This document shows, one piece after another, positions 1-43,145 of a DNA stretch of 43,145 nucleotides. The position numbers and the translations under genes are program-made. The stretch is from contig JAQWTJ010000108.1 in assembly GCA_029242765.1 (NCBI GenBank), positions 1 to 43,145 on the forward strand, in the 5' to 3' direction. Position 1 is the first letter of the stretch, and each line of letters starts with the position of its first letter. The DNA comes from Flavobacteriales bacterium (lineage in GTDB: Bacteria; Bacteroidota; Bacteroidia; Flavobacteriales_D; Sanyastnellaceae). The notes below the pieces were generated by a model. It had not been told where the DNA came from. It did not search any database and saw only the letters and a program-made list of their open reading frames with translations.

Positions 1-846
1 GCACGCAAAGCTGGCGTACCCTGGATGGCTGACTTCCGGGACCCGTGGACCCAAGTTTTTTACTGGGACGACCTGTATATCGGGTGGATCTCTAGCCGCA
101 TTCATCGCCGGCTCGAGCGGAGCGTAGCACGCCAGGCCGACGCCCTGGTGGTGACATCTCGTTCGGCGGGCGACCATTTCAAACAGCTCCGAGGACGGGA
201 TATCACTTGGATTCAGAACGGGTATGACCCCCAAGACTTTACTCAGGCTTCAGACCCCACCAACGTCCCAACTCAAGACGAGGCCTTCATCGTCTTGCAC
301 ATCGGCACGCTCGGTCCTACACAAAACACACCCGGCGTATGGAAAGCCTTGGCCCAAGCTGTTGCAGACAGCCCTGTATTTGCAGAAGTGCTGGAAATCC
401 GCCTCATCGGGCCTGTGGACCACAGCATCACTGAAGATATTAAAAACCAAGGGCTTACGAAATTTATCAATCAGCTTGAATACATCCCGCATAAAGACGT
501 GCCAGAAGCTCTAAGCCAGGCCAGTATTCTCACTTTGGTAATCCCCAATCGCCGGCACAATCGGGGAATTATCGCTGGAAAAGTATACGAATACCTCGCA
601 GCAGCACGCCCCATCCTGGCCATCGGACCGGAGCAAGGTGATGTGCATCACTTGTTGAAATCACTCGGTCTTCAAGGCACGTTCACATACGACGACGACG
701 AGGGTGTCCTCACCATGGTGCAGGCCACCTTTGATGATTTTCAAAAAAATAAATCTTACCCCTCGCTAGACATTCAACACTTGAGTCGCAAGCACCTTGC
801 GGGCCAAGTGGCTCGGTTGCTTGATTCCATTCGGCACCCGCATTAA
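1..846 (+). CDS. Glycosyltransferase family 4 protein, 5'-truncated by window edge
   Basis: The reading frame is open from the first base, so the first visible Met (base 25) is probably internal and the N-terminal acceptor domain start is missing. The visible part resembles the C-terminal two thirds of a GT-B fold family 4 glycosyltransferase. Seen near the start is the segment WMADFRDPW, typical of this subgroup. Further along are a mid-protein IQNGYDP stretch before the second Rossmann domain, a HIGTLG strand opening that domain, and KVYEYLAAARPILAIGP, the nucleotide-sugar binding region with the family E-x7-like helix. By family knowledge it transfers a sugar from an activated donor onto a growing lipid-linked glycan at the cytoplasmic membrane face. 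It ends one base before a flippase gene, which fits a capsule, O-antigen or exopolysaccharide locus extending upstream. Donor and acceptor cannot be predicted. Confidence 0.85.
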   Translation, partial: ARKAGVPWMADFRDPWTQVFYWDDLYIGWISSRIHRRLERSVARQADALVVTSRSAGDHFKQLRGRDITWIQNGYDPQDFTQASDPTNVPTQDEAFIVLHIGTLGPTQNTPGVWKALAQAVADSPVFAEVLEIRLIGPVDHSITEDIKNQGLTKFINQLEYIPHKDVPEALSQASILTLVIPNRRHNRGIIAGKVYEYLAAARPILAIGPEQGDVHHLLKSLGLQGTFTYDDDEGVLTMVQATFDDFQKNKSYPSLDIQHLSRKHLAGQVARLLDSIRHPH

Positions 847-847
847 C

Positions 848-2326
848 ATGGCCAAAGTCTCCACACAAGCCATTCGAAATTTCGCCTCGGTTTTCATCGG
901 AACGGGGGCGGGGGCATTGAACACCTTGGTGGTGTTGCCGTGGGCCTTTTCAAGCAGCTTAGCAGACTGGGGGCTTGTCCGCGTGATCACGGCGTGGGCG
1001 CTGCTCTTTTCGCCGATCGCCTTGTTCGGCGCATCGACCACGATGGTGCGGTTCAGCCCGAGATTCAATCGTGACGACAAAGCTCGCCTTGCCGGCTTGC
1101 TCACTATTCCAGCCATCGTACTGCTCATTTTATTCGGGCTGGTCTTGGCTGCCGCTCCAGAGCACATGTCCGTGCTTTTGGGTGTCAAAACCAGCAGCAA
1201 CATTTGGTGGTTGTACGCTCTAACCGTTCTGATCAGCGTGCGCGGATACCTCGGCGGCTTCTTGGCAACGCGTCTAAAAACTTCTGGGTTCACTTTTTTT
1301 CGAGAGAGCTTTGTCAAGCTGGGTTATTTAGTAATCACCCTGCTCTTCGGCTGGGGAACGTTCAATTTCCAAACCTTCCTCATCGCCTATGTGGGCATCT
1401 ATGCAGCATCGACTGCAGCTGTGATTCTACAGGCTTGGGCCAATCAAATCTCGCTCAAATGGAGAGGTTTTTCATCCAAAGCCCGGCGCGAAATTATGGC
1501 CTACGCTGGGGGCATCATCCTTGCCGGAAGTGCATCGAGTATCGTGCTACAGATCGACGTGCTGATGGTCGGGCACATGCTCGGGCTAGAGGCCGTTCCG
1601 GTGTTCACCATCGCGCTGTTCATCGGAGCGGTGGTGCTGATGCCTGCCAAGTCATGGGAACCGGTGTTGAGGCCTATTGTAGCGGAGGCTTTCACCAAAG
1701 GCGACGTGAAGGAACTGGAACGCATCCACAGCAGCACCCATCATATGCTCCTGCTTTCAAGCGGCTGGGTGCTGGTGTGCGTCATGGCCATCATGCCCCA
1801 AATTGACGCCCTTCTTCCGGTGAAATTTCAGGGCCTCGCCAGCATCGTATTGGTCTCGGGGTTGGCAAAATGGGTGCTGAGCTTGGGCGGCGGATCGCGG
1901 TATATTCTAGCGCAAAGCCCTCAGTATCGCAGTGTCATCTGGATCAACTGGGGGATGGTGGTCGCCGTGATCCCGCTGAACTATTGGTTCATGCATCCGG
2001 GCGGATTGGACCTGGGCATCTTTGGTGCGGCCGCGGCCTCGCTTGCGGTCATTTGCTCTGCAGAAACCGTGCGACAAATCTTGCTGCACCGCTACCTGAA
2101 GATTCACACCTTCACATGGCGCTCGATATTGACCTCGGCGCTGCTCGGCGTCATTGCCTGGGGCGGTTGGTCGGTCAACCCCGAACTTTCGTCTTGGGGC
2201 ACTTGGGCGCCGTGGATCATTATTGCAGCCAAGTCCTTTCTCGCCACTGCCGCCATTGCAAGTGCTGCCTGGGCCTTCAATCTCGCTCCCGAGCTCGTTG
2301 CCAAATACGGGCGCCGCAAGGGCTGA
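848..2326 (+). CDS. Polysaccharide flippase, Wzx/MATE-like (oligosaccharide flippase family)
   Basis: A 492-residue, strongly hydrophobic protein with about 12-14 predicted membrane segments, as expected for lipid-linked oligosaccharide flippases of the MOP superfamily. The N-terminal segment (FASVFIGTGAGALNTLVVLPW) and the early region after residue 60 (FGASTTMVRFSP) match the usual layout of that family. The ATG at 848 is chosen because it lies one base after the upstream glycosyltransferase stop (TAA 844-846). An in-frame TTG at 797 would overlap that gene and add a non-hydrophobic extension. By family knowledge the protein moves undecaprenyl-linked glycans across the inner membrane. Together with the upstream gene it marks the end of a surface-polysaccharide operon; the next gene is convergent. 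The substrate cannot be told from sequence. Confidence 0.85.
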   Translation: MAKVSTQAIRNFASVFIGTGAGALNTLVVLPWAFSSSLADWGLVRVITAWALLFSPIALFGASTTMVRFSPRFNRDDKARLAGLLTIPAIVLLILFGLVLAAAPEHMSVLLGVKTSSNIWWLYALTVLISVRGYLGGFLATRLKTSGFTFFRESFVKLGYLVITLLFGWGTFNFQTFLIAYVGIYAASTAAVILQAWANQISLKWRGFSSKARREIMAYAGGIILAGSASSIVLQIDVLMVGHMLGLEAVPVFTIALFIGAVVLMPAKSWEPVLRPIVAEAFTKGDVKELERIHSSTHHMLLLSSGWVLVCVMAIMPQIDALLPVKFQGLASIVLVSGLAKWVLSLGGGSRYILAQSPQYRSVIWINWGMVVAVIPLNYWFMHPGGLDLGIFGAAAASLAVICSAETVRQILLHRYLKIHTFTWRSILTSALLGVIAWGGWSVNPELSSWGTWAPWIIIAAKSFLATAAIASAAWAFNLAPELVAKYGRRKG

Positions 2327-2343
2327 ACATCGTCTGCTCGACG

Positions 2344-2793
2344 TCAGTCCACCTTGAACCAGCTTTGGGTGCGGTAGAAAAACGCCACGTAGCCCCGAAC
2401 CTGCATCACATTGGGGTCGTCCTCACTAATCCACATCTTGCAATCGTAAATCTTACCGTTTTTCGGGTCGCAAATCGTACCGGAATCCCATTCACCATCA
2501 TCTGGCTTCATGTCTCGGACGATGTCCATCCCCAAAGTACGCTGGCCTTTGCGGTCGTCTTTACATTCATCGCAATGCGGGTCTTGGTCCTCTTCTGGGA
2601 GACGAAACAGCTCGACAATCGTGCCAGTTAACACCCCGTTTTCAACCGTGACCTCCACCACACTCTTGATGCGCCCTGTCTCATCGTCTTGAGTCTTCCA
2701 ACGACCGGTCAAATCAGGAACTTGGGCCCAAAGTGTCATCGAGGCGCAAAGCATCATCGCTAATAGCGACGCAGAGAGTTTCAGTTTGTTCAT
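2344..2793 (-). CDS. DUF2147-family secreted protein
   Basis: A 149-residue protein. The first 24 residues form a signal peptide (hydrophobic LLAMMLCASMTLW followed by AQ, the usual Bacteroidota cleavage context). The mature part follows the DUF2147 pattern: GRWKTQDDETG at the start, a central GTIVELFRLP strand, a CDECKDDRKGQ loop with two cysteines, MDIVRDMK, then GTICDPKNGKIYDCKMW and RGYVAFFYRTQSWFKVD at the end. This is a small lipocalin-like periplasmic or outer-membrane-associated family of unknown function. The ATG at 2793 is chosen although the frame stays open to 3066, because it begins exactly at the signal peptide. It is the last gene of a minus-strand run, 47 bases after the YihY fusion gene, and probably shares its transcript. 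It converges on the flippase gene. Confidence 0.85.
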   Translation of the reverse strand: MNKLKLSASLLAMMLCASMTLWAQVPDLTGRWKTQDDETGRIKSVVEVTVENGVLTGTIVELFRLPEEDQDPHCDECKDDRKGQRTLGMDIVRDMKPDDGEWDSGTICDPKNGKIYDCKMWISEDDPNVMQVRGYVAFFYRTQSWFKVD

Positions 2794-2840
2794 GCTGACA
2801 AGGTAGCAAAAGACGTGGGTTGTCCGGAAGGGAATTGGAA

Positions 2841-5621
2841 TCAGCAAGAAGAGCCAAAAAGACCGAGCCACACGATCAAGTCCGCCACATTCATCGCACC
2901 GTCCCCGTTGAGGTCCATTGTGCAATTGCTCGTGCAGCCGAAGGCCCCAAGCATGGCCATTAAATCTGAAATGCTCACCGCGTTGTCCCCGTCGAAATCT
3001 CCAAGACATTCCACGCAAAAATCCGAGTGCACCACCACCTCGGCCCAAGCAATATCTACGCCCCAAATCTCATCGGGCACATCGACCACCATCGGCCCAG
3101 CTTCGGTCACCGGCACGCCGTTCCAAAGCAGTGGATTGGCCAAATCCTCGAGGTCCTCGAGGCAGACCTCAAGCCATTGAACTTCGAGGTCCAAGACGAA
3201 CAGGCCGCGTTGAATGTCCGAGATTAGCACGCGCCCCGAAGGCAAAGCCGCATGCACGCCCCAAGCACCAGCGTAACCGCTGTGATTGTCGGGCGGGTAG
3301 GTGTCGAACCAAGCAATCAGGTTAGGATTCTCCGGGTCATGGATATCGAACACCTGCAATCCATCGTGATAATAGGAGACATACACCCGTTCATCGCGGA
3401 TCATCAAATTGTGGGCGATCGCGTTTTCCGCTGTGCCCGAGCTGAACATTGACACCACCTGTAAATCCGTGAGGTCCGACGTGTCCACAACCTTCAACGG
3501 AGCACCGTGCGTTTCATCCGCAAAAACATAAACTTCATCCTCGGGAACCCACCAACCGCTGTGGTTTGCGCCCTGTTCAGGGTAATCCTCCAAGGTGCCA
3601 ATCACCACCGGTCCGCTCTGCATGCGGATGACAATCAAGCCGCCGCCCATGGCGTTAACCCACAGCGTATCGTTCTCAGCATACACATCATGGCAGCCGC
3701 TGACCCAAGGCGCAAGATCAAATATCTGAAATGGCGCCGACGGGGTGGCGACGTTTAGAACCATCAACGGCGTTGAGAGACCGGGGCGGCTCATGTTGCA
3801 CAAATAAAGCAGGTCAGAAGCGTTGTCCACAAACACATTGTGTGCGTTGACCACCAGCTCGTCGTCATCGTAAAGCGTCGTCACGCTTGCGGGCAGCCCA
3901 GAAAGATCAAAGATCTGGAGCGAGCTTGTGCCTTGGTCGCACACGGCATACAGCACCGTGTCGTCAATGTGGTAATCGCGATGCGTGACCCCGCTCCCAC
4001 CGTATGCACCCGGCAGGAAGTAAACCTCCGGCGCATCTCCCGGTTCCGTCACGTCAATCACATGGGTGCCCATCGTCGAACCGATGATGGCGTACTCGCG
4101 GCCGTTCAAAAACAAGCCCTCTACATCATTGAAACTCCCTCCGAACCCTGTAATCGGAAGCGATACGTCTGTCCACTGAGCGTAGAGGTTCACATTGTCC
4201 GACTGCCGTGTGCACGAGCCGTCATCTAGGCCAGCACTCGGATTGAAATTCATCGCATCGGGGTTGGTGCAACCGGGGTAGTCGCAATCGTCCGAGAGCG
4301 AAAAAAAGAACGAATCCTGTGCACCTGGTGGGCTGTCGAGAAAGCCTGACGCCATCGGCTCGCCGCCCTCATCAAACATCGTGAGCACCCCGCCTTGCCA
4401 TCCGTCGCCGTAGCTGTCAAACATCCACACGATGTAACATCCCGGTTCCATGCAAAGTTGTTCGGTGTAGCTCGTGAAATTGTCGGTGTACGGACCGAAG
4501 GGGCCGGCCACCACATTGGCCGATTCATCCTCAATGAGCCAAGTCACCTCGGTGGCCCAGGTGCCCGTGACCATCTCAGCGGTGACCTCCACTTGTTTGC
4601 ACGTTTGAGCGTACAAGAGCGTGGATTGCGGAGCGCCAGCCAGCCCGAAAGCCAGCAGCAACGCGACGGCCTTGACCGCCTTGGACCTATTCGCACCCTT
4701 TGAGCTTGGAGCTGACGAAATTGAACGGGCCTGCCGTGAACTGTGCAGGCTTGTGTTCAACTCAAAGCCCAGCAACAAAATCATACTATTGGCATTGAGC
4801 CAAATGAGCAAAACCAGCAGCGTCCCCAACGAACCGTACAAGCGGTTGTAAGAAGCAAATGAAGCAACGAACCAAGCGAAAGCCATCGACGTCAAGACGA
4901 ACAATGCGGTACTCATCACAGCACCGGCGCTGCGCCATTGCCATTTCTTTCTCGAAAAATCTGCGACGTTGTACAAGATGGTGACGCACCCGTACACGAG
5001 CAACAACGTGATGCCCCACCGGGCAAGCTGCAAGAGCGGGAGGCTGGCCACGTCGACAATCTGTTGGGCCGCTAGCCAATCCAAGGCCGTCCCGCTGAAT
5101 ACGATGAGTCCGACGGCCACAATGACCCCAAGCGATAGGACGATCATCAACAGCACCGCAACCAATCGGATCCACAACCAATGCACGCGGCGCTGGACAT
5201 GAAACCCCTCGTTGAGCCCCAACAATATGGCGTTGATGCTGGACGAGGCGTAAAACAAACTCAGCACAAATCCAATGCTCAAAACTTCGCTGTGGGCGCC
5301 GTTGAGCAGCAAATCCTCCACGGTGGACTCAAATAGAGAAAACGTGTCTCCGGGAAAGAAACCACGGATTGATTCAAAGAGCAGGACCTGGAAATTTTCG
5401 ATGGGCACCACCGGCAGCAAAGACAGCAGCATCAAAATAACCGGAAAAGTTGCCGCGAAAAGACGAAAGGAAATGGCCGCAGAACGCGTCGCCACCCGCC
5501 CTTGGATTAACCCCTCGATAAAGAACTGAACAGGCGTCCAAATTTTGAGGCGCTCAAAAATGAAGATTATATACTTGAGCGGTGTCCTCCGCATCCACTG
5601 TTCCCATTCAAGGTCTTTCAT
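2841..5621 (-). CDS. YihY/BrkB membrane domain fused to exported LVIVD-repeat (choice-of-anchor B) and dockerin-like domains
   Basis: A 926-residue composite. Residues 1-290 are a complete YihY/BrkB-type inner-membrane domain with about six membrane segments, ending in the usual LLVLLIWLNANSMILLLGFELN. Residues 291-316 are a polar linker. Residues 317-339 look like a signal peptide (AVALLLAFGLAG, then LLYAQ, a plausible signal peptidase context). Then come a module with GCY and DSYGDG motifs (~350-440), a Cys-rich CTNPDAMNFNP/DDGSC motif, LVIVD/choice-of-anchor B repeats (~475-820), and two EF-hand-like dockerin repeats (DFDGDNAVSISD and DLNGDGAMNVAD) at the C-terminus. YihY proteins normally stop near residue 300. 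No in-frame ATG or GTG occurs at the junction; the only nearby alternative starts are TTG codons, for example at 4760. The start overlaps the nadC stop (ATGA), suggesting translational coupling. It may be a real fusion, two products from an internal start, or an assembly error. Confidence 0.8.
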   Translation of the reverse strand: MKDLEWEQWMRRTPLKYIIFIFERLKIWTPVQFFIEGLIQGRVATRSAAISFRLFAATFPVILMLLSLLPVVPIENFQVLLFESIRGFFPGDTFSLFESTVEDLLLNGAHSEVLSIGFVLSLFYASSSINAILLGLNEGFHVQRRVHWLWIRLVAVLLMIVLSLGVIVAVGLIVFSGTALDWLAAQQIVDVASLPLLQLARWGITLLLVYGCVTILYNVADFSRKKWQWRSAGAVMSTALFVLTSMAFAWFVASFASYNRLYGSLGTLLVLLIWLNANSMILLLGFELNTSLHSSRQARSISSAPSSKGANRSKAVKAVALLLAFGLAGAPQSTLLYAQTCKQVEVTAEMVTGTWATEVTWLIEDESANVVAGPFGPYTDNFTSYTEQLCMEPGCYIVWMFDSYGDGWQGGVLTMFDEGGEPMASGFLDSPPGAQDSFFFSLSDDCDYPGCTNPDAMNFNPSAGLDDGSCTRQSDNVNLYAQWTDVSLPITGFGGSFNDVEGLFLNGREYAIIGSTMGTHVIDVTEPGDAPEVYFLPGAYGGSGVTHRDYHIDDTVLYAVCDQGTSSLQIFDLSGLPASVTTLYDDDELVVNAHNVFVDNASDLLYLCNMSRPGLSTPLMVLNVATPSAPFQIFDLAPWVSGCHDVYAENDTLWVNAMGGGLIVIRMQSGPVVIGTLEDYPEQGANHSGWWVPEDEVYVFADETHGAPLKVVDTSDLTDLQVVSMFSSGTAENAIAHNLMIRDERVYVSYYHDGLQVFDIHDPENPNLIAWFDTYPPDNHSGYAGAWGVHAALPSGRVLISDIQRGLFVLDLEVQWLEVCLEDLEDLANPLLWNGVPVTEAGPMVVDVPDEIWGVDIAWAEVVVHSDFCVECLGDFDGDNAVSISDLMAMLGAFGCTSNCTMDLNGDGAMNVADLIVWLGLFGSSC

Positions 5622-6511
5622 GCGTGGCGAGATTTCAGAGCCTTGTCACTCAACAGGGAAATATCCATATTCCGCGCGCTGTGCGTGATAAACCCAAGCG
5701 AGACGAAGTCAACCCCCGCCTCGGCGTAGGGCCGAATGTTTTCAGGGGTCAGCCCTCCGGAGCTTTCCGTTTCGATTCGGCCGCCGATGAGCTCGACCGC
5801 CTGGCCGGTTAGCGCAGGCGAAAAATTGTCGAGCAGCAGACGCCTGATGCCTGTGCAGCACAAGGCTTCCTCTACTTCGGTAAGATCCCGAACTTCGACA
5901 ATCAGGTCGATGCCCAAGTCGTGTTGGTCGATATACGCCGCCGCATTTTCTACGGCAGCTCGCAAGGAGCCGGCATAATCCACGTGGTTGTCCTTGATCA
6001 TGATTGCGTCATATAGACCCATGCGGTGGTTCACCCCGCCCCCGTGCAAAACGGCGAGTTTCTCAAAAGCACGAAGGCCCGGGGTCGTCTTGCGTGTATC
6101 AAGCACCCTCGTTTTCGTGCCTTCAAGAGCCTGGACCGCGCGCGCCGTATTGGTGGCGATGCCGCTCATGCGCTGCATAAAGTTCAACGCTATTCGCTCA
6201 CAGGTCAATAGGCTACGGCCGGGGCCTTTTACACGGGCCACAATGTCACCGGCCGCAACTGCGTCACCGTCACGTGCGAGCTCCTCAAACTCCGCCTCGG
6301 GCGCACCGAAAGCAAAGACCCTTCGGGCGACCTCAAGGCCAGACAACACACAGCTCTCCTTCATCATAAATCCTGCCGAATCCCAAACTTCAGCAGGAAT
6401 ACTCGAGGCCGAGGTGTGGTCACCCTGCATTTGCACTGCAACAAGACCTCGGCCGAGGTCTTCGGCGAAGGCAAGCTCAATGAGTTGTTGCATATGGGGG
6501 TGACTTGGCAT
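5618..6511 (-). CDS. nadC: Nicotinate-nucleotide pyrophosphorylase (carboxylating), quinolinate phosphoribosyltransferase
   Basis: A 297-residue enzyme that converts quinolinate and PRPP to nicotinate mononucleotide, CO2 and pyrophosphate in de novo NAD synthesis in the cytoplasm. Characteristic segments are present in order: FAEDLGRG near the N-terminus, ERIALNFMQRMSGIAT, VLDTRKTTPGLR, AVLHGGGVNHRMGLYDAIMIKDNH (active-site His, Arg and Lys residues), IVEVRDLTEVEEA, LLLDNFSP, and ESSGGLTPENI with a C-terminal phosphate-binding stretch. The start at 6511 is preferred; 6493 is an alternative that removes six residues. The frame extends upstream to 6580, but that would overlap rlmH and lacks family similarity. 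It is divergent from rlmH and overlaps the YihY-fusion gene by four bases; the rlmH/nadC/yihY neighbourhood is common in Flavobacteria. Confidence 0.95.
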   Translation of the reverse strand: MPSHPHMQQLIELAFAEDLGRGLVAVQMQGDHTSASSIPAEVWDSAGFMMKESCVLSGLEVARRVFAFGAPEAEFEELARDGDAVAAGDIVARVKGPGRSLLTCERIALNFMQRMSGIATNTARAVQALEGTKTRVLDTRKTTPGLRAFEKLAVLHGGGVNHRMGLYDAIMIKDNHVDYAGSLRAAVENAAAYIDQHDLGIDLIVEVRDLTEVEEALCCTGIRRLLLDNFSPALTGQAVELIGGRIETESSGGLTPENIRPYAEAGVDFVSLGFITHSARNMDISLLSDKALKSRHA

Positions 6512-6544
6512 GGGATACGAAGCAAACAGCAAGTTAATGCACGC

Positions 6545-6552
6545 TACATTTG
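6545..6552 (+). promoter_or_regulatory. Bacteroidota-type -7 element (TACATTTG) for rlmH
   Basis: An exact match to the Bacteroidota housekeeping -7 consensus TAnnTTTG lies 15 bases before the rlmH ATG. No clear -33 TTG is seen at the usual distance, so the call rests on the -7 motif and its position in a short divergent intergenic region. Confidence 0.45.
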
Positions 6553-6567
6553 AAACGCTCCAACGGC

Positions 6568-7041
6568 ATGCGCATTTCACTTATCGTCATCGGGAAAACG
6601 GACGCGCCATGGCTGCGTGAGGGATTGGCTGTCTACACCGATCGGCTGGCGCGTTACGCACCCTTTCGATACATCGAGTTGCCCGACGCTCGGCTCCGTG
6701 GCAAACCCTCACCCGAGGCCTTGCGTAAAGCTGAAGCTCCCATTTTACTCAAATCCCTTGAGAGCGTAGACCATGTCGTGCTACTCGACGAGCGCGGGAA
6801 GCAGTACCGCAGCGTCGAGTTGGCCCGGTGGGTGGAATCGCGGCACAATCGCGGCATCCGGCATTTGGCACTGGTCATCGGCGGGGCCTACGGTTTCGAC
6901 GGCAGTGTTCACGCACGAGCGTCAGAAAAATTGGCGCTTTCCGCCGGAACCTTCAGCCACCAAATGATCCGGCTTCTGGCGGCAGAACAACTCTACCGCG
7001 CGCAGAGCATTTTGCGCGGCGAGCCCTACCACCATGAATAG
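6568..7041 (+). CDS. rlmH: 23S rRNA (pseudouridine1915-N3)-methyltransferase
   Basis: A 157-residue SPOUT-class methyltransferase that methylates pseudouridine 1915 in helix 69 of 23S rRNA on assembled 70S ribosomes, using S-adenosylmethionine. The length is the family's usual. Seen are the N-terminal MRISLIVIGKT strand, VDHVVLLDERGKQYRS, the knot region LALVIGGAYGFD, and the near-invariant C-terminal SHQMIRLLAAEQLYRA and ending YHHE. The ATG at 6568 begins exactly at the conserved N-terminus; an upstream in-frame TTG at 6550 is less likely. It stands alone on the plus strand between divergent nadC and convergent atpC. Confidence 0.97.
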   Translation: MRISLIVIGKTDAPWLREGLAVYTDRLARYAPFRYIELPDARLRGKPSPEALRKAEAPILLKSLESVDHVVLLDERGKQYRSVELARWVESRHNRGIRHLALVIGGAYGFDGSVHARASEKLALSAGTFSHQMIRLLAAEQLYRAQSILRGEPYHHE

Positions 7042-7042
7042 G

Positions 7043-7081
7043 CAGCGCGTATCTGGCGCTGAGGGGTGAATGCTAGCCCTC
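7043..7081. terminator. Tandem hairpins between convergent rlmH and atpC
   Basis: Directly after the rlmH stop, CAGCGC (7043-7048) pairs with GCGCTG (7056-7061) over a 7-base loop, and GAGGG (7061-7065) pairs with CCCTC (7077-7081). No T-run follows on the plus strand, so this is at best a non-canonical or bidirectional terminator. Confidence 0.35.
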
Positions 7082-7105
7082 AATCACCGTGCGTAAAAAA
7101 GGTGC

Positions 7106-7338
7106 TTAAGCCGCCAGAACCAAGACTTTGTTCTCGAGCACTTCCACTGTGCCACCCTGCAGTTCGAAGGACTGCTCCCCTTCACTTGTGCGGATGCGGA
7201 GCGTCCCTGCACCAAGCGTAGTGATCATCGCAGCGTGCATGTCCAAGACGCCCATTGCGCCGTCTGAGCCAGGCAAAAAGACGTGCTGGGCTTCGCCCTC
7301 AAACAACGTCTCATCAGGGGTCATAATCTCTACGCGCA

Positions 7339-7339
<1 letters not shown>
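7106..7339 (-). CDS. atpC: F1F0 ATP synthase epsilon subunit, short form
   Basis: A 77-residue protein covering only the N-terminal beta-sandwich domain of the epsilon subunit (MRVEIMTPDETLFEGEA, VFLPGSDGAMGVLDMHA, ending in VLENKVLVLAA). The C-terminal two-helix domain that inhibits ATP hydrolysis in many bacteria is absent, which is usual in Bacteroidota. It sits in the central stalk and connects F1 to the c-ring. The ATG at 7339 shares one base with the atpD stop (TGATG), showing translational coupling; an in-frame TTG lies one codon earlier at 7342. Other ATP synthase subunits are not in this window, consistent with the split arrangement known in Flavobacteria. Confidence 0.93.
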
Positions 7340-8913
<1,574 letters not shown>

Positions 8914-8988
8914 TCACGTATTCCACTCCCGATTTATACACGTATTTCCAATAGTCAGGAATTTGCACTAACAGGTTGTGAAAATCCG

Positions 8989-10608
8989 ATGTTTCTTTGC
9001 CTAGAAGTGAGGATTCATAAAGGACTGCCCGGTTTCAAGGATGGTGTGCATCGCGTGGTGACATCGGGCACTTTTGACGGGGTGCATTTGGGCCATGGGG
9101 CGCTTCTGAAGTGGGTGACGGATAGGGCCCATTCCAAGAGCGGCGAAAGCGTCATTCTCACATTCGACCCACACCCCCGGCTGGTGCTATTCGGCGAAGA
9201 TTGTGGGCTCGCCTTGATTGACACTTTGGACGAGCGACTCGAACGGCTCGCCAAGGCCGGTGTCGATCATGCCGTAGTGGTGCCTTTTGACCTGGAATTC
9301 TCGCGAATGCATCCCGTGGATTACGTCCGCAGCGTGTTGGTTGAGGGCGTCGGGGTGGGCACCATCGTCGTCGGACACGACCACCGGTTCGGAGCGGGCC
9401 GGGAGGGGGACGTCGCGCTGTTGGAAGAATGCAGCGAGGCCTTCGGTTTTTCTGTTGAGAAAATCCCCGCCGAGATCATCGACCAAGTCACCGTCAGCAG
9501 CACCAAAGTGCGAAAAGCTTTGCAAGGAGGAGACGTGGAGCTCGGCCAAAGGTTGTTAGGTCGGCCTTTTGTGATGCGTGGCACTGTGGTGCGTGGCGCC
9601 GGTCTGGGCCGAGAATTGGGCTTCCCCACGGCCAACCTCAAGCTGAACACCCTCCTCAAACTCATCCCCGCCGTGGGTGCTTACGCGGTGACAGCGCGCC
9701 TGCTCGACACGGTCAATTCACCCGGACCAAATGACGATCAGGCCCTGGGCGGCATGTGCAACATCGGGCACCGCCCCACCGTTTCCGAGGAGGGAACGCT
9801 TCAAATTGAGGCGCACCTATTCTTGGATCAGCCCATCGATTTGTACGACCGCCCAATTGAACTCAGTTTCCACACCCGCCTGCGACCCGAACAGAAATTT
9901 GAGGGGCGCCCGGCGCTTGTGGCGCAACTTGAAAATGATCGGCACCGCGCCTTGAAGGCCCTCCGCTCGCTTGGGCTTTCGCTCGTGCGCACTCTCACCA
10001 TCGCTCTGGTCGCTTTGATCGGCACCAGCCAGCCCAAGGCGCTGGCCCAAACCACCGATCCAATTCCAGCAACCTGGTCCTGGGACACCGCACGGGTTTA
10101 CACCGACTATGAACAGGCCCTCGCTCGCCCTGAACGTGTTATCCGCCTGGACCTCACGCGGGACAAACTTCGGGAACTCGACCCGCGCATCGGCCGATTC
10201 TCACAGCTGCGCGAACTCGTTTTGGATCGCAACAAGCTCGGTGCATTGCCCCAAGAATTGCGCTTCGTACACACGCTCGAACGCATCAGCGTCAGCAGCA
10301 ACCGCTTGGAGTCGTTCCCTCAGGTATTGCTAGAGCTCAAAGGGCTCAGAGAAATTGACCTGTCGGACAATGAAATTGAGGACATCCCCTTGAACATCGA
10401 CCGGATCAGCCGTCTTGAAAGGCTTATTCTATGGGGCAACATCATCGCAAATTTCCCCGCCACGCTTAGCTCAATTGACAGCTTCACCCACCTCGATTTG
10501 CTGCACAACGAAATGACCCGTGTCGAGCAGGAATTCTTAAAAACACTGCTGCCCGGCGTTCACATCGAGCTTTCCCCGCCGTGCTTATGCAACTTTGAAA
10601 ATGAGTAA
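8989..10608 (+). CDS. ribF: Bifunctional riboflavin kinase/FAD synthetase fused to signal-peptide-like segment and leucine-rich repeats
   Basis: A 539-residue composite. Residues 1-328 form a complete RibF: VVTSGTFDGVHLGHGALL (nucleotidyltransferase GxFDGxHxGH motif), VILTFDPHPR, VVGHDHRFGAGREGD, STKVRKALQGGDVE, then the riboflavin kinase domain with GRELGFPTANL, VGAYAV and MCNIGHRPTV. It phosphorylates riboflavin to FMN and adenylylates FMN to FAD in the cytoplasm. Instead of stopping, the frame continues into VRTLTIALVALIG and KALAQ (333-354), a textbook signal peptide with ALA before Q, and about five to six 23-residue leucine-rich repeats (LDLTRDKLRELDPRIG, LVLDRNKLGALPQEL and so on), ending in a Cys-containing tail. 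A GTG at 9985 could start the exported part independently. The ATG at 8989 is chosen because the RibF domain starts there; the upstream open frame to 8815 overlaps atpD. It overlaps the next gene by eight bases. Confidence 0.88.
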   Translation: MFLCLEVRIHKGLPGFKDGVHRVVTSGTFDGVHLGHGALLKWVTDRAHSKSGESVILTFDPHPRLVLFGEDCGLALIDTLDERLERLAKAGVDHAVVVPFDLEFSRMHPVDYVRSVLVEGVGVGTIVVGHDHRFGAGREGDVALLEECSEAFGFSVEKIPAEIIDQVTVSSTKVRKALQGGDVELGQRLLGRPFVMRGTVVRGAGLGRELGFPTANLKLNTLLKLIPAVGAYAVTARLLDTVNSPGPNDDQALGGMCNIGHRPTVSEEGTLQIEAHLFLDQPIDLYDRPIELSFHTRLRPEQKFEGRPALVAQLENDRHRALKALRSLGLSLVRTLTIALVALIGTSQPKALAQTTDPIPATWSWDTARVYTDYEQALARPERVIRLDLTRDKLRELDPRIGRFSQLRELVLDRNKLGALPQELRFVHTLERISVSSNRLESFPQVLLELKGLREIDLSDNEIEDIPLNIDRISRLERLILWGNIIANFPATLSSIDSFTHLDLLHNEMTRVEQEFLKTLLPGVHIELSPPCLCNFENE

Positions 10609-11173
10609 CGACGACCTGCACGCAGCAGGCCCTCGCCTTCTCGTCTTGACCGGCGTTGAAAACAGTGGCAAGACCACCCTCGCCCGGGCTCTAGCCACAC
10701 AAACGAATACACCTCTCATTGAAGAAGCGGCGCGCCAGCACCCCGATGTCCTCGCCGGCCAGGTCACCCCCGCGACATTGCAAGAGCTGCTCGAAATTTT
10801 CCACTGCCGCGTCCATCAAGCCCGCAACGCACACCCCAATGCCCCATGGATTATCTGCGACACTGGACCGATGGTGCTTAATATCTGGGCTCAAGTAGCC
10901 TTCGGTTCATCTGCCTGCGCCGCACTAGCGGCACTGGAAACACTCCGAATTGACCAATACGTCTTATGCCGCACGTTGAAAATGTGGCGGCCCGACCCCT
11001 TGCGATCCTTGCCTGACTTGCACGACCGCCGTGCTTTGGAAAACAACTATGTCGAGCAGCTCAAGGGCTGGGTCAAAAACAACCAGCGACTCGGCTCAAC
11101 ACGAGGCTTGCTCGACCTCCCCCATCATCTCAGCATCGAGCAGCGCATTGGCCTCGTACTCGCGCAGCTCTAA
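10601..11173 (+). CDS. NadR-like AAA-family ATPase/kinase
   Basis: A 190-residue P-loop protein resembling the kinase half of NadR (AAA_28-type). Seen are LVLTGVENSGKTTLA with Walker A GVENSGKT at residues 18-25, IEEAARQHPDV, IICDTGPMVLNIWA (Walker B-like strand and substrate region), YVLCRTLKMWRPDPLRSLPD and the following HDRRALENNY (LID-like region). Related proteins phosphorylate nicotinamide riboside or are uncharacterised small-molecule kinases. The usual N-terminal adenylyltransferase of full NadR is missing, so nicotinamide riboside kinase activity is possible but unproven. The ATG at 10601 overlaps the RibF-LRR stop by eight bases, implying coupled translation with a flavin cofactor gene; an earlier TTG at 10595 is less likely. 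Confidence 0.75.
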   Translation: MSNDDLHAAGPRLLVLTGVENSGKTTLARALATQTNTPLIEEAARQHPDVLAGQVTPATLQELLEIFHCRVHQARNAHPNAPWIICDTGPMVLNIWAQVAFGSSACAALAALETLRIDQYVLCRTLKMWRPDPLRSLPDLHDRRALENNYVEQLKGWVKNNQRLGSTRGLLDLPHHLSIEQRIGLVLAQL

Positions 11174-11192
11174 CTGAATAAATCTCAGCCGA

Positions 11193-11218
11193 AACCCGAC
11201 CAAATCCCAAACCGGGTT
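11193..11218. terminator. Hairpin between convergent NadR-like gene and tonB
   Basis: AACCCG (11193-11198) pairs with CGGGTT (11213-11218) in the 44-base gap between convergent stops, the second arm touching the tonB stop codon. There is no T-run on either strand, so this is a weak bidirectional terminator call. Confidence 0.3.
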
Positions 11219-11922
11219 CAGCGAATAATGAACTTCACTGGGATGGTGTACTGGACGCTCACCGACTTGCCTTGCTGGCGGCCGGGAACAAATCTGGGCA
11301 ACGATTCCACCACGCGTACTGCTTCTGCGTCAAGGCGCGAATCCACTGGGCGCAATACGCGCACGTCTTTCACTATGCCGTCCCTACCCACAACAAAGTA
11401 AACGAAGACCGTGCCCTGGATGCCCGCGTCTTTTGCAATGGGCGGATATTTGGTGTTACTCGAGACAAAACGGATGATTTCCATTTGGGTGCATTGGTGG
11501 CGCTCATCTCCTGATTTACTCGTGCATGGGCCAAAGGCCGGCATATCCTCCACAATCATGAAGGCGATGTCCTCATCCAGCTCGTCATCTAACTCCTCGA
11601 TGATCTCGATTTCGGTGTCCTCATCCAGTTCGATGTCCTCGATTTCCAATTCTTCTTCTATCTCCTCTTCGTCGTCGACAATTTCGATAACCGTCGTCTG
11701 CTGAGGAGGTGGAGGGGGTGGGGGGGGCGGAATAACATTCACTGGGATGACCTCGTCCTCAAGCAAATCGCCCGCAAAGTCAATCGCCTTAATGATGTTA
11801 ACGTCGTAGCTGGTCCAAGCCAGCGCAGCGAGAATAATAGCAAGTGCTGCGGTGAACCCAACCGAACGAAGGGTTCCGCGCTTTTGCTCAATATCGGCGT
11901 GGGGTGTTTTTCTAGGCTGCAT
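11218..11922 (-). CDS. tonB: Energy transducer TonB
   Basis: A 234-residue TonB-type protein that links the inner-membrane ExbBD motor to TonB-dependent outer-membrane transporters. Order: short cytoplasmic N-terminus, one membrane anchor at about residues 20-37 (SVGFTAALAIILAALAW), a nine-proline run at 65-73, a very acidic stretch at 82-118 made mostly of Glu, Asp and Ile, a short region with two cysteines (CTSKSGDERHQC), then the C-terminal TonB domain with YPPIAKDAGIQGTVFVYFVV, LDAEAVRVVESLPRFVPG and YTIPVKF. The acidic periplasmic linker replaces the Pro/Lys linker of proteobacterial TonB and is common in Flavobacteria. No ExbB or ExbD gene is nearby. It is the last gene of the sprA run, 16 bases after the vanZ-like gene. 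Confidence 0.93.
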   Translation of the reverse strand: MQPRKTPHADIEQKRGTLRSVGFTAALAIILAALAWTSYDVNIIKAIDFAGDLLEDEVIPVNVIPPPPPPPPPQQTTVIEIVDDEEEIEEELEIEDIELDEDTEIEIIEELDDELDEDIAFMIVEDMPAFGPCTSKSGDERHQCTQMEIIRFVSSNTKYPPIAKDAGIQGTVFVYFVVGRDGIVKDVRVLRPVDSRLDAEAVRVVESLPRFVPGRQQGKSVSVQYTIPVKFIIR

Positions 11923-11938
11923 AGAAGCGGCAAATTAA

Positions 11939-12343
11939 TCAAATGTTCCGGGCCACACGACGCAAATACAGTGCCCAAAATGCGGCCACCCCTAATCCCG
12001 CCCCCAATCCGTCAGCAAGAACGTCTGTCCAATCCGCACCACGCCCCGAAAACACAAGCCATTGCGCGCATTCTAACAGTCCACCGTAAAGCACGCAAAC
12101 AAGTACAATCCAGCGCATCGCACGAGAAAACATTTCAAATCGGGCGGCCTGTGAAGACAAAAGGCGGCCCTTTACAACAGCAATCAAGCCCGCTGTAGCG
12201 AGCAGTGCAAACATCGCGGAGTGCAACAAAGCGTCCAGCCGCCAAAGCGCCCACCAAGGCGCCGTGTCAAGCTCACTGCCCGGCAAAGCATGAAGCAGAA
12301 GTACCAGCAGCGCTATGAATCCGACCGGCCACCAACGCCGCAT
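11939..12343 (-). CDS. VanZ-like family membrane protein
   Basis: A 134-residue protein with about four membrane segments. It carries the VanZ-like pattern: an N-terminal membrane helix, LDALLHSAMFALLATAGLIAV (polar His in a membrane segment), YGGLLECAQWLVFSGRGADWTDVLADGLGAGLG (Glu/Gln and Asp in adjacent segments) and a final helix. The family is named after a teicoplanin-resistance protein, but most members, including the short Bacteroidota ones, have no known function. Its ATG at 12343 shares one base with the gcvH stop (TGATG). The gcvH/vanZ-like/tonB order beside sprA recurs in Flavobacteria, so the gene is probably a stable operon member and not an acquired resistance gene. Confidence 0.85.
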   Translation of the reverse strand: MRRWWPVGFIALLVLLLHALPGSELDTAPWWALWRLDALLHSAMFALLATAGLIAVVKGRLLSSQAARFEMFSRAMRWIVLVCVLYGGLLECAQWLVFSGRGADWTDVLADGLGAGLGVAAFWALYLRRVARNI

Positions 12344-12720
12344 CAGGCCAACTCTGCTCCGTACGCATCAGCCGACAACAACTGATCAATATCGACAAGC
12401 TCAGCGAGCTTAATCCTCACAATCCAGCCTTTGCCATACGGATCGTCATTGATCAAGGCGGGTTCGTCTTCCAATTCGGCATTGAATTCCAAAACCTCCC
12501 CTGCCACGGGCATGAACATATCGCTTACCGTCTTCACCGCTTCAATCGTTCCGAACACTTCCTCAGCATCGAGCGTTTCGCCCTCGGTTTCAACTTCAAC
12601 AAAAACGATGTCACCCAGTTCACGTTGTGCAAAATCTGTAACGCCAATCACCACCGTGTCGCCCTCGAGGCGCACCCATTCATGGTCCTTTGTATATCGA
12701 AGATCTTGAGGAATATTCAT
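12343..12720 (-). CDS. gcvH: Glycine cleavage system H protein
   Basis: A 125-residue lipoyl-carrier protein of the glycine cleavage complex; it shuttles the aminomethyl group between the P, T and L proteins in the cytoplasm. Seen are [13 protein letters not shown] at the N-terminus, [20 protein letters not shown], and the lipoyl loop [21 protein letters not shown] with the lipoylated lysine at residue 63, then [16 protein letters not shown]. The length is standard. The start lies 19 bases after the sprA stop and the stop overlaps the vanZ-like start. The other glycine cleavage genes are not in the window, which is usual for Bacteroidota. Confidence 0.97.
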
Positions 12721-12739
12721 AGCGACGAAATTAGGCCAA

Positions 12740-15700
12740 TTACTGCGTCAAATTGAAACGCAAGGCCACCCCTGTCTTGACATTCGTCGTCGCAAAGGAC
12801 GTCGACACTTTCGGGCGGGTGAGCTGCTCATCAAAGAAGAACTGCAAAATCAGTTTCTTCGAGATTTCCAGGTCAGCCGAGAACTTGATGCTGATGATCT
12901 TCTGACCGGCCGTCACCTGATTCTCGCGGCCGTCATCCGTCCCCCCAATCGATCCGTCTACGGCGAGCGGGTCGAGCTTGCGAATAATCGTCGCATTGTC
13001 CCGAATCGTTACGTCCATCCGCATCACCAAATCCGTATGCTGAAGCATTTGTATGGGCAGCTTACCCCGTGTGCGCAGAAAGGGGTTGGGGACATTCGCA
13101 ATCCGGTATCCCAATCCCATCACGAAACTCGAGCTCTTTGTTTCCGTGATCTGATTGTTCGTCAGTCCGAAATTGACGGTGCGATCCCGGCGCATTTCAA
13201 CCTTCACCTGCGGCTCGTTTTCTCCATCCGTCTTAATCGTCATATCCACGCCGATAAGCGGAGACATTTGCTCGGAAATGGTCACCTGGTTGTACTGTCG
13301 CTGCGTGATATAGTTGCCGAAGCTGCTCTGGTCAAATTCAGTGGGCAAGCCCGTTTCGCTCTCCACGTAAGAAAGGTTGGTCACGTACGAGGTCGACATC
13401 GTGGAGCGGTAACTGTGCGAAATTGAGCAGCGCTTCAAGCGATTCTTCAGCAGGGCGCCTTTTGTCAGACCGTTGTACGTCACGCGCCAGTTGGGTGCCA
13501 TCTGCGTCTTGAACGGATCGAGGCTCACCTTCGTGGCGTCCTGGCCCGTATAGGCCGCAATGAACGCGGGGATGGTCACCGCTGAACTCGTAGGCCCCCA
13601 GCCCTCGTAGTAACCGGTGGGTTCCGGATCATTGAGGTTGTAATGGGCTTCATTCTGGCGCTCTGAAATATCCAAACGTGCCAATTTGAAATCCTGCCAC
13701 GTCTCACTGGAATAGTCATCAGCGTCCTCTACAAAGGCCGTCGGCCAGGACAGAATGGTCGATGTAAAATTGCCAGTATTCTGTGGCGATTGGAAAGACC
13801 AATCCCCCAAATCCTCGTCAAACCGGAAGAAGCTCTGCAAGTCACGGCTCTCAGTGCGCGTTCCATTCAATTCCACCTTGAAGTCTTTGAACGGCTCAAG
13901 CGTGGCCCGAAAATTTGCATTGGAGCTGAAGTTCTCCATGTAATTCTGATTCTGGTTCGGGTTCGCCCAAAGCCATCCCTTATCTGCCGCATCAAGTGCG
14001 AAGTCGCCCACCTTTTCACCGTCAAGTCCCGTGTTTTGGTGTCCCAAAAGGAAAGGGATGCCAGGCGATTCAAACGCATCGTCCATACCAGCCCAACGCG
14101 CCTTGCGTGAAGAAGCAAAGCCTGGCACCAGCAGCCCCTCATTGCGCGAGTAACTTCCGCTGACATTGCGTACAGACATCATCGCCTTGAGCACGAAAGT
14201 GATGGGGTCGATAATCAGCTCCGGTTTGTCCTTCTTCTGGTCGATCTCATTGCCGAAGCCGTCGCGGTCCTCATTGTCGATATCGTCTTCTTTCGGCTTC
14301 TTGTCCCTGCGCTTGCCGTCGTTGATGTCCTTGAGGAAGGGGACGGTGTTGTACAGCGAAAGCAAATTGGCCTGCATATTCAAACTGACGTTGCGGGAGT
14401 TCTGCACCGTATGGCCAAGTGAATCCTGGGCAAAGGGCGCACGATCCCAACGGTACGTCGCTTGGTAACGCACATCGGCCGAAACGAACTTGATGAGCGG
14501 GAACTTGTCGAAGGGCAGTTTATAGCTCGCTGTTATTTGATGGTCGTAGGTTGTGACGTCGCCAAAGCTCTCGAGATTGGTCAAAACTGTATCGCGATAC
14601 TGGTTGTACTCGTCGGTGCCCTCAAGCGCGATGACCCCCGACGGCTCCCCCACCAAGGCCGTAGCATGGCCGTTGTAATCAAATTTCAGTGACCGCGTCA
14701 AATCGTACTTGACCCGGTAGTCCCGATCCCAATTCCACTGCTTGAGCACCTGGGTGTTGATCAGTACCCCGGTCTCAAATCCGAGCAAGGCCGCCGTGTT
14801 ATTTCTGACCCGGCTCGTCTCATACGTGCGGTCCATCGTCGTGCCTATCGAGATCTGTTTCAAGCCCGGGTAAAAATTGAAGTCGGTGAGCCACCTGAGG
14901 GCCTCTGAGCGGCTGAGGCCTTTAAAAGGCTTGAACTCACTAGGGCGACCGTTGTAATCGTAGCGAAGCCCCCCGCGATAGTTGCGGCGAATGTTGAACT
15001 CCGTGTTGATGTCCCGCTGATAGTTTTCAGTGTAGGCAAAGTTTGCCGAGAGGTTGCCGGGGTCCATAAAGGAGAAGAACCCGCCATTGCTTGAAGAACC
15101 TCCGCGTCCTGTGGGCCGGCCTCCACGGCCTTGCTGCGCCTGCATTTCGCGGTCCTTCGTCACATCGTCCGCCCCACGCATCCGTTCTTTGGTTGCCGCC
15201 GCTTCATCCGCCTTGCGCTTCTTATCCTTTTTTCCAGATCCGCCAAGTTGAGGGTCAATCTTGATGCTGGAAAAGTTGACGCTGCGAATGCGGTTGATGC
15301 TCTGAGAATTGCGCTTTCGTTCGGTTGTTAAGTTCCGATCGGCCAATTCAATGTCTGGGGAAAGCGGGTCGAACTGTGGGGTGCTCACGGTCTCACTGTA
15401 GCCCAAGTAGAGCGGCAGCTGCACACCGAGAAAATCAGGCAACAGCTTGCCGAGTTGAATCGTGGCGTTGGCGTCGACACCTTGGATGGTCTCGCGCTGG
15501 CGCTCTTGGACGCGCTGCTCCAGCCCGCCCCAACCTGGGGTGGACATGTTCGCTGCGACATTGACGTGACCCAAATCGCTCAGGGTGGCGTTCATCTGCG
15601 CGGTGGCCGCCCAGCCGCCTTCCTCATTGAACTCCGAAAGGCGCAGCTCATTCGCCCACACCACAGCGCATTTAGGCTGGCCGTCGTCCTCGGCAAATGG

Positions 15701-18700
15701 GTTGTCATCTCGATCCAGGTTGCGAACGCCAATCATCACCGTCACCACGTTGGCCAGGTTCGGGTTGCCCTTCACCGTAATGCGCGCCGTTTCGTCGAGT
15801 TCACTGTACGCTTGGAAAAGCGGGTAACCAATCGGCCGTGACAACTTGAGATTTTGGAGCTTTCGGAACTCAATGTCGATGGCATTGGCATCGGGCCAAA
15901 TCAAATTTGGATCGCCAGTGTACCACGGGGTGACCTCCAATGGAATCTCATACTCGTAATAGTTGTCGACGAAATCCGAGCCAAGGCGGATGAAGCAGGA
16001 CAGGTCGCCGGTCTCCAGTGGCATGTCAGCGCGGGCCTGCTCCGCGTGGACGAACATGCGAAGGCGCTTGTACATCCGCATGTCGTAGTTGATGTTGCGG
16101 TAGGCCGCGCGGGCATCGCCGTCTTGCAAATCGCAAATCTCCAACGAGAGCGACTGCTCGTTCAGCTGGGCCTGATTAGCCGTTGCCACATTGATCTCCC
16201 GGATGATGCCAGGCGGTGTGACATAAGAAATGGGCTGGCGTTGGCCGTTTTCCTCGATGCTCACCGCAGAAATCGCAAAGGTGGTCGAGGCCGGGTCGCC
16301 CGGCTCAATTTCTTGCGGTCCGGCCAGCGAAGCCTCGAACTTGCGCCACTCTCCTCGAATCAACTCCAAACGAGCAAAGCGCATCGTTACCGGCTGGCTC
16401 CAGCCCGTCATAAACATCCGCATAAAGCGCACCGAGCGAAAATCTGAAATGCCTCCGACCGCCTTTTCAAACGATCGCACGGGAATCTTAAACTGCAACC
16501 AACGGATCTCTCGCTCCTCCCCATCGGGCGTCTCCACACTGGTGAGCAAAATGTCAGTGAGGTAATTGCGGCCAAGATTGGCCTCCGTCAATTCCGCAGG
16601 GCGCATTGAAATGCGGTACTGGAAGTAGCTCTCGATTGAGTTCAAGGTCAAATCTTGGTTGATGTCCTCGGTGTTGGGCAAGGTGGTGGAGGCGATGGGG
16701 TAAGCATCGGGCTGGGCCGTGTTCGAATTGCCCTCGTAACCATTGAATCGTTTGTACCGCTGCAAGATGTCCTCCTCGGCGGCTTGGGCTCCCGGATCGC
16801 GGAAGTAGCGGAAGTCATCCGCCGACGGGTCGGCCTGAATCGCCGCCAAAGCCTCGGGGCTCAACTGGCCCTGCAAACCGGTGAGCCAATCCGCAAAGAA
16901 AGCCGTCTCTTCGGTCGTGTTCATCCCATCCAGACCCACGTCTTGCATGGCGTAATCACCCGTGGAATTATCGAAGGCATTGACCACGTTGAAGGTCGTA
17001 GGGTCAGGCACCAGGCCCCAGTTGGTCTCAACAGTGGGCGCATCTTGGTTGGCCGAGGGCAGGCCGTTCTCAAATCCGAGTTGCCCGTCATTCAGGACAT
17101 CCTCAGAAATACTGCCCAAATTGAAATAGAGGTCGCCCCCGGAAGAATTCTGCGAATCCTCATGGAAGGGGTCCATCATCCAAACTTGGATGTACTCCAC
17201 GTTAGAAGACTCAAAGTCGGTGGTGATCAGTGCGCGTTGGACACCGCCCCAGCGCTCCTCCGGAACGAGTAGCGCACCGTCGGTCGATAGACCTGCCACA
17301 GCGCCAGAACCCTCTGCCGGAAGGTAGTTGTACGGCCCGCGCTCCTGCGGGTAGAACGACAAATCAAAGGTCGGCAGGTTCTCCGGCGTACCAAAAGGCA
17401 GCTCACGCAGCGGAAACACCTCGGATTGGCGCACCAAGCGCATGGCATGGTCCGAGCGCACCTCGGGCGTCACCTGGCCGTCGTCCAAGCCGTTGTTGCT
17501 GTAGAACGATGGATCGATGGTGTACCACGCCAATTTCGCTCTGTTGTAATTGTAATAGAGGCTGTCCTCAAAGTTGCCCTCTGGGAACAAGTCCGGTTGC
17601 AACTTCGGCGTGCTGGCCAAATGCCACTGCGTCCACGAGCGAATATCTATGGCGCTTTGCGACCCCTCAAAGTCGTCAACATAGGCATTGCCCTCCTTGC
17701 CCACCGCCTTACTGTGGCCCGGAATCAAGTAGGCCGCCTCTGCACTCAGGCTAATGCTCGATGGCGCACTGGCGTCATAGAACGGAATTTTATCCAGCAC
17801 ATCCGTCAAAAATTGAGACGACCGCGTCAGGGCAAAGTCACCACCAAAAATCGTGTTATTCACCGGCTCATCACCAACATTCACCTTTTGTGTCAACGGG
17901 CGTTCGCGCATGTTCAAAAAGGTGAAACCCAGCGCAACATCCTCGCTTGGTGAATAGTCGAAACGGGTGCCAATCAGAGTCTTGGTCTGGATATTGAACA
18001 GCGAATTGCTCTCGAGCGACACCTTGATGGGCTGGCCCGATTCCATCAGGCCGTCGTTGATGATACGCACCCGGCCCAAGTTGTAGTCCACCGTGTAATC
18101 GCGATTCTCAATCAAGCGCACCCCACCCGAAGTCACAGTCACCGATCCCTCAGGGATGTTGAGCGCATTGAGCATGATTTCCGAGCTAATCTGGCTCTGG
18201 TACTCGCCCTTGATGCGGAAACGGTTGAGCGAGGGCATTTGTTGGGCCGCCGTTTTCGTGCTGTCATATAGAGGCTGGTAGACGATGGTCTGAATTAAGG
18301 CTTGCGCTTGGGCCGGGTCATCCACGCGATCCTCAATCTTCCCGCGCAGTGTGCCGCCAAAAGGCTCAACAGTCGGGAAGAATACGCGACCGTTCTGGCT
18401 GTGTATCGTGCCGCCGAGCGTCGCTGCATTATCGATATAGTCAAATACGCCGTCAGGTTGGGCTTGGCCGTTGATGTCGATCCGGTCCATGTCGAGCAAC
18501 TGCATCAACAGGTCGCCTTCGAGCGGCTCACGTGGTATGTAATTCAAATCCACGCCCGTCGCCGGATCATTGTACCAAATGCCGAGACGGAAATTCTCTG
18601 CGCTGAGTCCAAACGCCCCCAAGGAATACACGTTTTTCATCATCAAGTCCCAAAGCGGTGCGGTATCACCATTCTCCAAAGAAACCCGCGTCACGCTGCT

Positions 18701-20230
18701 TTTGAGCATTTTCAAAAGCAGAGCCCCCGGAGCCGCGTAACCGTCTTGAGATAGCGTGCCGACTTGGTAAGTTTCACCGCCGAGGGTGTACTCAAAGGCC
18801 ACGCCGAGCACTTCGGCATTGTTCAAGGATTGACGCAAGGAGATGAAGCCCAACTTATCGTTGTACGTGAACTCCGTTGAGGTCAAACGACGCGCGTTGC
18901 CCACGCGTTCATAATGAATGCCCGGTGAGTAGATGGGTTGGCCGTCGGTGCCCACAAAACTAGCGATCGCCGCATTGGCTCCGCTAAAATCCATAACGGA
19001 CGCATTGCCCGTCATGTCCATGAAAATTTCATTGTTCGCGTTGTCCGGATTGCGCGAGACTGTAACGCCAAGGTCCGGGTCGTCGGTCAAACTTGAAATG
19101 GGCAAGTCCGTTGACATGTTATCGGGGTGCTCGCCGAGGTCGGTGAAAGCGATGACGTTGCGCACGTCTTGGGTGTTGGCCTGTATGTTGACGATGTACA
19201 CCTCAATGCGGGTAATCCGAGCAGGCGAATTCACCACGGGCAAGTTCTGCATCGACGCGTCGTATGTGTCGCGGAAATATTGGCTCAAGAAATAGTGGCG
19301 ATTCGCCTCATAATCGTCAGCGCGGATGTCGAACTCTTGCTTCTGCGCACCGCCCTCAACATCGATCTCCTTGCGCTCACCCTTTTGCTGAGAAAACACC
19401 GTGGAGTTGTACACCTTGCCCCACTGCGTCTCGAGTTTCACCCCAAAAAGGCTCTGGCTGCCCTGAATCAACGAACTGTTCAACGGAAGCGAAATATTTC
19501 CCGCCTCTACATTTTTCAAAATATCATCTTCCTCACCCTGGAAACCGATGTTCATTCTGTTCTCAAAATCAAACGTTGACTCGGTGTTGTAATTGGTGCC
19601 AATATTGATCTTATCGCCGATGCTTCCATCAATTGAAAGCTGGATGCGCTGGTCGTAATCGAAGGTGGTGATCGCCCGGTCCTGTTCGGCAAGCCGTGGA
19701 TTGTCCGTCTTGGAATAGCGCGCGCCGACATTGATTTGCGCCGACCCCTGCGGACGAATTTCAATCTCGTTCGAACCAAAGAGCGTCTCAAAAATCTCAG
19801 AATCAATCGTCAATTTTGGAGCAAACGCCCGACTTGCCTCGTCCTCCTCTTCTTGAATTTCGTCCCAATATTCGCTGAGGTTCTGGTCAATATTGTAATC
19901 CAGAAATTCATCGAGCGTCCAGAATGTGGGGTTGCGAAAATCGAGCGTATCGCCCAAGCGTTGTCGAATGATGTACCAGCCTGTGGTGGGGTCGAAGTCC
20001 ACGCCGTATTCCACAACATCAGGCCAATCCAAACTCACGCCGCCCGGCGTTTCCACAACCACATAGGGGTCTTCACCGTGGGGCAGAGGTAAATCGATGG
20101 TGTCCGCAAAAGCCGTGCCCCCCCCGTCTGCACCGTCTTCAGTTTGCGCCCACGCCGTTGTGCTTGCAGGGCCAGCAATCAGCAGGGCCAGCATCGCAGT
20201 AACTTTGCAGAAGGTGTTAAACAAGCGCAT
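12740..20230 (-). CDS. sprA: SprA (Sov), type IX secretion system outer-membrane translocon
   Basis: A 2496-residue protein, about the size of SprA of Flavobacterium johnsoniae and Sov of Porphyromonas gingivalis. Residues 1-29 are a signal peptide ending in AWAQ. Early family segments include [30 protein letters not shown] and the repeated [44 protein letters not shown] lies mid-protein; the C-terminus alternates beta-strands and ends in ALRFNLTQ. By family knowledge it forms a giant 36-strand barrel through which proteins with C-terminal sorting domains cross the outer membrane, and it is needed for gliding. Charged low-complexity loops occur near residues 1664-1717 and 1965-2010. The ATG at 20230 lies five bases after the ruvA stop; a TTG at 20239 is a weaker alternative. 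It belongs to a tight operon with maeB, ruvA and gcvH. Confidence 0.97.
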
Positions 20231-20235
20231 ATTGG

Positions 20236-20829
20236 TCAAAGTCGTTTCAGGGCTTCTTTTATCAAAGGCTCAACACCTTGGACGCCGGCCTTCATGGCTG
20301 CACCCAACACCGCATCGACCCGCTTTCGATCAAATCCCAGCGAACACAATGCAGCCAACGCATCACGCGCTTCCGTATTGTGCACTGCCCCTGTAGAACT
20401 TGCCCCCCCCGGTTCCCCCGTCCACGCCTCGCCGCCGAATTTGTCCTGCAAGTCAACGACGATGCGCTGCGCCGTTTTAGCGCCGATGCCCTTGATGGCC
20501 TTCAACGCAGCATCGTCTCCGCATTGTATCACGTGCACCACCTCGCCGGGGTCCATCCCGCTGAGAATCATCCGCGCTGTCTTCGCCCCCACCCCGCTCA
20601 CACCGTTGAGCAACACAAACAAATCGCGCTCGGTTTTGTCGTAAAAACCGAACAGCAATTGGTCGTCTTCTCGATACACCGGGTGGATCAACAAGCGACC
20701 CGCGGCCAGCGTCGAAATTTTCGAATACGTTGTAAGTGACACGTGCACCATATAGCCGACGCCGCCGCACTCCACCACCACATGAGTGGGGGTCTTCTCA
20801 ACGAATTTGCCGACCAAATGATGGATCAT
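20236..20829 (-). CDS. ruvA: Holliday junction branch migration protein RuvA
   Basis: A 197-residue DNA-junction binding protein that holds Holliday junctions in a tetramer and loads the RuvB motor. Seen are the N-terminal OB domain ([23 protein letters not shown] region and YREDDQLLFGF), two helix-hairpin-helix motifs (LNGVSGVGAKTARMIL and IKGIGAKTAQRIV), a flexible linker near residue 140 containing a Gly/Pro run, and the small C-terminal RuvB-binding domain (DALAALCSLGF). The ATG overlaps the maeB stop by four bases (ATGA). Its partner ruvB is 20 kb away in this window. Confidence 0.97.
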   Translation of the reverse strand: MIHHLVGKFVEKTPTHVVVECGGVGYMVHVSLTTYSKISTLAAGRLLIHPVYREDDQLLFGFYDKTERDLFVLLNGVSGVGAKTARMILSGMDPGEVVHVIQCGDDAALKAIKGIGAKTAQRIVVDLQDKFGGEAWTGEPGGASSTGAVHNTEARDALAALCSLGFDRKRVDAVLGAAMKAGVQGVEPLIKEALKRL

Positions 20830-23096
20830 GTCGTGGTGCGCTGGGCATCAAAAGCGGCAATGCGGACCATATTGACAATCTCCCGCACGCTTGAACCAAG
20901 CTGCAAAATGTGGAAGGATTTCTTCATCCCGAGCAACACCGGCCCGTGCACTTCGAATCCTGCCATTTCTTGCATCAATTTGTAGGCAATATTGCCGGCT
21001 GCAAGGTTCGGGAAAATAAGTGTATTCACACGCCTTCCCCGCAGCGCACTGAACGGAAAGATTTCCCCTGCCAATTCTTCATTGAGGGCGAAATTCGCCT
21101 GCATCTCACCGTCAACAATCAAATCAGGGTGCTCTACATGGAGGATTTTCACGGCTTCAGCCACCTTTTCTGCATCAGGGCCCTGGGCTGATCCAAAGTT
21201 CGAATAGCTGAGCATGGCAATGCGCGGAACAATGCGAAACTCCCTAACAGCACGGGCCGTCAATAAGGTGATGTTGACCAGTTCGCGCGCCGTGGGATTG
21301 CGGCTTACCGTGGTGTCCGCGAAGAACATCGGACCGCGCTTGGTTTGCAAGATGTACATCCCGGCAACCTTTTTCACGCCCTCGGCCATCCCGATAATCT
21401 GCAACGCGGGGATTAAACTCTTGCGGTAATTGCGGGTGAGACCGGAGATGAGCGCGTCCGCATCGCCTGATTCAACGAGCATTGCACCGAAATAGCTGCG
21501 ACGCTTCATCAGGCGCTGAGCATCACTCAAGGTCATGCCATTGCGGGCACGTTTTTCGGCCAATGTCACAGCGAAAGCCTTGCGACGCTCTCGCTCACGG
21601 CGTTCCAGCGGATCGATAATCTCGACGCCGGGCAACTCGATGTTGTGCTCCTCTATCAAGGCCGCAATCGCCTCACGGTCGCCGAGCAACAGGGGCCGGG
21701 CGATGCCTTGATCGCGGGCCGCTTCAGCCGCCTTCAGAACTTTGTAATGGTCGGCTTCGGTAAACACGATGCGCTTGACCTTGTTGCGCGCGCGGTCGCC
21801 CAGTGATCGAATCAAGCTCGAATCAATGTCGAGACGGCGATTCAGCTCGCGCTTGTAGCCATCCCAATCGCGTATGGGCGAACGCGCCACACCCGAGTCC
21901 ATCGCAGCGCGTGCCACAGCCGGTGCCACCGTTGAGATTAGACGCGGATCCATTGGCTTTGGGATGATGAATTCGCGCCCAAAAGCCATCCCGCGGATGC
22001 CATAGGCCTCATTCACCTCATCGGGCACATTTTCTTTTGCCAGTTCCGCAATGGCGCGAACGGCGGCCATCTTCATTTCGTCATTGATCGAAGTGGCGCG
22101 CACATCCATGGCTCCCCGAAAAATAAAGGGGAAGCCCAGCACATTGTTCACTTGGTTGGGGTGGTCCGAGCGGCCCGTGGCCATTATCAGATCCTCGCGC
22201 ACGTCCATAGCCAAGTCGTAGGCAATTTCAGGGTCGGGGTTTGCAAGTGCGAACACAATCGGGTTGTCTCCCATGGCCGCCACCCATTCGGGTTCAACAA
22301 TATCGCCGCGACTCAGCCCTAAAAACACGTCTGCCCCTTTCATCGCAGTCGCCAAATCAGCGTACTTCTTTTTTGTGGCAAAGCGCGACTTTTTTTCGTC
22401 CAACCCCTTGCGCCCCTTGTTGATGTGGCCCTTTGAATCAAAGACCGCCACATGCTTCAAATTCACACCCAATTGCAAGTACAACGCTAAGCACGCCATA
22501 GCCGAAGCGCCCGCTCCGCTCACCACCACGCGCACGTCCTCAATCTTCTTGCCCGCAACGTCCAAAGCGTTCAGCAAGGCCGCTGACGAAATAATCGCCG
22601 TGCCGTGTTGGTCGTCATGCATCACCGGAATGTCCAGCTCTTCAATCAGTCTGCGCTCAATTTCAAAGGCCTCCGGCGCCTTGATATCCTCCAGGTTGAT
22701 ACCGCCGAAAGTGGGGGCGATGGCCTTGACCGTGGCTACGAATTGATCCACGTCGGTGGCGTCCACCTCGATGTCAAAACAGTCCAGGTCAGCGAACACT
22801 TTGAACAACACACACTTGCCCTCCATCACTGGCTTGGACGCTTCCGGGCCGATATCGCCCAATCCCAGCACAGAAGTGCCGTTGGTAATCACCGCGACCA
22901 GATTGCCCTTGGCCGTGTAACGGTAGACGTCTTCGGGATGTTTTGCAATTTCCTTGCAAGGTTCAGCCACGCCCGGCGAATAGGCCAATGACAAGTCCCG
23001 TTGCGAACTGTAAGGCTTGGTGGGAATGACCTCCACTTTGCCCGGTCGACCACCGCTGTGATAGTCGAGTGCTTCTTTGCGAAGAATGCTACTCAT
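20826..23096 (-). CDS. maeB: NADP-dependent malic enzyme with C-terminal phosphotransacetylase domain
   Basis: A 756-residue MaeB-type enzyme. The N-terminal malic enzyme part (about 1-420) has [66 protein letters not shown] and the dinucleotide-binding [16 protein letters not shown]. It oxidatively decarboxylates malate to pyruvate. The C-terminal part (about 430-756) is homologous to phosphate acetyltransferase ([61 protein letters not shown]) and in known relatives has a regulatory, not catalytic, role, responding to acetyl-CoA. It starts 21 bases after the type IX cargo gene and overlaps ruvA by four bases. The maeB-ruvA-sprA order is conserved in Flavobacteria. Confidence 0.95.
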
Positions 23097-23117
23097 GCGT
23101 TCAGATGGCCAGAGGGT

Positions 23118-23906
23118 TCAGTGCTCAATTACGAGCTTCCGTGCATGGCTCAAAACGCCGTCTCTTTCCAGCGCATACAAGTACACGCCGGGTGCAAATT
23201 CTGAGCCGTTAATCCACAGCACGCCGTGCCCACAGTTCAACACAATTGTTTTGACCGCTCGTCCTGTCAGGTCCATGAAGACCAAGTTGCCGCCTTGGGG
23301 CGTGGAGTAAGCCAGGCCCGCAAGCCCCACAACCGGATTCGGTGCGAAGTGCTGAATCTCCACGCGCCTTTGTTGCTCAATGCCCACTACGCAGTCTTCT
23401 ACATCAGCGCAGTACAACACCGTGTGGCAATACTCTTCCATGCCTTGACCCGTGGGTATGAAACAATATTCAATGGCCGTCAGTCCGGCGATACCGTTGG
23501 GGTAGTAATCCGCAATGAGCCACTCCTCTTGGTCGATGGCGTTATAGCCCGTTGTATCACCAGGGGCCAGCGTCAAGGCTAGCGGACCGGGCGAACTATC
23601 CGTACCGTAGGGAAAGCACGTCCCGCCCCAACAAAAGCGTTCGTAGGCGCCCTCACCTCCAGCAACATAGGGGTAGTTAAAGGGCTCAACAGTCTGCACA
23701 AAATGTCGTTCGACATAAATCGTCAATGACACATCCGTGGCATTGGTCACCATCCACTCGGCCACCAGCGGCTCACCGGTCGCTTCGCCAAACACCTGTT
23801 CTGGAGGGTCGATTATGGTGGGGCTGTTTTGCGCTGAAGCGCTGTTCACCACAAAAAATGCGAGAGAAACGAAGAGGATTTGACCTAGGGCCTTGCACAT
23901 ACTCAT
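23118..23906 (-). CDS. Secreted protein with type IX C-terminal sorting domain
   Basis: A 262-residue exported protein. Residues 1-26 are a signal peptide (ILFVSLAFFVVNSASAQ). The middle looks like an immunoglobulin-like beta domain resembling the averaged Bacteroidota type (WMVTNATDVSLTIYVERH, APGDTTGYNAIDQEEW, AIEYCFIPTGQ) with cysteine pairs. The last 75 residues are a type A sorting domain: FAPNPVVGLAGLAYS, VFMDLTGRAVKTI, FAPGVYLYALERDG and ARKLVIEH. The N-terminal signal takes it through Sec and the C-terminal domain through the SprA translocon, with surface attachment or release. It has no recognised enzymatic domain. It heads the minus-strand run that contains sprA, 21 bases before maeB. 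A consensus -7 element lies almost at its start codon; the second Met (23900) is an alternative start. Confidence 0.85.
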   Translation of the reverse strand: MSMCKALGQILFVSLAFFVVNSASAQNSPTIIDPPEQVFGEATGEPLVAEWMVTNATDVSLTIYVERHFVQTVEPFNYPYVAGGEGAYERFCWGGTCFPYGTDSSPGPLALTLAPGDTTGYNAIDQEEWLIADYYPNGIAGLTAIEYCFIPTGQGMEEYCHTVLYCADVEDCVVGIEQQRRVEIQHFAPNPVVGLAGLAYSTPQGGNLVFMDLTGRAVKTIVLNCGHGVLWINGSEFAPGVYLYALERDGVLSHARKLVIEH

Positions 23907-23911
23907 GGGCG

Positions 23912-23919
23912 CAAAAATA
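23912..23919 (-). promoter_or_regulatory. Bacteroidota-type -7 element (TATTTTTG) for the sprA operon
   Basis: An exact TAnnTTTG match ends five bases before the ATG of the leading gene, with a TTG 16 bases upstream of it. If used, transcription would begin at or next to the start codon (leaderless or near-leaderless). Confidence 0.5.
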
Positions 23920-23985
23920 GCACGGAAGGCTCAAGCAACCCTATATAGGTGAACGGTTAATAAACGAAAGCACCAAGAATCGCCG

Positions 23986-23993
23986 TACCTTGG
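23986..23993 (+). promoter_or_regulatory. -7-like element (TACCTTGG) for the type IX thioredoxin gene
   Basis: Seven of eight consensus positions, followed by a GC-rich stretch and GCGAAAAT, about 40 bases upstream of the ATG at 24033. It closely resembles the element before the proline dehydrogenase gene (34512-34519). Confidence 0.35.
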
Positions 23994-24032
23994 GCGCGAA
24001 AATCACCCCCGCAAGGACCTAATAATCTCAAA

Positions 24033-25502
24033 ATGAAACACTTGTACACAGTGCTTTGTGCACTTTTTATCACCACCTCTGCCATGGCTCAATTGCCCGA
24101 CGGAAGTGTAGCCCCCGATTTCACCGCCACAGACATTGATGGTGTGGAGTGGAATCTTTATGAATTACTTGATGCCGGCACCACGGTAATCATCGACTTT
24201 TACGCCACTTGGTGTGGTCCTTGCTGGAGCTACCGTGCAACCGGTGCTTTGGACGACGTTTGGGAGCAGCTCGGTCCCGACGGAACAGGCGAGGTTATGA
24301 TTTTCACAATGGAGTCGGACGACACCACCACCGCAGCGGATCTAGCGGGTACGGGATCGGCAACAACTGGCGACTGGATTACTGGCACGCCATTCCCTAT
24401 GTTTGACGACTGTGGGAACATCTTTGACCTGTACGAGAACACGTACTACCCCACCATCTACACGATCTGCCCGAACCACATTTTGACTGAGAGTGGACAG
24501 GCGGATGCAGCCGGTCATATCGCGGTGGCTACGGCCGCTAGCTGTGCTGCTGCAAGTGAGCCTACCGATGCGGCCGTGTTAAGTTACACGGGCGAAACTG
24601 TGGCTTGTGCTGGATCGCCAACCGCCATTTCTGTCGAGCTAATGAACATGGGCACCGAGCCTTTGACCGCTTGCACGATTGAGTTGGTTTACAACGGCGC
24701 TACTGAGTTGAGCTACAACTGGACTGGAAACTTGGACACCTACGGCGTAACCGACATTCAAGTTGGAAGCCACGAATTTAGCAGCGCAACAAGCTTTGAA
24801 GTTCGTGCCGTTGCCGGTGGCGATGCCAATGCGACAAACAACGCTGTTATGTCAGCTGTGGAACTGGCCACACCTTCAACTTCACTCATCTACGTCCACA
24901 TTTTAACCGATGGCTGGGGTGAGGAGACGTCTTGGTCGATTACCGATGGCGGAGGCACCGAGTACGCTTCTGTGAGCGAGGGCACATACGCCAATCAGAC
25001 AGCATACGAAGAGTACGTGTCTGTGCCGGCAAATGGCTGCTACTTCTTCACAATAGGTGACTCTTACGGTGATGGATTGTATGGTGAACAGTGGGGCTCA
25101 ACAAACGGCTTCTGCAACGTGGCTTCTGTGAATGCTGACTTGACCTACTCTTCATGGCTCTACGCCTACGATGGGGACTACAACTTCGAACAGGAGAATG
25201 CTGCTGCCGACGTGAACACCGTGGTGAACGTGGAGGGATTGCAAGCTGAGACCAGCTTTGCTGTCTACCCAAACCCTGTGTCTGACGTGGCTTTCCTCGA
25301 GCTCAACATGGGCCAGGCTGCCGACGTGAACATGACCGTGCTCAACTTGCTCGGTCAGACTGTGATGACTGAAAACCTAGGCAATGTGGCCGCTGGCCAG
25401 CGCCGCGTGGAGCTCAACTTTACAAACTTGCAGAGCGGGGTGTACCTCGTGTCTTTGGACATGGGTGCTTCAACGCAGACGCTTCGCGTGACGGTCAAGT
25501 AA
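24033..25502 (+). CDS. Type IX-secreted thioredoxin-fold protein with GCY/DSYGDG module and C-terminal sorting domain
   Basis: A 489-residue protein in four parts. Residues 1-20 are a signal peptide (ITTSAMAQ). Residues 21-175 are a TlpA/peroxiredoxin-like thioredoxin domain with FYATWCGPCWS (C61, C64) and a cis-proline candidate in YYPTIYTI (P140). Residues ~180-280 resemble a CARDB-type beta domain (VSVELMNMGTEPLTACTIEL-like pattern). Residues ~285-370 share a W-x-x-E-T-S-W, GCY and DSYGDG module with the YihY fusion protein. The last 80 residues are a type A sorting domain (FAVYPNPVSDVAFLEL, LNLLGQTVM, LQSGVYLVSLD, LRVTVK). It should therefore reach the cell surface or medium as a thiol-disulfide protein. 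A perfect terminator follows, so it is probably monocistronic. Substrate unknown. Confidence 0.88.
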   Translation: MKHLYTVLCALFITTSAMAQLPDGSVAPDFTATDIDGVEWNLYELLDAGTTVIIDFYATWCGPCWSYRATGALDDVWEQLGPDGTGEVMIFTMESDDTTTAADLAGTGSATTGDWITGTPFPMFDDCGNIFDLYENTYYPTIYTICPNHILTESGQADAAGHIAVATAASCAAASEPTDAAVLSYTGETVACAGSPTAISVELMNMGTEPLTACTIELVYNGATELSYNWTGNLDTYGVTDIQVGSHEFSSATSFEVRAVAGGDANATNNAVMSAVELATPSTSLIYVHILTDGWGEETSWSITDGGGTEYASVSEGTYANQTAYEEYVSVPANGCYFFTIGDSYGDGLYGEQWGSTNGFCNVASVNADLTYSSWLYAYDGDYNFEQENAAADVNTVVNVEGLQAETSFAVYPNPVSDVAFLELNMGQAADVNMTVLNLLGQTVMTENLGNVAAGQRRVELNFTNLQSGVYLVSLDMGASTQTLRVTVK

Positions 25503-25526
25503 TATCTGAACGCAACTATTTTATAG

Positions 25527-25570
25527 GACCGGTGGTTTGCTGCTTGCAGGCCACCGGTCTTTATTTTTTT
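25527..25570 (+). terminator. Rho-independent terminator after the type IX thioredoxin gene
   Basis: GACCGGTGG (25527-25535) pairs perfectly with CCACCGGTC (25551-25559), followed by TTTATTTTTTT. It lies 25 bases after the stop codon and separates this gene from the TlpA operon. Confidence 0.9.
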
Positions 25571-25590
25571 GGGAGCATTCGAAGTGGAAT

Positions 25591-25621
25591 TTGAGCGACC
25601 TTTGAATCCAGCTTCCTTTTG
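25591..25621 (+). promoter_or_regulatory. Putative promoter of the TlpA-DUF6029-Omp28 operon
   Basis: TTG at 25591-25593, a 20-base spacer and TCCTTTTG at 25614-25621 (seven of eight -7 positions), between the preceding terminator and the ATG at 25642. Confidence 0.4.
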
Positions 25622-25641
25622 TGATATTGAAACCACACGAT

Positions 25642-26163
25642 ATGAAACACCTCACATCACCTTTTGTCCTTTGCCTCTTGCTGAGCACAATGGCTCTTTT
25701 CTCAGCTGATTTGCACGGCCAAGCCATCCCCGATGTCCAGATCAAGGATATGGAAAGCCGTGCCGTCTCAACAGCCCAGCACATCTCTGAGGCCCAAGGC
25801 CCTGTCTTGATTTGCTTCTGGGCTACGTGGTGCAGCCCGTGCAAGCGAGAGCTGAATGCATACGCCGATTACTATAGGGAATGGCAGGAGCTATTCGGCT
25901 TAGAGCTCATTGCCGTGTCAGTTGACGACCCGCGGAGCGTTTCGCGCGTACAACCATACGTGAACTCGGTAGGTTGGGATTACTCCATTTGGCTCGACCC
26001 CAACGGAGAGTTCAAACGCGCTATGCAGGTGATAAACGTGCCGCATACCTTTTTAGTCGACCCCGCAACAAGCGAGGTTATCTGGCAGCACAACAGCTAC
26101 ACCGATGGAGATGAAGATGAAGTCTACGAACAGCTTGTGATTTTAGCTGGGGAAAATGACTAA
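25642..26163 (+). CDS. TlpA-like thiol-disulfide oxidoreductase, exported
   Basis: A 173-residue single thioredoxin-like domain after a signal peptide (CLLLSTMALFSADLHGQ). It has the FWATWCSPCKREL redox site (C64, C67), an AVSVDD strand, and the cis-proline loop VINVPHTFLVDP (P134). TlpA/ResA-type proteins usually reduce disulfides in periplasmic substrates such as apocytochromes or maintain exported proteins. No C-terminal sorting domain is present, so a periplasmic or membrane-tethered location is likely. The ATG at 25642 is chosen over an upstream in-frame GTG at 25621 because it starts the signal peptide. It overlaps the next gene by eight bases and leads a four-gene operon with two barrels and an Omp28-like lipoprotein. 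Confidence 0.9.
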   Translation: MKHLTSPFVLCLLLSTMALFSADLHGQAIPDVQIKDMESRAVSTAQHISEAQGPVLICFWATWCSPCKRELNAYADYYREWQELFGLELIAVSVDDPRSVSRVQPYVNSVGWDYSIWLDPNGEFKRAMQVINVPHTFLVDPATSEVIWQHNSYTDGDEDEVYEQLVILAGEND

Positions 26164-27868
26164 AATTGTATCAAAATGGTTGCTGGGCCTAGCTGTGCTG
26201 TGCTTTTGTGGGGGCGCATTGAAGGCTCAGGATTTGAGTGGTAACGAAGACCAAGGCTACATCACAGGCAATGTCCAGGTTACCATGCAGACCTATAATG
26301 CGGACTCCTTGATCGGGGCGGTGGTGCCTCCGGGAAAAACCGGCTTCAACGCCTTTGGAAACCTGATTTACACCAAAGGTGACTTTTCAGCGGGCCTCCG
26401 CTATGAGAGCTACCTTAATCCTTTGCTCGGCTTCCCCGGCCGCTTTCACGGAACGGGCATAGGCTACCGATTCGCACGGTACAAAAAGGGCCAATTCGAC
26501 GTGACGATTGGCAACTTCTACGAACAGTTTGGCAGCGGGATGCTGCTTCGGGCCTATGAAGAGCGCAACCTCGGGATTGACAATGCTTTGGATGGCTTTC
26601 GATTGATTTGGAGGCCTGTGGACGGGCTGGTCGTCAAGGGATTGTATGGAAAACAGCGCATGGACTTCGACTCCAGGCTGATCAACGGGCCGGGCATTGT
26701 GCGCGCCGTTGATGCTGAGCTCGACGTGAACACCTTGATCGCCTCGCTGCACGACTCTAAAACACGCATCACCTTGGGCGGAAGCTTCGTCAGCCGCTTT
26801 CAAGCTGGCAGCACCTTGTCGGTCGACACGCTGGTCCTGGAGGTGCCCCAAAACGTGGGCGCTTGGGGCTATCGAGCAAACTTGCAGCACAAGGGCTTCC
26901 AAGCGAATTTGGAATACGTCACCAAGATCAACGACCCGAACGCCGACAACACGTACACCTACCGGCGTGGCGAAGGCGTCTTGATTGGGGCCGGCTGGTC
27001 CACCAAGGGCTTCGGCGTCACCTTCAGCGGAAAGGCGGTTGACAACATGAGTTTCCGCTCGGACCGCAACCTGCTGCTATTTGATTTGCCAATCAATTAC
27101 ATTCCGGCCATCACCAAGCTGCACTCCTACAACCTTGCGGCCACGCTCTACCCCTACGCCACAGTCATCCAAGGCGAAGTTGGCGGTAGCGCAGAAGTGT
27201 TCTACACCTTGAAGCGCGGATCGAAACTCGGCGGCAAGTACGGGACCAAGATTGCAGCGCAGTGGGCGACCGCCTTTTCCTTGGACACAACCAACTTGAC
27301 CGGCGTGGAAGGTGCAGTGTACGGCTATGAGCGCAATTCCTGGAAACCGGGGTCCGAGCTGTATATCCGGGACGTGAACATTGAAATATCTCGAAAAATT
27401 TCGAATAAGTGGAAGATGAAGTACACCTATTTCCACTTCGACTTCAACACCTTGGCCACCCCGGTAACCACGGCGTACAAAGGAATTGTCAGGGCCAATG
27501 TGCACGTTGCAGAGGTCGCCTGGAGGATCAAACCCAAACACAGCTTGCGAACTGAATTTCAGGTGTTAACTACGGGCATAGACGACGACGGCAGCAAACA
27601 AGACCGCGGAGATTGGGCAACCGTATTGGCCGAATACACGGTCAGTCCACATTGGTTCTTCAGCTTTCAAGACCAATACAATTACAACACGGCAGAAGGC
27701 GAATCCGGACTGCACTATATCTACGGCTCCATAGGACACATCGAAGGATCGAATCGCATCGCTGTGGGCTACGGAAAGCGGCGCGAGGGAATTTTTTGCA
27801 TCGGCGGAGTCTGCCGAGCAGTGCCGGCCTCCAACGGTTTTGAACTCACCTTTACAAGCAGTTTCTAA
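26156..27868 (+). CDS. DUF6029-family outer-membrane beta-barrel protein
   Basis: A 570-residue protein with signal peptide (LLGLAVLCFCGGALKAQ), followed by alternating hydrophobic/polar strands over the full length and a terminal Phe (FELTFTSSF), as expected for an outer-membrane barrel. The segments GYITGNVQVTMQTYNADSLIG, FNAFGNLIYTKGDFSAGLRYE and YLNPLLGFPGRFHGTGIGYR resemble the DUF6029 family, known mainly from Bacteroidota and uncharacterised. It overlaps tlpA by eight bases and the Omp28-like gene by one base (TAATG), so the three are translationally coupled. A role with the adjacent redox lipoprotein is plausible but unproven. The length and strand number could suit a 16-24 strand barrel. 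Confidence 0.8.
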   Translation: MTKIVSKWLLGLAVLCFCGGALKAQDLSGNEDQGYITGNVQVTMQTYNADSLIGAVVPPGKTGFNAFGNLIYTKGDFSAGLRYESYLNPLLGFPGRFHGTGIGYRFARYKKGQFDVTIGNFYEQFGSGMLLRAYEERNLGIDNALDGFRLIWRPVDGLVVKGLYGKQRMDFDSRLINGPGIVRAVDAELDVNTLIASLHDSKTRITLGGSFVSRFQAGSTLSVDTLVLEVPQNVGAWGYRANLQHKGFQANLEYVTKINDPNADNTYTYRRGEGVLIGAGWSTKGFGVTFSGKAVDNMSFRSDRNLLLFDLPINYIPAITKLHSYNLAATLYPYATVIQGEVGGSAEVFYTLKRGSKLGGKYGTKIAAQWATAFSLDTTNLTGVEGAVYGYERNSWKPGSELYIRDVNIEISRKISNKWKMKYTYFHFDFNTLATPVTTAYKGIVRANVHVAEVAWRIKPKHSLRTEFQVLTTGIDDDGSKQDRGDWATVLAEYTVSPHWFFSFQDQYNYNTAEGESGLHYIYGSIGHIEGSNRIAVGYGKRREGIFCIGGVCRAVPASNGFELTFTSSF

Positions 27869-28710
27869 TGCGCTTATTGACTACAATATCACTCGCTGCG
27901 ACGGTCTGTTTTTCAGGGTGTGACGTAATCGACAACCCGGTGATTGACTTGGGGATCGGCTACCGCGGCGAAGCACTCGTGCCGGAATTTTCCCTTTTGA
28001 CCGGAGGGCCTCGGCACGTATTAATTGAGGACTTTACCGCACACGAGTGCGGCAACTGCCCCCCTGCTGCGGTCGTAGCCGAAGCGCTGGCTGAGGGCGG
28101 TGGAGGCTTGGTGCATGCCATCGCGGTCCACGCCGGTCCTTTAGCGGCCGTGCAGGATGCGCCCTTTGATACGGACTGGACGTGTGAAGAAGCTGAGCTT
28201 TGGTGGTCGCAACTCGGCATTCAGGTCAACCCCATCGGCCGGGTCAACCGACGTGGCGGTTCGGGAGCAAGTTTACCACCCACCGTATGGGAGGCTGAAA
28301 TGGAGGCTGCTTTGATTGAGCCGGCCAACTTGCATCTGCAAGGGCTGGCCGTAGAAGATGGTGACGATGTGCACGTCCATGTGCACGGCAGTTTTTCTGC
28401 TGCAGTGGAGGGTGAAGTGCGGCTGGCGGTGGTGGTGCTGGAAAGCGGTTTGGTAGGAGCCCAACTCAACTACGCGTCCGATCCCGAAGTCTTGACCGAC
28501 TACGAATTCAACCATATGCTGCGCGGCTCCGTGTCGGGCGGGGATGGCTTACCGTGGATTGCAGATGCTTCGGCTGGTGATGTACTCCAGTCGGACTACT
28601 CCATGGTGTGGAACCCGGATTGGTCGATTGAAAACTGCCATCTTTTGGCGATTGCTACCGCCTCGGACGGGGAGGTCCTCGCAGTCTTGGAGCTGCCTTG
28701 GGCCGAGTGA
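27868..28710 (+). CDS. Omp28-related outer-membrane lipoprotein with CxxC
   Basis: A 280-residue protein with a lipoprotein signal: hydrophobic N-terminus and lipobox FSGC with the acylated cysteine at residue 18. Residues ~45-150 are a thioredoxin-like domain of the Omp28 type, with VLIEDFTAHECGNCPPA (C61, C64), AIAVHAG and a cis-proline-like QVNPIGRVNR. The remainder is a beta domain (LVGAQLNYA, YEFNHMLRG, NPDWSIENCHLLAI) typical of the family. Family members are surface or periplasmic lipoproteins in Bacteroidota with no established reaction. Its start overlaps the DUF6029 stop and its stop overlaps the next start (TGATG). It is the third CxxC thioredoxin-fold protein within 4 kb. Confidence 0.85.
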   Translation: MRLLTTISLAATVCFSGCDVIDNPVIDLGIGYRGEALVPEFSLLTGGPRHVLIEDFTAHECGNCPPAAVVAEALAEGGGGLVHAIAVHAGPLAAVQDAPFDTDWTCEEAELWWSQLGIQVNPIGRVNRRGGSGASLPPTVWEAEMEAALIEPANLHLQGLAVEDGDDVHVHVHGSFSAAVEGEVRLAVVVLESGLVGAQLNYASDPEVLTDYEFNHMLRGSVSGGDGLPWIADASAGDVLQSDYSMVWNPDWSIENCHLLAIATASDGEVLAVLELPWAE

Positions 28711-29384
28711 TGCACAGCGGAGTTTCAATTTTGCGTTTGGGGCTTGTCGCTGTACTGTATTGCGGGCCCATTTCAGCGCAAGAAGTGACGCCCCTGTCTT
28801 TTTCAGGCGGCGTTTTATGCGGGTTTTCAGCCACACAAGTGCACGGGGATGCGACGGCCGGATTCAATAAACTTGGCTTGGATGCGGGGGTGTTTTTAGA
28901 TGTTCGCGACCCAGGGGATTACGGGGGTGTGCGGATTGAGATGCGCTACATCCAAAAAGGCAGTCGCAAGCCGCACAACCCCGATGCGGGGGACTACACA
29001 ACGTGGACGCGAAAGCTCGATTATGTGGAACTGCCCGTGATGATTGACGTGAATTTGGGGCGCTATCAAGTGGGCGCGGGCCTGTACGGTGGCTGGCTCT
29101 TGCGTGCTGAAAAAATAGACAGCGGCGTGGCCTTTGACGTGCGCGACGAGTTCCGAAGTTGGGATATCGGGGGGCTGTGGTACGGCCGCACGCACATTTC
29201 AGATCACGCGTTTGTTCAGATGCGCATGTCAGGCAGCATCCTGAGTATTCGAGACACCGACGGCATTTTGGGTGGCCTATTCCGCCAACGCATGCGCAAT
29301 ATTGTGGCCCAGCTGGGACTGGGTTGGGATTTCGGGGGTTCCGACGGGAGCCGTGGAGGCGGCGGAGCGGCCTTTTCGCTCTGA
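28710..29384 (+). CDS. Small outer-membrane beta-barrel protein (PorT/OmpW-like)
   Basis: A 224-residue protein with signal peptide (GLVAVLYCGPISAQ) and about eight amphipathic strands, including GVFLDVRDPGDYGGVRIEMRY, KLDYVELPVMIDVNLGRYQVG and a C-terminal MRNIVAQLGLGWDFG. The segment LDYVELPVMI is common in Bacteroidota PorT/OMP_b-brl_2 barrels. The final residues are Gly/Ser rich (GGSDGSRGGGGAAF). The ATG at 28710 overlaps the upstream stop by one base; an in-frame TTG at 28698 is less likely. It is the last gene of the TlpA operon and its stop is one base from the convergent BNR-repeat gene stop. Confidence 0.75.
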   Translation: MHSGVSILRLGLVAVLYCGPISAQEVTPLSFSGGVLCGFSATQVHGDATAGFNKLGLDAGVFLDVRDPGDYGGVRIEMRYIQKGSRKPHNPDAGDYTTWTRKLDYVELPVMIDVNLGRYQVGAGLYGGWLLRAEKIDSGVAFDVRDEFRSWDIGGLWYGRTHISDHAFVQMRMSGSILSIRDTDGILGGLFRQRMRNIVAQLGLGWDFGGSDGSRGGGGAAFSL

Positions 29385-29385
29385 C

Positions 29386-32300
29386 TCAGTCGCGGTCCAA
29401 TTCCCCGAACGGTTCAAACTCCAGCGCTTCCAACGCCGCTCGCCAAGGGGCAAGGATTTCCTCTTCCACTTGGTGCAACGTCGCCTCAGCTCGGGCGGTG
29501 GCTCGTTCAGCCGTGGCCCGCGCGGCATGCGCATTGGTCCCGGGTGAACGCGTACCAGAGTCCGCATACGACAGGGCATGCCAGAGCAGGCCTTGGAGTC
29601 GAGGCGTGACGTGATCATAACCCTCAAAGCTGTCCGGTGTCATAAACTGGGCCTCGAGGTCATCGAGTGCAATGGCGATGGAGTCCGTGAGGGTGTTGAT
29701 GTCATCGAGCAGAGCTGTGGCCGACGAATCTTGGGTGAAATGCGCCTGGTAGTCGGTGAGATCGCGAGAGATTTTAACGGCGCGACGAAGCGACTTCAGG
29801 CGCTCCATAACGGTATCGGCACGCGAGACTATACGCTCGACCGAGTGGGCGTAGTCAACTTGAGCTGCGAAAACGGCCGGTGAGGGTGCGCGACGCGGGT
29901 CGGCAAGCACTTCGATGGGCAGTGCGGCCAAGGTGCGCGAGCCGGCGATGAAGTGGGCCACGTATGAACCGGGTTGAACTGAGTGGCCGCCACGGGGGCG
30001 GGCGTCGTCATCGCGCTTTCGGCGCGTAGGCCAGAGCACGCCAGCAACATCCATCCCCCAATGCGTGGAGCAGTGTCCCGCCTCGAGATCCGGGTGAAGC
30101 GTCCGGACGGTGTCCAATGACGCGTTCACAATGGCGATCTTAAATTCCGATGCTTCGGTGAGTTCTTCAAGGGCCGAAAGCGAATCAGGGTGAACGTAAT
30201 AATTGAGTACCAAGCCGCCGCTCTTGTTTTCTGCAGACCAAAAGTGGTCCGCTCGAAAGCGTTCGCCTGCAGGACGGGCCCAGGACGCCTGAACGCCAGC
30301 ATCGGCTGCGAAGGCCGTCAATGCAGCAGCGCCGAAATTTTCACTCGCTCCAGAACGTACGTAAGTGCGGATAGCTGCGAGGTTGTCAATGATGTAAATG
30401 CCACGACCGAATGTGCCCAACACCAAATCGGCTTCGCGTTCTTGAAGGGCGATATCACGCACTGGAACGGCTGGCACCCCAGCCTCCCAACGCTCCCAGG
30501 AAGAGCCCGCATCTACACTCCACCACAAGCCTTGCTCAGATCCGCACCACAATAAATCGCTCACTTCTGTGTCGGGCATCACGCAGTGCAAGTGACCCAA
30601 AATGTCCTGAGCAAGGCGCTCCCATTTTTTTCCGCCGTCGCGTGAGCGATACAAGTAGGGCGCCCAGTTGTTGCGGCGGTAGTCATTGGCCACCACATAA
30701 ATTTCATCAGGGTTCAGCTTCGAAATTTGAATTTGGGGCAGCCAACTGCCAGAAGGCAGGCCCTTGAGGCGGTCGCTCAAATCGGTCCACGAGACGCCGC
30801 CGTCGACCGTGCGGTGCAGACGCCCATCATCGGTGGACGCCCATATTTCAGAAGGTCGATTCGGGTGGGGTGCAATGCAAAGAATGGTGGTGTGGTTTTC
30901 GGCCTTGGTGGCGTCGATGGTCAACCCGCCGCTCTCCGCTTGGCGCTGTTTTTCCGGGTCATTGGTCGTCAAGTCGGGCGAGAGAATGGCCCAAGATTGG
31001 CCGCGGTCTGCGCTGTGATGAACGAATTGGGACCCGAAATACAGACCGTCTGCAGCGTTAGGGTCTGCAGCAATTGCAGCATTCCAATGGAAGCGCAAGT
31101 CCACGGTATCCGGGTGGTTTGGCTGAATGAAAACCATATCGCCGGTGGGAATATGGATGCGGTAGAGGTGGCCCCCTTGTGACATCGCATAACACGTAGA
31201 GGGGTCACCGGGGACGGGCACCACATCAAATCCGTCACCAAAAGCAACTTCTTGCCAATCCTCACTGCGGATTCCGTCGCTGTGCCAGACGTACGCCGGC
31301 GCCACCCAAGAACCGTTGTCTTGCATGCCACCGTAGATGTTGTAGGGCGTTTGGTCGTCAACATTGACATGGTAGAATTGGCCCACGGGCAAATTGCGAA
31401 CGAAGGTCCAAGTTTGGGCCCCGTCGCGGCTGATGTTGATGCCCCCGTCGTTGCCATCAATCAGGTGATCGGAATCTTCCGGGTCAATCCAGAAGGCATG
31501 GTGGTCCGGGTGAGCGCCTCTGTACGGCAGGATGACCTCGAAGGTCTTGCCCCCGTCATCACTCCGACTTACCAGTGAATACAAGTTGTACAGACGGTCA
31601 GGATCCGACGGATCAGCGTGAATCTCAGCGTAGTAAAAGGGACGGTTTCCGATGTTCTTCTTCGTCACTAAATCCCAATTCGCTCCCCCGTCTTCGCTAC
31701 GATACAGGCCCGTCTTCTTCGATTCAATCAAAGCGTACACAATATCCGGGTCGGCCGCGCTCATGGCCAATCCCATGCGCCCGAGTTCCCCGCCCGGCAA
31801 GCCCTGGTCTTCCCCGAGCTGCGTCCATGAGTCCCCACCATCGTGCGTAACGTGCAGGCCGGAGCCCTCGCCGCCCGAAGTAAAGAACCAGGGCTCGCGT
31901 GCAAATTGCCACATGGCCGCAAAGAGTTTGTCGGGGTTGGACGGGTCCATAATAAGCTCGGCGCAGCCGGTGGTGTCGTTTGCTGAGAGAACCAAATCCC
32001 AGGTTGCGCCTCCGTTACGCGTGCGGTACACACCGCGCTCCGCGTTCGGTCCCCAAGCCGAGCCCATAGCGGCGACAAACACCGTTTTCGAGTCCATCGG
32101 ATGGATGCGGATGCGGTGAATCGCGCGCGTGTTTTCTAGGCCCATATGTTTCCACGTGAGGCCCGCGTCGAGACTTCGGAAAACCCCAGTTCCCGAGGTG
32201 TGCGAGTTGCGCGGATTGCCTTCGCCTGTGCCGGCCCACAGCACATCGGGGTTCGAAGGGGCAACAGCGACGGCGCCGATGCTCAAAATGTCTTGATCAT

Positions 32301-32559
32301 CAAACAATGGCTCCCACGTGGTGCCCGCGCTTTTGGACTGCCACAATCCGCCGCTGGCTGTGCCCGCGTAGATCGTACCGTCAGTGGGCGACACATCAAT
32401 CGACGTCACACGACCGCTCATGGTGCCCGGCCCGATGTGACGGACGGTGTGGTCCTCAAAAAGGTCGACAGGCGCATCGTCTTGAGCAGCGGCCGCGAAG
32501 CTGAAAGTCACCAAAGCCAGTATGGCAAAAAAAGAGCGGTTGGAAAAATACATGGTCAT
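29386..32559 (-). CDS. Large secreted BNR/VPS10-like beta-propeller protein
   Basis: A 1057-residue protein with a signal peptide (AILALVTFSFAAAAQ). Residues ~35-750 hold many BNR/Asp-box repeats in sortilin/VPS10-like beta-propeller blades (SKSAGTTWEPL, SLDAGLTWKHM, TRNGGATWDLV, SEDGGANWDLV, SRDGGKKWERL, SVDAGSSWERW). After about residue 770 a beta region follows (AWMARPAG-like, YYVHPDSLSALEEL), then a helical C-terminus rich in Glu and Ala (AHAARATAERATARAEATLHQVEEE). Such 1000-residue proteins are widespread in Bacteroidota and are annotated as glycosyl hydrolase or BNR-repeat proteins without shown activity. No sorting domain is present. It is 24 bases after the LEA-like lipoprotein gene and probably shares the M20 peptidase transcript. 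Two ATGs (32559, 32553) could start it. Confidence 0.85.
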   Translation of the reverse strand: MTMYFSNRSFFAILALVTFSFAAAAQDDAPVDLFEDHTVRHIGPGTMSGRVTSIDVSPTDGTIYAGTASGGLWQSKSAGTTWEPLFDDQDILSIGAVAVAPSNPDVLWAGTGEGNPRNSHTSGTGVFRSLDAGLTWKHMGLENTRAIHRIRIHPMDSKTVFVAAMGSAWGPNAERGVYRTRNGGATWDLVLSANDTTGCAELIMDPSNPDKLFAAMWQFAREPWFFTSGGEGSGLHVTHDGGDSWTQLGEDQGLPGGELGRMGLAMSAADPDIVYALIESKKTGLYRSEDGGANWDLVTKKNIGNRPFYYAEIHADPSDPDRLYNLYSLVSRSDDGGKTFEVILPYRGAHPDHHAFWIDPEDSDHLIDGNDGGINISRDGAQTWTFVRNLPVGQFYHVNVDDQTPYNIYGGMQDNGSWVAPAYVWHSDGIRSEDWQEVAFGDGFDVVPVPGDPSTCYAMSQGGHLYRIHIPTGDMVFIQPNHPDTVDLRFHWNAAIAADPNAADGLYFGSQFVHHSADRGQSWAILSPDLTTNDPEKQRQAESGGLTIDATKAENHTTILCIAPHPNRPSEIWASTDDGRLHRTVDGGVSWTDLSDRLKGLPSGSWLPQIQISKLNPDEIYVVANDYRRNNWAPYLYRSRDGGKKWERLAQDILGHLHCVMPDTEVSDLLWCGSEQGLWWSVDAGSSWERWEAGVPAVPVRDIALQEREADLVLGTFGRGIYIIDNLAAIRTYVRSGASENFGAAALTAFAADAGVQASWARPAGERFRADHFWSAENKSGGLVLNYYVHPDSLSALEELTEASEFKIAIVNASLDTVRTLHPDLEAGHCSTHWGMDVAGVLWPTRRKRDDDARPRGGHSVQPGSYVAHFIAGSRTLAALPIEVLADPRRAPSPAVFAAQVDYAHSVERIVSRADTVMERLKSLRRAVKISRDLTDYQAHFTQDSSATALLDDINTLTDSIAIALDDLEAQFMTPDSFEGYDHVTPRLQGLLWHALSYADSGTRSPGTNAHAARATAERATARAEATLHQVEEEILAPWRAALEALEFEPFGELDRD

Positions 32560-32583
32560 GTGATGATGGTGATGGATCGGGGG

Positions 32584-33048
32584 TCAACGGCCACGAAGGT
32601 CGCTCAAGCGCACGAGCTGCTGATGGTGGACCTGGACCGTTCTACTGATGAGGTAGGCGCGGCCGTGAACCGTGCCGCTAACACTGACTTGAGCCCCGGC
32701 GACCAACCAGATCAGCGCGTGCTTCGTGCTGACCCGGGTGAACGCCGGGCCATCCCACACGACGGCGAAGCCCACATAGGTCGTTTCGCCCGAGGGCAGT
32801 TTCGCCGGGTCAGAGAGTTCGACGCGGCCTACGGGCTGCCCTTCGAGGTCGACGCGTAAATCGACGGTATTGACCTTGATGTCGTACGGGTTCGGATTGT
32901 ACAAGGCGACCTGAATTTCACCTTGCCCTGCATTGGCATTATCCAAGGTCAATCCACGGATAGCACGAATTTCAAGATCTTCCATCGGGGAACAGCCGCT
33001 CAAAAAAAGCGAAACCGTACCGAGCAGCAGCACCCCCACACCCAGCAT
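32584..33048 (-). CDS. LEA type 2-like lipoprotein
   Basis: A 154-residue protein with a lipoprotein signal (MLGVGVLLLGTVSLFLSGC, acylated cysteine near residue 19). The mature part has the water-stress/LEA14 fold pattern: IRAIRGLTLDNANAGQGEIQVALYNPNPYDIKV, VDLRVDLEGQPVGRVE, LPSGETTYVGFAV and a last strand of SVSGTVHGRAYL. LEA14-like lipoproteins occur widely in Bacteroidota with unknown function. The ATG at 33048 is chosen because the signal begins there; the frame remains open back to 33219 inside the peptidase gene, but that part is a shadow of it. It lies 55 bases after the M20 peptidase stop. Confidence 0.8.
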   Translation of the reverse strand: MLGVGVLLLGTVSLFLSGCSPMEDLEIRAIRGLTLDNANAGQGEIQVALYNPNPYDIKVNTVDLRVDLEGQPVGRVELSDPAKLPSGETTYVGFAVVWDGPAFTRVSTKHALIWLVAGAQVSVSGTVHGRAYLISRTVQVHHQQLVRLSDLRGR

Positions 33049-33103
33049 CCGCGTCCTAAATAAGACCGCAGAGATGGAGTTTTTATGAAGTTTCAAAGGG
33101 GCG

Positions 33104-34492
33104 TTACGCACCGTGCAGGCGAGCGAAATGTTCGTGGAACAACGGGATGGTCTCGATGCCCTTGAAGTAGTTAAACAGGCCGTAATGCTCATCGGGCGAG
33201 TGGATCGCGTCGGAGTCAAGGCCGAAGCCCATCAAGACTGTTTTCAGGCCGAGGATGCGTTCGAAACTGGTGACAATCGGAATGGAGCCCCCGCCGCGAA
33301 ACGGCACGGGCACGCGACCGAAGGTCTGCTCCATTGCAGCTGCAGCTGCGCGGTAGCCGGGGTGGTCAACGGGCGTGACAGCTGGATGCGCCCCGTGCAT
33401 AATAGTGACCTCGACCTTGCAGCTCTCTGGAGCGATCGACTCGAAATGTGATTTGAAGAGCGCCGTAATCTCATCGGGATCTTGATCGGGCACCAAACGC
33501 ATAGAAATCTTGGCATAGGCTTCCGAGGCGATCACCGTTTTTGCGCCCTCGCCCATGTAGCCTCCCCACACACCGTTTACGTCCAAAGTCGGGCGAATGC
33601 TCATCCGCTCAGGGGGCGTGTAATCTGGCTCACCTTCACATCCGCCGATGCCAATGCTGGCCTTATACTCCTCCTCTGAGAAGGGGGCTTCAGCCATTGC
33701 AGCTCGCTCTTCGACACTGAGCTCGACCACCTTGTCGTAGAATCCCGGAATGGTGATGCGTTGTTGGTCATCCTTCATCGAGGCAATCATTTCGCACAAA
33801 ACATTAATCGGGTTGGGCGCCGCACCGCCGTACAGGCCGCTGTGCAAATCGCGGTTGGGACCGGTTACTTTCACTTCGACGTAACTCAATCCGCGCAAGC
33901 CTGTGGTAATGCTGGGCGTGTCATTGGCAATAATCCCCGTGTCGGAGACCAACACCAAATCGGCTGTTAGCAGCTCCCTATGATCGGACAGGAAATCATC
34001 GAGATGGTCCGACCCGACTTCTTCCTCGCCCTCGACGATGAACTTAAGATTGAGTGGCTGCTCGCCGGTTTCAACCATCATCTCCAGCGCTTTGACGTGC
34101 ATAAACATTTGACCCTTGTCGTCGCATGCGCCGCGGGCAAAAATTGCCCCCTCGGGGTGAATATCTGTTTTACGAATGACCGGGTCGAATGGTGGCGAGG
34201 TCCACAAGTCAATAGGGTCGGGCGGCTGGACATCGTAATGTCCATACACCAGAACCGTGGGGAGGGACGGATCCACGATGCGCTCTCCGTACACAACGGG
34301 ATAGCCCGGCGTGGAGATCACCTGAACTTTTTGTGCACCCGCCTTTCTCAAGGAATCGGCCACTGCATCTGCACAGCGCAGCACATCACTTTTGTATGCC
34401 GGGTCAGCGCTTATACTGGGAATACGAAGGATTTCGAGGAGCTCCTCAAGAAAACGATCCTTATGGTCGCTCAAATAATGTTCAGTTGTCAT
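33104..34492 (-). CDS. M20-family dipeptidase
   Basis: A 462-residue metallopeptidase of the M20/M25/M40 family, CNDP-like dipeptidase branch. Seen are the metal and catalytic motifs VLVYGHYDVQPPDP (His and Asp), FARGACDDKGQ (bridging Asp), FIVEGEEEVGS (catalytic Glu pair), LVLVSDTG, the dimerisation lid with DLHSGLYGGAAPNPI, and the late PFRGGGSIPIV and DAIHSPDEHY (last metal His). It has no signal peptide, so it should act in the cytoplasm on dipeptides or related amides. The ATG at 34492 is chosen; a TTG at 34501 is less likely. It is divergent from the proline dehydrogenase gene (48 bases between starts) and leads the minus-strand run with the LEA-like and BNR genes. A functional link to proline use is tempting but only inferred from position. 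Confidence 0.93.
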   Translation of the reverse strand: MTTEHYLSDHKDRFLEELLEILRIPSISADPAYKSDVLRCADAVADSLRKAGAQKVQVISTPGYPVVYGERIVDPSLPTVLVYGHYDVQPPDPIDLWTSPPFDPVIRKTDIHPEGAIFARGACDDKGQMFMHVKALEMMVETGEQPLNLKFIVEGEEEVGSDHLDDFLSDHRELLTADLVLVSDTGIIANDTPSITTGLRGLSYVEVKVTGPNRDLHSGLYGGAAPNPINVLCEMIASMKDDQQRITIPGFYDKVVELSVEERAAMAEAPFSEEEYKASIGIGGCEGEPDYTPPERMSIRPTLDVNGVWGGYMGEGAKTVIASEAYAKISMRLVPDQDPDEITALFKSHFESIAPESCKVEVTIMHGAHPAVTPVDHPGYRAAAAAMEQTFGRVPVPFRGGGSIPIVTSFERILGLKTVLMGFGLDSDAIHSPDEHYGLFNYFKGIETIPLFHEHFARLHGA

Positions 34493-34511
34493 GGGGTGCA
34501 ATGTCGCAAAC

Positions 34512-34519
34512 TATCTTGG
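34512..34519 (+). promoter_or_regulatory. -7-like element (TATCTTGG) for proline dehydrogenase
   Basis: Seven of eight consensus positions, followed by CGCCGTAAAAAT, 21 bases before the GTG at 34541. The layout matches the element at 23986-23993. Confidence 0.35.
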
Positions 34520-34540
34520 CGCCGTAAAAATATGTGAGCA

Positions 34541-35761
34541 GTGAAATTTGCTTTTGACAATACTAAAGTTGCTTTTGCATATCGCAGCACGCGCGAATTG
34601 AAACGGGCCCGCTGGATGTTCGGCTTGATTGCCAGGCCATGGATGGTGACGCTGGGCTCTCATTTGGTCAATTTTGCATTGTTCTTTCATCTGCCCATCA
34701 ACTGGGCCTTGCGGCCCGTCTTCAAGTATTTCTGCGGAGGGGAGAACATCCGTTTGAGCGACTCCACAATTGAAAAATTATCGCAATACAGCGTGCGCAC
34801 CGTGCTGGACTACAGCGCTGAGGGGCAGACCGGCGAAGCAGCGCTGGATCACACATTAAAAGAGGTGCTGGCCACCGTTGCGGCGGGCGACGGGGACCCG
34901 CGACACGCCTTTGCCGTATTCAAGATCAGCGGCTTGAGTGACAACAGCCTGCTGGAAAAGGTCTCGGCGTGCGGAGCAGGCAATACAGACGGTGGCCGAG
35001 GCGAAACGGCCAGTCGTTGTGAAATTGACTGCCTGAGCCCCGACGAACTCTTGGCCTGGAACCGGGTGCGCGCGCGGGTGCGAGCCATCTGCGAAGCCAC
35101 CGCAGCGGCGGGCGGACGCGTGATGATTGACGCTGAAGAAACGTGGTTGCAAGAGGCCATTGATGGCCTCGCTGAAGAAATGATGGCCCGCTTCAATGCA
35201 GATAAGGCCATTGTGTTCACCACGGTGCAGATGTACCGTCACGATCGGCTCGCATACAGTGAAGCGCTCATCAATCGGGCCGAGTCATCAAACTATGTGG
35301 TGGGCTTGAAAATGGTGCGCGGAGCGTACATGGAGAAGGAGCGTGAGCGGGCAAAAAAATTGGGATTGGTCGACCCAATCCAAAAGGACAAAGCGGCCAG
35401 TGATCGCGATTTTGATGCCGTGGTGCAGCTCTGCCTTGATCGCATCGAGCACGCCCACTTGGTGTGTGCAACGCACAATGAACAGAGCAGCCGCTTTCTA
35501 GCGGATGAAATGGCGCGCAGAGGAATCAAGGTTGACGACCCGCGCGTGAGTTTTGCCCAGCTCTTGGGAATGAGCGATCACATCAGTTTCAACCTCGCAG
35601 CCGAAGGCCACCGCGTCGCCAAATATGTCCCCTACGGACCGATTCGAAAGGCCATCCCTTACCTGCTGCGTCGGGCCAAGGAAAACACGTCGGTCGGCGG
35701 GCAAACCTCACGTGAACTGAGCCTAATCCGCAGCGAGCTTCAACGCCGCTCCGCGCTTTAA
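34541..35761 (+). CDS. Proline dehydrogenase
   Basis: A 406-residue flavoenzyme that oxidises proline to pyrroline-5-carboxylate, passing electrons to the quinone pool; the monofunctional Bacteroidota type. Seen are FAFDNTKVAFAYRS at the start, FAVFKISGLSD, VMIDAEETWLQEAID, VFTTVQMYRHDRL, YVVGLKMVRGAYMEKERERA (substrate/FAD region), CATHNEQSS, FAQLLGMSDHISFNLA and YVPYGPIRKAIPYLLRRAKENTSV. The GTG at 34541 is the start because it opens the conserved N-terminus and a nearby ATG (34532) is followed directly by a stop. A segment around residues 140-165 has three cysteines and Gly-rich sequence (CGAGNTDGGRGETASRC) not usual for the family. The pyrroline-5-carboxylate dehydrogenase gene is not adjacent. 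Confidence 0.95.
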   Translation: MKFAFDNTKVAFAYRSTRELKRARWMFGLIARPWMVTLGSHLVNFALFFHLPINWALRPVFKYFCGGENIRLSDSTIEKLSQYSVRTVLDYSAEGQTGEAALDHTLKEVLATVAAGDGDPRHAFAVFKISGLSDNSLLEKVSACGAGNTDGGRGETASRCEIDCLSPDELLAWNRVRARVRAICEATAAAGGRVMIDAEETWLQEAIDGLAEEMMARFNADKAIVFTTVQMYRHDRLAYSEALINRAESSNYVVGLKMVRGAYMEKERERAKKLGLVDPIQKDKAASDRDFDAVVQLCLDRIEHAHLVCATHNEQSSRFLADEMARRGIKVDDPRVSFAQLLGMSDHISFNLAAEGHRVAKYVPYGPIRKAIPYLLRRAKENTSVGGQTSRELSLIRSELQRRSAL

Positions 35762-35780
35762 TTTCAGCCCCAGCGGAGTT

Positions 35781-36197
35781 TCAGTCGCAATCGCAAGCCT
35801 CAGGCAGATCGCCCGAATGGTTTTGCCCCAAAGTCTTCTGCACCACCCTGCGCACAGTGGTCACGCTGTCGGTCACGACAAACTCCGCTGACAAGCTTGA
35901 ATTTTCTATCAGGTAGAACTTCGTGTCCACCCCCTCGCCCAAACGCACGTCGCTCGCACCAAAGTTGATGTTGCCCTCGTCCAATAATTCGACTATTTCA
36001 CTCATTTGCAATGCTTCACACCGAATCAAGCAGCGTGTCCTATCATCACCCATGAGACCGGGCTCGGCAAGAAACTCACGAACCTTGGCGCTGGGAAGCC
36101 ACTTGGAACAGCCGCGGTCTTGGAAAAAGAAGAAGGCCAGCGCCGTTCCGATGCCGATTCCCAGCATAAATCGCATTAAACGTTGTGAAAAATTCAT
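35781..36197 (-). CDS. Small single-pass membrane protein, DUF4258-like
   Basis: A 138-residue protein with one N-terminal membrane segment (FMLGIGIGTALAFFFF) followed by a soluble domain. The layout (FxxRLMRFMLGIGIG, WLPSAKVREFL, then RCEALQMSEIVELLDEGNINFGAS and FYLIENSSLSAEFVVTDSVTTVRRV) resembles small Flavobacteria proteins annotated DUF4258. Family function is unknown. Starts at 36206 or 36197 are both possible; 36197 is preferred because of a -7-like element at 36211-36218 and the similarity to relatives starting with a short basic segment. It is divergent from the ABC transporter ATPase gene and converges with proline dehydrogenase. Confidence 0.6.
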   Translation of the reverse strand: MNFSQRLMRFMLGIGIGTALAFFFFQDRGCSKWLPSAKVREFLAEPGLMGDDRTRCLIRCEALQMSEIVELLDEGNINFGASDVRLGEGVDTKFYLIENSSLSAEFVVTDSVTTVRRVVQKTLGQNHSGDLPEACDCD

Positions 36198-36210
36198 CTG
36201 TGACATGCCG

Positions 36211-36218
36211 CAAAGATG
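36211..36218 (-). promoter_or_regulatory. -7-like element (CATCTTTG) for the DUF4258-like gene
   Basis: Seven of eight positions of TAnnTTTG, followed by CGGC, ending 13 bases before the ATG at 36197. It would exclude the alternative start at 36206. Confidence 0.35.
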
Positions 36219-36238
36219 CATCGCCCTCTCGTGATGCG

Positions 36239-36246
36239 TACTTTCG
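36239..36246 (+). promoter_or_regulatory. -7-like element (TACTTTCG) for the ABC transporter genes
   Basis: Seven of eight consensus positions, ending six bases before the ATG at 36253. If active, the transcript would be leaderless or nearly so. Confidence 0.35.
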
Positions 36247-36252
36247 GGCCAC

Positions 36253-36939
36253 ATGTTGATTGTAAAACATCTCAAGTTCAATTACCACACGGCGGCAGAG
36301 GACGAATCGGCTATGGAATTCCCAGATTTCAGCCTAGCGCGCGGAGAGGAAAAACTGCTGTTGGGCGCTTCTGGAACGGGTAAAACAACCCTTCTGCATC
36401 TGGTGGCTGGAATGCTGACGCCCGAACAGGGTTCGGTAGAACTCGCCGGGGAAGACTTCGGGGCGATGTCCAGTGCTGCGCGTGATCGACACCGCGGACG
36501 GCACATTGGCATCGTATTTCAACAGCCGCATTTCGTGCAAAGTTTGACGGTGCTAGAAAACTTGATGATGCCCGGTCTTTTGACCGGCCAAACAATGGAT
36601 CAGAGCTACGCCCAGGAACTGCTCGAAGAATTGGGACTCGGGCATAAAATCTGGGCGGCCGTCAGCGCCTTGTCGGCGGGTGAGCAGCAGCGCGTTTCCA
36701 TCGCGCGCGCCGTGGTCCACAAGCCCGGCTTGATTTTAGCCGACGAGCCGACATCAGCGCTGGACGACGACAACGCCAAAGCCGTGTTGGACTTGCTGAG
36801 AAGGCAAGCTCAAAAAGCGGGGGCCGCACTGCTCATCGTCACACACGACAATCGGCTCAAATCGCAGTTTGAGTCAAAAGTTGAATTGCCATTACGAGCT
36901 GGCATAGCGTACGGTGCCACCAAAACTAGGAAAGCATGA
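36253..36939 (+). CDS. ABC transporter ATP-binding protein (LolD/MacB-like)
   Basis: A 228-residue ATPase with all expected motifs: Walker A GASGTGKT (38-45), Q-loop IVFQQPHF (near 87-94), signature LSAGEQ (140-145), Walker B LILADEP (160-166) with the following TSALD, and switch histidine H198 in VTHD. The GQTM and LSAGEQQRV context matches the MacB/LolD/FtsE family that pairs with FtsX-type permeases. The gene overlaps the permease by four bases (ATGA), confirming the pair. It powers a mechanotransmission-type transporter, with no substrate translocation pore required. The third gene, DUF3299-like, suggests a relation to the zinc-associated ABC sets of Gammaproteobacteria, but this is inference. 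Confidence 0.92.
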   Translation: MLIVKHLKFNYHTAAEDESAMEFPDFSLARGEEKLLLGASGTGKTTLLHLVAGMLTPEQGSVELAGEDFGAMSSAARDRHRGRHIGIVFQQPHFVQSLTVLENLMMPGLLTGQTMDQSYAQELLEELGLGHKIWAAVSALSAGEQQRVSIARAVVHKPGLILADEPTSALDDDNAKAVLDLLRRQAQKAGAALLIVTHDNRLKSQFESKVELPLRAGIAYGATKTRKA

Positions 36940-38141
36940 AGTTGAACTTGGTTTCAATCGCACGGCGCAACGTTTTCCACCGCCCGTTATCCACAGGATT
37001 GAGCGTGCTGCTGCTGGCCTTCGGTGTCGGTATGATTTCAATCCTGCTGCTGGTGCAACGCCAACTCACCGAGGACTTTGATCGCAATATCAATGACATC
37101 GACATGGTGCTTGGGCACAAGGGCAGTCCGCTGCAATTGATCCTAGCCAATGTGTACCACGTGGACGTGCCCACCGGCAACATCTCGCTGCATGAGGCTG
37201 AAGAAATTGTCGCGCATCCTTTCGTTGAATCGGGCATTCCGCTGGCCTACGGCGACAACTATCGCATGTTCCGCATCGTTGGAACGGAGTGGTCCTACCC
37301 GGCCCATTACGATTGCGAGCTTTCGGAAGGCCGCGCTTGGGATGTGCCCTTTGAAGTGGTGCTCGGCGCAGGTGTTGCCGAAAAGGAAGGGCTCAGCTTG
37401 GGCGATACATTCTTCTCAGCCCACGGGTTAACCGACGAGTCCGACGTGCACGCAGACAAGACCTTTGTGGTGGTGGGGCTCTTGAAGCGCAGCGGTTCAG
37501 TCATTGACCAATTGATCCTCACTTCCGTCGAAACCGTATGGGCCGTGCACGAGCACGTGGACGCAGAAGCTGTGGCCGCAGGTGAGCCAATGCCCGAACG
37601 AGAAATCACGGCCATGCTCTTGAAGAAGCGCAACCCCTTGGCCATTCTAACACTTCCCAACCTGCTTCGCGACAGCAACATGCAGATTGCCTTGCCGTCC
37701 ATCGAACTGAACCGATTGACCCAGCAATTCGGGATCGGCTTGCAGACCGTCCGCGCCATCGCCGTTCTAATTATGGTGCTGTCCTTCATCAGCGTCTTTA
37801 TCGCGTTGTTCAATTCCCTGCGCGACCGCCGCTACGAGCTCGCCCTGATGCGCACCATGGGAGGCACCCCGGGCTCACTTTTCACGCTGGTCGTCACAGA
37901 GGGGCTGTGGATGACCTGCATGGGCATTGCAGCGGGCTTGCTGTTGAGCCGCGTAGGCATCGCCGTTCTATCTTCAGTTGTATCAGACCAATTCCACTAC
38001 GACTGGTCCCAAATGGGGCCGGCCCCCGGCGAGTGGCTTTTGGTGTTGCTCGCCTTTTTTGTCGGACTGGTCGCAGCGGCCATACCCGCCCGTTCCGTCC
38101 TAAAAATGGACATCAGCCGCACCCTCGGCGCCGGACGTTAA
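36936..38141 (+). CDS. FtsX/MacB-like ABC transporter permease
   Basis: A 401-residue permease with the MacB layout: an N-terminal membrane helix (LLLAFGVGMISILLLVQ), a large periplasmic domain (about residues 40-265), and three C-terminal membrane segments in an FtsX domain (GLQTVRAIAVLIMVLSFISVFIALFN, EGLWMTCMGIAAGLLLS, EWLLVLLAFFVGLVAAAIPA). RDRRYELALMRTMGGTPGSLFTLV is the typical FtsX coupling region. The start overlaps the ATPase stop. It ends in the sequence TTAACTTTG, where the stop codon itself forms part of a -7-like element for the next gene. The periplasmic domain may bind a lipoprotein or surface partner; the substrate is unknown. Confidence 0.92.
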   Translation: MKLNLVSIARRNVFHRPLSTGLSVLLLAFGVGMISILLLVQRQLTEDFDRNINDIDMVLGHKGSPLQLILANVYHVDVPTGNISLHEAEEIVAHPFVESGIPLAYGDNYRMFRIVGTEWSYPAHYDCELSEGRAWDVPFEVVLGAGVAEKEGLSLGDTFFSAHGLTDESDVHADKTFVVVGLLKRSGSVIDQLILTSVETVWAVHEHVDAEAVAAGEPMPEREITAMLLKKRNPLAILTLPNLLRDSNMQIALPSIELNRLTQQFGIGLQTVRAIAVLIMVLSFISVFIALFNSLRDRRYELALMRTMGGTPGSLFTLVVTEGLWMTCMGIAAGLLLSRVGIAVLSSVVSDQFHYDWSQMGPAPGEWLLVLLAFFVGLVAAAIPARSVLKMDISRTLGAGR

Positions 38142-38146
38142 CTTTG
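38139..38146 (+). promoter_or_regulatory. -7 element (TAACTTTG) overlapping the permease stop codon
   Basis: A full TAnnTTTG match whose first three bases are the permease TAA. It lies 20 bases upstream of the DUF3299-like ATG, so the last gene may have its own promoter in addition to read-through. Confidence 0.4.
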
Positions 38147-38166
38147 CAACTGCTACATCCTCACTC

Positions 38167-38763
38167 ATGCGTCGTCGCTTTGTCCAACTCTCAATTCTAG
38201 TTCTTGCCGTGCTCGCCGTGTCTGCGCTCGACTTGAGCTCGTACTGCCACCCGGCTGAGACCGCGCCTGACATGAAAGTCATCGGCGCTGCTCGCGCCGC
38301 CGAGCCTGAACAACTCACCCCGACCGAACAAGCCATTGAAACTGCGTTTGTCGACGACAACGACTGCGACGACAGCGACTACATGGAACTGACGTGGGCC
38401 GATTTGGCGGACGTGGATTTCAAGGAGGTCTTCCTGGAGGAACTGGGCGCGTACTATTGGCAGCCCACCTTTGGCGACAAGCTCAAGACGCTTGAAGGTC
38501 AAAAGGTCTACATCACAGGGTACATGATTCCTGTGGACGTGGACGAGGACTTCTATGTTTTGAGTCGCTACCCCTTTGCCAATTGCTTTTTCTGCGGTGG
38601 TGCTGGCCCTGAATCAGTTACAGATTTGCGCTTTTTAAATCCCAAGCACCGGGCCTACCAGACCGACGAGCGCATGACCTTTCATGGCGTCCTCCGCCTC
38701 AATGCGGACGACATCATGCAGATGAACTACATCTTAGACGACGCCATCGAGCATCCGCTCTGA
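38167..38763 (+). CDS. DUF3299-like exported protein
   Basis: A 198-residue protein with an N-terminal hydrophobic signal or anchor (LSILVLAVLAVSAL). The core has LTWADLADVDFKEVFLEE, LEGQKVYITGYMIPVDVDEDFYVLSRYPFANCFFCGGAGPES, and a final FHGVLRLNADD and MNYILDDA. The order TW-x-DL, then LxGxxVxIxGYxxP, then a Cys/Gly loop, matches the DUF3299 family, whose members often sit beside an FtsX-type ABC transporter. The FANCFFCGGAGPESV loop with two cysteines is the Bacteroidota variant and might bind a metal. It follows the ATPase and permease by 25 bases. In Vibrio a related set (Zrg) takes part in zinc acquisition; whether that holds here is not shown. Confidence 0.65.
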   Translation: MRRRFVQLSILVLAVLAVSALDLSSYCHPAETAPDMKVIGAARAAEPEQLTPTEQAIETAFVDDNDCDDSDYMELTWADLADVDFKEVFLEELGAYYWQPTFGDKLKTLEGQKVYITGYMIPVDVDEDFYVLSRYPFANCFFCGGAGPESVTDLRFLNPKHRAYQTDERMTFHGVLRLNADDIMQMNYILDDAIEHPL

Positions 38764-38765
38764 TC

Positions 38766-38780
38766 CGCTTGATTCAAGCG
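38766..38780. terminator. Near-perfect palindrome between convergent DUF3299-like gene and trhO
   Basis: CGCTTGA and TCAAGCG flank a single T exactly between the two stop codons (38763 and 38783). The stem is short and has no T-run, so it is a weak bidirectional terminator candidate. Confidence 0.3.
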
Positions 38781-38782
38781 CA

Positions 38783-39865
38783 TCAGCTGCCATCACTACT
38801 CCCCGAAGCATCAGCGCGCCGCTCCTTCGGAAAATGCCGACGCTCCGGACGCTTCCCCTTCCGAAGTTCACGCTGCTCCTCCTCGGGCAAAGCCGCAACC
38901 GTTTGGCACACCTCGCTGCACGCCCCTTCGTGTTTTTCTGCACAACCCACGCATAGAATCATCAGCACATTGCACATTGGATTCACGCAATTCGTATGAC
39001 TGTCACTCGCGGTTCCGCACAAATGGCAGTGGGCCAACACGTCGTCACTGACGCGCTCAGATAGGCGCTCGTCAAACACGAAATTGACTCCCTTGTACTT
39101 ATTCCGCAGGCCGTCTTCTTTCACCTGTCGTACATATTCTATGATGCCGCCCTCGAGCTGGTGCACATTTGGAAATCCCCGGTGCTTGAACCATGCGCTG
39201 GCCTTCTCGCAACGAATGCCTCCGGTGCAGTACATGATAATTGGTCGGTCGACTTTGGTGCCGTCCATCTCTAGCAACAGGTTCTCCACCATGTCAATTT
39301 CATCACGGAAATTTTCGACATTCGGACAAATCGCGCCTTCAAAATGACCCACTTCACTTTCATAGTGATTCCGCATATCGATCAAGATGGAATCCTCACG
39401 GTCGGTCAGCTTATTGAACTCTTCGGCGCAAAGGTGACGACCGGAATTGGTCACATCAAACGTGGCGTCGCTCAGGCCATCGGCTAAAATCTTGTCGCGC
39501 ACCTTGACGATGAGCTTTAAAAACGCCATTTCATCCGGTTCCACCGCCACATTCAATCGGATGCCGTCAAGAAAATCAATGGCATACAGCGCTTTCACAA
39601 ATTCATCCCAGCGAGGGCTCGGCACTGAAACCTGGGCATTGATCCCCTCCTTTGCAACGTAAGTGCGTCCGAGCACCCCCAAAGCGCTCCACTGGGCAAA
39701 CAGTTCGTTGCGAAAGGCTGCCGGGTCTTCAATATGAGCGTACTGATAAAAAGAAACGGTCGTTCGATCAAAGTCCTCCGCCTCAAGTTTGGCACGCAGG
39801 GCATCCAAATCCAAAGTATTGTACAACTTGGGCGGCTTAGGTGGACGGGGCTTGGGTGCAGGCAT
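38783..39865 (-). CDS. trhO: Rhodanese-like tRNA uridine(34) hydroxylase TrhO
   Basis: A 360-residue protein (older name YceA) that catalyses oxygen-dependent formation of 5-hydroxyuridine at position 34 of tRNAs. Seen are the N-terminal acylphosphatase-like domain (FYQYAHIEDP, LGRTYVAKEGINAQVSVP), the FDVTNSGRHLCAEEFN stretch, the rhodanese domain with LIDMRNHYESEVGHFEGA, and the active loop YCTGGIRCEKAS (C213, C219). The C-terminus has a Cys-rich CHLCGTASDSHTNCVNP and LILCVGCAEKHEGACSEVC region typical of the family and probably metal-binding, followed by a basic Arg/Lys tail. The N-terminal residues 2-13 are Pro/Lys rich. A consensus -7 element lies six bases before the ATG. Confidence 0.93.
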   Translation of the reverse strand: MPAPKPRPPKPPKLYNTLDLDALRAKLEAEDFDRTTVSFYQYAHIEDPAAFRNELFAQWSALGVLGRTYVAKEGINAQVSVPSPRWDEFVKALYAIDFLDGIRLNVAVEPDEMAFLKLIVKVRDKILADGLSDATFDVTNSGRHLCAEEFNKLTDREDSILIDMRNHYESEVGHFEGAICPNVENFRDEIDMVENLLLEMDGTKVDRPIIMYCTGGIRCEKASAWFKHRGFPNVHQLEGGIIEYVRQVKEDGLRNKYKGVNFVFDERLSERVSDDVLAHCHLCGTASDSHTNCVNPMCNVLMILCVGCAEKHEGACSEVCQTVAALPEEEQRELRKGKRPERRHFPKERRADASGSSDGS

Positions 39866-39871
39866 CGCTTA

Positions 39872-39879
39872 CAAAATTA
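39872..39879 (-). promoter_or_regulatory. Bacteroidota-type -7 element (TAATTTTG) for trhO
   Basis: An exact TAnnTTTG match ending six bases before the ATG at 39865, implying a near-leaderless mRNA. No TTG is seen at -33. Confidence 0.45.
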
Positions 39880-39943
39880 CGGAAGCAAACAATGAATTGT
39901 ATTGATTCACGTTTCGATTTGGGTGCAGTTCGTGGATAAATCC

Positions 39944-39972
39944 TTGACGCAAACTTCGAATTGGCCTATGAC
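39944..39972 (+). promoter_or_regulatory. Sigma70-like promoter for the small gene at 40002
   Basis: TTGACG at 39944-39949, a 17-base spacer and TATGAC at 39967-39972, 29 bases upstream of the ATG. It resembles a classical proteobacterial promoter more than the Bacteroidota form. The rest of the 136-base intergenic region shows nothing else. Confidence 0.4.
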
Positions 39973-40001
39973 TACAACTAACTTGAACACAAATTCGATT
40001 C

Positions 40002-40217
40002 ATGGCCCAAAGCATGCTGAACTACTGCAAGCGAATCCTAGCCAAGGTGAGCTTCGATCCACAACTATTTACTAAAGAGCTAACTAAGAGCATTCGACGG
40101 CTTGAAATTGGCGATCTCGAAACCCTTTACAATTGGTGTATTGTCCAATTCGGCAGCCGCTATGGCGACATCATTCAGAGGGCTTTTTCAGCACGTGGTG
40201 TGCGCATGGCCATTTAA
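40002..40217 (+). CDS. Small conserved-looking protein of unknown function
   Basis: A 71-residue soluble protein with no signal or membrane segment. It starts MAQSMLNYCKRILAKVSFDP and carries QLFTKELTKSIRRLEIGDLE and NWCIVQFGSRYGDII. I recall short Bacteroidota proteins with a similar N-terminus (LNYCK-ILxKVSFD) and a WC-x-x-QFG motif, but no function is established. ATG 40002 or 40014 could start it. Support that it is a gene: a promoter-like pair upstream, a strong terminator downstream at 40283-40312, and a composition like a folded helical protein. It overlaps the convergent queG by four bases at their stops. Confidence 0.65.
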   Translation: MAQSMLNYCKRILAKVSFDPQLFTKELTKSIRRLEIGDLETLYNWCIVQFGSRYGDIIQRAFSARGVRMAI

Positions 40218-41188
40218 CCCCCGCTTCCTTTCTTACGCCCGCGCTCGCGTTCCAAGTGAGCAATGTTGCGCTTCAACCCCTCAAAGCCCGTTCGTCTGAT
40301 CGGGCTTTTTTTAAATAGTGCCTCGAAGGTTTCCTCCCGGAGTTCATTCCAATCCTGCCGCGTCATCGCGAGCAAATCCGCACTCGCCTCAAAGGCCGGT
40401 TCATCGTGAGGCTTCGCATGGCGATTCCACGGACACACCTCTTGACAGATATCGCAACCGAACATCCAATTTTCAAACGATCCGGCAACCGGCTCGGGCA
40501 AGTCCCCCCGCAATTCGATGGTGTAGTAGCTGATACAACGGCTTCCGTCCACACTGTAAGGCTTGATAATAGCACCGGTTGGGCAAGCGTCGATGCAGCG
40601 TGTGCATGTCCCGCAGTGGTCGGTTGGCAAGGCGCGGCCCGTTACGGGCAATTCCATATCGATGAATATCTCACCGAGAAAAAAATAGCTGCCCGCTCCT
40701 TTGGTCAACAACAAGCTGTTCTTGCCCACCCAACCCAGGCCGCCCTTCGCCGCCCACGTCCGCTCCATTACTGGTGCTGAATCCACAAACACGCGCCCTG
40801 CAATGTCGCCCCACTCAGCGCGCATCCACTTGAGCAGCTCCTTGAGTTTCCACTTGAGGACGAAATGATAGTCTTCCCCCAAAGCATAGGAGGCGATGCG
40901 CGGAGCGTTCGGATCGTCCGGGCGGCTCGTCGAATGGTAATTGTAGAGAAAACTGAGCACCGTCTTGGTGCCCGGAAACAACAAGCGCGGGTCGAGCCGC
41001 TTGTCGAAATGGCCGGCCATGTAACCCATCTCGCCGTGGCGGTCTTCGCGCAGCCACGACTCAAGCCGTGGCGCCTCATCGGCCAAGAAACCCGCCTTCG
41101 ACACGCCCACCGCGGAAAAGCCAAGTTCCTCCGACCAGCGTTCAATCTGTTCAAAACGCTCCATTGCGGCATAAGCCGTGCCCCCCAT
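40214..41188 (-). CDS. queG: Epoxyqueuosine reductase
   Basis: A 324-residue enzyme that reduces epoxyqueuosine to queuosine in tRNA wobble positions, using cobalamin and two [4Fe-4S] clusters. Seen are the N-terminal FSAVGVSKAGFL, YMAGHFDKRLDPRLLFPGTK, DSAPVMERTWAAKGGLGWVGKNSLLL (catalytic Asp region), the ferredoxin motifs CGTCTRCIDACPTGAI and CDICQEVCPWN, and a basic tail near FKKSPIRRTGFEGLKRN. The start at 41188 lies two bases after the ruvB stop; a Met at 41164 is possible. The C-terminal coding region contains, on the opposite strand, a strong terminator for the small gene. ctaD-ruvB-queG order is common in Flavobacteria. Confidence 0.95.
   Translation of the reverse strand: MGGTAYAAMERFEQIERWSEELGFSAVGVSKAGFLADEAPRLESWLREDRHGEMGYMAGHFDKRLDPRLLFPGTKTVLSFLYNYHSTSRPDDPNAPRIASYALGEDYHFVLKWKLKELLKWMRAEWGDIAGRVFVDSAPVMERTWAAKGGLGWVGKNSLLLTKGAGSYFFLGEIFIDMELPVTGRALPTDHCGTCTRCIDACPTGAIIKPYSVDGSRCISYYTIELRGDLPEPVAGSFENWMFGCDICQEVCPWNRHAKPHDEPAFEASADLLAMTRQDWNELREETFEALFKKSPIRRTGFEGLKRNIAHLERERGRKKGSGG
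40283..40312 (+). terminator. Rho-independent terminator of the small gene, inside queG
   Basis: AAAGCCCG (40283-40290) pairs with CGGGCTTT (40301-40308) over a 10-base loop and a run of seven T covers 40306-40312. It lies 66 bases after the small gene stop, inside the coding sequence of convergent queG, where the same bases encode the conserved FKKSPIRRTGFE region. Confidence 0.75.
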
Positions 41189-41190
41189 GA

Positions 41191-42231
41191 TCAGCCGCCG
41201 AACAAGTCGCGGGCCCGTGGCGTCCGGCCCAAGTGAACGTACGCCGCCTCAGTGACCTGGCGACCCCGAGGGGTTCGCACCAATAAGCCCTCTTGGATTA
41301 AGAAAGGCTCGTACACTTCCTCCAGCGTTCCTGCATTCTCTCCTACAGCGGTCGCAATGGTACTCACGCCCACCGGCCCTCCCCCGAACTTGTCAATCAT
41401 GGTCTCCAGAATGCGATTGTCCATCTCATCGAGTCCGATGCGGTCCACATTGAGGGCGTCCAGGGCGATGCCTGTAATGGCCTTGTCGATGGTCCCGTCC
41501 CCCTTCACCTCAGCAAAGTCTCGCACACGACGGAGCAAGGCGTTGGCTATTCTCGGCGTCCCCCGTGATCGCCCCGCAATCTCCAATGCTGCCTCATAGT
41601 GCGTAGGAATTTCTAAAATGCCTGCGCTTCGCTCCACAATCCCCGTTAAGGTTTCGGCATCGTAATAATTCAACCTAAGGTTGATTCCAAATCGGGCCCG
41701 AAGTGGCGCTGTCAACAAGCCCGACCGGGTCGTCGCACCCACCAGGGTAAAGGGCTCCAGCTGAATTTGGACCGTCCGAGCATTCGGCCCCGTATCGAGC
41801 ACCAAATCGATCCGGTAGTCCTCCATCGCAGAATACAAGTATTCCTCAATGATTGGACTTAACCTGTGAATCTCATCGATGAACAGCACATCACGCGGTT
41901 CGAGCGAAGTCAACAAACCCGCCAAGTCCCCGGCCTTGTCCAGCACCGGACCCGACGTCGACTTGACGCCCACGCCAAGTTCCGAAGCAATGATGTGGGC
42001 AAGCGTTGTCTTGCCCAAGCCAGGCGGGCCGTGCAACAAGACGTGGTCCAAGGCCTCCTCACGTTGATCTGCCGCCCGCACAAAAACCTCGAGGTTCTCC
42101 ATTGCCGCACGCTGCCCCGCAAAGTCATCAAAGCGCACCGGTCGCAAGGCCCGGTCGAACTCGACCTCCTCGCGATGTTCGGACTCCAAGCGAGGCTCAA
42201 AATCCTCCTGATTAACGTCGTGCTCTTCCAT
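41191..42231 (-). CDS. ruvB: Holliday junction branch migration DNA helicase RuvB
   Basis: A 346-residue AAA+ motor that drives branch migration with RuvA. Seen are the N-terminal [11 protein letters not shown], Walker A GPPGLGKT (68-75), Walker B VLFIDE (115-120) with IHRL, sensor-1 [36 protein letters not shown] (arginine finger/sensor-2 region) and the winged-helix C-terminus with [16 protein letters not shown] and [11 protein letters not shown]. The length is standard. The first 20 residues are acidic. The stop precedes queG by two bases. No promoter with a full consensus was found, only TAAGTTGC about 27 bases upstream. Confidence 0.98.
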
Positions 42232-42266
42232 AGCAACCCAATTGCTCCTGCAACTTAGTCCACGAC

Positions 42267-42292
42267 AACGGGAGACCCTAAGGCCTCCCGTT
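42267..42292 (-). terminator. Hairpin after cytochrome oxidase subunit I gene
   Basis: AACGGGAG/CTCCCGTT (42267-42274 with 42285-42292) lies 20 bases after the ctaD stop on the minus strand, with a ten-base loop. Only a short TTGT follows, so termination is plausible but not canonical. Confidence 0.5.
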
Positions 42293-42312
42293 ATAACATT
42301 TCAAGAAATTTC

Positions 42313-43145
42313 TCAGTGTTCCGTCTCGCCTTCTTTCAGCGGCACATTTTGTGGGACAAAATCCACATCGTGCTCAGGATTGCTGTAGTCGTATGGCCAT
42401 CGGTACACCTGAGGAAGCGGCCCGGGCCAGTTGCCGTGCATACGTTCCACCGGAGTGGTCCACTCCAGGGTGGTCGACTTCCAAGGGTTCTGAACGGCGG
42501 GCTGGCCGCGGAAGATGCTCCTGAAGAAGTTGAAAATGAAAAGCAGCTGACCTATTGAACCGACGATAGCAAAGATTGAAATCACCACGTTCAAATCCGT
42601 CACACCGTCCAAGAAGGTAAACGCTGAATTTTCGTAGTAGCGACGAGGCGCACCGGCCAGTCCCACAAAGTGCATCGGGAAAAACACGCCGTAGCCGCAC
42701 ACGAAAGTGAACCAAAAGTGAGCGTGCCCGAGTTTCGTATTCATCATTCGGCCGAACAGCTTAGGGAACCAATGGTACAACCCGGCAAACATTCCTAAGA
42801 TTGCCGAAAGCCCCATCACGATGTGGAAATGCGCCACCACGAAATACGTGTCGTGCACTTGCACGTCAAGCGCCGAGTCGGCCAGAACAATCCCTGTTAA
42901 ACCACCCGTCACAAACGTCGAAACCAGTCCAATCGAGAAGAGCATGGCCGGTGTGAAACGCAAATTGCCTTTCCAAAGGGTCGTCAAGTAGTTGAACGCT
43001 TTGACCGCCGAAGGAATGGCGATAAGCAGCGTCGTGAACACGAAAACCGATCCCAAGAATGGATTCATGCCTGTGATATACATGTGGTGTGCCCAAACGA
43101 TAAACGACAGGAATGCAATCGCAATGATAGAGCCCACCATGGCAC
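42313..43145 (-). CDS. ctaD: Cytochrome c oxidase subunit I, 5' part cut by window edge
   Basis: The C-terminal 277 residues of a heme-copper oxidase subunit I, the membrane catalytic core that reduces oxygen to water and pumps protons. Seen are WAHHMYITGM (the His pair for CuB), LLIAIPSAVKAFNYL (K-channel region), LADSALDVQVHDTYFVVAHFHIVMG (His ligands of both hemes), HAHFWFTFVCGYGVFFPMHFVGLAGAPRRY and a long hydrophilic C-terminal tail with WTTPVERMHGNWPG. The frame stays open to the end of the window, so the first visible Met is probably internal. The aa3-type pattern is favoured. Subunit II and other oxidase genes probably lie just beyond the edge. Confidence 0.95.
   Translation of the reverse strand, partial: AMVGSIIAIAFLSFIVWAHHMYITGMNPFLGSVFVFTTLLIAIPSAVKAFNYLTTLWKGNLRFTPAMLFSIGLVSTFVTGGLTGIVLADSALDVQVHDTYFVVAHFHIVMGLSAILGMFAGLYHWFPKLFGRMMNTKLGHAHFWFTFVCGYGVFFPMHFVGLAGAPRRYYENSAFTFLDGVTDLNVVISIFAIVGSIGQLLFIFNFFRSIFRGQPAVQNPWKSTTLEWTTPVERMHGNWPGPLPQVYRWPYDYSNPEHDVDFVPQNVPLKEGETEH

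Follow-up and report, generated by a model that had tools for sequence, protein, structure and literature searches.

FbcH, the cytochrome b/c1 precursor of Bradyrhizobium japonicum, combines a polytopic protein, an internal signal and an exported domain, and its cleavage by signal peptidase has been shown. The locus described here, in which a YihY/BrkB membrane protein runs in frame into an LVIVD-repeat protein (YihY::LVIVD), resembles FbcH in placing a polytopic membrane protein, an internal signal peptide and an exported domain in a single chain, here as predicted from sequence. However, the products of FbcH are subunits of one complex and their separation has been demonstrated, whereas the YihY and LVIVD halves have no known link (a search of the literature on the two found no functional connection) and their cleavage is a prediction.

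A second comparable case is the aerotolerance operon, in which BatB and BatC are fused in Leptospira biflexa and not in pathogenic leptospires (PMC3557215). There, as here, an inner-membrane protein is in frame with the next exported protein and the two are separate in relatives, but the Bat partners share a pathway and are ancestral neighbours, whereas YihY stands next to the LVIVD protein in this genome alone. What is new here is the identity of the fusion partners, the lack of a known pathway shared by them, and the occurrence of three joins of this type within the scanned portion of one genome.

Each half also has described counterparts. The exported half occurs as a stand-alone secreted protein of the TIGR04312 family in other genera of the same family (L033, L034, L038 and L039), where it is 54-58% identical, has its signal at the same position and carries a dockerin-like tail; those proteins, unlike the one described here, have their own start codon, two DSYGDGWQGG domains rather than one, and no yihY gene beside them. 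The membrane half is reminiscent of extended YihY proteins (the ribonuclease BN/unknown domain fusion PRK04214, and frames of 430-555 codons in Bacteroidota), which also consist of a YihY core with a C-terminal addition. In those proteins, however, the addition is short, and the fused protein matches PRK04214 with only 42 bits against a cut-off of 500.

In the window (the whole stretch of 43,145 nucleotides of DNA that was analysed, from a marine bacterium), positions 2841-5621 of the minus strand form a single open frame of 926 codons with zero internal stops. This frame and its neighbours comprise the following features:

5618..6580, minus strand: nadC, the upstream neighbour, with a 4-base overlap with the yihY start (PF01729/PF02749)
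4722..5621, minus strand: YihY/BrkB part, residues 1-300 (PF03631; six predicted membrane helices, positive-inside loops)
4671..4751, minus strand: polar and basic linker, residues 291-317, ending RQARSISSAPSSKGANRSKAVK, predicted to act as n-region (codon score; AlphaFold pLDDT)
4608..4670, minus strand: h- and c-region of the signal peptide, residues 318-338, AVALLLAFGLAGAPQSTLLYA, with cleavage predicted before Q339 (internal-signal scan; signal position in homologues)
2841..4607, minus strand: exported part, residues 339-926 plus stop, with one DSYGDGWQGG domain, LVIVD/choice-of-anchor B and a dockerin-like tail (homologues 54-58% identical)
3192..4133, minus strand: choice-of-anchor B (LVIVD) region, residues 497-810 (TIGR04312)
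2844..3008, minus strand: GC-type dockerin-like C-terminus, residues 872-926 (NF041540, cut-off 29; scores of 22.4 to 29.2 bits)
2344..2793, minus strand: DUF2147 gene, found downstream of yihY in the ancestral layout and carrying an ATG and a signal peptide of its own (PF09917, 97 bits)

The original prediction that no stop separates YihY from the exported domains is borne out, and profile HMMs find both halves intact. A profile search of the protein recovered a complete YihY/BrkB domain (PF03631, residues 41-294, 161.3 bits against a cut-off of 33.7), the match to TIGR00765 reaches 85.9 bits (cut-off 73.15), and this half is 49-56% identical to the YihY proteins of relatives. YihY had been expected to stop at about 300 residues. 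This is the rule within the order, where the protein ends soon after the domain (about 300-330 residues) and the present frame instead continues to 926; it is not the rule elsewhere in Bacteroidota, where YihY frames often reach 430-555 codons, all of them far shorter than 926 among the matches listed. The choice-of-anchor B region scores 157.3 bits with TIGR04312 (cut-off 100). Proteins of this kind would be expected to carry an N-terminal signal peptide right behind a start codon of their own, and in the fused protein the signal-like segment is internal. The signal-like segment with its LLYAQ and the LVIVD repeats are as first described, while the dockerin is weak: the GC-dockerin model NF041540, with a cut-off of 29, scores 22.4 bits when the protein is scanned and 28.8/29.2 bits when the genome is, and PF00404 gives E=0.075.

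Hydropathy places six YihY segments at residues 54-286 and a seventh at 318-336, and the successive loops contain 9, 1, 3, 1, 4, 1, 6 and 1 lysine or arginine residues. This alternation agrees with an N-terminus inside, six helices, a cytoplasmic basic linker, a seventh helix and a C-terminus outside. An AlphaFold model of the fused protein (20 rows, mean pLDDT 71) is helical over residues 1-302, unconfident over 304-339 (pLDDT <50) and beta-rich over 342-864, with dockerin-like helices at the end. By sequence-based prediction, the frame has the FbcH-type build of polytopic protein, cytoplasmic basic stretch, internal signal and exported domain.

The junction reads ...GFELNTSLHSSRQARSISSAPSSKGANRSKAVKAVALLLAFGLAGAPQSTLLYA|QTCKQ..., with the codons given in the original prediction and with the out-of-frame TAG that it placed at 4687-4689. 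Its linker has the lowest codon score of the 822 24-codon windows of the fused frame, as expected of former intergenic DNA that is now translated. Codon use over this single short stretch is only suggestive of such an origin. The linker is homologous neither to YihY nor to the exported family, and the G+C3 of both the YihY half and the exported half is that of the host and neighbouring genes. An open, in-frame junction is by itself not improbable, given one frame in three and about 25 codons. What lifts this junction above chance is that relatives always have a stop here and that the exported half begins exactly at the signal peptide.

In the congeners, the yihY stop lies 6-18 codons past the conserved LNT motif (11/11 loci), and among relatives generally it is found 4-43 codons past the conserved YihY end. 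A small DUF2147 gene with a signal peptide of its own directly follows yihY in all 11 congener loci, after a gap of 9-38 bases and mostly in the same frame, and nadC precedes yihY wherever the locus reaches far enough upstream. The window has the same order and orientation, nadC-yihY::LVIVD-DUF2147, so that a choice-of-anchor B gene is placed between yihY and DUF2147 in this genome. A chimeric contig was ruled out, given that both ancestral neighbours flank the insert, and recent foreign import was rejected in the absence of any jump in G+C or G+C3. It had been proposed that close relatives with the same junction divided by a stop codon would speak against a fusion; the congeners were found to have yihY, a stop and DUF2147, with no LVIVD gene anywhere, so that this objection does not apply as it was worded. 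Most congeners (L004-L014) have 9 bases between the yihY stop and an in-frame DUF2147 ATG, an arrangement in which losing that one stop would link a secreted protein to an inner-membrane protein.

None of the 16 other genomes of the genus carries the exported half. In the stand-alone homologues the N-terminal signal peptide falls where the window protein has residues ~313-338. No second YihY::LVIVD fusion was found among 17 genomes of the genus, 114 of the family and 399 of the order, nor among 23 strong homologues from GTDB contigs, and yihY was not found beside a homologue of the exported half within the fetched flanks of 23 records (e.g., L003). The viral contigs searched gave distant domain matches only.

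We consider it probable that this is a real stop-loss gene fusion encoding one precursor, in which an internal signal peptide would export the C-terminal half, probably to be released by signal peptidase I. What is observed is that the genus has the operon nadC-yihY-stop-DUF2147 and that in this genome the choice-of-anchor B gene lies in the yihY frame, with no yihY stop and no ATG or GTG of its own. In the proposed scenario, the ribosome would produce a single 926-residue precursor, and YihY would insert in the membrane with both ends cytoplasmic. The basic linker and the hydrophobic segment would then serve as an internal Sec signal, with its N-terminus inside and its C-terminus outside, exporting the C-terminal 588 residues. 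Signal peptidase I may cut at LLYA|Q, so that YihY would keep a seventh helix and the LVIVD/dockerin protein would be freed. As the signal peptide would restore two products after translation, the loss of the stop could be tolerated and the old start codon would be free to decay. This explanation is supported by the frame with both halves intact, the stop in relatives, the signal position in homologues and the occurrence of the same build twice more.

The original prediction had left a choice between a seven-segment polyprotein whose exported half could be released by signal peptidase, two proteins made by way of an internal TTG start, and a lost stop. The first is now the best supported, given the alternating loop charges and the two further joins in the genome. 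A lost stop describes the history well, as relatives keep theirs, but it is not the whole of the change, since the exported gene has lost its start codon as well. The internal TTG fails as a source of two separate proteins: yihY has no stop and would be translated through, and the equivalent TTG in a second fusion, RibF::LRR, is not conserved in the sister genome G003.

If the fusion is real, it may also be left uncut, in which case the seventh helix would hold the LVIVD/dockerin protein at the inner membrane, making it a periplasmic domain of YihY. The length and hydrophobicity of segment 318-336 (1.65 over 19 residues) are sufficient for it to remain a helix, and the charge pattern is compatible with a polytopic anchor. 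Nevertheless, we regard this as unlikely, because the c-region PQSTLLYA|Q fits the usual signal peptidase I pattern of the group (...SVSAQ, ...SMHAQ and ...EAASQ in neighbours and homologues), the homologues are all free secreted proteins, and the dockerin-like tail is kept, as in other exported proteins of the genome.

The start codons near the junction bear on another possibility, that one frame yields two products, the full-length fusion and a shorter secreted form begun in the 3' end of yihY. The junction had been described as lacking any in-frame ATG or GTG. This holds between the YihY end and the signal-like segment, where neither codon was found in frame, but the interval so described also includes an ATG at codon 280 (4784-4782), within the last YihY helix (helix 6). 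Other candidates are TTG 288 (4760-4758), TTG 282-283 and ATT 301, and an in-frame start at ATG 280 or TTG 288 could give an extra short-form product. Such codons exist (ATG 280, TTG 288 and ATT 301), homologues of the exported half in other species start with GTG (L057/L059) or TTG (L055/L068), two have no ATG, GTG or TTG before the signal peptide, and in RibF::LRR a GTG upstream of the signal in the window genome (G000) aligns with an ATG in G003. On the other hand, ATG 280 and TTG 288 fall in the last helix of YihY or at its conserved end, the TTG in RibF::LRR is a CTG in G003, and internal initiation could not replace the fusion, as translation of yihY continues in the same frame. A two-product frame therefore seems improbable to us, and we favour the single processed precursor.

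The second fusion lies a few kilobases away in the window:

8815..10608, plus strand: RibF (9007-9960), internal signal peptide and leucine-rich-repeat (LRR) exported domain (Pfam)

Here the frame of the riboflavin kinase/FAD synthetase RibF passes without a stop into ...RSLGLSLVRTLTIALVALIGTSQPKALA|Q and then into the LRR domain. The two are likewise fused, with no stop, in G003 (L142), an independent assembly of the closest congener (69% identity), whereas nearly all other relatives have RibF and LRR side by side as two genes. In G093 the arrangement is RibF-TAA-9 nt-ATG-LRR with both genes in one frame, so that a single stop loss gives the fusion. Between the window and G003, identity is 75% for RibF and 71% for the LRR part and only 33% for the signal region, although both signal regions are hydrophobic and end in AAQ or LAQ. 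This suggests that the function of the signal, and not its sequence, is conserved. The TTG of the window frame at which a separate LRR protein could begin is the one replaced by CTG in G003; given the aligned GTG and ATG, an internal start may provide an extra short product in this fusion as well.

These observations are relevant to a sequence or assembly error, in which a base missed by the assembler, or an allele that has decayed in one population, would mask an ordinary yihY stop and exported-gene start. The chief weakness of the fusion reading is that the YihY::LVIVD junction rests on one assembly, a draft of 110 contigs, and the assembly of the sister G003 lacks this stretch. A two-gene layout could be hidden by 72 of 420 possible insertions, 8 of 105 deletions and 1 of 315 substitutions at the junction, as bare counts, and the linker codons look non-coding. 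However, the flanks keep the ancestral order nadC-yihY-...-DUF2147, so that it is not a chimera, the contig carries very long intact frames (SprA, 2499 aa), G+C3 is uniform, and RibF::LRR, of the same build and on the same contig, is confirmed by the independent G003 assembly. We therefore consider such an error very unlikely, and continue with a real, processed fusion as the preferred explanation.

A third join was found elsewhere in the same genome (G000:C61, L202:14136-16082, plus strand), where a Wzx-type flippase runs through GGAAAALGMLLALGSPELSG|Q into a small exported protein that matches no Pfam family. In G013 (L244) the two are separate: the flippase terminates in ...LKTRWSDRV-stop, and the ATG of the secreted gene follows 34 bases further on. 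In G003 (L279) the flippase has its stop and the secreted gene is gone. The halves of RibF-LRR and of the flippase join are adjacent and separate in relatives, as in neighbour-gene fusions of the BatB-BatC type, whereas for YihY and LVIVD no such adjacency was found within the fetched flanks of the 23 records. The internal-signal scan used stretches representing 62% of the genome, so there are at least two joins of this build beyond YihY::LVIVD in that part. Several other frames (L196, L153, L240, L241, L231 and L203) were discarded, being either cytosolic proteins or over-extended frames that have a proper ATG, and L243 (G028) was set aside because its frame length is misleading and its halves are in different frames. 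When G000 was compared reciprocally with 354 kb of G005 in search of fusions, antisense frames and repeat proteins dominated the result. The congener G005 has BatB (VWA), a signal and BatC (TPR) in one open frame (L268:15927-18020, minus strand), which keeps an internal ATG, unlike the YihY::LVIVD junction.

More tentatively, the signal peptide might act in this lineage as a self-excising linker. Stops between genes for cytoplasmic or inner-membrane proteins and genes for secreted ones would be lost repeatedly, starts would decay, signal peptidase I would take the place of the stop, and part of the secretome would exist only as C-terminal halves of YihY, RibF and the flippase, which are housekeeping proteins. 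We see this as possible rather than probable. Gene callers and topology predictors presume an N-terminal Sec signal peptide. If the fusions are real and processed, secreted proteins would be hidden inside annotated membrane proteins and enzymes, equal translation would be forced on two genes, and stop-codon loss would have a benign route dependent on signal peptidase. YihY::LVIVD offers a testable case of operon neighbours fusing with both functions kept.

Some further features of the exported family deserve mention. In two species (L071:4932-5010 and L074:4932-5010), the homologue opens right after a TAA with TTA CCT TTA ATA ATC AGA AAA ..., and these are the two without ATG, GTG or TTG before the signal peptide, which suggests a rare ATA or ATC start codon. 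Orthologues of the exported half alternate between dockerin-like and T9SS tails (the end of L071 is T9SS-like by eye), and the window genome has GC-type dockerin-like C-termini in 14 frames beside 64 T9SS sorting tails. The outer-membrane translocon of the type IX secretion system, SprA/Sov, is encoded at 12740-20239 on the minus strand (TIGR04189, 2351 bits), so this bacterium possesses such a system.
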